NCBI RefSeq assembly: GCF_020622065.1 | Contig: NZ_JAHRYQ010000002.1 | Coordinates: 865,905 to 929,904, forward strand | Length of the DNA stretch: 64,000 nt | Direction: 5' to 3' | Origin: Geothrix sp. | GTDB taxonomy: Bacteria; Acidobacteriota; Holophagae; Holophagales; Holophagaceae | Shown here: in pieces, positions 1-64,000 of the stretch | Layout: the number at the start of each line of letters is the position of its first letter | How positions within the stretch are numbered: the first letter of the stretch is position 1 | Program-made: the position numbers and the translations under genes | Notes under the pieces: model-generated | Seen by the model: the letters and a program-made list of their open reading frames with translations, nothing else | Told to the model about the DNA's origin: nothing | The model's database searches: none

Positions 1-87
1 GACCCCACGCCGGTCGTGCCGGCGGGCCCGAAGGCCGTGGGGTTCATCGAAATCGTCATGTCCGACATCTTCCTGGAAGCCGCCTGA
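1..87 (+). CDS. C-terminal fragment of an unidentified protein
   Basis: An open frame runs from the window edge to a TGA at 85-87 and gives the last 28 residues of a protein, ending VMSDIFLEAA. The gene continues upstream of the window. The fragment is too short to assign to a family. It is convergent with the carrier gene that ends at 91, leaving only 3 bases between the two stops. Confidence 0.5.
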   Translation, partial: DPTPVVPAGPKAVGFIEIVMSDIFLEAA

Positions 88-90
88 ATG

Positions 91-1380
91 TCAACCCTGT
101 TCCCCCGCCGGCCGGCCCTTCACCCGGCGCCCCAGCGCCAGGCTGCTGCCCAGCCAGAGGCCCGAGCAGCCCACGGCCGCCAATCCCACCGGAATGGCGA
201 GCGCCACGAGGGCCGTGGGCGCCCACACGCCCAGCAGGTCGCCGCCCCGGTAGACGAAAGTGTCGATGAAGGGCTTCGACTTGTAGCGTTCTTCCGGGCC
301 CAGCGGAATGTAGAGGATCTCGCGGGCCGGCCGGTCCACGGCATAGTGCAGGCCACGGCGCAGCACCTGGAAGAGCGCCATCATGCCGAAGGTGGGCCAG
401 ATCCACAGGGCGCCGAAGCCCAGCAGGCTCAGCACGGGGAGAATGGACAGCACCACCGGGATGCCCAGTCCCGTCAGGAGGCGGCCGGTGAGGAAGACCT
501 GGGTCGCCAGGGTGAGCACATTCACCCAGAGGTCGATGCGGGCGAAGGCCGCCGTGCGGGCGGCGGTGCCGCTGAAGGTCCGTTCGACGATGGCGCCCTG
601 CTGCAGGTAGAGGAAGGTGCTGGTGATGGTGAAGAGCAGCATGTAGGCGCAGATGAGCTGCAGGTAGCGCGATTTCGCGATGAGCTTGAGCCCCTCCAGG
701 GGGCCGGGTCCGGGCTCCCGCTCGCCGTGGGCCTGGTCGCCCAGGCGGAAGATGGCCGCCAGGCGCCCCACGCACTGCACCGCCAACTCCAGCGTCAGCA
801 TCGACAGCAGCAGCAGCGACAGGGGATCCACCTTCAGGGGGAGACCCCCCAGCGTGAAGCCCTTGGTGAGGGCCCCCGTGAGGGCGGCCCCGGCGATGGC
901 GCCCAGGGTGCCGCCCGTGGCGATGAAGCCGAAGAGGCGCTTGCCCTGGGTCTGGGTCCACACATCCGACATCAGGCCCCAGAACACCGAGACCACGAAG
1001 AGGTTGAAGACGCTGAGCCAAATGTAGAAGGCGTAGCCCAGGGCCGCGCCGCCGCGGTGGGGCAGGAAGCGGAAGGCCAGGAAGAAGGCCAGCATGTTCA
1101 GCCCGAAGAAGCGGTAGGCCCATGGGATGAACCGCCGGCGCGGCAGCTTCGACACCAGGGCCGCGAAGGCCGGGTTCGCCAGCGCCATGGCCAGCAGGGT
1201 GCCCGTCATCAGCCAGGGCAGCTTGTCCGCCCCCCGGGCGATGCCGATGGCCTCGCGGACGGGCCGCAGCAGGTAGAAGCCGAAGAGCAGCAGGAAGAAA
1301 TACAGGGTCGACCAGAGCAGAGCCGGGGCTTCACCCTCGTCGAGCATCACCAGGCGTCGGAGGAGGCGGGCGGGCGTCAT
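91..1380 (-). CDS. MFS-like nucleotide (ATP/ADP translocase-type) carrier
   Basis: A 429-residue integral membrane protein with about 10-12 hydrophobic segments. It resembles the NTP/NDP exchanger (Npt/ADP-ATP carrier) branch related to the major facilitator superfamily. Signs are the early LRPVREAIG segment after the first helix, a central SRYLQLICAYMLLF helix, and a late RRGLHYAVDRPAREILY block typical of bacterial members. Free-living bacteria carry such proteins without proven nucleotide exchange, so the substrate is unknown. The ATG at 1380 is chosen (protein begins MTPARLLRRL); an in-frame GTG at 1437 would add 19 residues and run into the divergent promoter region. Confidence 0.7.
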   Translation of the reverse strand: MTPARLLRRLVMLDEGEAPALLWSTLYFFLLLFGFYLLRPVREAIGIARGADKLPWLMTGTLLAMALANPAFAALVSKLPRRRFIPWAYRFFGLNMLAFFLAFRFLPHRGGAALGYAFYIWLSVFNLFVVSVFWGLMSDVWTQTQGKRLFGFIATGGTLGAIAGAALTGALTKGFTLGGLPLKVDPLSLLLLSMLTLELAVQCVGRLAAIFRLGDQAHGEREPGPGPLEGLKLIAKSRYLQLICAYMLLFTITSTFLYLQQGAIVERTFSGTAARTAAFARIDLWVNVLTLATQVFLTGRLLTGLGIPVVLSILPVLSLLGFGALWIWPTFGMMALFQVLRRGLHYAVDRPAREILYIPLGPEERYKSKPFIDTFVYRGGDLLGVWAPTALVALAIPVGLAAVGCSGLWLGSSLALGRRVKGRPAGEQG

Positions 1381-1472
1381 GGGCGGTCCGGAAAAGGCAG
1401 TTGCATGGATGTCTGAAAAGAGTATATATCGATTCACGAGGTATCAATCCCAGCCCATCGACCGGAGGTCCC
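1381..1472. promoter_or_regulatory. Divergent promoter region, nucleotide carrier / epimerase
   Basis: A 92-base gap lies between two divergent start codons. It contains a conspicuously AT-rich stretch (agtatatatc at 1421-1430) in an otherwise GC-rich sequence, the likely -10 region for one or both genes. A GGAGGT ribosome binding site at 1464-1469 serves the downstream + strand gene. No confident -35 hexamer was identified. Confidence 0.4.
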
Positions 1473-2603
1473 ATGACCGTCACCCGCCGTGAGTTCATCC
1501 AGTGGTCCGCCGCCGCCACCGCCCTGGCGGCCACGGGGCTCGACCTCTCCGCCGCGCCCGCCGAGAAGGCCGCCCCCAAGAAGATCCTCATCCTGGGCGG
1601 CACAGGCTTCCTCGGCCCCGCCACCATCGAAGCCGCCCAGGCCCGCGGTCACCAGGTGACGATGTTCAACCGCGGCAAGACGCGGCCCGACCTCTTCCCC
1701 GGCGTGGAGAAGCTGCACGGCGACCGTGATCCCAAGAAGGGCGAGGGCCTGAAGGCGCTCGAGGGCCGGAGCTGGGATGCCGTCATCGACAACAGCGCCT
1801 ACTACCCGAGGATGGTGGCGGCCTCCGCGGGCCTGCTGGCCCCGCACGCGAAGCAGTATCTGATCATCTCCAGCATCAGCGCCTACAAGGAGCCGAACCC
1901 CGAGAACGGAACCGAGGATGCGCCCCTGGCCACCATGACCGACCCCACGGTCGAGTCCATGGGGAAGGACTACGCGAACTACGGGGCCCTGAAGGCCCTG
2001 TGCGAGCAGGCCGCCCAGAAGGCCATGCCCGGCCGCACGGCGGTGATCCGCCCTGGCTACATCGTGGGTCCCGACGACCCCACGGGCCGCTTCACCTACT
2101 GGCCTGTGCGCTTCGACAAGGGCGGTGAGCTCGCCGTGCCGGGCGCGCCCGCCGATCCCGTCGAGATCATCGATGTGCGCGACCTGGCCGCCTGGCTGGT
2201 GCATCTGGTCGAGCGCGGGACCACCGGCGTCTTCAACGCCTGCGGTCCCGACAAGCGCCTGGCCTGGGGCAGCCTCGTCGAGGCCTGCCAGAAGGCCGGG
2301 AACCCGAACGCCAAGCCCGTCTGGATTCCCGCCGACTTCGTGACCAAGCAGGAGGGCCTCGAATTCCCCATCTGGGCCCCCTACCTGGGCGAGACCAAGG
2401 GGTTCCATACCTGGAGCAACGCCCGCGCCGTCAAGGCCGGCCTGAAGTTCCGTCCCGCCGAGCAGACCGTGAAGGACACCCTCGCCTGGTTCAAGACTCA
2501 GGAGAAGGCGGAGAAGGGCCGCAACAAGCTGGCGGGCCCCACCGCCGAGCAGGAAGCCAAGCTCATCGCCGCCTGGCGCGAGGCCTCCAAGGCCAAGAAG
2601 TAA
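1473..2603 (+). CDS. Tat-exported NAD-dependent epimerase/dehydratase
   Basis: A 376-residue short-chain dehydrogenase/reductase-like protein of the extended (epimerase) type. The N-terminus has a twin-arginine signal (TRREFIQWSAAATALAATG), implying folded export to the periplasm. A Rossmann motif follows at about residue 34-46 (KILILGGTGFLG). The YANYGALKALCE stretch resembles the YxxxK catalytic region of the family, and a sugar or isoflavone-reductase-like C-terminal half follows. The ATG at 1473 has a GGAGGT site 3 bases upstream of the start triplet and begins directly with the Tat motif, which supports this start. Substrate unknown. Confidence 0.75.
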   Translation: MTVTRREFIQWSAAATALAATGLDLSAAPAEKAAPKKILILGGTGFLGPATIEAAQARGHQVTMFNRGKTRPDLFPGVEKLHGDRDPKKGEGLKALEGRSWDAVIDNSAYYPRMVAASAGLLAPHAKQYLIISSISAYKEPNPENGTEDAPLATMTDPTVESMGKDYANYGALKALCEQAAQKAMPGRTAVIRPGYIVGPDDPTGRFTYWPVRFDKGGELAVPGAPADPVEIIDVRDLAAWLVHLVERGTTGVFNACGPDKRLAWGSLVEACQKAGNPNAKPVWIPADFVTKQEGLEFPIWAPYLGETKGFHTWSNARAVKAGLKFRPAEQTVKDTLAWFKTQEKAEKGRNKLAGPTAEQEAKLIAAWREASKAKK

Positions 2604-2634
2604 GCCCCGGGGAAACCGGCCCCCTCGGCTGATC

Positions 2635-2659
2635 CAGGGCCCCGCTCCGCGGGGCCCTG
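2635..2659. terminator. Convergent hairpin terminator
   Basis: A 10-bp perfect stem (cagggccccg / cggggccctg, 2635-2644 and 2650-2659) with a 5-base loop sits between two convergent genes. It abuts the stop codon of the CBS gene. There is no strong T-tract on either side, so it may act as a barrier for both transcripts rather than a textbook intrinsic terminator. Confidence 0.55.
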
Positions 2660-3088
2660 TCAGTTCTGGATGTAGTGCACCAGCTGCTCGATGGTGAAGG
2701 TCTGGTCGGAGATCGTCTCCTTCACCAGGTCGCCGATGGAGAGGATGCCCAGCACCTCGTCACCCGCCCCGAGCACGGGCAGGTGGCGGACATGCTTGTT
2801 CGTCATGAGTGCCATGCACTCCTCGACGGACTGAGAGAGGGTCACGCAACTGACCTTCTCGCTCATGATCTCCCGCACCAGGGTGTCCTTCGAGGTCTTC
2901 CCCTTGAGGATGATCTTCCGAGCGTAGTCCCGTTCGGAGAAGATCCCCACCAGCTTCCCGTGCTCCAGCACCAGGAGGGCGCCGATGTCGTGCTGGGCGA
3001 GGAGGGTCAGCGCCGTGAAGACCGAATCATCGGGCCCCACCGATACCAGGGCGCGCTTGCCCTCGACGAGCTGTTTCAGTGGCCGCAT
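2660..3088 (-). CDS. Tandem CBS-domain protein
   Basis: A 142-residue cytosolic protein made almost entirely of two CBS motifs (about residues 8-65 and 75-135), a Bateman module that usually binds adenine nucleotides such as AMP, ATP or SAM. The first motif contains LLVLEHGKLVGIFSERDY and the second contains HVRHLPVLGAGDEVLGILSI, both typical of stand-alone CBS proteins. The ATG at 3088 is preceded by GGGAGG on the coding strand and is preferred to a start at 3226 that would add 46 non-conserved residues. It is not linked to a transporter or enzyme here, so the regulated partner is unknown. Confidence 0.8.
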   Translation of the reverse strand: MRPLKQLVEGKRALVSVGPDDSVFTALTLLAQHDIGALLVLEHGKLVGIFSERDYARKIILKGKTSKDTLVREIMSEKVSCVTLSQSVEECMALMTNKHVRHLPVLGAGDEVLGILSIGDLVKETISDQTFTIEQLVHYIQN

Positions 3089-3316
3089 GGATGCCTCCCT
3101 GCTGGTCTGGTTGGATGGTTCGGGAATCGTGGCCCTGACTATACGGCCAAGACGGGGCGGATGGGCCAATGAATCCGAGGCCGGGTCATCGGAACCGTGA
3201 TCAATGACGCAGGATCCCCCTGGCATAGTCTATTCGTGATGCATGGGTCGTCTTTAATCCCAGCCGCTTGAACGACCCACCCCACCCCGCCATGGAACCC
3301 CGCCGAGGATCACCCG
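3089..3316. promoter_or_regulatory. Intergenic region upstream of CBS gene and carboxyltransferase
   Basis: A 228-base divergent gap. It must carry the promoters of both genes. The segment around 3225-3255 (tagtctattcgtgatgcat) is the most AT-rich part and a candidate -10 area for the + strand carboxyltransferase. No convincing operator, riboswitch or small gene was seen. Confidence 0.3.
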
Positions 3317-4855
3317 ATGTCCCTGCCCAGGAAGATGAAGGCCCACGCCCGGAAGCATGCCGAAGCCACGGAACCCCATCCGGAGGCGGCCCGGAAGCAG
3401 GCCGCCCAGGGGAAGCTGCTGGCCCGCGAGCGCATCACGGCCATTCTCGATCCGGACTCCTTCCATGAATACGACCTCTTCGTGGAGCACAAGTGCTCCG
3501 ACTTCGGCATGGAGAAGAAACAGCTGCCGGGGGACGGCGTCATCACCGGCACGGGTACGATCCTGGGTCACCCCGTGGCCATCTACGCCCAGGACTTCAC
3601 CGTGGCCGGGGGATCGCTGGGCCTGGCCCACGCCCGGAAGATCACCAAGATCATGGATCACGCCATCAAGCTGGGCATCCCGCTCATCGGGATCAACGAT
3701 TCCGGCGGGGCGCGCATCCAGGAAGGCGTGAACTCCCTGGCAGGCTACGGTGAGATCTTCTACCGCAACACGCTGGCGTCCGGCGTCATCCCCCAGATCT
3801 CGATCATCCTGGGTCCCTGCGCGGGCGGCGCGGTCTACTCGCCGGCCCTCACGGACTTCGTCTTCGTCGTGGACAAGATCTCCAAGATGTTCATCACGGG
3901 ACCCGAGGTCATCAAGACAGTGCTGGGCGAAGAGATCTCCATGGAGGATCTGGGCGGGGCCCGGGTCCAGGCCGAGCTCTCCGGCAACGCGCACTTCTAC
4001 GCCCAGAGCGAGGCGGAGTGCTTCGAGCAGGTGAAGCGCCTGGTGACCTACATCCCCTGGAACAACCGGAAGCGGGCCGACGCCTTCGCCGCCCAGCCCC
4101 CGGAGGCCGAGGCCCTGGAGCGCATCATCCCCTCCGAATCCAACCGGCCCTACGATGTGCGGGATGTCCTCCGCAGCGTCTGCGATGGCGCCGACTTCAT
4201 GGAGGTCCAGGCGCTGTGGGCCGCCAACATCGTGGTGGGCTTCGCCCGCATGAACGGGCGCACGGTGGGCATGGTGGCCAACCAGCCCATGGTGCTGGCG
4301 GGCGTCCTGGATGTGGACAGCTCCGACAAGGCCGCCCGCTTCATCCGCTTCTGCGATGCCTTCAACATCCCGCTGGTGACCTTCGTGGACCTGCCGGGCT
4401 ACCTGCCCGGCGTGGACCAGGAGCACGCGGGCGTCATCCGCCACGGCGCCAAGCTGCTCTACGCCTACAGCGAAGCCACGGTGCCGAAGATCACCGTGAT
4501 CCTGCGCAAGGCCTACGGCGGCGGCTACATCGCCATGTGCTCGCGGCACCTGGGCGCCGACTTCGTCTTCGCCTGGCCCTGCGCCGAGATCGCGGTCATG
4601 GGCCCCGAGGGCGCCGCCAACATCATCTTCAAGGGGGAGATCGCCGCCGCGGCGGATCCCGAGGCCTTCCGCAAGGAGAAGGTGAAGGAATACACCGACA
4701 AGTTCGCCAGCCCCTATGTGGCCGCCGCCAACGGCCATGTGGACGCCGTCATCGCCCCCCACCAGACCCGCGACTTCCTGCTGCACGCCCTCGAGATCTC
4801 CGAACACAAGACCGAGGAGCGGCCTGCGCGGAAGCACGGCGTTCCGCCCTTCTGA
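3317..4855 (+). CDS. Acyl-CoA carboxylase carboxyltransferase subunit (propionyl/methylmalonyl-CoA type)
   Basis: A 512-residue protein, the usual length of the beta subunit of propionyl-CoA carboxylase or the 12S subunit of transcarboxylase. It transfers the carboxyl group between carboxybiotin and an acyl-CoA. Two crotonase-like halves are visible, with oxyanion-forming glycine motifs: INDSGGARIQEG and GPCAGGAVYSP in the first half, and FVDLPGYLPG with LRKAYGGGYIAM in the second. A biotin-carrier gene follows 10 bases downstream. No biotin carboxylase subunit is in the window, so the complex must be completed elsewhere, or the enzyme works as a decarboxylase or transcarboxylase. Confidence 0.88.
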   Translation: MSLPRKMKAHARKHAEATEPHPEAARKQAAQGKLLARERITAILDPDSFHEYDLFVEHKCSDFGMEKKQLPGDGVITGTGTILGHPVAIYAQDFTVAGGSLGLAHARKITKIMDHAIKLGIPLIGINDSGGARIQEGVNSLAGYGEIFYRNTLASGVIPQISIILGPCAGGAVYSPALTDFVFVVDKISKMFITGPEVIKTVLGEEISMEDLGGARVQAELSGNAHFYAQSEAECFEQVKRLVTYIPWNNRKRADAFAAQPPEAEALERIIPSESNRPYDVRDVLRSVCDGADFMEVQALWAANIVVGFARMNGRTVGMVANQPMVLAGVLDVDSSDKAARFIRFCDAFNIPLVTFVDLPGYLPGVDQEHAGVIRHGAKLLYAYSEATVPKITVILRKAYGGGYIAMCSRHLGADFVFAWPCAEIAVMGPEGAANIIFKGEIAAAADPEAFRKEKVKEYTDKFASPYVAAANGHVDAVIAPHQTRDFLLHALEISEHKTEERPARKHGVPPF

Positions 4856-4865
4856 GCGAGCTCCC

Positions 4866-5174
4866 ATGACCCCCCGGCAGACCCTCACCCTGAACGACAC
4901 GGTGTACGAAACGACCCTCACCCGGAAGTACGCCCACCGGAAACCCTATGTGCCCAAAGATCCCCGGCGGAGAACAGCCACCATCCCGGGCCTCATCCTG
5001 GAGGTCCTCGTGCAGCCCGGAGACCGGATCTGCGCAGGCCAGGGAATCGTGGTGCTGGAAGCCATGAAAATGCAGAATCGCATCACCGCCCATCACGATG
5101 GCACCGTCAAAGCCCTGCATGTGACCGTCGGAGACACCGTCGCCAAGGGCCAGCTGCTGGTGGAGTTCGAATAG
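4866..5174 (+). CDS. Biotin carboxyl carrier protein (biotinyl domain)
   Basis: A 102-residue protein ending in a biotinyl/lipoyl domain. The biotinylation motif EAMKMQN places the modified lysine at residue 68. The first 35 residues (basic, KYAHRKPYVPKDPRRR) form a short extension rather than the long Pro/Ala linker of AccB. It lies 10 bases after the carboxyltransferase gene and is surely co-expressed with it. It would shuttle carboxybiotin to the upstream carboxyltransferase. Confidence 0.88.
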   Translation: MTPRQTLTLNDTVYETTLTRKYAHRKPYVPKDPRRRTATIPGLILEVLVQPGDRICAGQGIVVLEAMKMQNRITAHHDGTVKALHVTVGDTVAKGQLLVEFE

Positions 5175-5243
5175 CCGGTTTGGGCCGGCGCCCGGTTCTC
5201 CCTTTCAGCACGGCCGGGGCCTCGACGGCGGGTCCAGAGCATT

Positions 5244-5264
5244 ACACAATTTTGTGTATATACT
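5244..5264 (+). promoter_or_regulatory. Palindromic operator-like site with -10 TATACT
   Basis: The inverted repeat acacaa-tt-ttgtgt occupies 5244-5257 and runs directly into a good -10 element, TATACT, at 5259-5264. The next gene starts at 5317. A palindrome just upstream of the -10 is a typical repressor position. The -35 region (around 5236-5241) is poor. The controlling regulator is unknown. Confidence 0.4.
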
Positions 5265-5316
5265 CCTGGATTCTGCCTGCCCTGCCCCAACCGCACTCAC
5301 CTTTTTGGAGTCCTCC

Positions 5317-6252
5317 ATGCTTCCTGTGGCCGCTCGCGCCTGGTTCGCTGCGCTGTGCTTCGGCGTCATGGGGCAGGCACAATCCGTGGCCTTCACCTTC
5401 GACGATGGGCCCAGCCTGACGGCCACGCCCCGCCTTTCCCCCCAGGAGCGCAATGCCGCAATCCTGGCGGCCCTGAAGAAACACCAGGTGAGTGCCGCCC
5501 TGTTCGTCACCCTCGGGAACGGCGCGGACCGGCCCGAGGGGGCGGCCCTGGCCAGGGCCTGGGGCGAGGCCGGCCACGCGATCGGCAACCACACCGTCAC
5601 CCACCTGGATCTCAACGCGAAGGGCACCACCCTTCAGCAGTACCAGGATGAGATCCTGGCCTGTGACCGGGTCCTCCGTGCGCTTCCCGGCTACCGGCCC
5701 TGGTTCCGGTTCACCTTCCTCCGAGAGGGCAATACACCTGAGAAACGCGACGGGATGAAGGCCTTCCTGAAGGCCCAGGGCCTTCGCAATGCCCAGGTCA
5801 GCCTGGACACCTCGGACTGGCGCCTGAACGCAGCCCTGATCGCCGTCCTGACCCAGCATCCCGGGGCCGATGTGGCACCCATCCGGGGGGCCTACCTGGC
5901 CCACCTCCGCCAGCGGGCCGAGGCCTACCGGGAGATCTCCCGGCAGCTCTTCGGGCGCGACATCCCCCAGGTGCTGCTGCTGCATCACAACCTCCTCAAC
6001 GCGCTGTTCCTGGAGGACGCCATCCAGCTCTTCAAGGACCTGGGTTGGACTCCCATCCGGCCGGAGGCGGCCTTCCAGGATGTCGTCTACGCCCTAGACC
6101 CCCAGCGCCCCTCGCCCGGCCAGAGCCTCCTCATCTCGGCCGCGCGCAGCCTCGGTGTTCAACCGAAGGGATGGGAGCGCCTGCTCGACGACGGCGATGA
6201 GGAGATCCGCCTGCTCAAGCGGCAGGGAGTACTCCCCGCCTCCTTCGAGTGA
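5317..6252 (+). CDS. Secreted polysaccharide deacetylase (NodB-like)
   Basis: A 311-residue protein with a Sec signal peptide ending near AQS at residue 23, followed by a NodB-homology domain. The first motif AFTFDDGPS carries the paired aspartates at residues 29-30, and the second, GNHTVTHLD, carries the two metal-binding histidines. Members remove N- or O-acetyl groups from peptidoglycan, chitin-like or exopolysaccharide chains in the periplasm. The ATG at 5317 is preceded by TTGGAG and starts the signal peptide. The target polysaccharide cannot be told from sequence. Confidence 0.82.
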
Positions 6253-6347
6253 CAATCCGTCAAGGAGCGGACCCTTTACCCCATTTCCAGCCGCTGGAAT
6301 CCAGCCTCAGCGCTACTCTGGGCCCTGCATTTGTCTTGGAGGACATC

Positions 6348-7340
6348 ATGGCCGTCAATTTGAAGGGGCGCAGCTTTCTCACCCTGATGGACTTCTCGCC
6401 CGAGGAGGTGCGCTACCTCCTGGACCTGTCGCGGGACCTGAAAGCCAAGAAGCGCATGGGCGTGTTCAACTACCTGCTCAAGGGCAAGAACATCGTGCTG
6501 CTCTTCGAGAAGACCAGCACCCGCACCCGCTGCGCCTTCGAGGTCGGCGCGCTGGAAGAGGGCGCCCATGTGACCTTCCTGGATAGCGCCAGCTCCCAGG
6601 TGGGCAAGAAGGAAAGCATCGAGGACAGCGCCAAGGTGCTGGGCCGCTTCTACGACGGCATCGAGTACCGCGGCTACAAGCAGGAAGTCGTCGAGGCCCT
6701 GGCCAAGCACAGCGGCGTGCCCGTGTGGAACGGCCTCACGGACACGGACCACCCCACCCAGATCCTGGCGGACTTCCTCACCATCGAAGAGCATGTGGCC
6801 AAGCCCCTGCACAAGGTGAAGCTGGTCTTCTGCGGCGACATCCGCAACAACATGAGCTATGCGCTGATGTACGGCGCCGCCAAGACCGGCATGCACATGG
6901 TGGCCCTCGGCCCCAAGGAGCTGGCGCCGGATCCGACCGTGCTCGCCACCGCACGCGAGGCCGCGAAGCTGACCGGCGCCACCATCGAAGTCACCGACAA
7001 TGTGGCTGAGGCCGTGAAGGGCGCCGATGTGATCTACACCGATGTCTGGGCCAGCATGGGCGAGGAGGACCAGATCCCCGCCCGCGTGAAGCTGCTCACG
7101 CCCTTCAAGGTCACCCTGGAGATGCTCCAGAAGACCGGCAATCCGGATGTGAAGTTCCTCCACTGCCTGCCCGCCTTCCACGATTTCGAGACCAAGCTGG
7201 CCAAGGAGCAGAAGGCCCTGGGCCACGACATCCGCGAAGTCACCGACGAGGTCTTCCGCTCGCGGCACAGCGTGGTCTTCGACGAGGCCGAGAACCGCAT
7301 GCACACCATCAAGGCGGTCATGGTGGCCACCATCGGATGA
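6348..7340 (+). CDS. argF: Ornithine carbamoyltransferase
   Basis: A 330-residue enzyme that makes citrulline from ornithine and carbamoyl phosphate in arginine biosynthesis. Visible signatures are the carbamoyl-phosphate motif STRTR (residues 57-61), DHPTQ (134-138), the ornithine-binding DVWASMG (232-238) and HCLP (272-275), all at expected positions. The DxxxSMG motif separates it from aspartate carbamoyltransferase. TTGGAGG precedes the ATG at 6348. A long hairpin follows the stop codon. No other arg genes are nearby. Confidence 0.93.
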
Positions 7341-7347
7341 GGGGTTG

Positions 7348-7390
7348 CCGTACGCAGAAATGGCCCCGGCGGGGCCATTTCTGCGTACGG
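7348..7390. terminator. Perfect 20-bp inverted repeat after argF
   Basis: Arms at 7348-7367 and 7371-7390 are perfect reverse complements of 20 bases with a 3-base loop (ggc). It begins 7 bases after the argF stop. There is no following T-run, so it could be a terminator, an mRNA-stabilising structure or a small mobile palindromic repeat. It ends 38 bases before the next start codon. Confidence 0.6.
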
Positions 7391-7428
7391 AGTGCTATGG
7401 TGGGACCACTCAATCCTCCGGAGACCCC

Positions 7429-7926
7429 ATGCGCCTGCCCCGGCTGTTCCTCGTCCCTGTACTCGCAAGCCTCACGCTGGCCGCCCAGGAGCCCACGCTG
7501 GCGGGCACCTGGAACCAAACCAAGGCCGATGACATCGCCGCGGCCATCCAGGTCACGGTGGCGGACATGAACTTCATCAAGCGACCCATCGCGCGGGGCC
7601 GCCTCACCAAGCTCAACCCCGCCTACAAGAAGGTGGCCATCACCCTGACGGACAAGGAAGTGCTCGTGAAGTTTGACGAGCGCGAACCCATCCACATGCC
7701 GGCCGATGGCAAATCCGCCCCCTGGACCCGCGAGGATGGTGACAAGTTCCAGGTGGCCGCCCAGGTGACCAAGGGGCAGCTGGTGCAGACCTTCAAGAAC
7801 GAAGACGGCGAGCGGACCAATGTCTTCCAGCTGAGCCCCGACGGCAGGTCCCTTCGGCTCACCGCCACGGTGAAGAGCCCCCAGCTGCCCAAGCCGCTGA
7901 CCTATTCCATCAGCTTCGGGCGCTAG
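7429..7926 (+). CDS. Small secreted protein of unknown function
   Basis: A 165-residue protein with a clear signal peptide (MRLPRLFLVPVLASLTLAAQE, cleavage after about residue 19). The mature part starts LAGTWNQTKADD, like lipocalin/TIGR-type proteins in which GxW opens a small beta-barrel. It then has alternating polar/hydrophobic strands and ends in YSISFGR. No catalytic motif was seen. CCGGAG precedes the ATG. A periplasmic ligand-binding or structural role is possible but unproven. Confidence 0.6.
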   Translation: MRLPRLFLVPVLASLTLAAQEPTLAGTWNQTKADDIAAAIQVTVADMNFIKRPIARGRLTKLNPAYKKVAITLTDKEVLVKFDEREPIHMPADGKSAPWTREDGDKFQVAAQVTKGQLVQTFKNEDGERTNVFQLSPDGRSLRLTATVKSPQLPKPLTYSISFGR

Positions 7927-8260
7927 AAGTCCTGTCCTCCGCCCGGGAGTCCGGCCTGTAGGCCCACGCTGCGGTTCACCGTCCGCAGGGACGACATGAA
8001 TGCCCAACCGCTCGCGGATGCACGGGCCGAGTTTGCGCCTGGACTTCCGGGGTGTCTGGAGGCTTTGCTCCCGCATCCGCGAGCGGATAGGGACCTTCCC
8101 GGCAATCCCCGCCCATGGACGGCAGGTCGCTGCGAGTCCCGGACAGCGGCAAAATGGAGGGGTGCTGGCAAGATCAGGCCCGCACGCCACGACCCCTCAA
8201 TCAGGGAGGCCTTCTCGGGTTTCAGACCCTACCCACGCGATGCGAAAGGCTGGTCAAAAG
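7927..8260. other. Non-coding gap with a 13-bp inverted repeat
   Basis: A 334-base stretch without a convincing gene. The pair ccgctcgcggatg (8008-8020) and catccgcgagcgg (8074-8086) forms a 13-bp perfect inverted repeat around a 53-base spacer. Otherwise nothing recognisable was seen. The region is GC-rich up to about 8230, where the sequence shifts abruptly to the AT-rich alarmone synthetase gene, so it may hold an acquisition boundary. Confidence 0.4.
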
Positions 8261-8950
8261 ATGAATACACCGAGCTATACGAAAACATCTTACCTATTTG
8301 ATGGCATCACTTCCAGTGTTGTATCCGAAGAAGCCATGCGCTCCATCCGAAGCTTTATCGCCACGGAGAATCTCTATTTATCTGCGACTCGCGAGATAGC
8401 AACCAAGTTTGAAAATTTAAATAATGATTTGAAATATAGCAGCGAAAGAAATCCCATCCACCAGATCCAAACCCGGGTCAAAACCCCCATGAGCATTTTC
8501 AAGAAATTGGAAAGGAGGGGGTTCGAGCTTACATCTGAATCGGCCAGGAAGAACTTGACCGATATTGCGGGCGTTCGCGTCATCTGCTCCTATCTCAACG
8601 ATATCTACCTCATTTCAGATATGCTCTTGTCACAGAACGACATCACCCTCGTTCGCACTTCTGATTACATCAAGAACCCCAAACCAAATGGGTACCGAAG
8701 CCTTCATCACATTGTGACTGTGCCCGTATTTTTATCGAAAAGTGTCGAAATCGTCCATGTCGAAATCCAGATCCGCACCATCGCCATGGATTTTTGGGCA
8801 ACGCTGGAACATCAGCTAAGTTATAAACTTGCGGATCGAGAGACCATGTCCATCGCAAATGACATAAAGGCCTGCGCCGAAGAGATTGCCGATATCGATA
8901 TGAGAATGCAAAATCTATACAATATTATCAACCCTCCGACTAATCCTTGA
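8261..8950 (+). CDS. Small alarmone synthetase ((p)ppGpp synthetase, RelQ/RelP-like)
   Basis: A 229-residue protein covering only the RelA/SpoT synthetase domain, with no hydrolase, TGS or ACT parts. Signatures are RVKTPMSIFKKLERRG (ATP-binding basic motif), DIAGVRVICSY, DYIKNPKPNGYRSLHH (GTP-binding, G-loop) and EIQIRTIAMDFWATLEHQL. Such enzymes make ppGpp, pppGpp or pGpp from GTP/GDP and ATP under stress. The gene is strikingly AT-rich compared with all neighbours, which suggests recent horizontal acquisition. The start is either the ATG at 8261 or the one at 8240; neither has a strong ribosome binding site. Confidence 0.85.
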   Translation: MNTPSYTKTSYLFDGITSSVVSEEAMRSIRSFIATENLYLSATREIATKFENLNNDLKYSSERNPIHQIQTRVKTPMSIFKKLERRGFELTSESARKNLTDIAGVRVICSYLNDIYLISDMLLSQNDITLVRTSDYIKNPKPNGYRSLHHIVTVPVFLSKSVEIVHVEIQIRTIAMDFWATLEHQLSYKLADRETMSIANDIKACAEEIADIDMRMQNLYNIINPPTNP

Positions 8951-8983
8951 AGCACGCCCCTCCTGTTCAGGACGCGGATGAGA

Positions 8984-10357
8984 TCACCGACCTGAAGGCG
9001 GCCTTACCGGCGACGGCTTCGTCATCGTGATGGCGTCCAGCTCATGCCCTTCGGCGTCGATCTGGCGGAGTTTCAAGGTGCGGCCGTCCACATCCAGCAC
9101 CGTGAACGAGTGCTTGTCGGAGATGAAGGCGCGGGTCCAGGGCTGCCAGCTGGCACGGATGTCCGTCTGCCAGGGGTCGTAGAGCTCGGCGCCCCCGGCG
9201 CCCGTCACGATGTGGACGATGCCCTTGGCGCGGGTGACGGTCTTGCCATCGAAGGCATCGTCCACCGTGAACTCGCCCGCGACCGGCTTGCCGCGAAGGC
9301 CGACCTGGCCGGGCCGGAAGCGCAGGGGTGCTGTGCGCTGGTAGTTGTGGACATGGCCCGCGAGGACCATATCTACGCCGTATTTTTCGAGGATCGGACT
9401 GATGGAACGCATCCACTGATCGTCGAAGTGGCTGCGCGCGCTCTGGAACAAGGGATGGTGCAGGGCCACGATGCGCCAGGCGGCGCGCTGGGCGGCCTTC
9501 AGGTCGGCCTCCAGCCAGGCCTTCAGCACGGGGCTGCCCCAGTCGGCGTAGGGGTTGGAATCCAGCACCGTCCAGTGGACCGGGCCATAGTCGAAACTGT
9601 AGCTGGCCATGCGCGGAAAGGCCGGGCCTGCGGCCGCCACCACGGCATCGTGAATGCCCATCACCGCGGGCGCAGCATTCGCCTCCCCCGCCTGCAGTCC
9701 GGGGCCGTTCAGCGGCAGGGACCAGTAGGCGAAGTAGGCTGCGGCCTCCGCCGACCGGCGGAACGGGACATCGTGATTGCCGGGAAGGCCCAGGAAGGGC
9801 ACGCCCCGCATGAGCGGCAGGTCTTCCGAGTTGTAGCTCGGGAAGAAACGCTTCCGATACTCAGAGGCCAGCCCCATGCCGTAGACGAGATCTCCGACGA
9901 GGAGCACCGCATCCGGCCGCTCCGCAAGCACCGCCTTGGCGATGCTCCGTTGAGGGGCGGAGCCGTCCGCCGCATCCCCGAACACGATCATCCGGTGGGC
10001 GCCCGGTTGGCGGGTCTGCGCCTCGGCCGCGAAGACCACCGCCCCGTTCAGCTTCACGCGGTAGGGCACTCGCGCGCCCGCCTTTAGGTTCTTCAACGCG
10101 GCGCGATAGATGCGGTGCGCCGGCAGCGGCGGCACCTCAAGGCGGCGGAATGTGGGCGCGGACTGGAGGATCCATCCCCGCCCCCCCTGCACCTCCACGG
10201 TCCAGGCACTGTCCCGATCCTCCGCATGCCACATCAATTCGAGGCGCTCCTGGGCGGCGGGCCGCGGCGCGTCGCCCAGCTGGAGGTAGGGCTTCACCAG
10301 GAAGGCCTCTTGCGCCGGAAGCAGCGTGGTCAGCAGGGCGAGCAGCAGGGTGCGCAT
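8984..10357 (-). CDS. Secreted purple-acid-phosphatase-like metallophosphoesterase
   Basis: A 457-residue protein with a signal peptide (MRTLLLALLTTLLPAQE). It has an N-terminal fibronectin-like region and then a calcineurin-type metallophosphoesterase domain. The metal-ligand motifs are in order: GDAADG, GDLVYG, GNHD, ALHHPLFQS and GHVHNYQR. This pattern, with the GDxxY tyrosine and the GHxHxYxR ending, is typical of purple acid phosphatases acting on phosphate esters outside the cytoplasm. It lies downstream of nuoF but is separated from it by a palindromic terminator, so it is probably transcribed independently. Confidence 0.82.
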   Translation of the reverse strand: MRTLLLALLTTLLPAQEAFLVKPYLQLGDAPRPAAQERLELMWHAEDRDSAWTVEVQGGRGWILQSAPTFRRLEVPPLPAHRIYRAALKNLKAGARVPYRVKLNGAVVFAAEAQTRQPGAHRMIVFGDAADGSAPQRSIAKAVLAERPDAVLLVGDLVYGMGLASEYRKRFFPSYNSEDLPLMRGVPFLGLPGNHDVPFRRSAEAAAYFAYWSLPLNGPGLQAGEANAAPAVMGIHDAVVAAAGPAFPRMASYSFDYGPVHWTVLDSNPYADWGSPVLKAWLEADLKAAQRAAWRIVALHHPLFQSARSHFDDQWMRSISPILEKYGVDMVLAGHVHNYQRTAPLRFRPGQVGLRGKPVAGEFTVDDAFDGKTVTRAKGIVHIVTGAGGAELYDPWQTDIRASWQPWTRAFISDKHSFTVLDVDGRTLKLRQIDAEGHELDAITMTKPSPVRPPSGR

Positions 10358-10378
10358 GACGCATTATCCCTGTACGCC

Positions 10379-10408
10379 AGAAACGGGCGCCCCGGGGCGC
10401 CCGTTTCT
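10379..10408 (-). terminator. Palindromic terminator after nuoF
   Basis: A 30-base perfect palindrome, with arms agaaacgggcgcc and ggcgcccgtttct plus the central ccgg, lies between the nuoF stop at 10431 and the phosphatase start at 10357. It would end the nuoEF transcript. The absence of nuoG after it shows that the NADH dehydrogenase gene set is interrupted here. Confidence 0.6.
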
Positions 10409-10430
10409 AATGAGAAAGAACAGCCAAAAA

Positions 10431-11801
10431 CTAGTGCGCGCCTGCGGTGGACAGCAGCCGGGAGCCAGTGGCGTAGCAGGTCTTGTGGGTGATGTGATGC
10501 TCGAACTCGTGGCGGAACTTCTGGAGGGCGGAGTCCATGGGGCCGCAGGCGGCATCACCCAGGGGACACAGCGTCCGCATGCCGATGCGCGGCGTGAGGC
10601 TGGCCAGCAGGTCCAGGTCCTCCATGCGGCCCTGGCCATGCTCGATGCGGTAGAGGACCATCTCCATCCAGTTGCAGCCTTCGCGGCAGGGCGTGCACTG
10701 ACCGCAGCTCTCATGGGCGTAGAAACGGATCAGGCGCAGCGTGGCCTGCACCATGCAGGTGTCCTCGTCCATGCAGATCAGGCCGCCGGAACCCGCCATG
10801 GAGCCCCGGGCCTTCACGGTGTCGAAGTCGAGCGGGCAGTCGAAGTCCTTCTCGTCGAACATGGGGGCGCTGGCGCCGCCCGGGATGATGGCCTTGATCT
10901 TCTTGCCGGTGCTGGAACCGCCCGCCAGCTCGTTCACCACGAAGTCCATGGGCGTGCCCAGGGGCAACTCGAAGAGGCCCGGACGCTTCACATGTCCGCT
11001 GACGCCGTAGATGCGGGTGCCCGTGTTCTTGGGCGTGCCCAGCTTGGCGTACTCGGCGCCGCCCATGCGGAGGATGGGCGGCACGGCCGCCAGGGTCTCC
11101 ACATTGTTCACGGTGGTGGGCTGGCCGAAGGCGCCCTTGGCCGCCGGGAAGGGTGGCTTCACGCGCGGCTCGCCGCGGCGGCCCTCCAGCGAGTTCAGCA
11201 GGGCCGTTTCCTCGCCGCAGATGTAGGCACCGGCGCCGCGGTAGACCAGGATGTCGTAGTCCCAACCCGTGCCCAGGATGTTCTTGCCGAGGTAGCCGGC
11301 GTCGCGGGCCTGCTGGAGCGCGGCCTCGAGCTTCTCGATGAGCCAGAGGAACTCGCCGCGGATGTAGACGAAGCCGAGCTTGCACTGCATGGCCCAGCCG
11401 CCGATGATCATGCCCTCGATGAGCTGGTGGGGGTTGTACTCGAGGATGGCGCGGTCCTTGAAAGTGCCGGGCTCGCCCTCGTCGCCGTTGCAGACCAGGT
11501 AGCGGGTGAACTTCCGCTCCGGGGTGTCCTTGGGCATGAAGGACCACTTCAGGCCGCAGGGAAAGCCCGCGCCGCCACGACCCCGGATGCCGGAGGTCTT
11601 CATCTCCTCGACCACGGCCACGGGTTCCAGCTTCAGGGCGGCCTTCAGGGCCACATAGCCCTCATGCTTCTGCTCATAGGTCTTGAGGTGCCAGTTGTCC
11701 AGATCCCCCGCGCCGCGGAGCATCAGGTTCGGGAACTTGTCCGTGCCGAAACCGGGGAAGGTGTAGATCTGGGGATCGGGCTTGGTGCGGATGGCGGCCA
11801 T
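10431..11801 (-). CDS. nuoF: NADH-quinone oxidoreductase subunit F
   Basis: A 456-residue subunit that carries the FMN and NADH sites and the N3 [4Fe-4S] cluster of respiratory complex I. Visible motifs are GRGGAGFPCGLKW (FMN/NADH glycine-rich loop), YICGEETALLNSLEG, and the cluster ligands in SCGQCTPCREGC with a fourth cysteine in TLCPLGDAACG. It follows nuoE by 9 bases on the same strand. No nuoG or membrane-arm genes follow; a terminator does. Confidence 0.95.
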   Translation of the reverse strand: MAAIRTKPDPQIYTFPGFGTDKFPNLMLRGAGDLDNWHLKTYEQKHEGYVALKAALKLEPVAVVEEMKTSGIRGRGGAGFPCGLKWSFMPKDTPERKFTRYLVCNGDEGEPGTFKDRAILEYNPHQLIEGMIIGGWAMQCKLGFVYIRGEFLWLIEKLEAALQQARDAGYLGKNILGTGWDYDILVYRGAGAYICGEETALLNSLEGRRGEPRVKPPFPAAKGAFGQPTTVNNVETLAAVPPILRMGGAEYAKLGTPKNTGTRIYGVSGHVKRPGLFELPLGTPMDFVVNELAGGSSTGKKIKAIIPGGASAPMFDEKDFDCPLDFDTVKARGSMAGSGGLICMDEDTCMVQATLRLIRFYAHESCGQCTPCREGCNWMEMVLYRIEHGQGRMEDLDLLASLTPRIGMRTLCPLGDAACGPMDSALQKFRHEFEHHITHKTCYATGSRLLSTAGAH

Positions 11802-11810
11802 TGCTTCCCC

Positions 11811-12386
11811 CTACTGCGCCCAAGGGCGGTATTCACCGCGCTTGCAGGCTTCCATGACCTCGATGAGCTTCTGCTCATCCACGAACTCGTCGTAGACATC
11901 GTGGTTCACCTGCACGCAGGGACCGCTGCCGCAGCCGGCGAGGCACTCCACCTCCTCCACGCTCCACATCCCGTCGGCGCTGGGGCCCTGCCCCGGCTGC
12001 ACGCCGGTCTTCTCGCAGACCTTCTCCAGCAGCTGGGCGGCGCCGCGCAGGGCGCAGCTGATGTTGGTGCAGACCGAGAAATGGAATTTCCCGACCGGCG
12101 CCTTCTGATACATCGTGTAGAAGGTGGCCACGCCGAAGACATGCCCCTCGGGGATGCCGATGGCCTTGGCCACGGCCTTCATGGCCGAGAGGCTCACGAA
12201 GCCGAACTCGCGCTGGGCGATGTGCAGGGCCGGCAGCGTGGCCGCGAGCTTGTCGGGGAACTTGGCCATGATGGCCTGGATCTCCGCCAGGGCCTCCGGG
12301 CTGAATTCCTTTCGTTCGGATTCCGGCAGCCGTAGGCCCGGGGCCATGGGCTCGTTCGCGGTCTCGGGAGGCAGAGGATGATTCAT
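11811..12386 (-). CDS. nuoE: NADH-quinone oxidoreductase subunit E
   Basis: A 191-residue thioredoxin-like [2Fe-2S] subunit of the complex I electron-input module. The ligands are seen as CTNISC and CLAGCGSGPC. It is slightly longer than average because of a 30-residue N-terminal extension. It is directly upstream of nuoF. The pair stands apart from nuoABCD (14584-17301), with yceI, marR and a flagellin-like gene between them. Confidence 0.94.
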   Translation of the reverse strand: MNHPLPPETANEPMAPGLRLPESERKEFSPEALAEIQAIMAKFPDKLAATLPALHIAQREFGFVSLSAMKAVAKAIGIPEGHVFGVATFYTMYQKAPVGKFHFSVCTNISCALRGAAQLLEKVCEKTGVQPGQGPSADGMWSVEEVECLAGCGSGPCVQVNHDVYDEFVDEQKLIEVMEACKRGEYRPWAQ

Positions 12387-12428
12387 GGGCGCGCTCGCAT
12401 GAACGGCCAGTTTAGCTCGAAATGGAAA

Positions 12429-12457
12429 GGAGGCACCCGGTCAAACCGGGTGCCTCC
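12429..12457 (-). terminator. Rho-independent terminator of yceI
   Basis: A 13-bp perfect stem (12429-12441 and 12445-12457) with a 3-base loop, followed on the minus strand by a T-rich tail (tttccatttc). It lies just after the yceI stop at 12481 and before the nuoE start, so nuoEF should need its own promoter in 12387-12428, unless readthrough occurs. Confidence 0.75.
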
Positions 12458-12480
12458 CATCACGAACCGGGATTCGGGGC

Positions 12481-13074
12481 TTACTTCTTTGCCGTGGGCG
12501 CGACCTTGCCGGCTTCGGCATTCAGGCTGACGGCCACGGTCTCGCCGATGATGCCCGGCATGAACTTGATGCCGTACTCGCTGCGGTTGAGGCTGAGGGC
12601 ACCGTCGATGAAGCCGGCCACCACGCTGCCGGGGGCCATGCCGGGCTGCGTCCCCGCGTTGGTGATCGGGAAGGTGATGCGCTTGGTGACTCCGTGCAGG
12701 GTGAAGTCGCCGGTGACTTCCAGCTTGCCCTTGGCCACTTCCTTCACGGCCGTGCTCTTGAAGGCCAGGGTGGGGTACTTCGCCACATCGAAGAAGTCGG
12801 CGGATTTCAGGTGCTTGTCCCGAGCCTCGTTGTCGGTGGTGAGGCTGGCGGCATCGATGACGACCTCCACACTGGACTTGCTGATGTCGGCCGTATCCAC
12901 CTTGATGGTCCCCTCGAACTTCGTGAAGCGGCCGCTCACCTTGGCCAGCAGGTGGCTGACCTTGAAGCTCACTTCGCTGTGGACGGGATCGATCTTGTAG
13001 GTGTCCTCACCGGCCAGGGCAGGCAGGGCCGCCAGAGCGAGGGAAGCAAGAAGGACGCGGAAGGGGTGGCGCAT
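12481..13074 (-). CDS. YceI-family periplasmic lipid-binding protein
   Basis: A 197-residue protein with a signal peptide (cleaved near ALAG, residue 22) and a full YceI beta-barrel: YKIDPVHSEVSFKVSHL at the start, FDVAKYPTLAFKST in the middle, and FTLHGVTKRITFP later. These proteins bind isoprenoid or other amphiphilic molecules in the periplasm and often respond to acid or base stress. AGGAGG precedes the ATG. It is divergent from a MarR-type regulator, a common pairing that implies regulation by it. Confidence 0.88.
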   Translation of the reverse strand: MRHPFRVLLASLALAALPALAGEDTYKIDPVHSEVSFKVSHLLAKVSGRFTKFEGTIKVDTADISKSSVEVVIDAASLTTDNEARDKHLKSADFFDVAKYPTLAFKSTAVKEVAKGKLEVTGDFTLHGVTKRITFPITNAGTQPGMAPGSVVAGFIDGALSLNRSEYGIKFMPGIIGETVAVSLNAEAGKVAPTAKK

Positions 13075-13186
13075 GGAGCCTCCTGGAAATAGGTGTTTCA
13101 CCATGCATTCAAGTCTAGGCCGTTTTTAAGAAGTTGCAACACCTTTATTCGAAAATATGTCACCCTTGACCTGCAGGAGCAGGACC
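13075..13186. promoter_or_regulatory. Divergent yceI/marR control region
   Basis: A 112-base AT-rich gap holding both promoters. The 8-base palindrome gttgcaac (13133-13140) contains TTGCAA, which could serve as a -35 for yceI with TAGACT 16 bases further on the minus strand. A second imperfect symmetric element lies at about 13145-13157 around ttcgaa. Either could be a MarR-dimer operator. Confidence 0.35.
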
Positions 13187-13675
13187 ATGCACATCCGCGA
13201 AGAGCTTCAGATCACCAAACCCCTCGAGCCGGGTCACGAGGTGGCCCTGGCCATCCTCCTGACCCGCGAATATGTGGCCCGCCTCTTCGACCAGGCCCTC
13301 TACGAACCGGAAGACATCTCCGACCAGCAGTTCAATGTGCTCCGCATCCTCAAGGGTGGGCCCAAGGACGGCTACCTGGTGAAGGAGCTCCGCTGCAGGA
13401 TGATCTACCGCTTCGCCGATGTGCCCCGCCTGGTGAATCGCCTCGAGGCCCGCGGCCTCGTGAAACGCTGCGAGAATCCGGCCGATCGTCGGGGCAGCCG
13501 CGTGCAGATCACCCCCAAAGGCCTGGCCCTCGAGGCGCGCATGCACGCCCAGCACCAGGCCCTCTGCCAGCAGGTGGACCGCTGCCTGGCCCCCGGGGAG
13601 CGCGACCAGCTGCTCTCACTCCTGGAGCGCCTCCGGAACGACCACCGTGCCCAAGTGGAAGCCCTGGGCCGGTAG
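13187..13675 (+). CDS. MarR-family transcriptional regulator
   Basis: A 162-residue winged-helix regulator. The recognition region is ISDQQFNVLRILKG ... LVKELRCRMIYRFADVPRLVNRLEARGLVKR, followed by the wing NPADRRGSRVQITPKG, the standard DRR-x-x-x-V-x-I-T motif of MarR proteins. The C-terminal helices (LLSLLERLRNDHR) would form the dimer. CAGGAG precedes the ATG. It is divergent from yceI and probably represses it. It interrupts the nuo gene region on the opposite strand. Confidence 0.85.
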   Translation: MHIREELQITKPLEPGHEVALAILLTREYVARLFDQALYEPEDISDQQFNVLRILKGGPKDGYLVKELRCRMIYRFADVPRLVNRLEARGLVKRCENPADRRGSRVQITPKGLALEARMHAQHQALCQQVDRCLAPGERDQLLSLLERLRNDHRAQVEALGR

Positions 13676-13697
13676 CCCCTCCTCGAACGGCAGCCGG

Positions 13698-14522
13698 TTA
13701 ATGCAGGAGCCGCAGGATCGCGCCGTCTTCCGGATGGGCCTGGCGGAGGGATTCGGGTCCGGACTGGTTCAGCACCTGGAATTGATTGAGGGCCACCACC
13801 TCCCGGGCGAGGCTCGCGTCGCGAATGGGACGGGCGGCCGCCGCGAGGGTTTCCGCCTGGATACCCAGGGCATTCGAGGCGGCACTCAGGTGCCGCTGCC
13901 CGGCGTCGAGGACGCTGCGTCGTGCGGAAAGGATCTCCAGGCCTTGGTGGATGGCACCGAGGTCCGCGGCAGGCCCATCGGCAGCCTCCGACTTCCCCAT
14001 CAGATCGAGGGAGCCCACCGGACCCACGGCGATGGTCACCCGCAGGTGATCGTCCATGACGATGCCCAGCTCTGACCCGAAGACGAGCTCGCCGTTGAAC
14101 CGGGTGTTCGCGTTGATCTCGTCGATGAGCGTCAGGATCTCCCGGAATTCCTCGTCAAGGACGGATGGGGCCCCGCCCGTTTTCTTCGGCCCGGCGGAGC
14201 CTGGCCCCAGCGCTCCCCCAGGGGCCTGCTCCGCGAGCTTGGCTGCGCGGGCCAACAGGGCGGTGATTTTCTGCATGCCTCCGGCAGCCACTTGGAGGTA
14301 CGAAAGACCATCGCTGGCGTGGCGGCGCCCCTGGGCGGCCAGGCGAACCTCGGCCCGCAGGCGCTGCTCGAAACCGGCATCCAGAGCCTTCCCCGCCGTC
14401 GGTCCCCCTGGCTGACCACCGATGAGCTGCTCCAATGCCCCCTCGAGGGTTGGACCGGAGAGGTGCATCTGATGGCGGGCGCGCCTGGCGGAAACGCTCT
14501 TCAGAACGGCTGTGCGCTTCAC
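13698..14522 (-). CDS. Flagellin-like protein encoded directly after nuoD
   Basis: A 274-residue protein that aligns by eye with both conserved ends of bacterial flagellin. N-terminal part: LEGALEQLIGG (flagellin LERLSSG) and GRRHASDGLSYLQVAAGGMQKITALLARAAKLAEQA (flagellin N-A-x-DGISLLQ...ELAVQA), then the EIxRI...FNG region as LIDEINANTRFNGELVFG. C-terminal part: LGAIHQGLEILSARRSVLDAGQRHL and RPIRDASLAREVVALNQFQVLNQSG. The central variable domain is almost absent. The GTG at 14522 has AAAGGA upstream. It is degenerate compared with true flagellins, so a filament role is uncertain. It may be co-transcribed with nuoABCD. Confidence 0.65.
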   Translation of the reverse strand: MKRTAVLKSVSARRARHQMHLSGPTLEGALEQLIGGQPGGPTAGKALDAGFEQRLRAEVRLAAQGRRHASDGLSYLQVAAGGMQKITALLARAAKLAEQAPGGALGPGSAGPKKTGGAPSVLDEEFREILTLIDEINANTRFNGELVFGSELGIVMDDHLRVTIAVGPVGSLDLMGKSEAADGPAADLGAIHQGLEILSARRSVLDAGQRHLSAASNALGIQAETLAAAARPIRDASLAREVVALNQFQVLNQSGPESLRQAHPEDGAILRLLH

Positions 14523-14583
14523 GCGGTCCTTTCCCTGGGAGGGCTCGGGAACCTGGCTTCGCCCGGTTCCCGCCCTCGGCACC

Positions 14584-15783
14584 TCAGCGGTCCAGCTCGC
14601 CCGCGATGATGTTCATCGCGCCAAGCACGGCGACGGCGTCGGCGATCAGGCAGCCCTTCACCTGGTCATGGAAGCTGCTGAAGATGGGAAGGCAGGGGGG
14701 ACGAACCCGGATGCGGTAGGGGTTCTTGCCCCCGTCGCTCACGATGTAGAAGCCCAGTTCGCCATTGGCGGCTTCCGTCGCGCTGTAGATCTCGCCCACC
14801 GGCATCTCCATGCCGTGCATGATCAGCTTGAAATGGTGGATGAGGCTCTCCATCCGCGTGTAGACCTTTTCCTTGGGCGGCAGGGCCACCTTCGGATCGT
14901 CCACATTGACCGGGCCGGGTTCGAGGCGGTCCAGCACCTGGCGGATGATGCGCAGGCTCTGGCGCATCTCCTCGATGCGGACCAGGTAGCGGTCGAACAC
15001 ATCGCCCGTGGTGCCCACGGGGATATCGAAGTCGTAGGTCTCGTAGCCCAGGTAGGGCTGGGCCTTGCGGAGATCCTGCGGCACTCCGGCCGCGCGGAGG
15101 CAGGGCCCGGTATAACCCCAGTTCACGGCATCCTCAGGGCTGATGGCGCCGATGCCCTTGGTCCGGTCGTACCAGATGGGGTTGTGGGTGAGCAGGCGCT
15201 CGCACTCGTCCACGGCGGCCTCGCACTCCACGAGGAAGCGCTCGGTGAGGGGCACGAAGGCCTCGGGAATGTCCCGGAAGAGGCCGCCGATGCGGGTGAA
15301 GCTCGTGTGGAGCCGCTGCCCGGCCGCCATCTCGAAGAGATCGTAGACCGTCTCGCGCTGCTTGAAAAGGTAGAGGAAGGCCGTGAAGGCGCCGATGTCC
15401 ACGGCGTTCACACCCACGCAGACGATGTGGTCCGCGATGCGGGCCAGCTCGGAGACCAGCACCCGGATCTGCTGGGCCCGCTTGGGGATCTCGATGCCCA
15501 GCAGCTTCTCCACGGCGCAGGCGTAACCCACATTGTTCATGATGGAGCTGCAGTAGTTCAGGCGGTCCGTGAGCGGAATGAACTGCTGGTAGCTCAGGTT
15601 CTCGCCCAGCTTCTCCACGCCGCGGTGGAGGTACCCGATCTCCGGGGTGGCCTTGAGGATGGTCTCGCCCTCAAGTTCGAGAATGATGCGCAGGGTGCCG
15701 TGTGTGGTGGGGTGCGACGGTCCCAGGTTGACGATCATGTGATCGCCGTCGAGCTGCTGCCGGGTCATGGCGATGGATTCCAT
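14584..15783 (-). CDS. nuoD: NADH-quinone oxidoreductase subunit D
   Basis: A 399-residue 49-kDa-type subunit that forms the quinone site of complex I together with NuoB. It begins with the family block MIVNLGPSHPTTHGTLRIILELEGE, continues with IGYLHRGVEKLGE, and ends with the conserved C-terminus FSSFHDQVKGCLIADAVAVLGAMNIIAGELDR. Start ATG at 15783, 10 bases after the nuoC stop, with GAGGA upstream; a longer frame to 15858 overlaps nuoC. Confidence 0.95.
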   Translation of the reverse strand: MESIAMTRQQLDGDHMIVNLGPSHPTTHGTLRIILELEGETILKATPEIGYLHRGVEKLGENLSYQQFIPLTDRLNYCSSIMNNVGYACAVEKLLGIEIPKRAQQIRVLVSELARIADHIVCVGVNAVDIGAFTAFLYLFKQRETVYDLFEMAAGQRLHTSFTRIGGLFRDIPEAFVPLTERFLVECEAAVDECERLLTHNPIWYDRTKGIGAISPEDAVNWGYTGPCLRAAGVPQDLRKAQPYLGYETYDFDIPVGTTGDVFDRYLVRIEEMRQSLRIIRQVLDRLEPGPVNVDDPKVALPPKEKVYTRMESLIHHFKLIMHGMEMPVGEIYSATEAANGELGFYIVSDGGKNPYRIRVRPPCLPIFSSFHDQVKGCLIADAVAVLGAMNIIAGELDR

Positions 15784-15793
15784 GGTCGTGTCC

Positions 15794-16297
15794 TCAGGCC
15801 CGTTCGCCGTTGTTGTAGGGAGCCGTGCAGCCTTCCATGCAGAAGGGATCCCCACCATCCAGCGGGAAGTCCTTGCGCAGGGCGTGGCCCGGGAAGTCGT
15901 CCCAGGTGAGCAGGCGCTTCAGATTGGGGTGCCCCTCGAAGCCGATGCCGAAGAGGTCGAAGATCTCGCGCTCGAACCAATCGGCGGTCTTGAAGCGGCT
16001 GGTCAGGCTGGGCACGGTCTCGCCGTCGGCCACAGGCAGCTTCACCCGGAGGCGTTCCTGGCTGGCCAGGTTGAGCCAGTGGTAGACCACATCGAAGCGC
16101 GCCAGCCCCTGAGCTTCGGCCCGCTCTGGCCAGTCCACCGCCGTGATGTCCACCAGCAGCTGGAAGCCCTCGCGATGGAGCAGGTCCACCAGGGGGAGGA
16201 GGTTCTCCTTCGCCACCACGATGGTCTGGTCACCCCGGAAGGCGTGCCGGTCCGTGACGGTACCCGGCAGCTGTGCGTCGATGTGCTCGATGATCAT
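15794..16297 (-). CDS. nuoC: NADH-quinone oxidoreductase subunit C
   Basis: A 167-residue 30-kDa-type subunit of the peripheral arm of complex I. The family signature is seen as EREIFDLFGIGFEGHPNLKRLL, followed by GHALRKDFPL. It lies between nuoB and nuoD with 12- and 10-base gaps, and is separate from nuoD rather than fused as in E. coli. Confidence 0.94.
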   Translation of the reverse strand: MIIEHIDAQLPGTVTDRHAFRGDQTIVVAKENLLPLVDLLHREGFQLLVDITAVDWPERAEAQGLARFDVVYHWLNLASQERLRVKLPVADGETVPSLTSRFKTADWFEREIFDLFGIGFEGHPNLKRLLTWDDFPGHALRKDFPLDGGDPFCMEGCTAPYNNGERA

Positions 16298-16309
16298 GGT
16301 CCGCCCCGC

Positions 16310-16918
16310 CTAGAAGATCGTGCCCGCGCCGCGGTCCGCGGCGTCCATCAGCATTTCGCGGATGGTCTGCTGGCTCGTGAGGCCCTTTTCGGCCTGGAGG
16401 GCATCCTGCCGGGCCAGGCTTTCGTAGAAGCGGGCGATGTGATCCTTGCGCATGGAGAGCGATTCCTTCTCGATCTTCTCCTGCAGCTTCATCACACCGT
16501 AGAGCATGCTTTCGGGCCGGGGGGGGCAGCCGGGGACATAGACATCCACGGGGATCACCCGGTCCACGCCCTGGAGGGTGGCGTAGGTGCGGTACATGCC
16601 GCCCGACGAGGCGCAGACGCCGAGGGAGATCACCCATTTGGGCTCGGCCATCTGGGCGTAGATCGTGCGCAGCACCGGGGCCAGCTTGTTGGTGACTGTG
16701 CCCAGGATCATCAGCATGTCGCTCTGGCGGGGGCTGAAGCGCATGGCCTCGGCGCCGAAGCGGCTCATGTCGTATTTGGAGGCCTGCATGCTCATGAACT
16801 CGATGGCGCAGCAGGCGGTCCCGAAGGGCAGAGGCCAGAGGCTGTTCTTGCGACCCCAGTTCACCACCGCATCCAGGCGGGTGGTCAGCACGGCGTCGTT
16901 GATGTTCATCTCGGCCAT
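16310..16918 (-). CDS. nuoB: NADH-quinone oxidoreductase subunit B
   Basis: A 202-residue subunit that binds the terminal N2 [4Fe-4S] cluster. The tandem cysteines appear in GTACCAIEFM (residues 36-37), and further ligands in LGVCASSGG (102) and VPGCPPRPE (131). Residues 150-202 form a somewhat longer C-terminal tail than the minimal family core. ATG at 16918, 2 bases after the nuoA stop. Confidence 0.95.
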   Translation of the reverse strand: MAEMNINDAVLTTRLDAVVNWGRKNSLWPLPFGTACCAIEFMSMQASKYDMSRFGAEAMRFSPRQSDMLMILGTVTNKLAPVLRTIYAQMAEPKWVISLGVCASSGGMYRTYATLQGVDRVIPVDVYVPGCPPRPESMLYGVMKLQEKIEKESLSMRKDHIARFYESLARQDALQAEKGLTSQQTIREMLMDAADRGAGTIF

Positions 16919-16920
16919 CG

Positions 16921-17301
16921 TCAGCGCTCCCACTCGAAGGCGCCCTTGCCCCAGGCGTAGATGAAGCCCACCAGAAGGGTGGCCATGAAGCTCAACATGG
17001 CTCCGAAGGTCCACAGGGCATGCTTGAAGTTCACGGCCCAGGGCAGCAGGAACGCCGCTTCCACATCGAACAGGATGAAGAGCATGGCCGTGAGGTAGAA
17101 CTTCACGGAGTACTTGTGCCGGGCACCCTGCTGCAGGGGAGGCACGCCGCACTCGTAGGGCCGGAGCTTGGCCTCCTGCGCGTTGGCGGGCTTGAGCAGG
17201 CTCAGCACCTTGCCCGACAGGAAGAGGATGGCGATGGCCGCCACGGCGGCGACCAGCAGCAGGATCAGGACCGGCAGGAAGGGCGATGCGGGATGGGCCA
17301 T
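16921..17301 (-). CDS. nuoA: NADH-quinone oxidoreductase subunit A
   Basis: A 126-residue membrane subunit with three transmembrane helices. It contains the conserved loop YECGVPP and the second-helix motif VKFYLTAMLFILFDVEAAFLLPWA, which are diagnostic of NuoA. It is the first gene of the nuoABCD run; the promoter should lie in 17302-17440, the gap shared with the divergent acyl-carrier-protein operon. Confidence 0.95.
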   Translation of the reverse strand: MAHPASPFLPVLILLLVAAVAAIAILFLSGKVLSLLKPANAQEAKLRPYECGVPPLQQGARHKYSVKFYLTAMLFILFDVEAAFLLPWAVNFKHALWTFGAMLSFMATLLVGFIYAWGKGAFEWER

Positions 17302-17440
17302 GGCGCTCTCGGGCGGAGGGTTCCGCGAGGATCCAGCTTAGCGCTCTTTGCGAATCCGGAAACCGTGCCAATATCACAACCCCACCGGGGCCTCCCGTTA
17401 GGGATAGAATCGGCCTTTCCACCCTTCTGCCGGGATTGTC
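17302..17440. promoter_or_regulatory. Divergent promoter region, nuoA / ACP operon
   Basis: A 139-base gap between divergent operons. TAGAAT at 17405-17410 is a plausible -10 for the + strand acyl-carrier-protein operon, with no good -35. On the minus strand no complete promoter could be fixed; a TTGGCAC word (17365-17371) resembles half of a sigma-54 site but lacks the matching -12 element. Confidence 0.35.
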
Positions 17441-17698
17441 ATGAGCGACCTCAAGCTGCGCGTCAAAGAGATGATCATCGAGCGATTGAAGCTGGAGGGG
17501 ATGACGCCCGACCAGATCGAGGACCAGGCCCCCCTCTTCGGCGAGGGGCTGGGGCTCGATTCCATCGATGCCCTGGAGCTGGTGCTGGGCATCGAGCAGG
17601 TATTCGGGGTGAAGATCGAAGACGAAGCCGCAGGCATGAAGGCCTTCAAATCCGTCCAGGCCCTGACCGATTTCATCGCCGAGCACGCCAAGGCCTGA
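17441..17698 (+). CDS. Acyl carrier protein
   Basis: An 85-residue acidic four-helix carrier. The phosphopantetheine attachment serine is S41 in GLGLDSIDALEL. It starts a compact operon with a dehydratase, a ketosynthase, a ketosynthase-like partner and a SPOR protein, so it probably carries the growing chain for that set rather than being the housekeeping AcpP. The sequence is more like the ACPs of aryl-polyene and type II polyketide clusters than the classical AcpP (family knowledge, by eye). Confidence 0.88.
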   Translation: MSDLKLRVKEMIIERLKLEGMTPDQIEDQAPLFGEGLGLDSIDALELVLGIEQVFGVKIEDEAAGMKAFKSVQALTDFIAEHAKA

Positions 17699-17706
17699 AG
17701 CCGCCC

Positions 17707-18138
17707 ATGACTCCCGCCCCGGCCACTGTCCCGGCCGACATCCCGGCCCACCTGCCGCACCGCTATCCCTTCCTCCTGGTGGACCGGATCCTGGAGCGGG
17801 AGCCCGGTGTGCGGGTGGTGGCGGAAAAGCTCGTCACCATCGGCGAGCCCCATCTCCAGGGCCACTTCGAGGAGCGCCCGCTGGTGCCCGGGGTGCTGCT
17901 GCTGGAGATGCTGGCCCAGACCGGGGGATTCCTGGAAGCCGAGCCCCTGCATGGCGCGGCGATCTTCCTGGCCGGGGTGCAGGACGCCCGCTTCCGCGCC
18001 CCGGCCTTCCCGGGGGATCGGCTCCGCCTGGAAGTGACCCCGGAGGGCGCCTTCGCCGGGTTGATGAAGCTCAAGGGCACCGTGAGCTGCGAGGGCCGGG
18101 AGCTCTGCACCGCCCGTCTGCTGGTGAAGCGCCTATGA
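17707..18138 (+). CDS. FabZ-like 3-hydroxyacyl-ACP dehydratase
   Basis: A 143-residue hot-dog-fold protein. The start region LPHRYPFLLVDRILE and the active-site segment GHFEERPLVPGVLLLEMLAQTGG match FabZ; the catalytic pair would be His53 and Glu67. It removes water from 3-hydroxyacyl-ACP to give the trans-2-enoyl chain. Its stop overlaps the ketosynthase start by 4 bases (ATGA), showing translational coupling. Confidence 0.82.
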   Translation: MTPAPATVPADIPAHLPHRYPFLLVDRILEREPGVRVVAEKLVTIGEPHLQGHFEERPLVPGVLLLEMLAQTGGFLEAEPLHGAAIFLAGVQDARFRAPAFPGDRLRLEVTPEGAFAGLMKLKGTVSCEGRELCTARLLVKRL

Positions 18139-19319
18139 CCCGCTCCCGCGTCGTCGTCACGGGCCTCGGCATCGTCTCCTCCCTGGCCCTGGATCGGGAG
18201 GGCACCTGGTCCGCCATGCTCGCGGGACGGGATGGCCTGGACCGCCTCACGCGGCTGCACCTCCCCGCCGAGCCCGCCCAGATCGCCGGCCAGGTGGCCC
18301 TGGAGCCCACCCGGCACCAGACCCTGTGCGACCGCATGGCGCTGCGGGCCCTGGACGAGGCCCTGGACGGCCTGCGGCCGGAGGGCGACCCCGCCCGGAT
18401 CGGGGTCTTCCAGGGCGCCGGCACCAGCGGATTGCCGATCGCCGAGGCCTACCTGGAGGACCGCCTCGCCGGCCGGCGCGGCCAGGCGACGGGGCCCGCC
18501 TACCAGAGCCCCTGCACCGTCACGGATGCCCTGGCCGACCGCCTGGGGGCCACCGGGCCTCGGGGCACCATCATGAACGCCTGCTCCTCCAGCCTCCTGG
18601 CCCTGGGCCAGGCCTGGGAGCGGTTGGCCGCGGGCGAGCTGGACCTGGCCCTGGCCGGGGGCGCCGAAAGCCTCTGCCGCACCACCTACGCCGGCTTCTC
18701 CAGCCTCAAGGCCGTGGACGCCCGCAAGTGCCGCCCCTTCAGCCGGGACCGGGCGGGCCTGAACCTGGGCGAGGGGGCTGTGCAGATCCTCCTCGAGCCC
18801 CTGGAGCGCGCCAGGGCCCGGGGGGCGACGATCTACGCCGAGGTGCTGGGCTATGGCGCCAGCATGGACGCCCACCATCCCACGGCGCCGCACCCCGAAG
18901 GCGAGGGCGCCGCCCGGGCCCTCGCCATGGCCCTCCGCGTGGGCGGTCTCGAGCCTTCGGGGGTGGATCTCGTCTCGGCCCACGGCACCGCCACCCCCGC
19001 CAACGACGGGGCCGAGTGCCGGGCCATCCGCCGGGCCCTGGGCGCGGCCGCCGAGGCGGTCTCGGTCACCAGCACCAAGAGCCAGTTCGGCCACACCCTG
19101 GGCGCGGCCGGGGCCTTCGGAGCCGGCACCGCCATCCTGGCCCTGCGGGACCAGGTGGTGAGTCCCACCCTGCGCCTGGACGACCCTGATCCCGCCTGCG
19201 ATCTGGACTGCACGCCGCTGTCGGCGAAGGAACGGCGGATCCGCGCCGCCCTGGTGAACGCATTCGCCTTCGGGGGCAACAATGTGAGCCTCCTGCTGGC
19301 GCGCTGGGAGGGCTCGTGA
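18135..19319 (+). CDS. Beta-ketoacyl-ACP synthase (KS-alpha/FabF-like)
   Basis: A 394-residue thiolase-fold condensing enzyme with an intact triad: Cys150 in NACSSS, His283 in SAHGTATPANDGAE, and His320 in KSQFGHTLGAAGA. It catalyses decarboxylative Claisen condensation of malonyl-ACP with an acyl chain. It sits between the dehydratase and a ketosynthase-like gene lacking these residues, the arrangement of KS/chain-length-factor pairs in type II polyketide and aryl-polyene systems. Overlaps by 4 bases with both neighbours. Confidence 0.88.
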   Translation: MTRSRVVVTGLGIVSSLALDREGTWSAMLAGRDGLDRLTRLHLPAEPAQIAGQVALEPTRHQTLCDRMALRALDEALDGLRPEGDPARIGVFQGAGTSGLPIAEAYLEDRLAGRRGQATGPAYQSPCTVTDALADRLGATGPRGTIMNACSSSLLALGQAWERLAAGELDLALAGGAESLCRTTYAGFSSLKAVDARKCRPFSRDRAGLNLGEGAVQILLEPLERARARGATIYAEVLGYGASMDAHHPTAPHPEGEGAARALAMALRVGGLEPSGVDLVSAHGTATPANDGAECRAIRRALGAAAEAVSVTSTKSQFGHTLGAAGAFGAGTAILALRDQVVSPTLRLDDPDPACDLDCTPLSAKERRIRAALVNAFAFGGNNVSLLLARWEGS

Positions 19320-20416
19320 GCCCGGAGCGGACGGACCTCGTCATCACGGGCCTGGGCCTGGTCCTGCCCTGCGGAGATGGCCTCGGCCCGGCCCGCGCCA
19401 GCCTGGCCTCGGGCCAGCCCTGCTTCGCGGATCTGCCGGAGACCCTGGGCCTGGGACGCGGTGCGGCCTGCACCGCCTTCAATCCCACGGGCATCATCCC
19501 GCCCATGCAGCTGCGGCGCCTGGACCGGGCCTCGCGCTTCGCCTGGGTGGCGGCCCATCAGGCCTTCCTGGACGCGGGGCTCGATCCGAAATCCGACACC
19601 CTGGGCGCGGGGGAGCGCATCGCCGTGGCCGTGGGCACCCTCACGGGCGGCAGCGAGGCCAGCGAGGCCTTCATGCGGCCCTACCTCCAGCGGGGGCCCG
19701 AAGGCGCGTCGCCCATGGTCTTTCCCAACTGCGTCGCCAACGCCGCCAGCGGCCACCTGGCCCTCGCCTTCGGATTGAAGGGCCCCAGCGCCACCTTCGT
19801 GGACCGGGAGAACGCCGCGTTCACCGCCCTGGAACAGGCGGGCCGCTGGCTCCACGCCGGGCTGGCCGACGCCGCGCTGGTCCTCGGCACGGATGGTCTC
19901 TTCCCCCTGCTCCTCGACATCTGCCGGGGCGCTCGGCTGCTGAGCCGCCATGGAGATCCCGTTCCGGGCTCGAACCAGGGCTTCCTGCCGGGTGAGGGGG
20001 CACAGGCCTTCCTGCTGGAGACCCGGTCCAGCGCAGAGGCCCGGGGCGCCCACCCCCGGGCGACCCTGCGCGGCCTGGCCTGCCGGTCCACGCCCGGACC
20101 GGGGGAAGCGGAGCGGGCCGGGGCCCTGGCCCAAGCGGCCCTGACCCTGGGCGATCGCGTCGTGGCGCGGCGGATCGGAGGCAGCAACGGCCTGCGGCGC
20201 CTCGACGCGCTGGAGTCGCAGCTGGCCAAGGCCCACCCCCAGTGGCCCGCGGCAGTTCATCCCAAGGCGCTCTGGGGCGAGTTCGGCGGGTCGGGCGGCC
20301 AGCTGCTGGCCGCGGCCCTGCTGGAGCCGGCGGAGCAAGTGCTCGTCAGCGCCCCCGCCAGTTCCGGAGCCCAGTTCGCGGCGCTCCTCGAAGGCGTTAG
20401 GCTGGATCGGCCATGA
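19316..20416 (+). CDS. Ketosynthase-like protein lacking the catalytic triad (chain-length-factor-like)
   Basis: A 366-residue thiolase-fold protein beginning at GTG 19316 inside the previous stop (GTGA). It keeps the fold markers (TDLVITGLGLVLPCGDG near the N-terminus, FGLKGPSATF before the nucleophile elbow, GEFGGSGGQLLAAALL near the end). The nucleophile position reads FVDRENAAF, with Glu/Asn where Cys is expected, and both histidine motifs are gone. In type II polyketide synthases such a partner (KS-beta or CLF) forms a heterodimer with the active ketosynthase and sets chain length. That role is inferred. Confidence 0.7.
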   Translation: MSPERTDLVITGLGLVLPCGDGLGPARASLASGQPCFADLPETLGLGRGAACTAFNPTGIIPPMQLRRLDRASRFAWVAAHQAFLDAGLDPKSDTLGAGERIAVAVGTLTGGSEASEAFMRPYLQRGPEGASPMVFPNCVANAASGHLALAFGLKGPSATFVDRENAAFTALEQAGRWLHAGLADAALVLGTDGLFPLLLDICRGARLLSRHGDPVPGSNQGFLPGEGAQAFLLETRSSAEARGAHPRATLRGLACRSTPGPGEAERAGALAQAALTLGDRVVARRIGGSNGLRRLDALESQLAKAHPQWPAAVHPKALWGEFGGSGGQLLAAALLEPAEQVLVSAPASSGAQFAALLEGVRLDRP

Positions 20417-20937
20417 CGACCCGCGATCAGATCAGCATCGGCAGCCAGTCCATCCTCTGGGTGGCGGGCGTGGGCGTGGGCCTGCTGACCCTCGCCTTCG
20501 TCCTGGGTGTGCAGGTGGGCAAGCAGAGCGCGGCCCTGCGCCGCCCGCTCCAGAAGGGCGTCGAGGAGGAGCTGAAGGACCTGCCCGAACCGCTGGTGGA
20601 CCAGCTCAAGATTTTCGAGGGCGACGGCCCCGACAAGCTGGTGCCCACGCCGAAGGTCGATGCCACCGCCCCCCCCCGGGACGAGGCGAAACCCGAGCCG
20701 AAGCCCGCCGAGACGGGAGGCGCCTGGACGCTTCAGCTGGTGGCCACCGCCGACCCGGCCGAAGCCAAGCGGGTGGCCGACAAAGCCAAGGCCGCGGGCT
20801 TCGCCACCACCACCCTGAAGGACAAGGGCCAGGTGAAGGTGCGCCTCGCGAAACCCGCCGACCGCGCGGCCATGGACAAGGCCGCCGCCAAGCTCACGAA
20901 AGCCGGCATGAAGCCCTTCGCCGTGAAGGTGGAGTAG
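20413..20937 (+). CDS. SPOR-domain membrane protein
   Basis: A 174-residue protein: a short cytoplasmic start, one transmembrane helix (about residues 13-35, ILWVAGVGVGLLTLAFVLGV), a Pro/Glu/Lys-rich linker, and a C-terminal SPOR-like domain (WTLQLVATADPAEAKRVADKAKAAGF ... KPFAVKVE). SPOR domains bind denuded septal peptidoglycan. Translationally coupled (4-base overlap) to the ketosynthase-like gene, an unusual partner for a lipid or polyketide operon. Confidence 0.75.
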   Translation: MTTRDQISIGSQSILWVAGVGVGLLTLAFVLGVQVGKQSAALRRPLQKGVEEELKDLPEPLVDQLKIFEGDGPDKLVPTPKVDATAPPRDEAKPEPKPAETGGAWTLQLVATADPAEAKRVADKAKAAGFATTTLKDKGQVKVRLAKPADRAAMDKAAAKLTKAGMKPFAVKVE

Positions 20938-20954
20938 CGCCGAGGCAGGATCCA

Positions 20955-21097
20955 GCTACGGCTTGGGATAGACGCGGATGCCCGTCCACTTCCTCTCGGC
21001 ATCGCCTGCGGCGATACGCGAGACCCCGCTCCAGTCCAACCTGTCCGGCTTCGATTGGGGCTACGGCTTGGGATAGACGCGGATGCCCGTCCACTTC
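20955..21097. repeat. 38-bp direct repeat: duplicated 3-prime end of the NFACT gene
   Basis: The same 38 bases occur at 20955-20992 and 21060-21097 (both begin gctacggcttgggatagacg). The second copy is the last codons and stop of the minus-strand NFACT gene; the first lies in the intergenic gap. The 67 bases between the copies are not obviously repeated. This looks like a small tail duplication or the scar of a rearrangement. Confidence 0.85.
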
Positions 21098-22527
21098 TTC
21101 AGGATCACCTTTCCGGGCGCGTAGCCGCGGGGCTTGCTGATGTCGGCGATGCGGGCGAGGTGGACCTCCACCTTGCCGCCCTCCCGGGCCTTGCTGTGGT
21201 AGGCGGCCAGCTCCGCGGCGCGCTCGATCACGGTCCTCGGCAGCTCGCTCAGCTTGTCAGGGTTCCGGATGACGACATGGCTGCCGGGCACACTGGCCAC
21301 ATGCAGCCAGAAATCGGTGTTGTCGGCCACCTTGAAGGTGAGCTGATCGTTCTCGGCATCGCCCTTGCCGATGAGCACCTCGAACCCATCCACCATGACG
21401 CTGCGGAAGGCCGCGCCCTTGCCGTCCTTGCGCTTGTTCTCCGCCTGCATCCGCTTCGTCCCCTTCCCCTTCGCGGGGCCGCTGCCCTTCCCTGCGCCCT
21501 GGCCCTTTGGTTGTCTCGCGGACGGCGGTTCGGGTGCAAGGCCCCCGGCCTCCCGTTCCGCCCGTTTCGCCCAGGCGGCCCGTTCCCGCGCGAGTTCCGC
21601 TTCCAGCTCATGGAGCCGGGCCAGGCCCCGCTCGGCCTTCTTGGCCGCGGCGAACCAGGCCTGGGCCGCATCTTCGGCCTGGGCGCCCTCCGGCAACGGA
21701 ATCCGCGTGCCATCCAGCAGCACCACCTCCCGGGTGGCGCCCTTGAGCCGGTAGAGCTCGGCGGAGATCTGCTGGGCCTGGCGCTTCAAAGGCAGGCTCG
21801 CCTGGTGCCGCGCCCGGTCCCGGGCCAGGGCCAGGCCCAGGCGCTCCAGGCGCGCGGCTTCGGCCTGGCGTGTCCGCTCCACAGCGGCCTTGGCGGGCCC
21901 CAGGATCAGCGCCTCGGCCCGGGCCTCGGACCAGACCCGGTGCCGCGTGAGCAGCCCGCCCTCGCCTTCCAGGACCTCGGGAATCTCCCCCGCCAGCGCC
22001 CGGTCAATGTCCGCCCCCCAGCGTTCCCGCCAGCGGCGGAGCGGCGGCGGATCCTCCCCGGCGGGTTCGGGAGCGGCGAGGGGAAAGGGGGAGCCCAGGC
22101 CCAACCGGGGGACCTGCACATCCTGGCCATCCACCCGGATGCCGGCGCGGCCCGGAATGGCCTGATAGGCCAGGCGCAGCGTCTCCAGTCGCCCTGTGAT
22201 CGCCCGGCGCTGGAAGGAGAGGCCCATCCAGCGTTCGCGCGGATCCCCCTCCACGGCCCTCAGGCGGGCCCCTTGGAACCAGGGCCCCCAAAGCTTACCG
22301 CTGTCCCGGGTGGCCTCGGCCTGGAGGCGCACCCAGGCCGGGTGAGCGGTATCCAGCAGCCAGAGTTCCGGTTTCGGCTGCAGCAGCAGCACCCACCCTT
22401 CCGCCGCCTTCCGGCCGGCCCAGCGCAGTCCCAGCGCCCGGTTCGACACCCAGACGACCTCCACGGGGATTTCACCCCGCTCCCGCAGCCAGGCGCGGCC
22501 CAGGGCCAGGATCAGGGGCGCGTCCAC
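21061..22527 (-). CDS. NFACT-family RNA-binding protein (RqcH/Rqc2-like)
   Basis: A 488-residue protein. The C-terminal NFACT-R domain is clear: GFEVLIGKGDAENDQLTFKVA, then DFWLHVASVPGSHVVIRN and YHSKAREGGKVEVHLARI. Before it lies a long charged coiled-coil (about 215-330) and a low-complexity Lys/Gly/Pro stretch. In RqcH this family binds stalled 50S subunits and recruits tRNA-Ala for C-terminal alanine tailing. The N-terminal half is divergent, so activity is uncertain. The GTG at 22527 has GGAGG upstream and is preferred to GTG 22578. Confidence 0.75.
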   Translation of the reverse strand: MDAPLILALGRAWLRERGEIPVEVVWVSNRALGLRWAGRKAAEGWVLLLQPKPELWLLDTAHPAWVRLQAEATRDSGKLWGPWFQGARLRAVEGDPRERWMGLSFQRRAITGRLETLRLAYQAIPGRAGIRVDGQDVQVPRLGLGSPFPLAAPEPAGEDPPPLRRWRERWGADIDRALAGEIPEVLEGEGGLLTRHRVWSEARAEALILGPAKAAVERTRQAEAARLERLGLALARDRARHQASLPLKRQAQQISAELYRLKGATREVVLLDGTRIPLPEGAQAEDAAQAWFAAAKKAERGLARLHELEAELARERAAWAKRAEREAGGLAPEPPSARQPKGQGAGKGSGPAKGKGTKRMQAENKRKDGKGAAFRSVMVDGFEVLIGKGDAENDQLTFKVADNTDFWLHVASVPGSHVVIRNPDKLSELPRTVIERAAELAAYHSKAREGGKVEVHLARIADISKPRGYAPGKVILKKWTGIRVYPKP

Positions 22528-22665
22528 CGCCCCCCCCTCCGTTGTTGTTTCCCGCCTGCGCCCGTCATGATGGGACACCCTCCAACCTCAGCATCCCATG
22601 GTCCGACTGGCCGTCGTCGGCGCCAGGGTTCATGCTCCTTCCCGAAATCATCGATACTGGAAGCT

Positions 22666-24123
22666 ATGACGACTGCCCTACCAAAGGATTCCAAGGCGCT
22701 CCAGATCCTCCTGGTGGATGACAACCCCATCCAGCTGAGCCTGCTGCGCCACCTGTTCCAGCGCCATGGGCACACCACGCTGGAAGCCAAGAACGGGGCG
22801 GAGGCCCTCATCATCCTGGCCACCGAATCCCCGGATGTGGTGGTCAGCGACTGCGTCATGCCCCTGCTCGACGGCTACCAGCTCTGCCGTCTGCTGAAGG
22901 ACGACCGCGCCACCCGCCACCTGCCGGTGCTCCTGCTCACGGCGCAGGGGGCCGGGCTGGCCCGCTTCTGGGCCAAGACCTGCGGCGCGGACCGCTTCCT
23001 GGTGAAGGGACGGGACCTGGATCATGTGGTGGAGGCCGCTGCCGCCCTGGTGGAGCAGTCCGGGCATCCCCGCGCCGCCCATGCCGTGCCCCGCCTGGCC
23101 CAGGAGAACTTCGGGGTGGACGCCATCCAGCGCCGCTTGGCCCAGGCCCTGGAGCAGCGCCTCGTGGAAACGGCCCTGCGCGACTCCATCGCCCGGCTCT
23201 ACACCGCCGAGCACGACACCCTCCGGCTGATCCGGGGCTTCATCGAGATCCTCCAGGAGCTCGTGCTGCCGGGGGCCCTCCTGGTGGCCTACCTCGGCGA
23301 AGACGGGACCTGGTGCTACGGCGTCCACGGCTCCTCTGCCAGCGAAGAGGATCGCCGCGACCTCGAGAAGGCCATCCGGCAACACACCCTGGCGGACGCC
23401 AACGGGGAGTGCCACTGGCACCCGGTGGCCGACGACGAGGAGCGCCGCCGCAGCTTGCGGGACCCGGTCCTCCGCGTGCTGCCGGCCGTCACGCCCGGAC
23501 ACCCGGCCGTGAGTGCCCTGGGCTTCCTCACGGAGCGCCGGGCCGCCGAGGACTACGAGCGGCTCTTCGAGATCGCCGCCGAGGAGCTGGGCCGCCTGCT
23601 CAGCCTGGAAGATTCCCGCCTGCGCCTGTACCACCAGGCCATCCGCGATCCCCTCACGGGCCTCTACAACCGGCGCCACATCCTCGACATGCTCGACATG
23701 GAAGTCGACCAGTGCGGCCGCTTCGGGCAGAACCTGGCGCTGATGCTCATCGACCTCGACCACTTCAAATCCGTGAACGACCGCTTCGGCCACGCCGCCG
23801 GTGACCAGGTGCTCAGCGTCATGGCCCAGCGCATGTCGTTCGGGCTGAGGAAGGTGGACCAGGTCGGGCGGATCGGCGGCGAGGAGTTCCTCGCCTACGG
23901 CCCCCAGACGGACCTGGACGGCGTCCGCGCGCTGGCGAACCGCCTCCGGGAGCAGGTCGCCCTCGAGCCCATCCCGGGCCTGCCGGCCTCGGACCGCGTC
24001 ACCCTGAGCATCGGCCTCACCAGCTGGGAAGGGCCCGAGGACACCGTGGAGCGGATGCTGTCCAGGGCCGACAAGAACCTCTACCAGGCCAAGGCCGAAG
24101 GCCGGAATCGGGTCGTCGGGTAA
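22666..24123 (+). CDS. Response regulator with GGDEF (diguanylate cyclase) domain
   Basis: A 485-residue cytosolic protein. Receiver domain: QILLVDDNPIQ at the start, phospho-acceptor Asp in VVVSDCVMPLLDGY, conserved Lys in DRFLVKG. A GAF-like middle region spans about 165-310. The GGDEF domain begins RDPLTGLYNRRHI and carries the active-site GRIGGEEFLAY (GGEEF) and DLDHFKSVNDRFGH. It should make cyclic di-GMP when phosphorylated. No I-site RxxD is obvious. The cognate kinase is not adjacent. Confidence 0.88.
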   Translation: MTTALPKDSKALQILLVDDNPIQLSLLRHLFQRHGHTTLEAKNGAEALIILATESPDVVVSDCVMPLLDGYQLCRLLKDDRATRHLPVLLLTAQGAGLARFWAKTCGADRFLVKGRDLDHVVEAAAALVEQSGHPRAAHAVPRLAQENFGVDAIQRRLAQALEQRLVETALRDSIARLYTAEHDTLRLIRGFIEILQELVLPGALLVAYLGEDGTWCYGVHGSSASEEDRRDLEKAIRQHTLADANGECHWHPVADDEERRRSLRDPVLRVLPAVTPGHPAVSALGFLTERRAAEDYERLFEIAAEELGRLLSLEDSRLRLYHQAIRDPLTGLYNRRHILDMLDMEVDQCGRFGQNLALMLIDLDHFKSVNDRFGHAAGDQVLSVMAQRMSFGLRKVDQVGRIGGEEFLAYGPQTDLDGVRALANRLREQVALEPIPGLPASDRVTLSIGLTSWEGPEDTVERMLSRADKNLYQAKAEGRNRVVG

Positions 24124-24138
24124 TTCCCCTGGGGCCGC

Positions 24139-24187
24139 TTGACAGGGTTCGGCCCCCGGCTTCATGATTCCATACGCTTCCGTATGG
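24139..24187 (+). promoter_or_regulatory. Promoter and inverted repeat upstream of the DUF2339 operon
   Basis: TTGACA (24139-24144) and CATGAT (24163-24168), 18 bases apart, form a good sigma-70-type promoter. The inverted repeat ccatacg-cttc-cgtatgg (24170-24187) follows at the expected transcription start and ends 7 bases before the ATG, overlapping the ribosome binding region. It could be an operator or a translation-blocking hairpin. Confidence 0.5.
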
Positions 24188-24194
24188 AGACACC

Positions 24195-25934
24195 ATGGAT
24201 CCCGACGCCTCGAAGGATCACGCCGGTTCGCAGGAGCTTGCCGAGCGGGTGGCCCGCCTGGAGGCCCAGGTGGCCTGGCTCCTCCAGCGACAGCAGGTGC
24301 CGGTCGCACCCGCTGCGCCGGCTCCAGCACGGCCGATCGCCCCCGTGGCGCCTCGCCCCGCCGCACCCCGGAAGGAGCTGTCTCCGGTGGTCTGGATCGC
24401 GGGCATCGGCGCGGCCATCTTCCTCTTCGGGGCGATCTTCTTCTTCCGCTGGGCCATCCAGCAAGGCTGGGTGGGGGCGGAGCTGCGCTTCATCCTGGGC
24501 CTCCTGGCGGGCGGCGCGATCTCCGCCCTGGCCGCGAAGCTGATCCTGGGTGACAGCCGCCGCCTGGGCGTGGCCCTGCTGCTGGCGGGCCTCGGCACCC
24601 TGCAGTTCACCTTCCGGGCCGGGGCCATGGAATACCACTTCTACGCCGCCCCCCTGGGCCTCGCCGCCGCGGCCCTCGTCACCCTGCTCGCGGGCGGGCT
24701 CGCCGCCCGGAGCGCCAGCGGCGGCGCGCTCACCGTGACGCTGGTCTCCGGCCTGGCGGCCCCCCTGGTCTTCAGCCAGGGCGGTCACCATGAAGTGGCC
24801 CTGGCTGCCTATCTCGCCGTGCTCATGGCCGCCTCTCTGGCCGTGCCTTACCTCTCCCGCACGGGAGCCTCGTGGCATGGGACCCGCTGGACGGCCCTCC
24901 TCGGCGTCTGGCTCCTGCTCCTGCCGGCCTGTGCCGAGGTGCCGAAGGCGGATGCAGCCACCCTCGCCCTGCTGCTGGGCCTCCACCTGGCCCTCGCGGG
25001 CCTCTGGGCCTGGCTGCCGGGCCGCGAGGAAAAGCCCGGCACGCCGACCGCGCTTTGGCTCGTGGCCTCGATGCTGGCCACCTCCTATGCCTGGCTGCTG
25101 TGGAAGCGCCTGGGGCTTGCGCCCGAGGCCTTCGCCCTGCCCGTGCTCGCCGCAGCCGCGCTGAACCTGGCCCTGGTACAGCCGCTGCGAGGCCGCATGG
25201 AGAGTCGCCGAGCGGACTGGGGCCTGCTGGCCCTCGCCGCAGGGCACTTGGCCCTGGCCGTGCCCGTGGCCCTGGCCTGGCGCTGGGTGGGGCCGATCTG
25301 GGGCGCCTTCGCCCTGGGCCTGGCCTGGGCCTCCCTGAAGGCCGAGGCGGGCGACTACGCCGAGGAGGCCACAGCCCTTCGCTGGCTGGCGGCGGCCCTG
25401 GCGCTGCTGACCACCCTGCGGTGGGCCTTCCACGGCCTTGATGGCTTCCTGTTCCACACCCGTGCCATGACGCCCTTTCTCAATCCCGCCTTCGCGGAGG
25501 GTGCCCTGGCCTCGGCCGCCTGGTGGCTGTTGACCCGGCGCGGCGGCCCCTTGGGCCTGATCTCGTTCCTGGCCCTGGAAGTCACCGCCAATGTGACCCT
25601 GGCCTTCGAGGCCGCCCGGCTCGTCCAGCACCTGCAGACGCCCTCGACTCCGGGCTGGGGACCCTCCCGCGCGGCCTCCATCGCCATGACGCTGGTGTGG
25701 GCCCTCTCCGGCGCCTGGCAGTGGATGCGCAGCCTGAGCCACCGCGACGAGGCCCGGCGTGCGCTGATGATCGCCGGCTATGCCTGGATGGGCCTCGCCA
25801 GCTTCAAGCTCATCGCCTCGGACCTCGACCGCGCCGACACCCCGCTGCGCGCCCTCGCCTTCCTGGGCGTGGGCGGCATCGGCATGGCCGCGGCCATCCT
25901 CGCGAATCGCAAGCGCTCTGGGGAGCCGTCATGA
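24195..25934 (+). CDS. DUF2339 multi-pass membrane protein
   Basis: A 579-residue protein. An N-terminal coiled coil (ELAERVARLEAQVAWLLQRQQ), a Pro/Ala-rich linker, then about 16 or more hydrophobic helices starting at VVWIAGIGAAIFLFGAIFFFRWAI. This is the layout of DUF2339 proteins, whose function is unknown. It overlaps by 4 bases with a DUF3999-like gene, a pairing found in other bacteria, which suggests the two act together in the envelope. Confidence 0.72.
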   Translation: MDPDASKDHAGSQELAERVARLEAQVAWLLQRQQVPVAPAAPAPARPIAPVAPRPAAPRKELSPVVWIAGIGAAIFLFGAIFFFRWAIQQGWVGAELRFILGLLAGGAISALAAKLILGDSRRLGVALLLAGLGTLQFTFRAGAMEYHFYAAPLGLAAAALVTLLAGGLAARSASGGALTVTLVSGLAAPLVFSQGGHHEVALAAYLAVLMAASLAVPYLSRTGASWHGTRWTALLGVWLLLLPACAEVPKADAATLALLLGLHLALAGLWAWLPGREEKPGTPTALWLVASMLATSYAWLLWKRLGLAPEAFALPVLAAAALNLALVQPLRGRMESRRADWGLLALAAGHLALAVPVALAWRWVGPIWGAFALGLAWASLKAEAGDYAEEATALRWLAAALALLTTLRWAFHGLDGFLFHTRAMTPFLNPAFAEGALASAAWWLLTRRGGPLGLISFLALEVTANVTLAFEAARLVQHLQTPSTPGWGPSRAASIAMTLVWALSGAWQWMRSLSHRDEARRALMIAGYAWMGLASFKLIASDLDRADTPLRALAFLGVGGIGMAAAILANRKRSGEPS

Positions 25935-27202
25935 ACCACCCCGCCCCCAGGAACCGAACCGCCCTGCGGCTGGTGAGCCGATGCCTGTGCTTGGGCCTGG
26001 GCTTGGGCCTGGTCCTGGCCTGCGCCCGGGAGGACCGCGCGGCCCTGAACCGCCGCAGCATGGCCCCTTCTCCCCGCAGCGGCTGGGCGCGGCTCTCCCT
26101 GGATGCCGACGCCCAGCGGCAGATGAAGGGCGCCTGGATCGGCGACGAGGCCGGCAGGAGCATCCCCTTCCAGGAGGCCCGCGAGGGCCTGTGGGACACG
26201 CGGGCCCTGCCCCTGGAGAACCTCCTCACCGGCAGGAATGCCGAGGGCCAGCCCACGGCGGAGTTCTCGCTGCGGCTGCCCGAAGGCTGGAAGGTGGGCG
26301 AGCGGGAGACCCTCAGGCTCGACCTCGATCTCGAGGGCCAGACGCCCTGGGTGGCCCAGGTCCAAGCGGAACGACGGATCGAAGACGGAAGCCAAGGGGG
26401 CGCCTTCATCGCCTACGATCCCGCCGCGCCGCTCCACCTCTACGATCTCTCCCCCTCCGGCAGCCGCCGCACCCTCAACCTTCCCTGGGATGGCCACCGC
26501 TACCGCCTCACCCTCCTCCCCTCCCAGGGAACGGCCCCGCACATCCGCCGCGTGCAGGCCTACGCCGAGACGCGACCCGAGGCCCTGGAAGCCGAACTGG
26601 CCCTCGAGGGCACCCTTGCGCCCGAGCCCGGCCGACCGCGCACCTGGCGTCTGACCCTGCCGGACGCGGAGCGTGTGGTGGGCCTGGACCTGGTGCTGGC
26701 GCCCCCGGCAGCCCCCCTTCATCCCGAGATCCGTTTTGGGGACGGTCCCGAATCGGAGCGCGGCTGGGCCTGCCAGGATCTGGTGTGGAACCTCCCGGCC
26801 CTCGGCACGAGATCCAGCCGCATCGCTCTGGCACCGGTGCTGACAAAGACGCTCACGGTGAGCTTGCCCGAGGGCGCCGCGCCCCAGAGCCTGCGGCTCC
26901 TCGTCCGGCGGCAGACCCTGATCTTCCCGGCGGAAGCGGGCCGATCCTACGCCCTGCACCTCGGCGGCGAGGCCAAACCCGCCCCTGGCAGCCTCGGTGC
27001 CCTTCCCTCGCTCCGCGTCCTGGCCGCCACTGCGCCCCTCGCCCTGGGCCCCCGCGAACCCGACGATCAGGGCATTCCCCACCGCATCGGGGCCGACCAG
27101 CGCGCCCGGCCCTGGATGCCCTGGATCGCCGGTCTCGCCATGCTGATCCTCGGAGGCCTCGCCTGGCGGTTGTTCGGGCGGGCCGAGCACCCCCAAGCAT
27201 GA
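25931..27202 (+). CDS. DUF3999-like lipoprotein
   Basis: A 423-residue protein with a long hydrophobic leader ending in a lipobox (LGLVLAC, Cys about residue 31), a beta-rich periplasmic body, and one C-terminal transmembrane helix (PWMPWIAGLAMLILGGLAWRLF). Position after DUF2339 and general layout fit DUF3999, though the sequence similarity is judged only by eye. ATGA overlaps join it to both neighbours. Confidence 0.55.
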   Translation: MNHPAPRNRTALRLVSRCLCLGLGLGLVLACAREDRAALNRRSMAPSPRSGWARLSLDADAQRQMKGAWIGDEAGRSIPFQEAREGLWDTRALPLENLLTGRNAEGQPTAEFSLRLPEGWKVGERETLRLDLDLEGQTPWVAQVQAERRIEDGSQGGAFIAYDPAAPLHLYDLSPSGSRRTLNLPWDGHRYRLTLLPSQGTAPHIRRVQAYAETRPEALEAELALEGTLAPEPGRPRTWRLTLPDAERVVGLDLVLAPPAAPLHPEIRFGDGPESERGWACQDLVWNLPALGTRSSRIALAPVLTKTLTVSLPEGAAPQSLRLLVRRQTLIFPAEAGRSYALHLGGEAKPAPGSLGALPSLRVLAATAPLALGPREPDDQGIPHRIGADQRARPWMPWIAGLAMLILGGLAWRLFGRAEHPQA

Positions 27203-27909
27203 AGTTTCGCACCTGCCTCTGGATGGGCTTGGCCCTGGCAGGACTGGCCTGCCGCTCGCCGCTGAGTGACCTTCAGATCCAGCGGGAGAGGCCCGCCCTC
27301 TCCCTGAGTGTCGCGATCGAGGACCACAGCCGGAAGCTGGCGCGGCTGCAGGAACCGCTCGGGCAGGTGGATTCGCCCGCCTCCCGCCGGGCGGCCCTGG
27401 AAGGCCACCGCCAGGCCTTCGAGGCCGAGCTCCGGGCTGAGGCTGCCGCGCGTGGCCTTCGGCTGGACCCCGGCGCGGACCTTCAGCTGGACCTGACCAT
27501 CACCAGCCTGGGGGAAGTTCGGGCCAAATACATCGCCTGGGGCATTGTCAGCGGCGTGGCCTGGGGCGCCGGGGTTGGCCTGCTCGCCCATGACACGCGC
27601 CTCGCAGTGGGACTTGGCACCTACGAGCTGCTGGAGGAAAGTGCCTTCTGGATCGGCGGGTCCATGCTCATGGGCCGCTGGTCCTCCCCCGCCGTAGTGG
27701 AGGCGGGCTTCACCCGCAGAGGATCAGACAAGCCCCTGTGGGACGAGACATACTATGTGTTGTGGGCCCGCAAGGAACTGGGAGCCCTGCCCGCGAATGA
27801 GCAGAACCGGCGCGAGCGCCAGCTGCAGGCCTCGCTCCGCAAGGCCATGGGCAAGCTGTTCAAGGACCTAGAAGCCATCCCCGGTTTTCCGGCAGGCGGG
27901 ATGAAGTAG
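27199..27909 (+). CDS. Lipoprotein of unknown function
   Basis: A 236-residue protein with a lipoprotein signal (LALAGLAC, Cys18). The mature part has a charged alpha-helical region (about 40-105), then a glycine/alanine hydrophobic stretch (IAWGIVSGVAWGAGVGLLAH) and a C-terminal part ending in a charged helix. No known domain recognised. Third gene of the DUF2339 operon by 4-base overlap, so a shared envelope role is likely. Confidence 0.55.
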   Translation: MKFRTCLWMGLALAGLACRSPLSDLQIQRERPALSLSVAIEDHSRKLARLQEPLGQVDSPASRRAALEGHRQAFEAELRAEAAARGLRLDPGADLQLDLTITSLGEVRAKYIAWGIVSGVAWGAGVGLLAHDTRLAVGLGTYELLEESAFWIGGSMLMGRWSSPAVVEAGFTRRGSDKPLWDETYYVLWARKELGALPANEQNRRERQLQASLRKAMGKLFKDLEAIPGFPAGGMK

Positions 27910-27921
27910 ACGGGCGCCCCT

Positions 27922-28248
27922 TCAGAACGCGATCTCGGCTTTCTGGAAGGCGGACCGGACGGCTTGCCAGGCCCGCTCCAGCTGCAACTTCTCGTGTTCC
28001 CATTCGAAGTCGGCGGAACTTTTCAGGCGCATGACTTGGGCGCTGGCCTCGTTTCTCTGTAGCTGCAGTTCATCCGTGATGCGATCAAGTTCCAGCCTGG
28101 CCGAAGCCTCCACTCGCCGCGCGTTAGCCCGATACTGGCCGATCAGCGCGGTCCATTCCGCCAGCTGCGCTTCAAACCGTTCGAGATCGGCCCGTCGACT
28201 CGACGCGGTCGTCGTGCTGGGCGGGAGGGCTTTTTCGGATGTGTGCAT
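27922..28248 (-). CDS. Small coiled-coil protein
   Basis: A 108-residue protein that is mostly heptad-like helix (LERFEAQLAEWTALIGQY ... EASAQVMRLKSSADFEWEHEKLQLERAWQAVRSAF) with no signal peptide or cysteine. GGGAAAGGGG lies upstream of the ATG, supporting translation. Convergent with the lipoprotein gene (12-base gap). Function unknown; a structural or regulatory helix bundle is all that can be said. Confidence 0.5.
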   Translation of the reverse strand: MHTSEKALPPSTTTASSRRADLERFEAQLAEWTALIGQYRANARRVEASARLELDRITDELQLQRNEASAQVMRLKSSADFEWEHEKLQLERAWQAVRSAFQKAEIAF

Positions 28249-28521
28249 GAACGGCCCCTTTCCCTCGCGGCACCATACCGCTCTCTCGATGCAAGGAAGG
28301 TCTGCGCCGACTCCCGATTCTGAAGCGGCGTCCTGTGAATGGCTTCATCTCCGGGGAGAGAGTTCAAGTCACATGCCAAAGCGCATCGGGCGATACGACG
28401 AGCCGTATTTCGCTCAGTAGACTGACATTGGACAGCACTGCCCCGGGCGGTGGTTTTACCGTCCGAAACAGCCCACCGCGCCATGAAGCGGAATCGTCAA
28501 ATGTGACGGACGCGTTTCCGG

Positions 28522-30150
28522 TCAGGGGCGGCGGATGCCCTCTTTGCGCATTCGACCGCGGAGGGTGCTCGGATTGATGCCGAGGATGTGGGCGGCCCCA
28601 TTGTCCCCCTCGATCCGCCAGTTCGTTCTCCGCAGCACCTGGCTGATGTAGTCACGCTCCAGTTCCACCAGAGCTCTGGTCCCGCCCTGCTCTTGAATCT
28701 CATCCTGGCCCCTGGCCGGATCCGGCGCATTGAAGTGATCCAGCACCTGCAGGGTCGCGCCCTGCGAGACGATCGTGGCCCGCTCGATCACGCTTTCCAG
28801 TTCCCGGACATTGCCGGGCCAGGCGTGCGCCATGAGGCGGTCCATGGTCTCGCTCGTGACATTCCGGATGTTCTTGCCGAGCTTCCGGTTGAACTTCTCC
28901 AGGAAATACTCCACGAGCAGGGGGATGTCCTCCCTCCGATCTCGGAGCGGCGGGATGGTGATGGGGAAGATGTTGAGCCGGTAGAACAGGTCCTCGCGGA
29001 AGCGCCCCAGCCGCATCTCCTCGTAGAGGTCCCGGTTGGTGGCCGCGATGATGCGGACATCCACCTTCACGGTCCTGGAACTTCCCAGGCGGCTGAATTC
29101 GCCGTCCTGAATTACATGCAGCAGCTTGGCCTGCAGCTCGAAGGGCAGGTCTCCGATCTCGTCCAGCAGGATGGTTCCCTTGTCGGCCATCTCGAAGCGG
29201 CCCAGCTGCTGCGCACTGGCGCCCGTGAACGCCCCCTTCTCCCGCCCGAACAGCTCGCTTTCGATGAGGCTTGCGGGAAGGGCCGTGCAGTTGACCATGA
29301 CGAGCGGGCGGTTCTTCCGCAGGCTGCGGTTGTGGATGGCGCGCGCCACCAACCCCTTGCCGGTGCCCGTTTCCCCAAGGAGCAGCACCGTCGAATCCTG
29401 CGGCGCCACGGCCTCCACACGGAAGAACACATTCTCCAGGCAGCGGCTGTGTCCAATCACTTCGCCGAAGTGGTAGGTGTGATTGATCTCGTGGAACGGA
29501 TAGATGTCCGCGGACTGGATGCGGTCCTTCAGTGCCTGGATTTCAACCTCGGCCTTGTGCAGATCGTTTTCCGCCTTCCGCCGGAGGGTCATCTCCTGCG
29601 TGAGGAGATCGCCACCGGGATCGGCCGCGGCCGGGCACGGGCAGATCCGCTTCCCCCAGGTGATGTCCGAGTGGATGCTGACCGCACCGATGATCTTCCC
29701 CTTCGCCAGGATCGGCGCCGCCGTCGCCCGGACCGTGATCTCTTCTCCGGTTCCGGCGTGAACGGCCAGCAGAACCTCCGTGACCTTTTCGCCCTTGAAG
29801 GCCCGCGTGACCGGGTGCTCCTCTTCACGGAGAGGGAGCAGATTCTTCGGCCATCGCAGCAGGAATCCCTCACCCCTCCTGCCGTATCGGCTCCGCAGCT
29901 CGTTGATGGAGGAGACGCCGAGCATCCGCACAGCAGCGTTGTTGCAGCGCGTGATCCCATCCCTGGTGAAGATGAAAACGGCATTCGGCGTGGTGTCCAG
30001 AATGGCGTTTATCTCCGTGCGCTTTAATAGGAGCGCGGAAACATGCGCTGAGAAAAGCCTCCGCTTTTTCACCTGGATCACCTCCGACCGGATCCCAGCC
30101 TCGGCCCTGACGGCTCGACGAATGGTGTAGGGGGCAGGCTGCGTAAGCAT
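28522..30150 (-). CDS. Sigma-54-dependent activator with PAS sensor
   Basis: A 542-residue enhancer-binding protein. A PAS domain (about 45-165, NAILDTTPNAVFIFTRDG) is followed by CPC (Cys170, Cys172), a coiled-coil, and the AAA+ domain with Walker A GETGTGKG (259-266) and the sigma-54 contact loop GAFTGA (306-311). A Fis-type helix-turn-helix closes the protein (AAHILGINPSTLRGRMRKEGI). The ATG at 30150 has GAGG upstream. Divergent from the HybA/HybB-like operon, whose upstream sequence has a -24/-12-like site, so it very likely controls that operon. The signal (redox or ligand) is unknown. Confidence 0.88.
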   Translation of the reverse strand: MLTQPAPYTIRRAVRAEAGIRSEVIQVKKRRLFSAHVSALLLKRTEINAILDTTPNAVFIFTRDGITRCNNAAVRMLGVSSINELRSRYGRRGEGFLLRWPKNLLPLREEEHPVTRAFKGEKVTEVLLAVHAGTGEEITVRATAAPILAKGKIIGAVSIHSDITWGKRICPCPAAADPGGDLLTQEMTLRRKAENDLHKAEVEIQALKDRIQSADIYPFHEINHTYHFGEVIGHSRCLENVFFRVEAVAPQDSTVLLLGETGTGKGLVARAIHNRSLRKNRPLVMVNCTALPASLIESELFGREKGAFTGASAQQLGRFEMADKGTILLDEIGDLPFELQAKLLHVIQDGEFSRLGSSRTVKVDVRIIAATNRDLYEEMRLGRFREDLFYRLNIFPITIPPLRDRREDIPLLVEYFLEKFNRKLGKNIRNVTSETMDRLMAHAWPGNVRELESVIERATIVSQGATLQVLDHFNAPDPARGQDEIQEQGGTRALVELERDYISQVLRRTNWRIEGDNGAAHILGINPSTLRGRMRKEGIRRP

Positions 30151-30513
30151 CAATGCCTCAACAGATCCGTTGATTACTCAACGGTCATTAATGAGTGTAG
30201 GCCTTTCTCCATCAAGGGAACCCCCCGAAGTTCAAATCCCCAAAAAATTTCCCGATGGCCTTCCTCCGCCGCGGCCACCCTCCTGCCCGTCGCATTTGAC
30301 GGTTCCGCGCCATGGCGCGGTGGGCAGCGGCGTGGCGGCCTCACCCATGGCTCCGGTCAGGGAAGCCTCAACTCCAATCCTTGAAACGAGATGATGGCTC
30401 CGTTTGTGTCTCTTTTTTTTTGGTACGCAACTTGACACATATGGTTCGCAGTTGTTTTTAACTCTTTTTAAATCATCTTTTATTTTGAACCTACCTCCTG
30501 ATCGGACTGGGCC
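30151..30513. promoter_or_regulatory. Control region of the HybAB-like operon with sigma-54 promoter
   Basis: A 363-base AT-rich gap. At 30421-30436, TGGTACGCAACTTGAC matches the -24/-12 layout: GG and the GA position (normally GC) are 10 bases apart. A perfect 16-bp palindrome ccgcgccatggcgcgg (30305-30320) lies about 100 bases upstream, a normal distance for an activator site. Near the regulator start there are tcattaatga (30185-30194) and repeated ctcaac words. A run of ten T (30412-30421) precedes the -24 element. Confidence 0.6.
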
Positions 30514-31287
30514 ATGACCAGCAAAAAGGCCATGTTGATTGACATCTCCCTCTGCGTGGGCTGCAACGCCTGCCAGTCGGGATGCAAAGAGGAGAACGGG
30601 CTTCCGCCTCAAGAGGAGAAATACCTTTCCCTCACGGCCTACACCGCGCTCACCAAGTACAACGACCTCTATGTCCGTCGCATGTGCCAGCACTGCGATG
30701 TACCCACCTGCGTCTCGGTCTGCCCCGTGGGCGCGCTCACCAAGTCCAGCACCGGTCCGGTGTCCTACGACGGCGAGAAGTGCATCGGCTGCCGCTATTG
30801 CCTCCAGGCCTGTCCGTTCCATGTTCCCAAATACGAGTGGAGCAGTACCAAGCCCTCCATCCGCAAATGCAAATTCTGTCCGTCCCGGATCGCGAGCGGA
30901 CGGCCGACAGCTTGTGCCGAGGCCTGCCCCACCGGGGCCACGAAGTTCGGCGACCGCGATGAGTTGCTGGCCGAAGCGGCTCTCAGGATCAAGGCCGAGC
31001 CGGGGAAATATGTGCCCCAGATCTACGGTGAGCAGGATGTCGGCGGCACCTCGATGCTGTATCTAAGCCCCGTTCCCTTCGAACAGTTGGGCTTTGATTC
31101 ACGGCTGGGGAAGGCCCCCATGCCCATGTTGACGATGAGCGCCCTGTCCAAGGTCCCCAATGTGCTTTCCGTGGGGGGCGTCCTGCTGGCGGGTGTCTGG
31201 TGGATCACCAACCGACGCACCGAGGTGCAGGCCTACGAATCGTCCCTGAAGAAGGGAAAGAACCAAGAGCGCGAGGACGACGAATGA
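30514..31287 (+). CDS. HybA-like ferredoxin-type electron-transfer subunit
   Basis: A 257-residue protein with sixteen cysteines in four [4Fe-4S] motifs: CVGCNACQSGC, CQHCDVPTCVSVC, CIGCRYCLQAC and CKFCPSRIASGRPTACAEAC. A C-terminal helix (VLSVGGVLLAGVWWI) would anchor it in the membrane, as in HybA of hydrogenase 2 and FdnH of formate dehydrogenase. It lacks the Tat signal of HybA, so it either faces the cytoplasm or travels with a partner. Overlaps the HybB-like gene by 4 bases. Confidence 0.82.
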   Translation: MTSKKAMLIDISLCVGCNACQSGCKEENGLPPQEEKYLSLTAYTALTKYNDLYVRRMCQHCDVPTCVSVCPVGALTKSSTGPVSYDGEKCIGCRYCLQACPFHVPKYEWSSTKPSIRKCKFCPSRIASGRPTACAEACPTGATKFGDRDELLAEAALRIKAEPGKYVPQIYGEQDVGGTSMLYLSPVPFEQLGFDSRLGKAPMPMLTMSALSKVPNVLSVGGVLLAGVWWITNRRTEVQAYESSLKKGKNQEREDDE

Positions 31288-32489
31288 GAACCCTGAGCGT
31301 GCCGCATGTCACCGGGTGGCGCCCCATCGCCATCATCCTCATCCTGGCCGGAGCCCTCGCCGCCGTGGCGCGCTTCGCCCTCGGGCTCGGCGCCACCACC
31401 AACCTGAGCGACGAATTCCCCTGGGGTCTCTGGATCGGCTTCGACTTCCTGGGGATCGGCCTCGCCGCGTCGGGCTTCACGATCGTGGCTGCCGTCCATC
31501 TCTTTCACGCCAAGGAATACGAGCCCATCGTCCGGCCCGCCATTCTGACGGCCTTCATCGGATACCTCCTCGTGGTCCTGGTGCTGATCATCGACTTGGG
31601 GCGGCCGGATCACTTCTGGCATCCGCTGGTCATGTGGAATCCCCACTCCGTCATGTGCGAGATCAGCTGGTGCCTGATGCTCTACACCACGGTGCTGTCG
31701 CTGGAATTCGCGCCCATCATCCTGGAGAAATTCAACATCCATTCGCCCATCAAGTGGATTCACGCCGTATCCCTGCCGTTCATGATCTTCGGCGTCCTGC
31801 TGTCGACTTTGCACCAGTCCTCGTTCGGATCGCTCTATCTGATCGTCCCGAACCGCCTGCACGCCCTTTGGTACACGCCCCTGCTTCCAGTCCTCTTCTT
31901 CATCTCGTGCATCGCCTCTGGGCTTTCCATGGTCGTCCTGGAGTCACTCATCTTCTCCAGGAACGGACGGCCCTTCCTGCCCACGCGGCTCCGGGCCAAC
32001 CTCGCCAAGGCCATCGCCCTGGCGCTGGCGGTCTACTTCGTGGTGCGGATCCAGGACCTCCTGACCCGGGGCGCACTCCACGACATGACCACCCTGACCT
32101 ACTACAGCGTGGCGTTCTACGCCGAGCTGCTGGTCGGATTCGTGATTCCCTTCGCCCTGCTGGTCTTCGAGAAGGTCAGGACTTCGCAGACAGGCCTCTA
32201 TTACGCGAGCTTGATGGTGGTGCTCGGCTTCGCCTTCAACCGGATGAACACGGCCATCACCGGGCTGGAGCGCTATCCGAGCCAGACCTATTTCCCGTCC
32301 ATCATCGAGATCTTCATCATGCTCGGCATCACGGCCGTGGGCTTCTGCGCCTTCTCGTTCATCGCCGAATACCTTCCCGTGTTCACCGTCGAAGAAGCAG
32401 GCGCCGGTCCCCGCCAGGACGCTGCCCAGAGCGTCGAAAAGGAACCCCTGTTCGCGCCTCCCGAGTGCGAAGACCCCCACCCTTCGTAA
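31284..32489 (+). CDS. HybB/NrfD-like quinone-reactive membrane subunit
   Basis: A 401-residue protein with about ten transmembrane helices. The length and motifs (DEFPWGLWIGFDFLGIGLAASGF, LGRPDHFWHPLVMWNPHSVMCEISWC, LSTLHQSSFGSLYLIVP) are those of the HybB cytochrome-b-like subunit (NrfD superfamily). It passes electrons or protons between the iron-sulfur partner and the quinone pool. No hydrogenase large or small subunit, formate dehydrogenase or other catalytic partner follows. Confidence 0.85.
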   Translation: MRTLSVPHVTGWRPIAIILILAGALAAVARFALGLGATTNLSDEFPWGLWIGFDFLGIGLAASGFTIVAAVHLFHAKEYEPIVRPAILTAFIGYLLVVLVLIIDLGRPDHFWHPLVMWNPHSVMCEISWCLMLYTTVLSLEFAPIILEKFNIHSPIKWIHAVSLPFMIFGVLLSTLHQSSFGSLYLIVPNRLHALWYTPLLPVLFFISCIASGLSMVVLESLIFSRNGRPFLPTRLRANLAKAIALALAVYFVVRIQDLLTRGALHDMTTLTYYSVAFYAELLVGFVIPFALLVFEKVRTSQTGLYYASLMVVLGFAFNRMNTAITGLERYPSQTYFPSIIEIFIMLGITAVGFCAFSFIAEYLPVFTVEEAGAGPRQDAAQSVEKEPLFAPPECEDPHPS

Positions 32490-32529
32490 GCGGCCACGCT
32501 CCCCCACCCCATTCTCGAAGGAGGTTGAC

Positions 32530-32688
32530 ATGTTCGATCTCGCCAACTGGCGGAATCCCGAAACGCTCATGTTGAACATCACGAACGGCATTCTCGGCCT
32601 CGTCACCGTGGGGCTGATCGTCTGGATCTGCGGTTCCGCCATCTACGAGCATGTGGCGGCCGGTCATAAACCAATCGCCAAGCTTTAA
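32530..32688 (+). CDS. 52-residue single-helix membrane protein
   Basis: A short ORF with an excellent ribosome binding site (AAGGAGG, 32518-32524) 5 bases ahead of the ATG. The protein starts MFDLANWRNPETLMLN and has one transmembrane helix (GILGLVTVGLIVWICGSAIY) with one cysteine in the helix, then a basic tail HVAAGHKPIAKL. Co-transcribed with the HybAB-like pair, it is probably an accessory subunit of that membrane complex. Confidence 0.72.
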   Translation: MFDLANWRNPETLMLNITNGILGLVTVGLIVWICGSAIYEHVAAGHKPIAKL

Positions 32689-32702
32689 CCAAGGGAGCCG
32701 CC

Positions 32703-32873
32703 ATGACCGTCCTGCTCGTCATGTTCCTGTTCCTCGCCTTCGTCGGAACCGATCATGTGGTGCGCCTGGCCACGCGGCGGGCCGCGGCCCGGCGGGCAGC
32801 CGCCAAGCTCGGGGAAGCCGCGAGGATCGCCCCCCCGCGCTACGCGGAATTGACGAAACGGGCTGTCGGCTGA
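32703..32873 (+). CDS. 56-residue single-helix membrane protein
   Basis: A short ORF 14 bases after the previous one, preceded by GGGAGCCGCC. The protein has one N-terminal helix (MTVLLVMFLFLAFVGTDHVV) and a highly basic Ala/Arg tail (RLATRRAAARRAAAKLGEAARI). Last gene before a strong terminator, so part of the HybAB-like operon. Possibly a membrane-anchored accessory subunit; function unknown. Confidence 0.6.
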   Translation: MTVLLVMFLFLAFVGTDHVVRLATRRAAARRAAAKLGEAARIAPPRYAELTKRAVG

Positions 32874-32906
32874 GGGGTGGCCCGCCCCTCAGATGACAGG
32901 CCCGAA

Positions 32907-32937
32907 GGCCGGGACCAGAGACGGTCCCGGCCTTTTT
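32907..32937 (+). terminator. Intrinsic terminator of the HybAB-like operon
   Basis: A 10-bp perfect stem (ggccgggacc / ggtcccggcc, 32907-32916 and 32923-32932) with a 6-base loop and a TTTTT run (32933-32937). It closes the operon begun at 30514, 34 bases after its last stop codon. It also lies just after the convergent EamA gene end. Confidence 0.9.
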
Positions 32938-32943
32938 CGCGAA

Positions 32944-33822
32944 TCAGGCCTCCGTCGGGGTTTCCCGCAGGGCGGATTTTGGCCGCAGCTGCACCAGGGC
33001 CACCGCCGCCAGGATGACGGCCATGCCGAGGATCTCGCGCGGGCCGAAGGCCTCGTGCAGGATCAGGGTTCCCAGTAACACGGCCACGAGGGGGTTCAGG
33101 TAGGCATAGGTGCCCATCTTGGCGGGGGGCCAGGCCTTGGCCAGGTAGATGTAGGCGGAGAAGGCCAGCACCGAACCGAAGAGGGCCAGATAGGCGACCG
33201 CACCCAGGGCCTTCGGGGTGACGGGCCCCCGCAGGAACCCGCCCGTGAGCGGCGCCAGGGCCAGCCCGATGACGGCGGCCGTGGCCATCTGGATGCCCAC
33301 ATTGGTGAGCAGGCTGCCCCCGTGGACGAAGCGCTTGCCATGCAGAGTGCCCCAGGACCAGATGCAGGGTGCCGCAATCAGCGCCGCCAGACTTCCGCCA
33401 TGGATCCGCAGGCCGCCCGTGGGCCACACCAGCACGCAGACGCCCGCCAAGCCCAGCAGGAGGCCCACCCAGCCCTTGGCGCCCAGGGGGTCCTTCGCCA
33501 TCGAGAAGACCGCCAGCCAGAGGGGCACCAGCGCGGCCAGGACGGCGGCGAGCCCCGAGGAGACATGCAGTTCGGCCCAGGAGATCAGGGCGTTGGAACA
33601 GCCCAACAACAGGGCTCCCACGACCATGAGATGGCCAACCTCGTTCAGGGGCGGCCACGCCTCACGGCGCAGCCTCCCGAGCCCCAGGGCCAGGAGCGAG
33701 GCCACGGAGAACCGCGCCGCCACCATGCCATAGGGCGTGAAGGACTCCAGGCCCAGGGCGATGGCGAAGTAGGTGGAACCCCACACCACAGCCACCGTGA
33801 GGTAGGCGAGCCAGGCCAGCAT
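32944..33822 (-). CDS. EamA-family transporter
   Basis: A 292-residue, ten-helix drug/metabolite transporter with two EamA repeats. It begins MLAWLAYLTVAVVWGSTYFAIALGL, typical of the YedA/RhaT type, and the second half closes with YAYLNPLVAVLLGTLILHEAFGPREILGMAVILAAV. Likely exports amino acids or metabolites. ATG at 33822 overlaps the ABM gene stop (ATGA), and an Lrp-type regulator lies one gene upstream, a frequent link for amino-acid exporters. Confidence 0.85.
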   Translation of the reverse strand: MLAWLAYLTVAVVWGSTYFAIALGLESFTPYGMVAARFSVASLLALGLGRLRREAWPPLNEVGHLMVVGALLLGCSNALISWAELHVSSGLAAVLAALVPLWLAVFSMAKDPLGAKGWVGLLLGLAGVCVLVWPTGGLRIHGGSLAALIAAPCIWSWGTLHGKRFVHGGSLLTNVGIQMATAAVIGLALAPLTGGFLRGPVTPKALGAVAYLALFGSVLAFSAYIYLAKAWPPAKMGTYAYLNPLVAVLLGTLILHEAFGPREILGMAVILAAVALVQLRPKSALRETPTEA

Positions 33823-34148
33823 CAGTCGGTCCCCTTGCCGGCCTCGCGCTCCACGCGGCAGACCCGCAGATGGAAAGCCTCGTACCACCGCTCATGGCCC
33901 AGGCGCTGGGCTACCGCATGCTCCGCATTCGCCTTCCAGGCCGCGATGGAGGCTTCGTCCTTCCAGTAGGAGACCGTGATGCCGAAGCCCTGCGCGTCCC
34001 GGGCGCTTTCCACGCCGAGGAATCCCGGCTGGGCGCTGGCCAGTTCCAACATGCGGTCGGCCATGCTCCCGTACCCGAGGTCCCCCTCGGTCCGCTGGCT
34101 GCTGAAGATCACCGCGAAGTACGGTGGCCGCGGGGTGGCTGCGATCAC
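33822..34148 (-). CDS. Antibiotic biosynthesis monooxygenase (ABM) domain protein
   Basis: A 108-residue dimeric alpha-beta barrel protein. The pattern YFAVIFSSQRTEGD ... MLELASAQPGFLGVESARDAQGFGITVSYWKDEASIAAWKANAEH fits the ABM/YdhR fold, which often handles small organic substrates, haem or quinones. Starts at GTG 34148, overlapping the Lrp gene stop (GTGA). Middle gene of a three-gene coupled operon. Substrate unknown. Confidence 0.8.
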   Translation of the reverse strand: MIAATPRPPYFAVIFSSQRTEGDLGYGSMADRMLELASAQPGFLGVESARDAQGFGITVSYWKDEASIAAWKANAEHAVAQRLGHERWYEAFHLRVCRVEREAGKGTD

Positions 34149-34648
34149 TTCTTGGCCTTCTTCCCCGACCCTTCGATGGGGAAGGGGCTCGGCCCGGCCT
34201 TCTCCCAGTGCGTTTCCAGCACGATGGTGGTGCGCGTGGTGACCATCGGGCCCAGGGCCCGGATGCGGCGCAGGCGCTCGGCGATGCCCGCCGGCGTGTC
34301 CGCCACGACCTTCAGCATCAGGGCGTCCTCGCCCGCCACCGTGTGGGCCTCCAGGATGTCGGGCTCATCTTCCAGGGCCTTGATGAACCGCTGTTCGATG
34401 GCCTCGTTGTTGTCCTTGTAGCGCACGGCCACGAACGCCACATTGGGCTTGTTCACGGCCGCGGGCGTCACCCGCGCCCCGTAGCCTGCCAGCACGCCAT
34501 CGGCCTCCAGGCGCTTCACCCGGTCGATGATCGTGGGACGGCTCACGCCCAGCCGCTCGGCCAGCTCTGCGTGGCTCATGCGGCCCTCCTGCTGGAGCAG
34601 GGCCACCAGGCGCCGGTTCAGGTCGTCTTCCATCAGCAGCTTCGCCAT
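34145..34648 (-). CDS. Lrp/AsnC-family transcriptional regulator
   Basis: A 167-residue regulator: N-terminal helix-turn-helix (LVALLQQEGRMSHAELAERLGVSRPTIIDRVKRLEADGVL) and C-terminal ligand-binding RAM domain (HTVAGEDALMLKVVADTPAGI). Senses amino acids and should control its own operon with the ABM protein and EamA exporter. CCGGAG precedes ATG 34648. The C-terminus is Lys-rich (GSGKKAKK). Confidence 0.85.
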   Translation of the reverse strand: MAKLLMEDDLNRRLVALLQQEGRMSHAELAERLGVSRPTIIDRVKRLEADGVLAGYGARVTPAAVNKPNVAFVAVRYKDNNEAIEQRFIKALEDEPDILEAHTVAGEDALMLKVVADTPAGIAERLRRIRALGPMVTTRTTIVLETHWEKAGPSPFPIEGSGKKAKK

Positions 34649-34765
34649 GGGGGCTCCGGACAAAAGGGGGAAGGCTTCAGTTGGACATTATGACAGTAGA
34701 ACCCACGATAAGCATGACGACCCGTCAATGGCCTCGAAGGCGGTAAAATGTGGAAAGAGGTGCCC

Positions 34766-35596
34766 ATGGACTTTGCCCGACCCTTCACCGACCAGAGCTT
34801 CTTCCTCATCGCCGGGCCCTGCGTCATCGAGAGCCGGGAGCATGCCCACCTGATGGCCTCCAGCCTGCGGGACCTGGCCGAGGCCCGGGGCATCCCCTTC
34901 ATCTACAAATCCAGCTTCGACAAGGCCAACCGCACCAGCCGGGAGAGCCACCGCGGGCCTGGTATGGAAGGCGGCCTCGACATCCTCGCCGAGATCCGCA
35001 GCCGCTACGGGGTGCCCGTGCTGACCGATGTGCACGAAAGCGACCAGTGCGCCCCGGCGGCCCAGGCCGTGGATGTCCTCCAGATCCCCGCCTTCCTCTG
35101 CCGCCAGACGGATCTGCTCCTCGCCGCCGCCGCCACGGGCCGCACCGTCAACCTGAAGAAGGGTCAGTTCCTCGCGCCCTGGGACCTCAAGCACGGCGTG
35201 GAGAAGCTCCAGTCCGTGCCGGGCCACGGCCCCGTGTGGGTGACCGAGCGGGGCTCCAGCTTCGGCTACGGCAACCTGGTGGTGGACTTCCAGAGCTTCC
35301 CGCACCTGCGCAAGACCGGCTGCCCCGTGGTCTTCGATGCCACGCACAGCGTGCAGAAACCCGGGGCCCTGGGCCATGCCACCGGCGGGGCCCGGGAGAT
35401 GATCCCCAGCCTGGCCCGGGCCGCCGCCACGGCCGTGGACGGCTTCTTCTTTGAAGTGCATGACTGCCCCGAGAAGGCCTGGAGCGACGGGCCGAACGCC
35501 ATGCGGCTGGAGCAGTTCGGCGCCCTGCTGGACGAGCTGCTCATCCTGTGGAGGGCGGGCCGGGCCGCGGTGCTGCAGGATGCCGCGGGCAAGTGA
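34766..35596 (+). CDS. kdsA: 3-deoxy-8-phosphooctulonate synthase (KDO-8-P synthase)
   Basis: A 276-residue TIM-barrel enzyme that condenses phosphoenolpyruvate with arabinose-5-phosphate to KDO-8-P for lipopolysaccharide. Signatures: FFLIAGPCVIES, YKSSFDKANRTS, GVPVLTDVHE, LQIPAFLCRQTDLL, NLKKGQFLAP and TERGSSFGY. It shows a Gram-negative outer membrane. The ATG at 34766 follows AAGAGG; an ATG at 34748 would add 6 residues. Cysteine in AGPCVIES suggests the metal-dependent class, but this is tentative. Confidence 0.93.
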   Translation: MDFARPFTDQSFFLIAGPCVIESREHAHLMASSLRDLAEARGIPFIYKSSFDKANRTSRESHRGPGMEGGLDILAEIRSRYGVPVLTDVHESDQCAPAAQAVDVLQIPAFLCRQTDLLLAAAATGRTVNLKKGQFLAPWDLKHGVEKLQSVPGHGPVWVTERGSSFGYGNLVVDFQSFPHLRKTGCPVVFDATHSVQKPGALGHATGGAREMIPSLARAAATAVDGFFFEVHDCPEKAWSDGPNAMRLEQFGALLDELLILWRAGRAAVLQDAAGK

Positions 35597-35606
35597 GGGG
35601 GACGCG

Positions 35607-36155
35607 ATGGCCGAGGTGCTGAAGGCCGCGATTGGCCTGGAGCTGCGCCCCTTGAACCTCCGCGACGCCCCGGCCCTGTTCGCTCTGGTGGACGCCAACC
35701 GCGACCGGCTGCGCCGCTGGCTGCCCTGGCCCGACGCCAATCAGTCGCCCGCGGACTCCCGGGCCTACATCCTGAAGATGCGCGCCCAGGTGCGGGCGGG
35801 GATCGGCCAGTCCTTCGGCCTCTGGTGGAAAGGCGGGCTCGTGGGCGTTGCGGGCTTCAACTGGATCGACGCCGCCAACCGCAGTGCCGCCATCGGGTAC
35901 TGGCTGACGGGGGCGGCCGAAGGGCGGGGCCTGATGACCGCCGCCGTGGCGGCCCTGCTCCGCCATGGCTTCCGCACCTTGAAGCTCAACCGCATCGAGA
36001 TCCGCGCCGGGGTCTGGAACCGCCGCAGCCGCGCCATCCCCAAGCGCCTGGGTTTCCGCCACGAAGGCACCCTGCGCCAGGCGGAGCACTTGGCGGACCG
36101 CACCGTGGACCACGCCGTGTACGGGCTGCTGGCCTCGGAATGGCGCCGGCGCTAA
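35607..36155 (+). CDS. GNAT acetyltransferase (RimL-like)
   Basis: A 182-residue acetyltransferase of the RimJ/RimL type. Begins with ELRPLNLRDAPALFALVDANRDRLRRWLPW; the acetyl-CoA motif A region reads SAAIGYWLTGAAEGRGLMTAAV, followed by LNRIEIRAGVWNRRSRAIPKRLGFRHEGTLR. Could acetylate ribosomal protein N-termini or small molecules. Starts 10 bases after kdsA, probably co-transcribed by position only. Confidence 0.85.
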   Translation: MAEVLKAAIGLELRPLNLRDAPALFALVDANRDRLRRWLPWPDANQSPADSRAYILKMRAQVRAGIGQSFGLWWKGGLVGVAGFNWIDAANRSAAIGYWLTGAAEGRGLMTAAVAALLRHGFRTLKLNRIEIRAGVWNRRSRAIPKRLGFRHEGTLRQAEHLADRTVDHAVYGLLASEWRRR

Positions 36156-36185
36156 ACCGGCTGGGATCCGCCCGGTAGCCTCTCC

Positions 36186-36635
36186 ATGCGACGCCTCCTC
36201 CTCGCCCTGTCCCTGTCTGCCCTGCCCCTGATGGCGCAGTCGGTCCTGGTGTCGGTCATCCGCCAGCCTCGGGCCACCGCCGCGGAGTTCACGGTGCCCA
36301 TCACCGATTTCCAGGTGCGGGACCGAGGCGACCTCACCCACCTCCACCTGGGCGTCGGCCTGGGCCTGCGCCATTGGGACGACGGCGACAATGCCCTCCG
36401 CTTCGTGGTCGATGCCAACGCCACCGCCCATCGCACCTTCATCGGCCTCGGCGCCATCGTGGAGGTGCCGCCCGGAGAGGGGGGCTTCATCGGCCCCCGC
36501 CTGAGGATCGGCTGGGCCTTCCACCCGGCCTGGGCCCTCAGCCTGGAAGGCGAGCACCTGGAGCGACCCTTCACGGACGGCCTCAGCCCCCGCCGCCGCA
36601 GCAACCTGGGCCTGGCCCTGACCACCCGGTTCTAG
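36186..36635 (+). CDS. Secreted beta-rich protein of unknown function
   Basis: A 149-residue protein with a signal peptide (MRRLLLALSLSALPLMAQS). Mature region alternates polar and hydrophobic residues in long strands (HLHLGVGLGLRHW, RFVVDANATAHRTFIGLGAIVEV, RLRIGWAFHPAWALSLEGEHL) and ends in LTTRF; the terminal Phe is typical of outer-membrane barrels. A small barrel is plausible. Convergent with the next gene. Confidence 0.5.
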   Translation: MRRLLLALSLSALPLMAQSVLVSVIRQPRATAAEFTVPITDFQVRDRGDLTHLHLGVGLGLRHWDDGDNALRFVVDANATAHRTFIGLGAIVEVPPGEGGFIGPRLRIGWAFHPAWALSLEGEHLERPFTDGLSPRRRSNLGLALTTRF

Positions 36636-36654
36636 GAACCCGGGCCGGCGTCCG

Positions 36655-37515
36655 CTACTCCACGCCCGCCGCGTAGGTGAGGTTGAGCAGGGCCATGGCG
36701 CGGGTGACCTTGCCCACGCTGTTCTTGGTGGTGTCGGTATAAGGGATGCCCCGGCGGTCCAGGGCCTCGTAGTCGAAGTTCCCATCGCCGCTGAGGTCGA
36801 AGCAGAGGGCCCCATCCTTGATCCAGTCCGTGCGGATCTGGTACCCGGGCGCCGGCACGGCGCTCACGATGACATCAGCCATGCGGATGAAGCCTTCCAG
36901 GTGCGTCTGGTTGGTGGCGGCGTGGCAGAGGATGGGCGTGCCCTTCAGGTTGGCCACCATGGCCGTCAGGGGGCGGCCAATGCGCAGGCTGTCGTTGATG
37001 ACGAGCACGGTCTTGCCCGCCAGCCAGTGGTCGCCGAAGCCCCGCTTGAGGGTCTTCACGATGGCCCGGGCGGTGCACGGCGTCATGCACCGGTGCTGTG
37101 ATCCGTCATCCAGGCGCTTCCGGTACTTGGTCAGGAAGCCGATGTTGATGGCGTGCAGGCCCTCGATGTCCTTGCTGGGGTCCACCAGATCCATCACCTC
37201 GTCGTCCTTGATCTCGGGATAGCGCAGGGGATAGAAGATGAACACGCCGTGGGTCTTCTCATCCTGGTTGAGGCGGGCGATGAGCTTCACCAGCTGCATG
37301 CCGTTCTCCACCCGCAGGTCCGCCGCGGCGATGCCCAGGTCCTCGCAGTCCTTCATGAGCCAGCGCTGATAGGTGACGCTGCCGGGGTCGTGGCTGCCGA
37401 GGATGACCCCCAGGCCCGGCGAGAAGCCCAGCTTCTTCACATTGGAACGCACCAACTCCAGGTAGTGCCGGGCGGTTTCCTGGCAGTTGAGCTTTCCCGT
37501 AAGGGCGGTGGGCAT
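36655..37515 (-). CDS. Methylene-tetrahydrofolate dehydrogenase, MTD1-like (FolD superfamily)
   Basis: A 286-residue FolD-fold enzyme. Core motifs are present (DPGSVTYQRWLMKDCEDLG, SKDIEGLHAINIG, VLVINDSLRIGRPLTAMVAN). The residues needed for cyclohydrolase differ: the Lys four positions after Tyr49 is Leu53, the QLPLP-type Gln is replaced (FIFYPLRYPE), and DVDG is DIEG. The closing motif GKVTRAMALL replaces PGGVGP. This combination resembles yeast MTD1, an NAD-dependent dehydrogenase lacking cyclohydrolase. It would make methenyl-THF only. ATG 37515 is preceded by GAGGTG. Confidence 0.78.
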   Translation of the reverse strand: MPTALTGKLNCQETARHYLELVRSNVKKLGFSPGLGVILGSHDPGSVTYQRWLMKDCEDLGIAAADLRVENGMQLVKLIARLNQDEKTHGVFIFYPLRYPEIKDDEVMDLVDPSKDIEGLHAINIGFLTKYRKRLDDGSQHRCMTPCTARAIVKTLKRGFGDHWLAGKTVLVINDSLRIGRPLTAMVANLKGTPILCHAATNQTHLEGFIRMADVIVSAVPAPGYQIRTDWIKDGALCFDLSGDGNFDYEALDRRGIPYTDTTKNSVGKVTRAMALLNLTYAAGVE

Positions 37516-37586
37516 CTGGCACCTCATCCTCCAGTCTATCGAAACCGTCGACTCCCGCGGCGGGGGCGCCGATCTATCCTGGTCCC

Positions 37587-39044
37587 ATGCGCCCGCCCAG
37601 ACCCGACCCCGCCGAGCTTCAGCGCCGGCTCCGTGCCGCCTACCCCGATGCCCACTGCGCCTTGGATCACGCCGATCCGTTCCAGCTGGTGGTGGCCACC
37701 ATCCTGAGTGCCCAGTGCACGGATGCCCGCGTGAACCTCACCACACCCGCCCTCTTCGTCCGCTATCCCGACGCGGCCGCCCTGGCCGAGGCGCGCCCGG
37801 CGGAGCTGGAAACCCTCATCAGATCCACGGGCTTCTACCACAACAAGGCGAAGAACCTCATCGGCCTGGGACAGGCCCTGATGGCCCGCCACGGCGGCGT
37901 GGTGCCCTCGGATCCCGCGGCCCTCGGGGCCCTCCCGGGCGTGGGCCAAAAGACCGCCAATGTCGTGCTGGCCAACGCTTTCGGGGTGCCCGCCCTGGCC
38001 GTGGATACCCACATCTTCCGCGTGGCCCGGCGCCTGGGGCTGTCCAAGGCCGCCACCCCCGAGAAGGTGGAAGCGGATCTTTGCCGCCTCTTCCCGCGGG
38101 AGGACTGGATCGAGCTCCACCACCAGCTCATCTTCCACGGCCGCCGGGTGTGCGATGCCCGGAGGCCGGACTGCGGGGCCTGCCCCCTCCTGGACCTCTG
38201 CCCCACGGGACAAGGGCAGATGAAGGATCCGCACCTGGGAGTCCGGCTGGCTCCGCCGGCCGCCAGTCCTCAGCCTTCCGCCCTCCGTGTTCAGGGAGCA
38301 GAAACCGGCACGATGGCTCCCGTGGAGGGCCCCCTGCGCATCATCAGCCTGGTCCCCTCCGTCACGGAGCTGCTGGTGCAATGGGGCCTGGCGACGCGGA
38401 TTGCAGGCCGCACCCGCTACTGCATCGAGCCCCGGTGGATCCGCAACACCGTTCCCGCCGTGGGCGGCACCAAGGATCCCGACCTGGACCGCATCCGGGA
38501 CCTCGCCCCGGACCTGGTGATCCTTGAGCGGGATGAGAACCCCAAAGGGGTTGCCGACGCCCTCACGGCCCTGGGCATCCCCTGGCTGGCCCTGGAGATC
38601 CGCACGCTGAAGGACTGCGCCGCGGCCTGGCGCGAGCTCGGAAGGCGGCTGGGCGTTCCCGAGGCCGGGGAGGCCCGCGCCGCGGTCCTGGAGGCCTCCC
38701 TCAAAGGCCGCCGCCGCAAGGGCCCCCGCGCCCTCGCCCTCATCTGGAGAGAGCCCTGGATGAGCTCAGGGCCCGACACCTACCTGGCCGACCTGCTGCG
38801 CCAGGGGGGATTCACGCCCGCGGGGCCGGACCGCTATCCCGTGCTGTCCGATGACGATCTGGCGGCCCTGGCCCCGGAGCTCATCCTGCTGCCCACGGAG
38901 CCCTACCCCTTCAACCGCCGCCATCAGTCGGAACTGCAGAAACGGTTCCCGGCGGCCACCGTGCGGCTCGTGGATGGTCAGGCCCTGACCTGGTACCTGA
39001 GCCGCACCGAGGCGGGGCTCGACCTGGTGCGGAGCTTCCGGTAG
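37587..39044 (+). CDS. Endonuclease III fused to a BtuF-like metal/cobalamin receptor domain
   Basis: A 485-residue continuous frame. Residues 1-210 are a complete endonuclease III: helix-hairpin-helix LPGVGQKTANVV with catalytic Lys, VDTHIFRV with catalytic Asp, and [4Fe-4S] ligands CDARRPDCGACPLLDLC. After a Pro/Ala-rich linker (211-245), residues about 248-485 form a helical-backbone metal-receptor domain (RIISLVPSVTELLVQWGLATRIAGRTRYC) like BtuF/cobalamin-binding proteins, without a signal peptide. Internal ATG at 38313 could start a free receptor protein but lacks a good ribosome binding site. The first half repairs oxidised pyrimidines; the role of the second is unknown. Confidence 0.82.
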   Translation: MRPPRPDPAELQRRLRAAYPDAHCALDHADPFQLVVATILSAQCTDARVNLTTPALFVRYPDAAALAEARPAELETLIRSTGFYHNKAKNLIGLGQALMARHGGVVPSDPAALGALPGVGQKTANVVLANAFGVPALAVDTHIFRVARRLGLSKAATPEKVEADLCRLFPREDWIELHHQLIFHGRRVCDARRPDCGACPLLDLCPTGQGQMKDPHLGVRLAPPAASPQPSALRVQGAETGTMAPVEGPLRIISLVPSVTELLVQWGLATRIAGRTRYCIEPRWIRNTVPAVGGTKDPDLDRIRDLAPDLVILERDENPKGVADALTALGIPWLALEIRTLKDCAAAWRELGRRLGVPEAGEARAAVLEASLKGRRRKGPRALALIWREPWMSSGPDTYLADLLRQGGFTPAGPDRYPVLSDDDLAALAPELILLPTEPYPFNRRHQSELQKRFPAATVRLVDGQALTWYLSRTEAGLDLVRSFR

Positions 39045-39071
39045 CGTGAGGGCACTCCCCACGAGGTCCCC

Positions 39072-39821
39072 ATGCCGCGCCTGCTCTGCAGCCTTCTCCT
39101 GGCGTCCCTGGGCCTGAGCGCCCAGGGCATCTACAAGAACGCCAACTCGCCCACCGATCCCATCTGTCCGAGGGTGAGCCGGGAAAAGACGGCCCTCAAC
39201 TACGGAGCCGCGGCTCCGGGCACCACCGGCGGCCAGGTCGGCGCCGACAGCACGGGCCTCCTCTCCTACCAGCAGGGCCGCCAGTTCTTCCCCCAGGGTC
39301 AGCGCAAGTCCGTGGCCGCCTTCGCCGCCTACGACGCCAAGGGCAAGGGCACCTCCGTGGCCGCCCTGAAGGGGAGGATCGTCCTCGTCGGCCTCTGGAG
39401 CGTCCGCTGTGATCCCTCCGCGAAGATGCTCATGGAGTTCGCCTCGCTCTACCCCAAGCGCGATCAGTTCGGCTTCGACATCCTCGCCGTGAACTTCGAC
39501 GAGAACCAGCAGGACGGCGGCGGCATCCAGGGCGGGTGGCGCGCCATCAACACCTTCATGGCCAAGAACCGCCAGTTCTTCGAGGCGTCGAAGATGCCCG
39601 TCTACACGCCCGGCCTCGGCAAGGAGGGCCCCTCCAACTTCATGGACATCGTCCATTCCCTCCCGGCCCTGTTCGTCATCGACCGCGAAGGGAACCTGGC
39701 CCAACTCCACATCGGCTACAAGGACGGCTTCGTGGGCGAGGCCATCCAGTGGGCCCTGCGGGAGCGGCCCCTGCCCCCGGCTCCCCCAGCAGTCCCAGCG
39801 ACGGAACCCGTCAAACCCTGA
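39072..39821 (+). CDS. Secreted thioredoxin-fold protein with a monothiol site
   Basis: A 249-residue periplasmic protein (signal MPRLLCSLLLASLGLSAQG). A TlpA-like fold starts about residue 90: GRIVLVGLWSVRCDPSAKMLMEF, then DILAVNFDENQQDGGG and LPALFVIDREGNLAQLHIG. The CxxC site of TlpA is CDPS here (Cys113, Ser116), so it cannot form the usual disulfide; it may act as a monothiol reductase or peroxiredoxin-like protein. Next gene is a CxxC TlpA protein and DsbD is convergent. Confidence 0.7.
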   Translation: MPRLLCSLLLASLGLSAQGIYKNANSPTDPICPRVSREKTALNYGAAAPGTTGGQVGADSTGLLSYQQGRQFFPQGQRKSVAAFAAYDAKGKGTSVAALKGRIVLVGLWSVRCDPSAKMLMEFASLYPKRDQFGFDILAVNFDENQQDGGGIQGGWRAINTFMAKNRQFFEASKMPVYTPGLGKEGPSNFMDIVHSLPALFVIDREGNLAQLHIGYKDGFVGEAIQWALRERPLPPAPPAVPATEPVKP

Positions 39822-39887
39822 CCCGGGAAAGACCTCACCTTTCGAGGTATTCTGTCCGGCGAGGCCGAACCGCCTGCCGGAGGATCC

Positions 39888-40928
39888 ATGCCCCTGCCCC
39901 TGATCTGCCTGATGACGGCCCTGCCCGCGCTGCAGGCGCCGGCTCCCGCGACCGGGGCCCAGGCCGTGCTCGAGGCGGCCCGCGCCAAGGCCAGGTCGGT
40001 GACGGCGGCGCGCACCGCCCACATCCAGGCCGGGAAGAACACCAAGGATTTCCGTGGTGACTGCGCGAAGGAGCTGGCGGACCTCCAGGCGCGCCTCGCC
40101 AGTGAAACGCAGGCCGAGGTGCGCGAAGCCCTGTTGGTGAGCACCCTCTTCCACCTGCAGCTGGCCAAGACGGAACCCACCGCGGCCCTCCTGGCCCAGG
40201 TCCAGAAGGAAGTGCCTCCCACCGCCGCCGCCTGGAGCCTGGATCCCGGCCTGCTCACAACCCGCGCCGCGGCCGATCCCAAGGGCTGGAACGCCTATGT
40301 GGCCGAGGCCCGCGCCAAGCATGCCGACGCGGGACTGCGCCGGACCCTGCTCTTCGACCACTTCCTCGGGCGGCTGGAAGCCGGCGACGAGGCCGGCTGG
40401 AAGGCGGCCTTCAAGGCCATCCGCGTCCAGTTCCCGGACGGCCCCCTGGTTCAGAGGGCCCAGGCCTTCCTGGATGCCGAGGCCAAGACCGGCCTGGGCC
40501 GTCCCGCCCCGGCCTTCAGCCTGAAGGCCCTGGATCAGCCGAAGGTCACCTATGGGCTGGAGACCTTCAAGGGCAAGTTCGTGCTCATCGACTTCTGGGC
40601 CACCTGGTGCCCGGACTGCCGCGTCGAGATGCCCGGCCTGCACGCGGCCTGGGCGAAGTTCAAGGCCAAGCCCTTCGAGATCCTGTCCTTGTCCTTCGAC
40701 CGCAGGGTCGAACACATCGCCCCCTACCGCCAGCTGGCGGCGAGCCCCATGCCCTGGAAGCACGCCTTCATCGAGGGGGGGTTCCAGAGCCCCGTGGCCG
40801 CCACCTACGGCGTGATGAGCATCCCCAAGGCCCTGCTCATCGGCCCCGACGGAAAGATCGTGGCCAGCGGCGCCCAGCTGCGCGGCGAGCAGTTGGAGAA
40901 GACCCTGGCGAAGTTCCTGGGGGACTGA
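39888..40928 (+). CDS. TlpA-like thiol-disulfide oxidoreductase
   Basis: A 346-residue protein with a short hydrophobic leader and an N-terminal alpha-helical region (25-200), then a TlpA/ResA domain: APAFSLKALDQPKVTYG, FVLIDFWATWCPDCRVEMPG (Cys241, Cys244), and MSIPKALLIGPDGKIVASGAQL. Reduces periplasmic disulfides, for example in cytochrome c maturation. Convergent with dsbD, the likely electron donor. Confidence 0.8.
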   Translation: MPLPLICLMTALPALQAPAPATGAQAVLEAARAKARSVTAARTAHIQAGKNTKDFRGDCAKELADLQARLASETQAEVREALLVSTLFHLQLAKTEPTAALLAQVQKEVPPTAAAWSLDPGLLTTRAAADPKGWNAYVAEARAKHADAGLRRTLLFDHFLGRLEAGDEAGWKAAFKAIRVQFPDGPLVQRAQAFLDAEAKTGLGRPAPAFSLKALDQPKVTYGLETFKGKFVLIDFWATWCPDCRVEMPGLHAAWAKFKAKPFEILSLSFDRRVEHIAPYRQLAASPMPWKHAFIEGGFQSPVAATYGVMSIPKALLIGPDGKIVASGAQLRGEQLEKTLAKFLGD

Positions 40929-40949
40929 AGCCGCTCGCGGCTTCAGTTG

Positions 40950-40979
40950 GAGAACGGCCCGCGCTGCGGGCCGTTTCTC
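40950..40979. terminator. Bidirectional terminator between tlpA-like gene and dsbD
   Basis: Arms gaacggcccgc (40952-40962) and gcgggccgttt (40966-40976) around a 3-base loop, with outer pairs gag/ctc; T-rich continuation ttttcc on the + strand. The dsbD stop codon lies at 40978-40980, inside the hairpin region. A smaller stem, gaagccgc-tcg-cggcttc, precedes it at about 40928-40944. Confidence 0.7.
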
Positions 40980-42717
40980 ATTTTCCCTCGAGCCAGGCCT
41001 GGATGGTCCCGGGCTTCTGGAAGCCCAGGATGCGGCGCAGTTCCTTGCCCTCGGCATCCAGCAGGAGCACCGTCGGGTAGCTGCGGATCTGCAGCTTCGC
41101 CGCCAGGTCCTTCCGCTTGGCGTCGGTGTCGATGCGGATGGGGATGGCGTGTTGCGCGATCCAGGCCTTCAGGGCCGGATCCGGCCAGGTCTTCTCGTCC
41201 AACTCCTTGCACTGGGCGCACCAGTCCGCGTAGATGTCCACCAGCACCACCTTCTGCTCGGCCTTGGCCCTGGCCAGCGCGCCTTCAAGATCCTGCTCCA
41301 GCCAGCCGGCATGCTCCTCTTTCGCCACCACCGCACTGCCCTTGGGCAGCAGGTCCACCCCCAGGAAGGTCTCCACGGTCCGCACGCCCAGCAGCAGGGC
41401 CAGGGCCAGCAGCAGCAGCGCGAAGCCCTTCCGCAGCTGTCCCACCAGGCCCGCGGCCGCCTCAAAGGCGCCGAAGACCGCCGCACCCGCCAGCATCACC
41501 ACGGTCCACAGGGCGAAGTTCAGCCAGCCCGGAACCACGAGCCGCACATTCCAGGCCGCGAAGCCCAGCACCACGAGCCCCATGCCCTGCTTGAAGCGCG
41601 TGAGCCACTCGCCGCTCTTGGGAAGGCCCGCCGAGAAGGTGCCCACGGCCAGGAACAGCACACCCATGCCCAGGGCGAAGACGAAGAGCTGCAGGCCGCC
41701 CAGCCACACGACCCCCTGCTGGGCGATCCCCACCAGCACGGCGCCGATGACCGGCCCCACGCAGGGCGCCGACAGCGGTCCCAGCACCAGGCCCATGAGG
41801 AAGGCCCCGCCGAAGCCCTTGCGGGAACCGTCACCCTGGAGCTTCATGGCCAGGCTCGGCGGCAGGGCGATCTCGAAGGCGCCGAAGAGCGAAAGCGCGA
41901 AGGCCGCGAACAGCAGCGATACCGGCACCAGGAAGGCCGGCTTCTGGGCGAAGGCGCCGAAGGCTGCCCCACTCTTGGCGGCCAGTACGCCCAGCGTGGT
42001 GTAGGTCACCGCCATGCCCAGCACCAGCACCGCCGACAATGCGAAGCCCCGGGCCTTGCCGCCGCCCTTCGCCCCCACGATGGCCATGGTGATGGGAATC
42101 ATCGGATACACGCAGGGCGTCAGGGAGGCGCCCATGCCGGCCAGGAAGACCAGGAGCAGAGACCAGACCAGACCCGAGTGCTCCTGCCCGGTCGCAGGCG
42201 CCGGCGCCACCACCGGATCGGCGGCGACCGCCTTCGGTGCTTCCTCAGCCTTTTCTTCGACCGGAGGAGCCACCGGCTTCTCCGGTGAAACGACCGCAGG
42301 GGCGCCAGCAGGAATCTCGGACGCTTTCACCTCGAGCGTTCGCGTGGTGGGCGGGAAGCAGACCCCGCCCTCGCCCTCGGTGCAGGGCTGGTAGGTCACG
42401 GCCAGCGTCACGGTGCCGCGGAGGCCTTCGCCGCGCACAGGAATCCGCACCGTGCCATGCCAGATGCCGTCGCCGATCTCATCTTTCGCCTGGGTCGGCG
42501 GCACGGGGCCCGCCTGGAGGGTGCCGGGGCCTCCCTTCTTCACCACTTCCATGAAGGCCGCTTTCAGGTGCGCACCGGGCGGCACCGTCAGCACCACCGC
42601 GCCCTTCTGGAAGGTGAGGTCCACCTGCCTCACCGGATCGAAGGCCGGGTCCGCCCTCTGGGCCCAGGCCGTCAAGGCCAGCAGCAGGCTCATCAGCAGC
42701 GTCTTCAGGCTCCGCAT
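40978..42717 (-). CDS. dsbD: Thiol:disulfide interchange protein DsbD
   Basis: A 579-residue protein in three parts. Signal peptide and periplasmic N-domain with cysteines 112 and 120 in YQPCTEGEGGVCFPP; eight-helix core with conserved LTPCVYPMIP and APCVGP; C-terminal thioredoxin-like domain with WCAQC. It carries electrons from cytoplasmic thioredoxin to periplasmic thiol proteins, probably including the neighbouring TlpA-like gene product. GGGAGG precedes ATG 42717. Confidence 0.93.
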   Translation of the reverse strand: MRSLKTLLMSLLLALTAWAQRADPAFDPVRQVDLTFQKGAVVLTVPPGAHLKAAFMEVVKKGGPGTLQAGPVPPTQAKDEIGDGIWHGTVRIPVRGEGLRGTVTLAVTYQPCTEGEGGVCFPPTTRTLEVKASEIPAGAPAVVSPEKPVAPPVEEKAEEAPKAVAADPVVAPAPATGQEHSGLVWSLLLVFLAGMGASLTPCVYPMIPITMAIVGAKGGGKARGFALSAVLVLGMAVTYTTLGVLAAKSGAAFGAFAQKPAFLVPVSLLFAAFALSLFGAFEIALPPSLAMKLQGDGSRKGFGGAFLMGLVLGPLSAPCVGPVIGAVLVGIAQQGVVWLGGLQLFVFALGMGVLFLAVGTFSAGLPKSGEWLTRFKQGMGLVVLGFAAWNVRLVVPGWLNFALWTVVMLAGAAVFGAFEAAAGLVGQLRKGFALLLLALALLLGVRTVETFLGVDLLPKGSAVVAKEEHAGWLEQDLEGALARAKAEQKVVLVDIYADWCAQCKELDEKTWPDPALKAWIAQHAIPIRIDTDAKRKDLAAKLQIRSYPTVLLLDAEGKELRRILGFQKPGTIQAWLEGK

Positions 42718-42821
42718 GGATCCTCCCGGAAGGCCCATCTTAAGCCATCGACATGCGCGCCACGGCCGGATTCAGCACCGGCCACCGGCCACCCCGGTGG
42801 AACCTGGAGTCTCAGAAGACG

Positions 42822-43298
42822 CTAAGAGAGCCCGCCGGCGGCGCGCTGGACGAAGTTCGGCAGACCCATCTGCTCGATGAGGTCCAGCTGCGTCTCCAGC
42901 CAGTCCACATGCTCCTCTTCGCTGGCGAGGATCTCGCGGGCGAGGTCCCGGCTCACATAGTCCCGGATGCCCTCGGCGTAGGCGATGGTCTCCCGCAGGT
43001 CCTTCATGGCGTCCATCTCCAGCGCCAGATCGCCCGTCAGCACTTCCTTGGGGTTCTGCCCGATGCGGAGCTTGTGGAGGTCCTGCATGTTCGGCAGGCC
43101 TTCCAGGAAGAGGATCCGCTCCAGGAGCCGATCCGCATGCTTCATCTCGTCGATGGATTCCTTGTACTCGTGCTCGCCCAGCTCCTTCAGGCCCCAGTTG
43201 CGACACATGCGCGCATGCAGGAAGTACTGGTTGATGGCCGTGAGTTCGTTGCGGAGGAGCCGGTTCAAGTGCTGGATGAGGGTTGCATCGCCTTGCAT
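42822..43298 (-). CDS. bfr: Bacterioferritin
   Basis: A 158-residue four-helix iron-storage subunit. Ferroxidase ligands appear in the pattern [28 protein letters not shown] and [13 protein letters not shown]; Met52 in DEMKHAD is the haem ligand of true bacterioferritins. Stores iron as a 24-mer. 61 bases downstream of the Bfd-type ferredoxin gene, the usual release partner. Confidence 0.93.
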
Positions 43299-43359
43299 GG
43301 AGCCTCCCCGGGAAAGGGGCTCACGATAGCGACTTTTGCCGATTCTTCACAATGACTTT

Positions 43360-43632
43360 TCAACTCGCCTTGGCGACTTCGGTGGCTTCGCCCCAGGCCG
43401 GCCGGCAGCGGCCACGGCAGCCCCAGGGCGTGGCCAGGGGATCGTGCCCCACGCGCACGGGCTCTCCCGCCCGAATGGCCAGGACGGCCTCCGCCATGAA
43501 CCCCAGGCAGCGCCGGCAGTCGGGTCGCGCCTCCAGTGCCTCGAAGACCTCGTCGACCGATTCCGCGCCGCGCTCCCGCACGGCCCACTGGACCTGGTCA
43601 TCGGTGATGGCGTTGCAGACGCAAAGGAACAT
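43360..43632 (-). CDS. bfd: Bacterioferritin-associated ferredoxin (BFD-like)
   Basis: A 90-residue [2Fe-2S] protein; ligands CVC at residues 4-6 and CRRC at about 39-42, in the BFD helical fold. It reduces and releases iron from bacterioferritin. Longer at the C-terminus than E. coli Bfd by about 25 residues, with two extra cysteines (GCRGRC). Upstream gene of a bfd-bfr operon. Confidence 0.85.
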   Translation of the reverse strand: MFLCVCNAITDDQVQWAVRERGAESVDEVFEALEARPDCRRCLGFMAEAVLAIRAGEPVRVGHDPLATPWGCRGRCRPAWGEATEVAKAS

Positions 43633-43781
43633 GCCCGAACCTCAGAGATCCAGTTTAGAATAGTGCGATAGAGTCTCAATATTAAAAATCGTGATTTCCA
43701 GCACAACCGGTAGCCTGGAGCCATGAGCAGAACGCCGAAGCGAGGCACCATCCTGTCGGAACCGGAGCCCGGAGGCCCGGC
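43633..43781. promoter_or_regulatory. Divergent region, bfd operon / HD hydrolase
   Basis: A 149-base gap with an AT-rich core at 43664-43702 (for example atattaaaaatcgtgattt), the likely bfd-bfr promoter. No clear Fur-box match was found. GGAGG (43771-43775) serves the GTG start at 43782. Confidence 0.35.
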
Positions 43782-44444
43782 GTGACGCAGCCCTTCCCCT
43801 GGTCCGACCCGCTGCTGGCGCGCCTGCGCGCCCACCTGGCCGGCGAACCCTTCCCCCGGGACGCGGCCCACGACCTGGGTCACATCCTGCGGGTGGCCCG
43901 CCTGGCCCAGGCCCTGGCCGAGGCCGAGCATGCGGAGGTCGACATCTGCGTCGCCGCCGCCCTCCTCCACGACCTGGTCTACCGCCCCAAAAACCACCCG
44001 GAATCCCCCCGCACGGCCCAGCTGGCCGCGGAGCTCGTACCCCAGTGGTGCCGGGAGACACCCGGCCTGGAGGCGAAGGCCGAGGCCATCGCCGCGGCGG
44101 TGGCCAGCCACAGCTGGAGTGGGGGTCTGGTTCCCACCAGCCTGGAGGCCGCCGTGGTGCAGGATGCGGACCGTCTGGAGGCCCTGGGCGCCATCGGCAT
44201 CGCCCGGGTCTTCGCCACGGGCGCCAGCTTCGGAGCCGGGCTCTGGCATTCCGAGGATCCCTGGGCCGCGAGCCGTGAACTCGACGACAAGCGCTGGAGC
44301 CTCGACCATTTCGAGCGAAAGCTCCTCAAGCTCGCCGCTGGCATGAAGACCGCGGCGGGGCGGCGGCTCGCCGAGGGCCGCCAGCGGACCCTGCTCGCCT
44401 ACCTCGAGGCCCTCCGGGCCGAGCTTGCCGGCGACCACGGATAG
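43782..44444 (+). CDS. HD-domain phosphohydrolase
   Basis: A 220-residue cytosolic protein of the HD superfamily. Metal ligands: AHDLGHILRV (His), LLHDLVY (His-Asp) and VVQDADRLEALG (Asp). The RPKN and helical C-terminal half fit predicted HD phosphohydrolases acting on nucleotides. Substrate unknown. Begins at GTG 43782 with GGAGG 6 bases upstream. Confidence 0.8.
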   Translation: MTQPFPWSDPLLARLRAHLAGEPFPRDAAHDLGHILRVARLAQALAEAEHAEVDICVAAALLHDLVYRPKNHPESPRTAQLAAELVPQWCRETPGLEAKAEAIAAAVASHSWSGGLVPTSLEAAVVQDADRLEALGAIGIARVFATGASFGAGLWHSEDPWAASRELDDKRWSLDHFERKLLKLAAGMKTAAGRRLAEGRQRTLLAYLEALRAELAGDHG

Positions 44445-44456
44445 CTATACTTCCCC

Positions 44457-44807
44457 ATGGCCTTCACCCTTTCCCTCCGGCGTCCCTTCGTGGCCGACCA
44501 CTTCCACGACCTTCCCGGCTTCCAGGAGGATCGCCACGGCCACAACTGGGAGGTGGAGGCGGCCGTGGAGCTGGCCTCGGAGGCCGATGAACCCGCGTTC
44601 GCGAAGGCGCTGGAGGCCTGGACCGAGGGCGTGGACTACCGCCTGCTGAACGGACTGGAGGCCCTGTCGAAGCGGAACCCCACGGCCGAGGCCCTCGCCG
44701 AGATGGCCTTCCGCCACCTGCAGGCGGCCGCCCTGCGGCCCCGCTGGGTGAGGATCCGCGAAAAGGCCAACTACTGGGCCCTCTGCCGGGGGGACGGGGC
44801 CTCATGA
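44457..44807 (+). CDS. PTPS-III-like 6-pyruvoyl-tetrahydropterin synthase homologue
   Basis: A 116-residue T-fold enzyme. Zinc histidines appear as His15 (VADHFH), His27 and His29 (RHGHNW). The catalytic Cys of QueD/PTPS is absent; instead Glu24 forms E-x-x-H-G-H, the signature of the PTPS-III subfamily, which replaces dihydroneopterin aldolase (FolB) by making 6-hydroxymethyl-dihydropterin for folate. Stop overlaps the next gene by 4 bases. Confidence 0.75.
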   Translation: MAFTLSLRRPFVADHFHDLPGFQEDRHGHNWEVEAAVELASEADEPAFAKALEAWTEGVDYRLLNGLEALSKRNPTAEALAEMAFRHLQAAALRPRWVRIREKANYWALCRGDGAS

Positions 44808-46339
44808 ACCGCCCCCGCACCGCCATCCTGGTCCGGGGCCTGATCCCAGGCCTGGCCCTGGTCGCGGTCCTGGTCTCCTGTGGACGGCAGGCGGTCCAGG
44901 CGCCACCGGTCCTGGCTTCCAGCGTGACGGTGGCCGCTCCGGCGGTTCCCTGGACCTGGTATCCCCTGGGCGGGCTGGCTGTGGTGGAAGGCGAGGTGAC
45001 CGAACCCACGCAGCTGGTGCTGGAGGGGCGTTCCATTCGCGAAACGCGCTACGCCGAAACCGGGCCCGTGCGCTGGGAGTTCTTCCGCCCGCCCCCGGAC
45101 GAGACGGCCGTGCTGCGCACCGCGGAGGGCCGGGAGCTGGCCCGCTTCGAGTTCTCGCTGACGCCCGCCCGGACCCCGGCCCCCGTGGCGCAACCGGCAC
45201 GGCCCCGGCCCCTGCGCCTGGCGAAACAGGCGCCACCCGCGCCCCCAGCCCGCGAGGCGGCCTCCCCCCAGAGTGTGGCCCGCCTGGAGCCCACCCCGGT
45301 GCCTCCGCTGACCGGACGGAAGGCCGGGGGGCTGCCCCACGCCCAGCCCTCGGAACCGACCCGACCGGAACCAGCGGCACCCGAATCCGCCCGCACCTGG
45401 ACCCTGGTTCATCCTGGAGGCACCCCCACGCCGCCCCTGACCGGGCGCAGGCCGGTGACACTTCCCCTTTCGCCCGATCTGGAGCCCGCTCCCAAGGCCG
45501 CCTCCCGCACCGCGGTCCCCCGACTGGCCCTCCCTATCTCGCCCGGGACCAACACACCCGGGATCAACCTGGCGCCCTGGCCCGGCATGGGCGAGGCCCT
45601 CAACCTCACCCGCGGCCCCGGCGGACAGCGGCGACTGCTCCTCAGCTTCGACGGCGGATCCTCGTCCGAAGTCGCGGCCGAGATCCTGGATGCCCTGAAG
45701 GCCCGCGGTGTGCGGACCACCCTCTTCCTCACCGGCGCCTTCATCCAACGGTACCCGGCCCTGGTGAAGCGCATGGCTGCGGAAGGCCACGAGCTGGGCA
45801 ACCACACCATGCACCACCCGCATTTCGCGCCGGGGATGAAGCGCGATCCCCAGTGGACCCGGGAGCGGGTGCAGAAGGAGCTGCTGGAGGCCGATGCCGC
45901 CCTGGTGCGCCTCCTGGGCCGCCCCATGGATCCCTTCTGGCGCGCACCCTATGGCGAACACACGGCGGAAATCCGCCGCTGGGCCGAGGAGCTCGGCTAT
46001 CGCCATGTGGGCTGGAGCGAGGGGGCCGACACGCTGGACTGGGCCACTCCGAAGGAACGCCGCCTCTACCGCAGCGGCGACGCCATCCTCCAGCGCCTCC
46101 AGCAGCGCCTGAACCGGGATGGCGACGGCCTCATCGTGCTCATGCACCTGGGCTCGGGGCGCGCCGAGGCGGATCGCCCCTCCGCGGGCCTCGGCGCCTT
46201 CATGGACCGGGCCCGGAACGAGGGCTGGACCTTCGTCCCCGTGAGCGCCTACCTCCGGGACCTGGGCAAGCCCACCTGGAATCCGCAGCAGCGTCTCTCC
46301 TTGCTCCAGGCCCCGGGATCCGCCGTCCCCGCGCGCTAG
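44804..46339 (+). CDS. Lipoprotein polysaccharide deacetylase
   Basis: A 511-residue protein. Lipobox VAVLVSC (Cys about residue 26); then a Pro/Ala/Arg-rich low-complexity linker (120-255); then a NodB domain: LLLSFDGGSSSEVA (only one Asp where DDG is usual), GNHTMHHPHF with the metal histidines, FWRAPYGEHTAEI. Likely a periplasmic or outer-membrane anchored deacetylase of peptidoglycan or another polysaccharide. The altered first motif could change metal use. Confidence 0.78.
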   Translation: MNRPRTAILVRGLIPGLALVAVLVSCGRQAVQAPPVLASSVTVAAPAVPWTWYPLGGLAVVEGEVTEPTQLVLEGRSIRETRYAETGPVRWEFFRPPPDETAVLRTAEGRELARFEFSLTPARTPAPVAQPARPRPLRLAKQAPPAPPAREAASPQSVARLEPTPVPPLTGRKAGGLPHAQPSEPTRPEPAAPESARTWTLVHPGGTPTPPLTGRRPVTLPLSPDLEPAPKAASRTAVPRLALPISPGTNTPGINLAPWPGMGEALNLTRGPGGQRRLLLSFDGGSSSEVAAEILDALKARGVRTTLFLTGAFIQRYPALVKRMAAEGHELGNHTMHHPHFAPGMKRDPQWTRERVQKELLEADAALVRLLGRPMDPFWRAPYGEHTAEIRRWAEELGYRHVGWSEGADTLDWATPKERRLYRSGDAILQRLQQRLNRDGDGLIVLMHLGSGRAEADRPSAGLGAFMDRARNEGWTFVPVSAYLRDLGKPTWNPQQRLSLLQAPGSAVPAR

Positions 46340-46387
46340 CGCCCGTGCCGCTGGGCTACACTGATGCCAGGACACCGTGGAGGCGCG

Positions 46388-48946
46388 TTGCAGGGGATCG
46401 GCCGTTGGATGCTGAGGGCGGTGCTGGGTTTCGTGGCCCTGGTACTCCTGCTCTCTCTGGTGAGCTTCAATCCGCTGGATCCGCATCCCTTCACCCAGGG
46501 TCCGGCGGTGGCCGCCGTGCAGAACCTCTGCGGCATCGTGGGCGCGACCCTGGCCGGGCTGCTGCAGACCCTGATGGGCGTGGGCGCCTGGATCGTGCCG
46601 CCCTACCTCCTTTGGGAGGCGTGGCCCCGGGAGGGCCGCCACTGGCCTGGACGCCTGGCCTGGCTGGGCCTGGCCCTCGCCTTCTGGACCGCCCTCGGCG
46701 CCTTCGCCCCCCGCCTCTGGACGGGCCTGGCGGATGGCGGCACCGTGCAGCTCCGCTGGGGCGGCTGGCTCGGCAGCGCCCTCTGGCCCGCCCAGCGCCG
46801 CCTGCTGGGTCCCGTGGGCCTGCCCCTGCTCCTGGCCCTCGTGGGCCTCGTCTGCGCCCTGGTGCTGGCCCCCTCCCTCACCCGCGCCCTGGGCCTCCTG
46901 CTCCACCGCTGGCTCGGCGAGAAGGCCTGGCCCTGGATGAAACCCATGCCCGCCAAGGGCTTCCAGGGCTTCCTCACCATGGTCAAGCGCCCATTCCTCC
47001 GCGGGCGGAATCCAGAGCAGCCTGAGCTCGATGCCGCCGATGGCGCCGCCCTCAAGGCCCTGGCCATGCGCCAGCAGGCGCTGGAGGCGCAGCGCGAGTC
47101 GCTGCTCAAGGCCGAACTGGAGACCGCCGAAGCCCGGAAGAAGCAGCCCCAGATCCGCGCCGAGGACCTGCTGCCCCCCATCCACTCCCTGCACCTGGAT
47201 GCCGCGCAGGCCGTCATCGACGCGCAGCCGCTTCCGGCCGCGGGCCCCATTTCCGCCGATCCCACGGCCCCCTTCCGCGCCAAGCTGCTGGTGGACGCCC
47301 CCACTCAGCCGCCGCCGAAACCCACCGTGGCCAAGGCCCAGGTGGCGAAGGACCGCTTCGGCCGCGAGAGCGTGCAGCCGCCCCTCCCCCTCACCGAACC
47401 CACCCCCGCCAAGCCTCTGCCGCCGCTTCCCGCCCCGGTTCCCGCGGAGCGGTTGAAACCCTCCGTCGCCGAGCGCGAGACCCTGCCGCCCCGCCGCCTC
47501 TTCGATCCGCCGGGCCAGCACGCCAAGGCCGACTTGGCCATGCTGGAGTCCATCAAGGAGCGCATTGGACAGAAGCTGTCCGAATTCAAGATCAAGGGTG
47601 CGGTCACCGGCATGCAGCCCGGACCCGTGGTCACGGTCTTCGAATTCCAGCCGGACGCCGGCATCCCGCTGTCGCGCATCCTGGGCATGGAGGAGGATCT
47701 CGCCCTGGCCCTCCAGGCCGAGGCCGTGCGCATGGACCGCATTCCCGGCAAGAACCTGGTGGGCATCGAAGTGCCTAACCCCAAGCGGGAGATCATCACC
47801 TTCCGCGAAGTGATCGACAGCCCCGCCTTCCGGGATGCCGGCGGGCTGCTGCAGCTGGCCCTCGGCAAGGACATCGCCGGCCGCCCGGTCGTGGCCGACC
47901 TCAACAAGATGCCGCACCTGCTCATCGGCGGCAGCACCGGCAGCGGCAAGAGCGTGGGCGTGAACGCCATGATCTGCTCCTGCCTCGTGCGCGCCATGCC
48001 CGATGAGGTGAAGCTCATCCTGGTGGATCCCAAGATGGTGGAGCTGGGCGTCTACGAGGACATCCCCCATCTGTGGGCTCCGGTGGTCACCGACATGAAG
48101 GAGGCGGGCCGGGTCCTCAAGTGGGTGGTGGCCCAGATGGAGGACCGCTACCGCCGCCTGGCGCTGTTGAGCGTCCGCGACCTGAAGGGCTTCAACGCCA
48201 AGATCGCGGATGCCGGCGGCTCCATGGATCTCACGGACCGGACGCCGAATCCCCGCTGGCCCGATCGCCCCTCGGTGCTCGAACCCCTGCCCTATGTGCT
48301 GGTGGTCATCGACGAGCTGGCGGACCTCATGATGGTCGCCCGCAGCGAAGTCGAGGACAGCATCGCGCGCATCGCGCAGAAGGCCCGCGCCGTGGGCATC
48401 CACCTGATCCTGGCCACCCAGCGGCCCAGCGTGGATGTGGTCACGGGCGTCATCAAGGCCAACCTGCCCAGCCGCCTCAGCTACCGCGTGCGCACCAAGA
48501 TCGACAGCCGCACCATCCTGGATTCCGGCGGCGGCGAGCAGCTGCTGGGCGCGGGCGACGCGCTCTTCCTCCCCAACGGCGCCAGCCATCCGAAGCGCAT
48601 CCATGCCCCCTTCCTCAGCGAAGACGAGACGCTGCGCCTCGTGACCTGGCTGCGGGAACGGGGCCGCCCCGACTACAACCAGGCCCTCATCAGCGCCATG
48701 GAGGCCGAGGAGGAGGCGCTCATCGAGGATCCCGACGCCGCGGCCGTCGGCGGGGACGACATCTACCAGCGCGCCATCGCCGTGGTGACCCGCGAACGCA
48801 AGGCCAGCACCAGCCTGCTCCAGCGCAAGCTGAACCTTGGCTACGGGCGCGCCGCACGGATCATCGACCGCATGGAATCGGAAGGCATCGTCGGCCCGGA
48901 CCGCGGCGCGGGAAAGCCCCGCGAAGTCTTCGCTCCCGCCGAGTGA
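46388..48946 (+). CDS. ftsK: FtsK/SpoIIIE DNA translocase
   Basis: An 852-residue protein: four to five N-terminal transmembrane helices (1-190), a Pro/Ala-rich linker (220-370), then the RecA-like motor with Walker A GGSTGSGKSVGVN and Walker B LVVIDELADLMM, and a winged-helix gamma domain (DDIYQRAIAVVTRERKASTSLLQRKLNLGYGRAARIIDRME). Pumps DNA at the septum and activates XerCD. TTG at 46388 follows GGAGG with 4-base spacing; the ATG at 46364 has no such site. Confidence 0.92.
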   Translation: MQGIGRWMLRAVLGFVALVLLLSLVSFNPLDPHPFTQGPAVAAVQNLCGIVGATLAGLLQTLMGVGAWIVPPYLLWEAWPREGRHWPGRLAWLGLALAFWTALGAFAPRLWTGLADGGTVQLRWGGWLGSALWPAQRRLLGPVGLPLLLALVGLVCALVLAPSLTRALGLLLHRWLGEKAWPWMKPMPAKGFQGFLTMVKRPFLRGRNPEQPELDAADGAALKALAMRQQALEAQRESLLKAELETAEARKKQPQIRAEDLLPPIHSLHLDAAQAVIDAQPLPAAGPISADPTAPFRAKLLVDAPTQPPPKPTVAKAQVAKDRFGRESVQPPLPLTEPTPAKPLPPLPAPVPAERLKPSVAERETLPPRRLFDPPGQHAKADLAMLESIKERIGQKLSEFKIKGAVTGMQPGPVVTVFEFQPDAGIPLSRILGMEEDLALALQAEAVRMDRIPGKNLVGIEVPNPKREIITFREVIDSPAFRDAGGLLQLALGKDIAGRPVVADLNKMPHLLIGGSTGSGKSVGVNAMICSCLVRAMPDEVKLILVDPKMVELGVYEDIPHLWAPVVTDMKEAGRVLKWVVAQMEDRYRRLALLSVRDLKGFNAKIADAGGSMDLTDRTPNPRWPDRPSVLEPLPYVLVVIDELADLMMVARSEVEDSIARIAQKARAVGIHLILATQRPSVDVVTGVIKANLPSRLSYRVRTKIDSRTILDSGGGEQLLGAGDALFLPNGASHPKRIHAPFLSEDETLRLVTWLRERGRPDYNQALISAMEAEEEALIEDPDAAAVGGDDIYQRAIAVVTRERKASTSLLQRKLNLGYGRAARIIDRMESEGIVGPDRGAGKPREVFAPAE

Positions 48947-49076
48947 GGATCCGAAATAGACCCCCTTCAGGTGGCGTGATGTCGCCACTGGGGTGGCCGT
49001 AGACCGGGATCACATCTTTCTGGATTTATAGGCAAACAACCATAGACTCCAATCGTTCACGACCCATGGAGCACCT
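48947..49076. other. Gap after ftsK with weak hairpin
   Basis: A 130-base gap. A 6-bp stem gtggcg-tgatgt-cgccac (48971-48988) might weakly terminate ftsK transcription; no T-run follows. The stretch 49018-49050 (ttctggatttataggcaaacaac) is AT-rich and is a candidate promoter for the rhodanese gene at 49077. Confidence 0.3.
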
Positions 49077-50456
49077 ATGAACCGTCCGAACCGATTCCCC
49101 CTCCTGCTCGCCTGCATCGCCGCCAGCACCACACTGGTCGCCGCGGACGCCCCTGCCAAGCCGGCTTCCGCCAAGATCTGCACCACCTGCCACACCACCG
49201 CCCCCGACAACCTCCGCGGTCACTTCGACAACCTGGCCCTGAAGAACAACTCCTTCCAGCTCAAGATCGACGAGCGCACCGAGGTGCTCCGCTTCGACAA
49301 GGCCACCGTGAAGGTCGTGACGCCCGAACCCGCCGCCGATGTGGACGCAGCGCTCAAGAGCATCGCCAGGGGCCACGAAGTGCGCGTGCAGTTCACGGAG
49401 AGGGACGGCGTGAAGACCGCCGTGGCCGTGTTCGCCAAGCCCCCGGTGAAGCTGGCGGCCCATGAGACCGTCACCCTGGACGAGATCCAGAAGCTGGTGG
49501 CCATGGGCCCGGAGAAGGGGAAATACTTCCTCTTCGATTCCCGTCCCACGCCCCGCTTCCTGGAAGGTGCCATCCCCACGGCCGTGAACCTGCCCTTCCC
49601 CGCCTTCGACAAGAACGCGGACAAGCTTCCCGCCGACAAGCAGGCGCTGGTGATCTTCTACTGCAGCGGAAAGACCTGCAACATGAGCCCCGGCTCGCTG
49701 GCCAAGGCCAAGAAGCTGGGCTACACCAACGCCAAGGTGTTCATCGACGGCATGCCCGCCTGGACCAAGAAGAATTATGGCGTGCTGAGCCCCGCGGCCC
49801 TGAAGACCGCCTTCGTCGACACCAGCACCCCGCTGGTGATCCTGGATGCCCGTCCCACGGCCGAGGCTTCCAAGGGCTTCATCAAGGGGGCGGTGGCCGC
49901 CGATCCCGCCAAGCTCGCCGACCTGCTCAAGACCTTCCCCGCCCCCAAGCTGAAGCCCCCCATCGTGGTGGTGGATGAAACGGGCGGTGCTTCTGCCAAA
50001 GCCGTGGCCGCAGAGCTCATCAAGGCCGGCTATGGCGGCGTGAACCTCCTTTCCGGCGGCTTCAAGGCCTGGCAGACCGCGGCCCTGCCCGTGGAGACCG
50101 GCACCCTGGCCGCCAAGGCCAGCTTCGTGCCCAAGCCCCGCCCGGGCGCCATCTCCCCGGCCGAGTTCGCCAAGGTGGCCGAACTGGCCCCGGCGGAGCG
50201 GGGCGCCGTGATTCTCGATGTGCGGAACCCCGACGAGACGAAGAACGGCACCATCAAGGGTGCCCTCACGATTCCCGAGCCCCAGCTCCTGGCCCGCCTC
50301 GCCGAGCTCCCCAAGGGCGCGAAGATCCTCTGCCACTGCTCCACCGGCATCCGCGCTGAGCTGGCCTACCACCTGCTGAAGGAGAAGGGCTTCGAGGTGC
50401 GGTTCCTCCCCACGGAGATCACCATCATCGACACCGGCGACTTCACCATCGACTAG
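49077..50456 (+). CDS. Periplasmic triple-rhodanese protein with a c-type haem motif
   Basis: A 459-residue exported protein (signal to about VAADA). CTTCH (35-39) is a c-type haem site or metal site. Three rhodanese domains follow: first with active Cys196 (FYCSGKTC), second without Cys (VVDETGGAS), third with Cys421 in CHCSTGIRA. Rhodaneses transfer sulfane sulfur. The joint presence of a haem motif suggests a redox or sulfur-respiration role, which is inference. Confidence 0.72.
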   Translation: MNRPNRFPLLLACIAASTTLVAADAPAKPASAKICTTCHTTAPDNLRGHFDNLALKNNSFQLKIDERTEVLRFDKATVKVVTPEPAADVDAALKSIARGHEVRVQFTERDGVKTAVAVFAKPPVKLAAHETVTLDEIQKLVAMGPEKGKYFLFDSRPTPRFLEGAIPTAVNLPFPAFDKNADKLPADKQALVIFYCSGKTCNMSPGSLAKAKKLGYTNAKVFIDGMPAWTKKNYGVLSPAALKTAFVDTSTPLVILDARPTAEASKGFIKGAVAADPAKLADLLKTFPAPKLKPPIVVVDETGGASAKAVAAELIKAGYGGVNLLSGGFKAWQTAALPVETGTLAAKASFVPKPRPGAISPAEFAKVAELAPAERGAVILDVRNPDETKNGTIKGALTIPEPQLLARLAELPKGAKILCHCSTGIRAELAYHLLKEKGFEVRFLPTEITIIDTGDFTID

Positions 50457-50461
50457 CGAGG

Positions 50462-50480
50462 GAGGGGCTTTTGGCCCCTC
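50462..50480 (+). terminator. Short hairpin terminator after rhodanese gene
   Basis: Stem gaggggc (50462-50468) and gcccctc (50474-50480) around ttttg. It starts 6 bases after the stop codon. No T-run follows, so efficiency is uncertain. Confidence 0.45.
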
Positions 50481-50570
50481 TCCGCCATTCCTGGCTCCGG
50501 AACTCAATCCCGCCCGGCGGGGGCCGATGACGAGACACGGGTTCTCCTGCATGCCCGCGGAGGCGAAGCC

Positions 50571-52160
50571 ATGTGGATGAAGGCACTGCGCACCTATCTC
50601 CAGTCCCTGGGCGGCAAGGTCTTTTCCACGGCCATGACCCCCGTGCTCTTCTTCATCGTGCTGATCGCCGGCTACATGCTCCCGACGGTGCACAGCCTCC
50701 TGCTGAACGCCAAAAAGGAGGGCCTGAGGCATGTGGTCGAAAGCGCCCACTCCCAGGTGAGCCACCTGGTGGAGGAAGCCAAGGCCGGCCGCCTGAGCCA
50801 GGAGGAAGCCCAGGTCCGGGCCAAGGACCTCGTGGGCGCCCTGCGCTTCGACGGCAGCAACTATGTCTACATCCACGGGCCCAACCACAGCGTCCTCCTC
50901 CTGCCCGTTGCCCGGCAGCTGGAAGGCAAGGCCGGCGAGGAGCTGCCCCCGGCCACCCTGGCAATCGTCAAGGCCATGCGGCAAGTGTCCGCGCCCACGA
51001 CCGGGGGATTCTACGACTACCCCTACGCCAAGCCCGGCAAAGAGGGCCTCTTCCCCAAGTCGGCCTATGCCAAGCGCATCGAGGCCTGGGACTGGGTCGT
51101 CGGGGCGGGCGTCTACCTGGATGATGTCGATACGGAAATGCGCCGGATCAGCTGGGCCATCCTCGGCGCCACCCTGGCCGTGGCCATCCTGGTGGCCTTC
51201 ATTTCGCAGAAGCGCTCCCGGTCGGCCGTGAAACCCCTGAAGCAGCTGGTCCTGGGCCTTCGCGAAAGCGACCTCTCGAAACGGATCGAGGTGGAGACCC
51301 AGGATGAGATCGGCGAAGCGGCCGAGGCCTTCAACGCCTACAACGGGCGCATGCGGGGCACGGTCCAGACCATCGGGTCCTATGCCGATCGGGTGGCCTC
51401 CGGCAGCTCGGAGCTGGCCGCCACCTCCCAGGAAATGGCCCGCGCGGTCGATGACATCGCGAGGGTGAGTGAGGAGCTGAAGAAATCCGGCGAGCAGGTC
51501 ACGGCCGCCATGGAGCGCCTGAGCGGCAACGCCGGGACCATGCGCGAGCGCACCCAGCAGACCGAGGCCGCCGGCGGAGAGGCCGTCCAGGACACGGCCC
51601 GGGGTGCCGAGGCGGGCCAGAGCGCGGCCCAGGGCATGGAGCAGATCCAGGACGCCACCTCCCAGATCGTGAAGGCCGTCCAGGTCATCCAGGACATCGC
51701 TCGCCAGACCAACCTGCTCTCCTTGAACGCGGCCATCGAGGCGGCCAAAGCGGGCTCCATGGGCAAGGGCTTCGCCGTGGTGGCTGAGGAGGTCCGCAAG
51801 CTCGCCGAGCGGTCCCGCAGCGCCGCCCTTGAAATCGAGCAGCTCAACCAGCGTGCCCAGGAAGCGGTGGCGGGTGGTGTGGACGGGGTCAGCCTCAGCC
51901 TGAAGAACCTCCAGGCCATCCGGGACCGGATCAGCCACATCGCCACCAGCATCCGGGACATCGGCGCCCTCAGCCAGGAACAGGCGACCACCAGCCAGGA
52001 GGTCACCCGGCGCATGAATCAGACCACGGACCAGCTTGCCCAGAACGCCTCAGCGACCCAGGAGCTTTCCGCCACCGTCCACGAGATCACCAAGACCTCC
52101 GATGACCTGGCCAGTGTGGCCGAAGGGCTCCGGAAGGTGGTGGACGGCTTCAAGGTCTGA
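50571..52160 (+). CDS. Methyl-accepting chemotaxis protein with single Cache sensor
   Basis: A 529-residue chemoreceptor. First helix 20-42, periplasmic sCache-like domain (45-190: [34 protein letters not shown]), second helix 193-210, HAMP (215-265), and the cytoplasmic signalling hairpin with the conserved tip region [23 protein letters not shown]. Signals to CheA. Ligand unknown, though sCache_2 domains often bind organic acids. GGAGG precedes the ATG. Confidence 0.92.
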
Positions 52161-52169
52161 GGACGCCCG

Positions 52170-53153
52170 TCATTCGGGCGCCACCACCTTCTTCGGCACC
52201 CGCCACCGGCTGCGCTTGGCGAACTCGGCCATGCCGCTGGCGTGGCAGCTCTGGCAGGCCTCCAGGTGGGCGTCTGGGCTCCGCCAGTAGGCGCGGGCCT
52301 CGCCGCCCACCTCGCGGCGCTGCTCCAGAGGAACCCGGGCCCAGTAGAAGGTGAGCGAGGGGCCGCCCTCCTTCATCTCCAGGGCGTACAGCGGCCCGGG
52401 CTCGGTGCCCGGCCGGCCCCAGCGGTCTTCCAGCGTGCTCAGCACCACCAGCGCCCCGGGGGGGAGGGTCTGGCCCGCCCGGTAGGCCGCGGCGGCCGCG
52501 GGGTTGGCCCAGGCGCGAATCCAGCGCCCGCCATGGGCCGGGGACTTCACCGGCTCGGTGTGAATGGGTTCCAGGGCGCCATAGTCCAGCACCCGGAGGG
52601 GAGCCGAGGCCTCGGGATCCGACGGGGCCGGTGCGGCGGCGGCGGCCGGAACCGGCGCAGGCGCAGCAACGAGCGGTGGCGGCGCTGAAACCGGGGCCTG
52701 GCCTTTGGGGTGGGCAAGGCTGAATCCGCTCTGCCCCGTGGCCAGCAGCAGGGCGCACCAGCCCAGACCGAACAGCAGGGCGAGGAAGCCGAGGCTCTGG
52801 TGATCCTTCCGCGGCCGGTTCATGGCCCAGAGGGCGGCCACGGCCAGGGGGATCGTCGCGGCTGCCAGCACGGCGTGGCGGAAGAGGAGGCCATCGGCCC
52901 CCGGGCCCGCCGCCGGCACGGGGAAGAACCGGGTGGCCGGGATCAGGCCGTGCATCCTGCCAGCGGCCAGTCCGCTGACCATGGCCGCCAGGAGGCCCAG
53001 CGCCCCGGCCCAGCCCAGGTACCGGGCCACCGTCCACCAGGGACGGATGCCCCGTCCGGAGCGCTGGGACGAGAGCAGCACCCAGGGCAGCAGCAGTCCG
53101 GTCGCCACCGGGAGGTGGGACAGCAGGGCGTGTTTGAGGGCAATCCATTCCAT
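52170..53153 (-). CDS. Membrane-anchored cytochrome (DUF2231-like helices plus P460-like haem domain)
   Basis: A 327-residue protein. Four N-terminal transmembrane helices (ALLSHLPVATGLLLPWVLL, YLGWAGALGLLAAMVSGLAA and two more) resemble DUF2231; a Pro/Ala linker (160-185) leads to a periplasmic domain with LPPGALVVLSTLEDRWG and EMKEGGPSLTFYWARVPL, like cytochrome P460, and a C-terminal haem motif CQSCH (300-304). Probable electron carrier. Convergent with the chemoreceptor gene. Confidence 0.65.
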   Translation of the reverse strand: MEWIALKHALLSHLPVATGLLLPWVLLSSQRSGRGIRPWWTVARYLGWAGALGLLAAMVSGLAAGRMHGLIPATRFFPVPAAGPGADGLLFRHAVLAAATIPLAVAALWAMNRPRKDHQSLGFLALLFGLGWCALLLATGQSGFSLAHPKGQAPVSAPPPLVAAPAPVPAAAAAPAPSDPEASAPLRVLDYGALEPIHTEPVKSPAHGGRWIRAWANPAAAAAYRAGQTLPPGALVVLSTLEDRWGRPGTEPGPLYALEMKEGGPSLTFYWARVPLEQRREVGGEARAYWRSPDAHLEACQSCHASGMAEFAKRSRWRVPKKVVAPE

Positions 53154-53242
53154 GGGACCCACGCTGAGCGGATGCAAGGCTTCCCGCAGTCTGCCAGCCC
53201 CGGGGAAATCCTGGGAGAGGAATTCCTGTCACAATCGCGTCC

Positions 53243-53806
53243 ATGAAGCAGACCCTTCTCCAGCATGTCCAGGAGTCCGTCCAGCTGAAGCAGGCCTTCT
53301 TCGCCCGGGAGCTGGACCACATCCTCGCCCAGGCCGACGACATGGCCGAACGGCTCCGGCGGGGCGGGCGCATCCTCGTCTGCGGCAACGGCGGCAGCGC
53401 CGCCGACGCCCAGCACCTGGCCGCCGAGCTGAGCGGCCGCTACCTCAAGGAGCGCCGGGCCCTCGCGGGCATCGCCCTCACCACGGACACCTCGGCCCTG
53501 ACGGCCATCGGCAACGACTACGGCTTCGACCAGATCTTCTCCCGCCAGGTGGAGGCCCTGGGCCGGCCGGGCGACCTGCTCATCGGCATCAGCACCAGCG
53601 GCAACAGCCCCAATGTCATCCGCGCCGTAGCCTCCGCCAAGGAGCTCGGCATCCGCACCCTGGGCCTGCTGGGCCGGGATGGCGGGAAGCTGGCCGGCCT
53701 GATGGACGATGCCCTGGTGGTGCCTTCTCCAGTGACGGCGCGCATCCAGGAGGTCCACCAGATGATCTACCACTTCTGGTGCGAGGCCCTTGATGCCGAG
53801 TTCTGA
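53243..53806 (+). CDS. gmhA: Phosphoheptose isomerase (sedoheptulose-7-phosphate isomerase)
   Basis: A 187-residue SIS-domain enzyme. [32 protein letters not shown] is the GmhA signature, and [15 protein letters not shown] binds the sugar phosphate. It makes D-glycero-manno-heptose-7-phosphate for the LPS core. HxxE motif appears as the C-terminal [11 protein letters not shown]. Start ATG 53243 has no strong site; GGAGAGG lies about 25 bases upstream. Confidence 0.9.
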
Positions 53807-53815
53807 GGCCCCGCG

Positions 53816-54553
53816 GTGAACGCGGCCGCCGGCCTGCTGCTCCTGGTCCTCCTGGGCCAGCAGCCGCGAACCTACTACTGGCGCGATGCCGCCGGTCAGA
53901 CCCACATCACCAACACGCCCCCGCCCGCAGATGCCGAAATCCTCGATCCTCCGCCCCCGCCGAGCGTGGAGACGGGAAGGCCGGGCGCCCGCGTGGTGCC
54001 CATCCGGCAGAGCGACAGCCGGGGGGGACGCGAGCCCGTGGTGCTGAACCCCGCCCAACAGCAGGCCTGGAGCACCCTCGACGCCCACCTGGCCAAGGCG
54101 CGCAGCGAAGGGGACCGACGGACCTTGGAGGCCGTGACCGATTCCCTCATCCACGACTGCCTGTGGGGCAACGGGCTCTGGGCCATGCCAGCCCTCCCCG
54201 TCCTGTCCCTGCTGCTCATGGGCCTCATGGGCTGGTGGCTGGCCCTGGGGCTGCGGACCGACCTCCGGATCCCCCTGGTGGGCGGCTTCCTGGTCCTGGG
54301 CCTGGCCTTCGGCCACCTGCTCGTAGGCACCTTCCTCTACCATCCCCAGTCCGTCCGCCTGCGGCAGAACCTCGAGCTGCTCGAACTCCACATGGGGACG
54401 GGCCGGACCCTGCGCCCCGAGCACCGGACCCTGCTCCAGCAGCGCTACCTGGCCCTGGAACAGGCCGCCGAACCCACGAAGGCACCCTGGCGCTTCCCGG
54501 AGGAAGTCCAGACCCTCCGGGAGGTCATGAAGCGGGTGATGGTTGAGCCCTGA
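53816..54553 (+). CDS. DUF4124-type membrane protein
   Basis: A 245-residue protein. Signal-like start, then a DUF4124 motif (RTYYWRDAAGQTHITNTPP), a Pro-rich segment, two transmembrane helices (ALPVLSLLLMGLMGWWLAL, IPLVGGFLVLGLAFGHLLVG), and a cytoplasmic helical tail. Starts GTG 53816 with GAGG upstream. Lies between gmhA and hemW; function unknown. Confidence 0.6.
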   Translation: MNAAAGLLLLVLLGQQPRTYYWRDAAGQTHITNTPPPADAEILDPPPPPSVETGRPGARVVPIRQSDSRGGREPVVLNPAQQQAWSTLDAHLAKARSEGDRRTLEAVTDSLIHDCLWGNGLWAMPALPVLSLLLMGLMGWWLALGLRTDLRIPLVGGFLVLGLAFGHLLVGTFLYHPQSVRLRQNLELLELHMGTGRTLRPEHRTLLQQRYLALEQAAEPTKAPWRFPEEVQTLREVMKRVMVEP

Positions 54554-55733
54554 CCTTCCGCCCGTCCTGGCGGAGCGGCTTCCGGCGCTCAGATCCGCCG
54601 CCCAGGCGGAGCCCCTGGGCCTCTACCTGCACATCCCCTTCTGCCTGGACCGCTGCACCTACTGCTCCTTCACCACCACCCGGGACCGCGAGCTCCAACC
54701 CGCGACGATCCGCCGGCTGATCTCGCAGGTCCAGGCCTGGGGCGAGGCCCTCGGCTGCCCCCGGGTGGACACCCTGTACCTGGGCGGCGGCACGCCGTCG
54801 CTGCTGACACCGGCGGAGCTGGCGGAACTCACCGCCGCTGTGCGGGGGGCCTTCGACCTGTCGCCCCTGCGCGAGGCCACCTTCGAGGCCAATCCCGGCA
54901 CCGTGGACCTGGCCTGGCTCCAGCAGGCGCGCGCGCTGGGCTGGGATCGCGTCAGCCTCGGCGTGCAGGCCCTGGACGATGGGCTGCTGGGACGGCTGGG
55001 ACGCATCCACGGCGAGGCCCAGGCCCTGGAGGCCCTGGACCTGGCGGGCCGCGCTGGATTCCATCGCCGCAGCGCCGACCTCATGGTGGGCATCCCCGGC
55101 CAGTCGCTGGCCAAGGTGGTCGAGGACGCCCGGGTGCTTGCCGCTACCGGCATCGACCACCTCAGCATCTACCTGCTGGACCTGGACAAGGCCTGCCCCC
55201 TCCGCGCCGACATCGATGCGGGACGGCTGTCGCTCCCCTCCGAGGACGAGGTCGCCGATGTGTTCGAGGCCCTGCAGGACGCCCTGCCGGGCCTGGGGCT
55301 CGCGCCGTACGAGATCAGCAACTACGCCCGGCCCGGTGCGGAGTCCATCCACAACACCCGCTACTGGGAGCGCCGGCCCTACCTGGGTCTGGGTCCCAGC
55401 GCCGCCTCCCAGCTGGGCGCCTTCCGCTGGACCGAATCCGCCGTGATTCCGGCCTGGGCCGATGGGCGCGGCGCCCTTGATGTCCAGGAGCTGGATGCCG
55501 CTGAGATCCTGGCTGAAATCCCCCTCCTGGGGCTGCGCTTGCACCGGGGCGTGGCCTGGGGCGCGCTCCGCGGCGAAGCCGATGCCCGCCACCTGCGGCC
55601 CCTCTGCGACGGGTGGGAAGCGAGGCTGCACGACTTGGCCAAAGAAGGACTCGTCGTGTGGGAGGGCGATCAGGTGCGCCTCAGCCCCCGCGGGATGCTC
55701 CTGAGCAACGGCATCCTCCAGATGTTCGTCTAG
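54543..55733 (+). CDS. hemW: HemW-type radical SAM protein (coproporphyrinogen oxidase-like)
   Basis: A 396-residue radical SAM protein. LYLHIPFCLDRCTYCSF carries the CxxxCxxC cluster motif, and LYLGGGTPSLL follows. It resembles HemW, a haem chaperone, more than HemN because it lacks the N-terminal extension and upstream cysteine of HemN. Starts at TTG 54543, overlapping the previous gene by 11 bases. Confidence 0.85.
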   Translation: MSPDLPPVLAERLPALRSAAQAEPLGLYLHIPFCLDRCTYCSFTTTRDRELQPATIRRLISQVQAWGEALGCPRVDTLYLGGGTPSLLTPAELAELTAAVRGAFDLSPLREATFEANPGTVDLAWLQQARALGWDRVSLGVQALDDGLLGRLGRIHGEAQALEALDLAGRAGFHRRSADLMVGIPGQSLAKVVEDARVLAATGIDHLSIYLLDLDKACPLRADIDAGRLSLPSEDEVADVFEALQDALPGLGLAPYEISNYARPGAESIHNTRYWERRPYLGLGPSAASQLGAFRWTESAVIPAWADGRGALDVQELDAAEILAEIPLLGLRLHRGVAWGALRGEADARHLRPLCDGWEARLHDLAKEGLVVWEGDQVRLSPRGMLLSNGILQMFV

Positions 55734-55785
55734 CCTCGTATCATGATGTGAGTGACCCGCCCCCGGGGAACGCCATGGAGTCCCC

Positions 55786-56673
55786 GTGCTTTACCTCGGC
55801 GAAGGCGCCGCCCTCCTCACCTCGCTCTGCTGGTCGCTGAACTCCGTGTGCTTCACCGTGGCCGGGCGCCGGGTGGGCTCGGCCTCGGTGAATCTGGGGC
55901 GCCTGCTCATGGCCTGGGGGGTGCTGATCCTGGTGCACCTGGCGCTCTATGGCAGCCTCTTTCCCCTGCAGGCCGGAGGGGCCCGCCTGGGCTGGCTGGG
56001 CCTGTCCGGGCTCATTGGCTTCGCCCTGGGCGACGCGGTGCTCTTCGAGGCCTTTCTGCTGATCGGGCCGCGGCTGGCCATGCTGCTGATGACCCTCTCG
56101 CCCATCTTCAGCGCCCTTCTGGCTTGGCTGTTCCTGGGGCAGAGCATGAGCCTCGCCAAGATCATGGCCATGGCCCTCACCCTGGGCGGCATCGCCTGGG
56201 TGGTGTGGGGCGATGGTGACCACGAGGCCCATCCCCACCTGTGGCGCGGTGTCCTGCTGGGCATCGGCGGCGCCCTGGGCCAGTCCGTGGGCCTGGTGTT
56301 CAGCATGTTCGGCCTGGCGGGCGATTTTCCGCCCATCTCAGCCAACCTCATCCGCGTGACCGCGGGCCTGGCCGCACTGCTGCTCTATTTCGGCGCGACG
56401 GGACGCCTGCGGGGCAGCCTGGGCAGCCTGCGGGATGGCCGCGCCACGGCCTTCATCGGCCTTGGCGCCCTCACGGGCCCTGTGCTGGGCGTGGTGCTCT
56501 CGCTCATCGCCATCGCCAAGGCCCCCATGGGCGTGGCGGCCACCCTGATGTCGCTCTCCCCGGTGATCCTGCTGCCGGTCTCCCACTTTGTCTTCAAGGA
56601 GAAGGTGGGCGGCCATGCGATCCTCGGAACGCTGCTGGCCCTCGCGGGCGCCGCGGCCTTGTTCTTCGTCTAG
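55786..56673 (+). CDS. EamA-family transporter
   Basis: A 295-residue ten-helix carrier of two EamA repeats. GEGAALLTSLCWSLNSVCFTVAGRRVG opens it, and FALGDAVLFEAFLLIGPRLAMLLMTLSPIFSALLAW is typical. Starts at GTG 55786. Transports an unknown metabolite. It is followed by a proline iminopeptidase 8 bases after. Confidence 0.83.
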   Translation: MLYLGEGAALLTSLCWSLNSVCFTVAGRRVGSASVNLGRLLMAWGVLILVHLALYGSLFPLQAGGARLGWLGLSGLIGFALGDAVLFEAFLLIGPRLAMLLMTLSPIFSALLAWLFLGQSMSLAKIMAMALTLGGIAWVVWGDGDHEAHPHLWRGVLLGIGGALGQSVGLVFSMFGLAGDFPPISANLIRVTAGLAALLLYFGATGRLRGSLGSLRDGRATAFIGLGALTGPVLGVVLSLIAIAKAPMGVAATLMSLSPVILLPVSHFVFKEKVGGHAILGTLLALAGAAALFFV

Positions 56674-56681
56674 GAGCTGCC

Positions 56682-57644
56682 ATGTCCCTGCTCAAGGATC
56701 CCGTCAGCTGGCTCTATCCGGCCCTCGAGCCCCGCCAGACCCACCGCCTGAAGGTCTCGGCGTTGCATGAGCTCCATGTCGAGGAGAGCGGAAACCCGCA
56801 GGGCAAACCCGTGATCTTCCTTCACGGGGGCCCCGGCGGCGGCACCAGCCCCAAGCACCGCCGCTACTTCGATCCCGCCAAGTACCGCATCATCCTCTTC
56901 GACCAGCGGGGCTGCGGCCAGAGCACCCCCTACGCCGAGGTCCGCGAGAACGGCACCTGGGACCTGGTGGCCGATATCGAGCGCATCCGCGAGCACCTGG
57001 GCATCGAGCGCTGGATGGTCTTCGGCGGCTCCTGGGGCGCCACGCTGGGTTTGGCCTATGCGGAGACCCACCCGCAGCGCGTGACGGAACTGATCCTCCG
57101 CGGCGTGTTCCTGCTGCGGCAGCGCGAGGTGGATTGGCTCTACCAGGAGGGGGCCAGCCGCGTGTTCCCCGACGCCTGGGAACCCTACCGCGATGCCATC
57201 CCCGCCGCCGAGCGGGGCGACTTCCTGCAGGCCTACGCCAAGCGCCTGCTGAGCGAGGACCCCGCCCTGAACCTGCCGGCGGCCAAGGCCTGGAGCATCT
57301 GGGAGGGCGCCACCAGCAAGCTCATCCCCGACCCCGACTTCATCGCCTCCTACGGCGACGAGGCCACGACCCTGGCCTTCGCGCGCATCGAGTGTCACTA
57401 CTTCCTGAACAAGGGCTGGATGGAGGAGGGTCAGCTGTTGCGGGACGCGACCCGGCTCAAGGGCATTCCCGGTGCCATCATCCAAGGCCGCTACGACATG
57501 GTCTGCCCCATCGAAAGTGCCTGGGCCCTGTCCCAGGCCTGGCCCGAAGCCGACCTGGTCATCGTTCCCGATGCCGGGCACAGCGCTTACGAGCCCGGCA
57601 TCTCCCGGGCCCTGGTGGCGGCCACGGACCGCTTCGCGGGGTGA
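56682..57644 (+). CDS. pip: Proline iminopeptidase
   Basis: A 320-residue alpha/beta hydrolase. HGGPGGGTSPKHRRYFDP and FDQRGCGQSTPYAEVRENGTWDLVADIERIREHLGI are family signatures; nucleophile Ser in FGGSWGATLGL, Asp in GRYDMVCP, and His in DAGHSAYE complete the triad. Removes N-terminal proline from peptides. AGGAG upstream of ATG 56682. Followed by a hairpin terminator. Confidence 0.92.
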   Translation: MSLLKDPVSWLYPALEPRQTHRLKVSALHELHVEESGNPQGKPVIFLHGGPGGGTSPKHRRYFDPAKYRIILFDQRGCGQSTPYAEVRENGTWDLVADIERIREHLGIERWMVFGGSWGATLGLAYAETHPQRVTELILRGVFLLRQREVDWLYQEGASRVFPDAWEPYRDAIPAAERGDFLQAYAKRLLSEDPALNLPAAKAWSIWEGATSKLIPDPDFIASYGDEATTLAFARIECHYFLNKGWMEEGQLLRDATRLKGIPGAIIQGRYDMVCPIESAWALSQAWPEADLVIVPDAGHSAYEPGISRALVAATDRFAG

Positions 57645-57649
57645 ATGGC

Positions 57650-57686
57650 GGGGGGAGGACGGAAGCAGCTGCTCCGTCCTCCCCCC
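57650..57686. terminator. Bidirectional terminator, pip / TPR gene
   Basis: A 14-bp perfect stem (ggggggaggacgga 57650-57663, tccgtcctcccccc 57673-57686) with a 9-base loop between convergent genes. No T-run on either side, but the stem is very stable. Confidence 0.7.
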
Positions 57687-57701
57687 GGCCCGGTGCCCAG
57701 C

Positions 57702-60485
57702 CTAGGCCAGGCGCGCCGCCACATCGCGGTAGTCGGGATCCATCTCGTAGACGGCCTTGAACTCCTCGGCGGCCATGGCCGTGTGGCCCTGCTGGAGGTA
57801 GATCTCGGCGAGGTCGTAGCGGAGGCCGATGCTGTCCTCGGGAGGGAAGCCCGGAGCCAGGATGCCCTGTCGGAGCCATTCCACGGCCGCGTTCAGATCG
57901 CCCCGATCCTGCTCGCAGATGCTGAGCATGGAGCAGCACTCCAGGGTGCGCTCGGGGTCGCCCATGGCGATCTTGAACTCCTCGAGGGCGGGCTCGATGA
58001 GGGCCATCTCCTTGTAGGCGATGCCCAGGTTGTAGTGGGTGTCGTAGTCGTCGCCCTTGACCTGCTTTTCGACACCCTCGCGGAAGGCGCTGAACAGCTC
58101 GTCCACGCTCTGGATCTTCTCCACCATGTGGGTGGCGTCGTGCATCTCCTCGCCCTCGCCCGTATCCATGAGGGCCGTGCCCAGCACATCGGTGAGGTCG
58201 AAGAAGGAATTGGCGAAGTCGTTCTCGTCGAGGGCGCTGGCCTTGGCGATGTGCCCCAGCTTCTGGAGGGCGCTCTCCGCACGCTCCAGACGGGCCTGCA
58301 GCTCGGGATGCCCCGGGAACTGCCGGAGGGCGGTCTCGATCTCGGCCTTGGCCTCCTCGGGACTGCCGTAATCCATCTGAAAATCGATGTCGCCGAGGAG
58401 GCTGGCCAGCTCTTCGGATACTGGCTCCGACAGGGGTTCCGGCAACGGTTCCGGCAGCGACTTCCCTTCCGGCGCGAGGTCTCCGAACGCCGGCTCCAGG
58501 TCGGCCGAGAGAGGCGGTAGACCGGCCACCACTTCCGGCGCAAGGATCTGGGTGGGGATGGGCGGGAGCGGCGTCGTGGGGGCCGAGAAGGCCCCGCCTT
58601 CCGAGATCATGTCGGTGAGCGTGTCCTCCATCCAGCTCAGATCGGAGGCATCGAGGGCTGCGGGCTCCACCGGCGAGGTAAAGGGCACGGCCGGGGGCAC
58701 CGGAGTACCTGCGGGCGGCGCGAAGGGATCCGGCAGCACCGGAAGCCCGTCCCCCAGAGGAATGGGCTCGAAGGCCCGGCTGGGCGCCGGCGCCGGCGCA
58801 GGTGCAGATCCAAGTGCCGCCTCGCCAGGGGGCGTCGGCTCGAAGCTCGGCAGATCCAGCGCGATCAGCGCATCCAGGTCGCTGGGGGGCGATGGCAGCG
58901 CGATGGGCGCGGGGGGGCGGCCAGCCCCGGGTTCGGGCAGGCCCATGGCCCGGCGGTGGATCCGCGTGGAGCCGGGGAACAGCTGCTCCGCCATGTCGAG
59001 CAGATGGCCGGCCTCCCGCTTCTTGCCGAGCTGGGCCAGGGCCTGGGCGCTCTGCACATACTGCATCTGCACCTTGGTGAGGTGCCCGGTGGTGCGGTGC
59101 ACGGCGACGATGGCCTCGATGATGGTGAGGTCCGCAGGATCCAGCTCGAGGGCCTTCTTGAAGGTCTCCACGGCGCGGTCGTGGCTGCCCCCCCGGAGCA
59201 GGGCCTCGGCCTCGCGGGAGAGCTGCTCGATGCGGAGGCGCCGCACGGGATCCACTTCGGTCTCGCCGCCGTGGCGCGTGATCTCCTGGGGCAGCGGGGC
59301 CTGGAAGCCGCTGGCGCTGCCGGGGACGGAGAATCCCGCCGTGGGCGGGGCCGGGACGACTCCGGGAACGGCGCCCAGGGCCTGGAGCTGGCTCGACAGA
59401 TGCCCGATCAGCGCCTGGTCGCTGGCCTGGGTGGCCAGGGCGTAGGCGCTCTGGAGGGCCTGGACCTGTTCCGTCCGGTTGCCGCTCTGGTGGGCGATCT
59501 CCGCGAGAAGGATCCACGCCTCGCTGCCCATGTGATCCTGCAGGGCGTTCCGCAGGGCGCGGGCGACCATGTCGCCCGACCCTCTCCGGGCCAGCTCGCG
59601 GGCGATGGGGGCGAAGAGCCGGAGGCCCTCCTCCGCCCGATCGGCGTTCGCGAGGTTGCGAAGAGACTTCTCGCAGAGGGGCAGGGTCTTGTCCGGCAGC
59701 TGGGCGATCTCGGCCAGAGCCTCCAGCGCGCGATCGGGGTGGCCGCTGCGCAGTTCGATTTCGGCCAGCGCCTCCAGCAGCTCGGTATTCCTCGGGTTGT
59801 TGCCCAGTCCCTCCCGCAGGTGCTGGGCGGCCGTGGTGTAGTCGCCCTGGATCACGCCCAGACGGCTCTGGGTGAGGTAGACCTGGGGCGTGGAGATCAT
59901 CGACTTGGCGCGCTCGAGGATCTGGTTGGCCTCGCCGTGCATCTGCTCCATGGCCAGCGACTCGGCCACCTCGAGGTAGATGCCCGCGGCACGGTCCTTC
60001 ATGCCCTCCTTGTTGTAGAGGTCCGCGAGCTTGACCTTCATCTTCAGGTTCTTGGGATCGAGATCGACGACCTTGTTGAACTCTTCCAGAGCCCGCTTGA
60101 TGAGGCCCTTCTTCTGGAAGTGCTCAGCCACCTGCAGGTGGACCTTCACCGCATCGCCGACCTTGTTCATCTGGCGGTAGAGGTCCGCCAGGCGCTGGGC
60201 CGCGTCGATGTCCTCGGGGGCGTTGCGGACCACCTTCTGGAAGATAGCGGCGGCGCGGGCATTGAAGCCGTCCCGCTCGTAGGCGCCGCCCAGCCGCTTG
60301 TGGATCTCGACGCCTTCCTTCACGCGACCGGTCTGCACGCAGAGGTCGCCGATCTGGTTCAGCGTGGAGTAGTCCTTCGGGTTGTCCTCGACGAGCTTCT
60401 GGAATTCCTCGATGGCCCGCTCGACCTTCCCGGCCGTCAAGAGCTTGTCGGCTTCCTTTTTGACTTTGACGCGATCAATGGCCAT
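57702..60485 (-). CDS. Large TPR-repeat protein
   Basis: A 927-residue soluble protein. Residues 1-390 are at least ten tetratricopeptide-like repeats (for example KLLTAGKVERAIEEFQKLVEDNP, AERFNKVV-type units). A Pro/Ala-rich segment (about 530-690) follows, then further TPRs (700-927, GIAYKEMALIEPALEEFKIAMGDPER). No signal peptide. It probably scaffolds a protein complex, e.g. in envelope or motility assembly; no motif decides which. Start ATG 60485, MAIDRVKVKKEADKLLTAGK. Confidence 0.85.
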   Translation of the reverse strand: MAIDRVKVKKEADKLLTAGKVERAIEEFQKLVEDNPKDYSTLNQIGDLCVQTGRVKEGVEIHKRLGGAYERDGFNARAAAIFQKVVRNAPEDIDAAQRLADLYRQMNKVGDAVKVHLQVAEHFQKKGLIKRALEEFNKVVDLDPKNLKMKVKLADLYNKEGMKDRAAGIYLEVAESLAMEQMHGEANQILERAKSMISTPQVYLTQSRLGVIQGDYTTAAQHLREGLGNNPRNTELLEALAEIELRSGHPDRALEALAEIAQLPDKTLPLCEKSLRNLANADRAEEGLRLFAPIARELARRGSGDMVARALRNALQDHMGSEAWILLAEIAHQSGNRTEQVQALQSAYALATQASDQALIGHLSSQLQALGAVPGVVPAPPTAGFSVPGSASGFQAPLPQEITRHGGETEVDPVRRLRIEQLSREAEALLRGGSHDRAVETFKKALELDPADLTIIEAIVAVHRTTGHLTKVQMQYVQSAQALAQLGKKREAGHLLDMAEQLFPGSTRIHRRAMGLPEPGAGRPPAPIALPSPPSDLDALIALDLPSFEPTPPGEAALGSAPAPAPAPSRAFEPIPLGDGLPVLPDPFAPPAGTPVPPAVPFTSPVEPAALDASDLSWMEDTLTDMISEGGAFSAPTTPLPPIPTQILAPEVVAGLPPLSADLEPAFGDLAPEGKSLPEPLPEPLSEPVSEELASLLGDIDFQMDYGSPEEAKAEIETALRQFPGHPELQARLERAESALQKLGHIAKASALDENDFANSFFDLTDVLGTALMDTGEGEEMHDATHMVEKIQSVDELFSAFREGVEKQVKGDDYDTHYNLGIAYKEMALIEPALEEFKIAMGDPERTLECCSMLSICEQDRGDLNAAVEWLRQGILAPGFPPEDSIGLRYDLAEIYLQQGHTAMAAEEFKAVYEMDPDYRDVAARLA

Positions 60486-60551
60486 TCGCTTGCCTCAGGA
60501 TGCCTGGCGGGGTTCGGAAAGTGTAGGCGCGGGCGGGCGGGCTTGAAAGGC

Positions 60552-60968
60552 CTACTGAAGATTCCGGCCCGTGAAGCTGTGCGGCAGCAGATCTTCCAGG
60601 CGGTGCAGCATCCGGGTGTTGCGATTGGCAAGCAGTACGGGCAGGCCCTCCGCGAATTCCGCCAGGGCCTGCCGGCAGGCGCCGCAGGGCGGCGTCAGCT
60701 TCGGCGAGTCCGTCACCACCACCGCGGCCACCAGATCCCCAGGCTGGAGCCCCGCGGCCACGGCCGCGCTGAGGGCTCCCCGCTCGGCGCAGAGGGTGAC
60801 GGGGTAGGCGGCGTTCTCCACATTGCAGCCCCCCACGATCCCGTGCGAGGCCGTGAGCAGGGCCGCGCCCACCTGGAAGTGCGAGTAGGGCGCGTAGGCG
60901 TTCGAGCGGGCCCTCCAGGCCGCCTCCAGGAGCGGAGTCCAGGCGGGGGATTGGGGATCGTCGAACAC
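60552..60968 (-). CDS. cdd: Cytidine deaminase
   Basis: A 138-residue zinc enzyme. Catalytic motifs CNVENAAYPVTLCAERGAL and PPCGACRQALAEF provide the zinc ligands and Glu. Converts cytidine and deoxycytidine to uridine forms for salvage. Length matches the small tetrameric type. ATG 60968 has GGAGGCAC upstream on the coding strand. Confidence 0.93.
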   Translation of the reverse strand: MFDDPQSPAWTPLLEAAWRARSNAYAPYSHFQVGAALLTASHGIVGGCNVENAAYPVTLCAERGALSAAVAAGLQPGDLVAAVVVTDSPKLTPPCGACRQALAEFAEGLPVLLANRNTRMLHRLEDLLPHSFTGRNLQ

Positions 60969-60988
60969 CAGTGCCTCCTGAGGAGCCT

Positions 60989-61933
60989 TCAGCTTAGCGG
61001 ACCTTCCGCGGCCTCCGCCCGATCCGTGCTGCCTTCGGCCCGGGCCTGGGCCAGAATCCGCCAGCAGGCGGTGTAGCCCCGTGCCTCGTGGGCACCCGAG
61101 GCCCCGTGGAACTCGAGGCTGATCTCCCGCTTCTGGAGGCGGGCCTGGAGGATGGCCCCGGACAAGCGCTCAAGCTCCCGCTCGAAGGGGCGGCCCGGTG
61201 CCCAGGCCGACAGGTCGATCCGCAGATGGAGCCCCAGGGGCCGCTCTTCCTCGAAGGTCCGCACCCAGGGCTGACTGCGCTGGGCCGTGCGCTTCCAGTG
61301 GACCCGGCCCGGGGGATCGCCCACCCGCAGGGGCCGCGCCCCCTCCGGGCTGCTGACGCCCTCCTGGGCCAGGGTGCGATGGCCCTCTCCGCGCCAGCTC
61401 GTGGGTGGTGCGGGGGGTGTCCGGGGATGGGGCAGCACGAGCAAGGGCTGATCGAGATCGATGAACCGGGACTTCTCCAGCAAACCGAAGGGGAAGCGGG
61501 TGCGCAGCTCAAGCCGCCGGAGCCGGGTCCAGCCCCGGTGCCCCGCCCGGACCTGGAATACCACCGAGGTCTCGCCGCTGCGGCTGGCGGCGCCCAGGAA
61601 GCTGGGCTGGACTTCGCCATCCTCCATCGAGAGAAGCAGCTCCAGGCCGCGGACCCGTCCCCGCCCCGGATCCTGCAACCGGAGGCGCAAGCCGCCCCGC
61701 ACCCGGGCGAAGAGGTTGCCCTCCTCCAGCTCCTTCACCTTGAGGCCCTGGAGGGCCCGACGGCTGAGAACCCCCGAGACCAGGAACAGGCCCAGCATCA
61801 GCGAGAACACGAGGTAGAGCAGGTTGTTGCCCGTGTTCACCGAGAAGGCCCCCACCGCCAGCAGCGCCAGCAAATACTGCCCGCCCAGCCCCGTGAGGGA
61901 CAGGCGCAGCCGGCGGTCGCTCCAGAGCCTCAC
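60989..61933 (-). CDS. DUF58-family protein
   Basis: A 314-residue protein with two N-terminal transmembrane helices (GGQYLLALLAVGAFSV, NNLLYLVFSLMLGLFLVSGVL) and a DUF58 region (RTRFPFGLLEKSRFIDLDQPLLVLPHPR ... RPLRVGDPPGRVHWKRTAQRSQPWVRTFEEE). Usually paired with a MoxR ATPase, not present nearby. GTG 61933 follows AGGAGG with 7-base spacing; a start at 62020 would run through the repeats. Confidence 0.8.
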   Translation of the reverse strand: MRLWSDRRLRLSLTGLGGQYLLALLAVGAFSVNTGNNLLYLVFSLMLGLFLVSGVLSRRALQGLKVKELEEGNLFARVRGGLRLRLQDPGRGRVRGLELLLSMEDGEVQPSFLGAASRSGETSVVFQVRAGHRGWTRLRRLELRTRFPFGLLEKSRFIDLDQPLLVLPHPRTPPAPPTSWRGEGHRTLAQEGVSSPEGARPLRVGDPPGRVHWKRTAQRSQPWVRTFEEERPLGLHLRIDLSAWAPGRPFERELERLSGAILQARLQKREISLEFHGASGAHEARGYTACWRILAQARAEGSTDRAEAAEGPLS

Positions 61934-61942
61934 GCAGCGCCT

Positions 61943-62124
61943 CCTGCGCCGCGCCCTTCGGGCTTCGGCTTCGCCAAGGTGGCCCTCCGCTCCTGCTCCG
62001 GCCTCACGCGGCGCCTCCACCTAACGCATGCTGCGCATGCTCCGGCGCGCTCCGCTTGCCGAGGTGGAGCCTCCCTGCGCCGCGCCCTTCGGGCTTCGGC
62101 TTCGCCCAAGTGGCCCTCTGCTCC
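61943..62124. repeat. Imperfect direct repeat in intergenic region
   Basis: A 33-base exact repeat starts cctgcgccgcgcccttcggg at 61943-61975 and 62074-62106, and the similarity continues for about 17 more bases with a few changes (aaggtggccctccgctcc against caagtggccctctgctcc). Spacing is 131 bases. Between them lie further short inverted words (gcctccacct / aggtggagcc, gcatgctgcgcatgc). Looks like a REP-like or shuffled repetitive element. Confidence 0.75.
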
Positions 62125-62197
62125 CGCTTCGTGCTCATGGCCCCCAGCCTACCGCCCGGGCCTGCCTGCTAGCATGACCTTCTTCCCCAAGGCACCC

Positions 62198-63772
62198 ATG
62201 CTGACCCGCCTCTTCCGAACCAAGACCCTGGAGCAGCTGCGGGCCAGCGCCGAGGAACCGGAACATCAGCTCAAGAAGAACCTGGGCGTCTTCGAGCTCA
62301 CCACCTTCGGCATCGGGGCCATCATCGGGGCCGGCATCTTCTCCAGCATCGGCACCGCCGCTGCTGGAAACATGGCCGATGGGCGCCTCCCGGCAGGGCC
62401 GGGGCTGGTCCTGAGCATCCTCATCGTGGCCCTGATCTGCGGGTTCACGGCACTCGCCTACGCGGAACTGGCCTCCATGATCCCCGTGTCGGGCAGTGCC
62501 TACACCTACGCCTACGCCACGCTGGGCGAGCTGATGGCCTGGATCATCGGCTGGGACCTGCTGCTGGAGTACGCCATCTCCAATGTGGCCGTGGCCATCT
62601 CCTGGGGCGACTACGCCCGCAGCTTCTTCTCGACGGTCTTCCATGTGGACATCCCCGGCTGGCTGGGCATGGATCCGCGCAGCGCACTGAAGCTGGCGGA
62701 GGGGGTGCCCGCCATGGACCTGGCCGCCAAGCTCCAGGCGCTGGCCCAGGCCAAGGCGGGGCTGGTCCAAGGCGCTGCCATCTTCCTGAACTGGGAGGTC
62801 ATCAGGACGGCCCCCACCGTGGCGGGCTTCCCCATCACCATCAACCTGCTGGCGGTGGTCATCACGACCCTCATCACCTGGCTCTGCTACATCGGCATCA
62901 AGGAGAGCGCCCGGGTGAACAGCGTCATGGTGATCATCAAGGTGGCGATCCTCCTCGCGGTGGTGGGGCTGGGGATCCGGTTCGTGAGCCCCGACAACTG
63001 GCACCCCTTCGTGCCCCACGGCTGGCGGGGCATCCAGGCGGGCGCCGCCATCATCTTCTTCGCCTTCATCGGCTTCGACGCCGTGAGCACCACCGCGGAG
63101 GAATGCCGCAACCCCGGGAAGGACCTGCCCCGCGGCATCCTGTGGTCCCTGCTGATCTGCACGGTGATCTACGCCGCCGTGGCCTTGGTGGTGACGGGCA
63201 TGCTGCACTACACGAAGCTCGGCGGCATCGCCGACCCCCTGGCCTACATCTTCACCGAGCACAAGATGGGCGGGATCGCAGCGGTCATCAGCTTCGGGGC
63301 CGTCATCGCCACCACCGCCGCGCTGCTGGTCTACCAGGTGGGCCAGCCCCGCATCTTCATGAGCATGAGCCGGGACGGCCTGCTGGCGCCCTGGTTCGGC
63401 AAGGTGCATGACAAGTTCAAGACCCCCTCCCACGCCACGGTGCTCACGGGCTTCCTGGTGGCGATTCCCGCGGCCCTGCTCAACATCGACGAGGTGGTGG
63501 AGCTGGCCAACATCGGCACCCTGTTCGCCTTCGTCATCGTCTGCGTCGCCGTCCTCGTCCTGCGCAAGCGCCGCCCCGAGGCCCCGCGGAAGTTCCTCAT
63601 GCCCTTCGCCTGGGTCATCGCCCCCCTGGGGATCCTGGGCTGCGTCTGGATCGCGCGGGGCCTGCCGGCCATTACCTGGTACCGCTTCTTCGCCTGGCTG
63701 GCCATCGGCCTGGTGGTCTACTTCTTCTACGGCTCCCGCAAGAGCCGCCTGGGGACGCCGACTGCGTCATGA
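62198..63772 (+). CDS. APC-family cationic amino-acid permease
   Basis: A 524-residue carrier with about 12-14 transmembrane helices. It begins MLTRLFRTKTLEQLRASAEEPEHQLKKNLGVFELTTFGIGAIIGAGIF, the typical CAT/YfnA opening with GAGIF substrate loop; FFAFIGFDAVSTTAEECRNPGKDLPRGI is another signature. Imports amino acids. ATG at 62198 has AAGG upstream; ATG at 62174 would add 8 residues. Confidence 0.88.
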   Translation: MLTRLFRTKTLEQLRASAEEPEHQLKKNLGVFELTTFGIGAIIGAGIFSSIGTAAAGNMADGRLPAGPGLVLSILIVALICGFTALAYAELASMIPVSGSAYTYAYATLGELMAWIIGWDLLLEYAISNVAVAISWGDYARSFFSTVFHVDIPGWLGMDPRSALKLAEGVPAMDLAAKLQALAQAKAGLVQGAAIFLNWEVIRTAPTVAGFPITINLLAVVITTLITWLCYIGIKESARVNSVMVIIKVAILLAVVGLGIRFVSPDNWHPFVPHGWRGIQAGAAIIFFAFIGFDAVSTTAEECRNPGKDLPRGILWSLLICTVIYAAVALVVTGMLHYTKLGGIADPLAYIFTEHKMGGIAAVISFGAVIATTAALLVYQVGQPRIFMSMSRDGLLAPWFGKVHDKFKTPSHATVLTGFLVAIPAALLNIDEVVELANIGTLFAFVIVCVAVLVLRKRRPEAPRKFLMPFAWVIAPLGILGCVWIARGLPAITWYRFFAWLAIGLVVYFFYGSRKSRLGTPTAS

Positions 63773-63791
63773 TAAGCGTGGAGTTGGCGCC

Positions 63792-64000
63792 ATGTTCACC
63801 GGCCTGATCAGACATCTCGGCACGCTCGAATCCCGCACCTCCCGGCCTGGCGGCGCCCGGCTGCGCATCGCGTCCCCGGCGGACCTCCTGACCCGCGCCG
63901 AGCTGGGCGCCAGCATCGCCGTGAACGGCGCCTGCCTCACGAGCGTGGCTGTGGATGGGCGGGCCTGGGAGGCGGACCTCAGCGAAGAGACGCTGGAGAA
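63792..64000 (+). CDS. ribE: Riboflavin synthase alpha chain (5-prime part)
   Basis: The first 69 residues of a gene cut by the window end. MFTGLIRHLGTLESR and LGASIAVNGACLTSVAVDG are diagnostic of the N-terminal lumazine-binding repeat. Joins two 6,7-dimethyl-8-ribityllumazine molecules to riboflavin. Begins 19 bases after the permease. Confidence 0.92.
   Translation, partial: MFTGLIRHLGTLESRTSRPGGARLRIASPADLLTRAELGASIAVNGACLTSVAVDGRAWEADLSEETLE

Follow-up and report, generated by a model that had tools for sequence, protein, structure and literature searches.

A compact ACP–hotdog–KS–CLF–SPOR operon of Geothrix and its interpretation as a minimal highly reducing type II synthase

Results

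The operon and its products

The window, that is the whole stretch of 64,000 nucleotides from the genome of a Geothrix sp. (Holophagaceae, Acidobacteriota) that was analysed, holds a compact operon of five genes (Table 1). A preliminary description of this DNA had claimed five tightly packed open reading frames, with no ketoreductase (KR), acyltransferase or ammonia-lyase gene inside the operon, and both claims were borne out: the ORFs are real, the ACP and dehydratase genes are separated by 8 bases, the three following junctions are 4-base overlaps (18135/18138, 19316/19319 and 20413/20416), and none of the three functions is encoded. The operon is flanked on the left by the divergent nuoABCD genes and on the right by a convergent gene for an NFACT-type protein; a scan for promoter and terminator patterns, which was uninformative, gave no match at the operon. 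All Pfam matches score above their cut-offs, namely PP-binding with 42 bits, FabA/FabZ with 76 and SPOR with 49.6, the N- and C-terminal ketoacyl-synt domains of the KS with 108 and 112, and the N-terminal domain, the only one matched in the CLF, with 83.

Table 1. Genes of the operon and the neighbours that mark its site in the window
Feature	Position	Strand	Domain match
ACP (ApeE-like acyl carrier protein), 85 aa	17441..17698	+	PP-binding
FabZ-like hotdog protein, 143 aa	17707..18138	+	FabA/FabZ
Beta-ketoacyl-ACP synthase (KS)	18135..19319	+	ketoacyl-synt N and C
Chain-length-factor-like KS partner (CLF), 366 aa, GTG start	19316..20416	+	ketoacyl-synt N
TM-SPOR protein, 174 aa	20413..20937	+	SPOR
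nuoB and nuoA, divergent neighbours marking the syntenic site	16310..17301	-	

Judged from its sequence, the ACP is of the ApeE-like type. Its pantetheine serine sits in FGEGLGLDSIDALEL, it is 48 % identical to ApeE of Escherichia coli CFT073 as against 30 % to the AcpP of its own genome, and it narrowly exceeds the cut-off of the NCBIfam model PRK09184 (71.4 against 70 bits). The best PDB match is 9ls6, with AcpP structures far behind, and within the Holophagaceae the protein is 78–99 % identical. A search of the genome for a second phosphopantetheinyl transferase gave only one match to the ACPS family, which suggests that the housekeeping enzyme probably serves both ACPs.

The hotdog protein scores 129.9 bits against the FabZ equivalog (cut-off 113), and its predicted fold is best matched by FabZ (Z 18.5, rmsd 2.0, 127 aligned residues). 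In the window His53, within GHF..PLVPGV, and Glu67 are both intact and correspond to the His-Glu active-site pair of FabZ. No fewer than four species no longer have His53, namely G. fermentans (L075), G. rubra (L100), L088 and G040 (L051). Glu67 is kept throughout, also where His53 is gone, and the gene stays under purifying selection despite these losses. At least for these four species, the catalytic decay speaks against a polyene whose synthesis depends on the dehydratase.

The catalytic residues of the KS (C150, H283, K315 and H320) are intact and conserved in all relatives, and its gate motif, FAFGGNN, is ApeO-like in a residue-by-residue alignment to FabF, FabB and ApeO. The protein is 38–41 % identical to FabF and 38 % to ApeO; among the NCBIfam models it comes closest to FabF, well below the cut-off, and in a tree of 21 rows it groups with ApeO (88/97) in an open fork that is too weak for firm placement. 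In the CLF the catalytic Cys is replaced by Glu165, one His by Gly and the other His by Glu322, losses that are invariant across the family and are also seen in one distant relative. The structure predicted for the CLF, with a mean pLDDT of only 68.5, can be aligned along its whole length to KAS I/II (Z about 31–32); its top matches are all KAS I/II enzymes tied at these values, so that comparison with any single structure is not discriminating. Sequence searches with the KS and with the CLF both retrieve the solved ketosynthase 6kxd among their matches. An active KS thus lies beside a paralogous partner without catalytic residues, as in KS–CLF type II polyketide synthases in the broad sense, and from their sequences the two would pair as a heterodimer.

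Distribution and conservation

The operon adjoins nuoA in Geothrix, where the CLF was found in 40 of 46 genomes, and in several sister genera; four further Holophagaceae genera carry the operon. Apart from those cut off by the end of a contig, the 43 named homologous loci share one gene order, and the dehydratase and KS genes overlap by 4 bases in all 41 loci compared; this constancy argues that the operon is more than a chance arrangement. The dN/dS values are 0–0.17 for the ACP and 0.11–0.25 for the KS. The operon is vertically inherited and belongs to the core genome in Geothrix. Plasmid searches returned only generic FabF or type II PKS matches below 46 % identity.

Other acidobacterial families likewise have a locus with an ApeE-like ACP in divergent orientation to nuoA. 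Among other acidobacteria we found the arrangements FabD-FabG-ACP-hotdog (L149, L152 and L155), FabG-ACP-FabZ-KS (L151), AMP-ligase/ACP-hotdog-KS-CLF-GT2 (L158), AMP-ligase/ACP-KS-CLF-GT2-MMPL (L157) and AMP-ligase-KS-CLF (L056). The functions missing from the Geothrix operon thus accompany the same ACP or KS–CLF elsewhere in the phylum, which supports the reading of the operon as a synthase.

Housekeeping copies and missing functions

Statements on the organism's own genome rest on family searches of that genome. Housekeeping acpP-fabF genes are located at C1:1207695/1208028 and a fabZ gene at C1:1750782; the operon genes are therefore not the genome's only fabF, fabZ and acpP, and we reject the idea that the operon is housekeeping fatty-acid synthesis (FAS). 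The preliminary description had named such sole copies as the outcome that would refute it. Its view of an aryl-polyene-like or type II polyketide core is supported, the core being of the highly reducing kind and made up of the ApeE-like ACP, the FabZ-like protein, the active KS and the dead CLF.

One lyase of the HAL/TAL family is encoded elsewhere (C1:1874330), and the ApeI family has no member in the genome. No KR, second KS, ApeI, ligase, MMPL or acyltransferase gene lies around the operon, nor is an exporter linked to it in Geothrix. A Geothrix GT2 homologue was considered as a linked missing gene and discarded, its region (C1:990500-1010400) containing no synthase genes, only genes for an M61-like protease, RNase HII and a MutT-type protein and TolB/Pal/YbgF-like genes. 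The AMP-ligase homologues in Geothrix were likewise set aside, the best being only 28–32 % identical, unlinked and not evident orthologues.

Discussion

We lean towards reading the operon as the genes of a minimal synthase of the highly reducing type II class, dedicated to a single specialised chain, acyl or polyene, for which it would borrow FabD, FabG and probably FabZ. The starter and the growing chain would be carried by the ApeE-like ACP, and the KS–CLF heterodimer would condense malonyl units and set the chain length, with FabD for malonyl loading and FabG for keto reduction drawn from primary fatty-acid synthesis. The FabZ-like protein may carry out the dehydration and in several species would only bind, the housekeeping FabZ dehydrating where the operon protein has lost its His. 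We infer that the synthase most likely yields a single acyl chain, polyene-like or unusual in some other way, which would go into a cell-envelope lipid and be made constitutively in the family. The combination of a KS with a full-length dead KS-like partner resembles the highly reducing type II PKS of the ishigamide Iga11–Iga12 type (6kxd), in which the pair is usually clustered with KR and DH, whereas in Geothrix these would be borrowed or are missing from the operon. Precedents for such a synthase are provided by cispentacin, made by a small type II cassette that borrows the host FabD and FabI (PMC10698177), and by the ApeO–ApeC pair, which alone elongates the polyene fully (PMC8358021). The weak KS phylogeny, the FabF-closest NCBIfam score and the lack of a linked acyltransferase, exporter or ligase in Geothrix count against it.

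A possible but rather unlikely alternative is an accessory FabF-like elongation of fatty acids that yields an unusual acyl chain of the membrane or the LPS, for example a long or branched one, and no polyene. The KS and the FabZ-like protein share fold and catalytic residues with FabF and FabZ of type II FAS and have their best model scores there, core-genome vertical inheritance suits primary lipid metabolism, and loss of the hotdog His is tolerated. However, a dead CLF-type partner and an ApeE-type ACP, so distant from the organism's own AcpP, are hallmarks of type II PKS rather than FAS, and in distant relatives the linked functions are AMP-ligases, GT2 and MMPL.

That the operon belongs to a true aryl-polyene (ape) pathway with its remaining genes elsewhere in the genome is improbable. 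The likeness to the ape clusters of E. coli CFT073 and Xenorhabdus doucetiae is considerable, comprising the ACP, the KS gate motif, the dead KS partner and a hotdog protein of the FabZ/FabA family, and the HAL/TAL-family lyase would fit; in ApeP, too, the canonical GHF..PGV motif is missing and the Glu retained, as in some Geothrix hotdog proteins. The operon nevertheless has no second ACP, second KS (ApeR), KR (ApeQ), ApeI, ligase, transporter or acyltransferases, and it is core genome where the ape cluster is accessory. Two Geothrix genomes, G041 and G044, have full ape clusters (ApeC-D-E-F-I-J-K-O-P-Q-R) in addition to the minimal operon, and at another locus. ApeC is a half-size CLF (PMC8358021), of 240 aa in E. 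coli, whereas the window CLF has 366 aa, a full-length KS fold and 25 % identity to it over 234 positions. In view of these two observations, membership of the aryl-polyene family proper is not supported. The missing ApeI, the unlinked MMPL, AMP-ligase and lipid acyltransferase functions, and the position of the nearest GT2 homologue in a MutT/RNase HII/Tol-Pal-like region also speak against the pathway.

The SPOR protein, with a short cytoplasmic segment, one transmembrane helix, a linker and the SPOR domain, is conserved in A3. In each of the 42 loci where both ends can be seen, its gene comes after the CLF gene; in 24 of them the two overlap, by 4 bases or by 1, and in six they are spaced by 71–1507 bases. 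The linkage is thus conserved. The septal placement of the product that had been read from it is not supported: the whole neighbourhood (nuo, marR, yceI and NFACT) is conserved to the same degree, and three or four further SPOR matches occur in the genome. Outside Geothrix the two genes lie up to 1.5 kb apart, with another ORF between them (L099), and the more distant ACP/KS–CLF loci examined have no SPOR gene. The SPOR domain should be periplasmic, the synthase cytoplasmic. We therefore consider it very doubtful that the SPOR protein forms one functional unit with the synthase and places enzymes or product at the septum; it would be co-transcribed and probably does separate work at the division site or on peptidoglycan.

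A cispentacin/coronafacate-like (Amc/Cfa) cassette making a small ring, which shares the ACP, hotdog protein, KS and dead partner in one operon and the reliance on FAS (PMC10698177), is most improbable, the NCBIfam scores lying far below the cut-offs (AmcB 40.6/80, AmcE 54.8/140, AmcF 199/325 and AmcG 15/80), the AmcG cyclisation factor being small (model of 157 positions) compared with the 366 aa and full KS-like fold of the CLF, and an AmcH-like ligase being absent from the operon.

More tentatively, an ancient lipid pathway, in part core-genome, may be common to the Acidobacteriota; it would rest on an ApeE-like ACP with a hotdog partner turned non-catalytic pseudo-dehydratase, and would often lie beside nuoA. 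Its Holophagaceae form, reduced to ACP-hotdog-KS-CLF and wholly dependent on FAS in trans, would make a constitutive, undescribed envelope lipid. Our literature search gave no paper combining Geothrix with aryl polyenes or Geothrix rubra with pigment, and matches for Geothrix and biosynthetic gene clusters deal with different organisms or with the phylum as a whole.

KS–CLF synthases are usually accessory secondary-metabolite genes, but here one is fixed in Geothrix and several sister genera and inherited vertically beside respiratory complex I. The operon is a stripped-down version of a known enzyme type, the reduced form itself being new; stripped of every enzyme that FAS could lend, it is a naturally occurring minimal system in which to study the extent of borrowing by a highly reducing type II synthase. 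With the dehydratase His lost repeatedly while purifying selection maintains the gene, the idea of non-catalytic hotdog partners, ApeP among them, can be put to a direct test. The operon also leads one to expect a lipid, so far undescribed, in iron-reducing bacteria that are widespread in soils and sediments.

Results

The five reading frames of the compact operon meet in three 4-base overlaps and, after ACP, a single 8-base gap, exactly as in the preliminary description, and Pfam and NCBIfam are concordant on their domains (Table). Divergent nuoA-B-C-D genes lie 5' of the operon; 3' of it, a convergent gene for an NFACT-type protein is followed by a response-regulator/GGDEF gene and a DUF2339 gene. 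Between nuoD and marR, a gene for a flagellin-domain protein is inserted into the nuo genes; other Geothrix lack this protein or have a counterpart of just 33-43% identity, in contrast to its neighbours. Two adjoining ORFs, of 400 and 236 aa, lie downstream of the DUF2339 gene; neither matches Pfam at E 0.001.

Table. Coordinates of the operon and of other features in this and related genomes
Feature	Location	Remarks
ACP	window 17441-17698	Pfam + NCBIfam
FabZ-like hotdog protein (DH)	window 17707-18138	Pfam + NCBIfam
KS	window 18135-19319	Pfam + NCBIfam
CLF	window 19316-20416	GTG start; Pfam + NCBIfam
SPOR protein	window 20413-20937	Pfam + NCBIfam
Flagellin N/C-domain protein	window 13698-14522 (-)	
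Two adjacent ORFs	window 26002-27909 (+)	
Housekeeping FabF	own genome, C1:1208028	
AcpP	own genome, C1:1207695	
Aromatic-amino-acid-lyase family enzyme	G000:C1:1874330-1875679	L187; 496 aa, 613 bits
Two SPOR-family matches	G000:C1:1711544-1712715	~1 kb apart, away from operon
Full or near-full classical ape cluster, Geothrix	G041:C3:142400-162300	L161
Full or near-full classical ape cluster, Geothrix	G044:C1:50100-70000	L162
Full or near-full classical ape cluster, another Holophagaceae genus	G142:C1:761000-780900	L160

The named relatives of the window are Geothrix and other Holophagaceae (Acidobacteriota). In its own genome (3.35 Mb, two contigs), the ketoacyl-synthase family comprises a housekeeping FabF adjoining AcpP, the KS and CLF of the window and two short, weak matches that are probably thiolases, and family searches found one FabA/FabZ and one PP-binding member beyond those of the operon. 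The operon is therefore a second set and not the genome's only fabF, fabZ and acpP, the housekeeping case that would have refuted the preliminary description. A single ACPS-family transferase was found. The genome also encodes a single aromatic-amino-acid-lyase family enzyme, a candidate histidine or tyrosine lyase that neighbours genes for an MFS transporter and an HD-type protein, and two further SPOR-family matches.

The ACP is 48% identical to ApeE of the E. coli CFT073 aryl-polyene (ape) cluster and 30% identical to both its own AcpP and ApeF; its best PDB match, 9ls6, is far ahead of AcpP structures. Cys150, His283, Lys315 and His320 of the KS are intact and invariant in the alignment with relatives, which bears out its reading as an active ketosynthase, and its gate loop is FAFGGNN, as in E. 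coli ApeO, where FabF/FabB have FGFGGTN. The proposed ketosynthase-like partner, CLF, has Glu for the nucleophile Cys, Gly for the first His and Glu for the second, substitutions common to the window, a sister genus and, in a different acidobacterial family, a homologue with 35% identity. Pfam recognizes only the N-terminal half of the CLF fold; the predicted model aligns to KAS I/II across 331-337 residues (Z ~31-32, rmsd 4.5-5), its detail being unreliable because mean pLDDT is 68.5.

Of the 46 Geothrix relatives searched, 40 have a highly identical CLF; the other six are mostly incomplete or fragmented assemblies. Among sister genera, the operon is present in G048 (60% CLF identity) and, as detected by ACP, in G330, G158 and G196; it is absent from the searched G047 and G218, and G142 and G315 have different ACP-KS-CLF arrangements. 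The ACP-DH-KS-CLF-SPOR order beside nuoA holds across 43 named loci, save where contigs end, and the 4-base DH/KS overlap in 41/41. KS and CLF do not overlap by 4 bases but appear to lie 130-420 bases apart in L043, L063, L064, L067, L068, L071, L079, L080 and L102, which is partly an artefact of start-codon choice; in L043 and L067 the CLF N-terminus is fully aligned, so a real insert there is possible. All five genes are under purifying selection, with dN/dS in close pairs (NG86, a simple method applied to short genes) of 0-0.17 for ACP, 0.11-0.42 for DH, 0.11-0.25 for KS, 0.15-0.49 for CLF and 0.11-0.26 for SPOR.

CLF-SPOR spacing is looser than that of DH and KS, with an overlap in 24/42 loci and a gap of up to 1507 bases, with an intervening ORF, in L099. 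Since nuo, marR, yceI, NFACT and GGDEF around the operon are conserved to the same degree, the SPOR linkage, although its order is kept, is no stronger than general synteny, and the suggested septal placement via SPOR is unsupported.

The predicted fold of the hotdog protein is that of FabZ: its top structural match is FabZ 4h4g (Z 18.5, rmsd 2.0, 127 aligned), and the ApeI:ApeP entry 6qsr also appears at Z 15.7. The FabZ catalytic His, in the motif GHF..PxxPGV, is present in 39/42 aligned homologues; the segment bearing it is deleted in L075 (G. fermentans), L088 and L100 (G. rubra), and G040 (L051) brings the His-less cases to four. In the KS+CLF tree, which left out G040, the His-less loci fall in three lineages, and their sister groups (L070/L072/L102; L096) have either the His or a degraded form of the motif. 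All homologues retain the Glu, reading frames remain open in His-less members and dN/dS is 0.2-0.4 in pairs including one. Read directly, E. coli ApeP also lacks the canonical motif and keeps the Glu. In other acidobacterial families, the motif is missing from the hotdog adjoining an ApeE-like ACP in L146-L149, L152, L154, L155 and L158, and kept in L151, a locus of the same class. Together these observations suggest that, in at least some members of the phylum, the hotdog protein is probably required for a function beyond its His-dependent chemistry.

In an ACP profile scan of 297 Acidobacteriota genomes, where ordinary AcpP mostly scored ~34-44 bits, ApeE-like ACPs (above 60 bits) occurred in 46 genomes outside Holophagaceae, in neighbourhoods containing functions absent from the Geothrix operon. 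L149, L152 and L155 combine GT2, DUF3473/polysaccharide deacetylase, FabD, FabG, ACP and a His-less hotdog, divergent from nuoA and thus at the same site as the Geothrix operon; in L155, PilZ/response-regulator genes, STAS genes and another 766-aa ORF follow. L151 is FabG-ACP-FabZ-KS. An AMP-ligase accompanies ACP-hotdog-KS-CLF-GT2 in L158 and ACP-KS-CLF-GT2-MMPL/lipid-A-acyltransferase fusion in L157, and one genome has AMP-ligase-KS-CLF (L056) and GT2-deacetylase-FabG-ACP-hotdog (L154) in two places.

Discussion

By membership tests the operon is, broadly defined, a KS-CLF synthase. It is not housekeeping fatty acid synthesis, and its proteins fall below the family cut-offs of the cispentacin/coronafacate (Amc/Cfa) cassette. 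It differs from an ape cluster in two defining features, the half-size ApeC and linked accessory genes. G041 and G044 carry a classical ape cluster at a separate locus besides the compact operon; the operon is therefore a distinct system and not the genus's own aryl-polyene cluster.

In the most likely mechanism, the one ACPS-family transferase found would activate the ACP, which would carry the starter; KS-CLF would condense malonyl units delivered via housekeeping FabD, FabG would perform keto reduction, and dehydration would fall to the operon's own hotdog protein or to housekeeping FabZ. Chain length would be expected to be set by CLF, the established chain-length setter of the KS-CLF class. 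Without enoyl reduction the product would be a polyene, and with FabI a saturated chain. The cispentacin cassette borrows FabD and FabI (PMC10698177), and ApeO-ApeC alone made a fully elongated polyene in vitro (PMC8358021). What makes the operon noteworthy is its fixation at the family level together with its minimal gene set.
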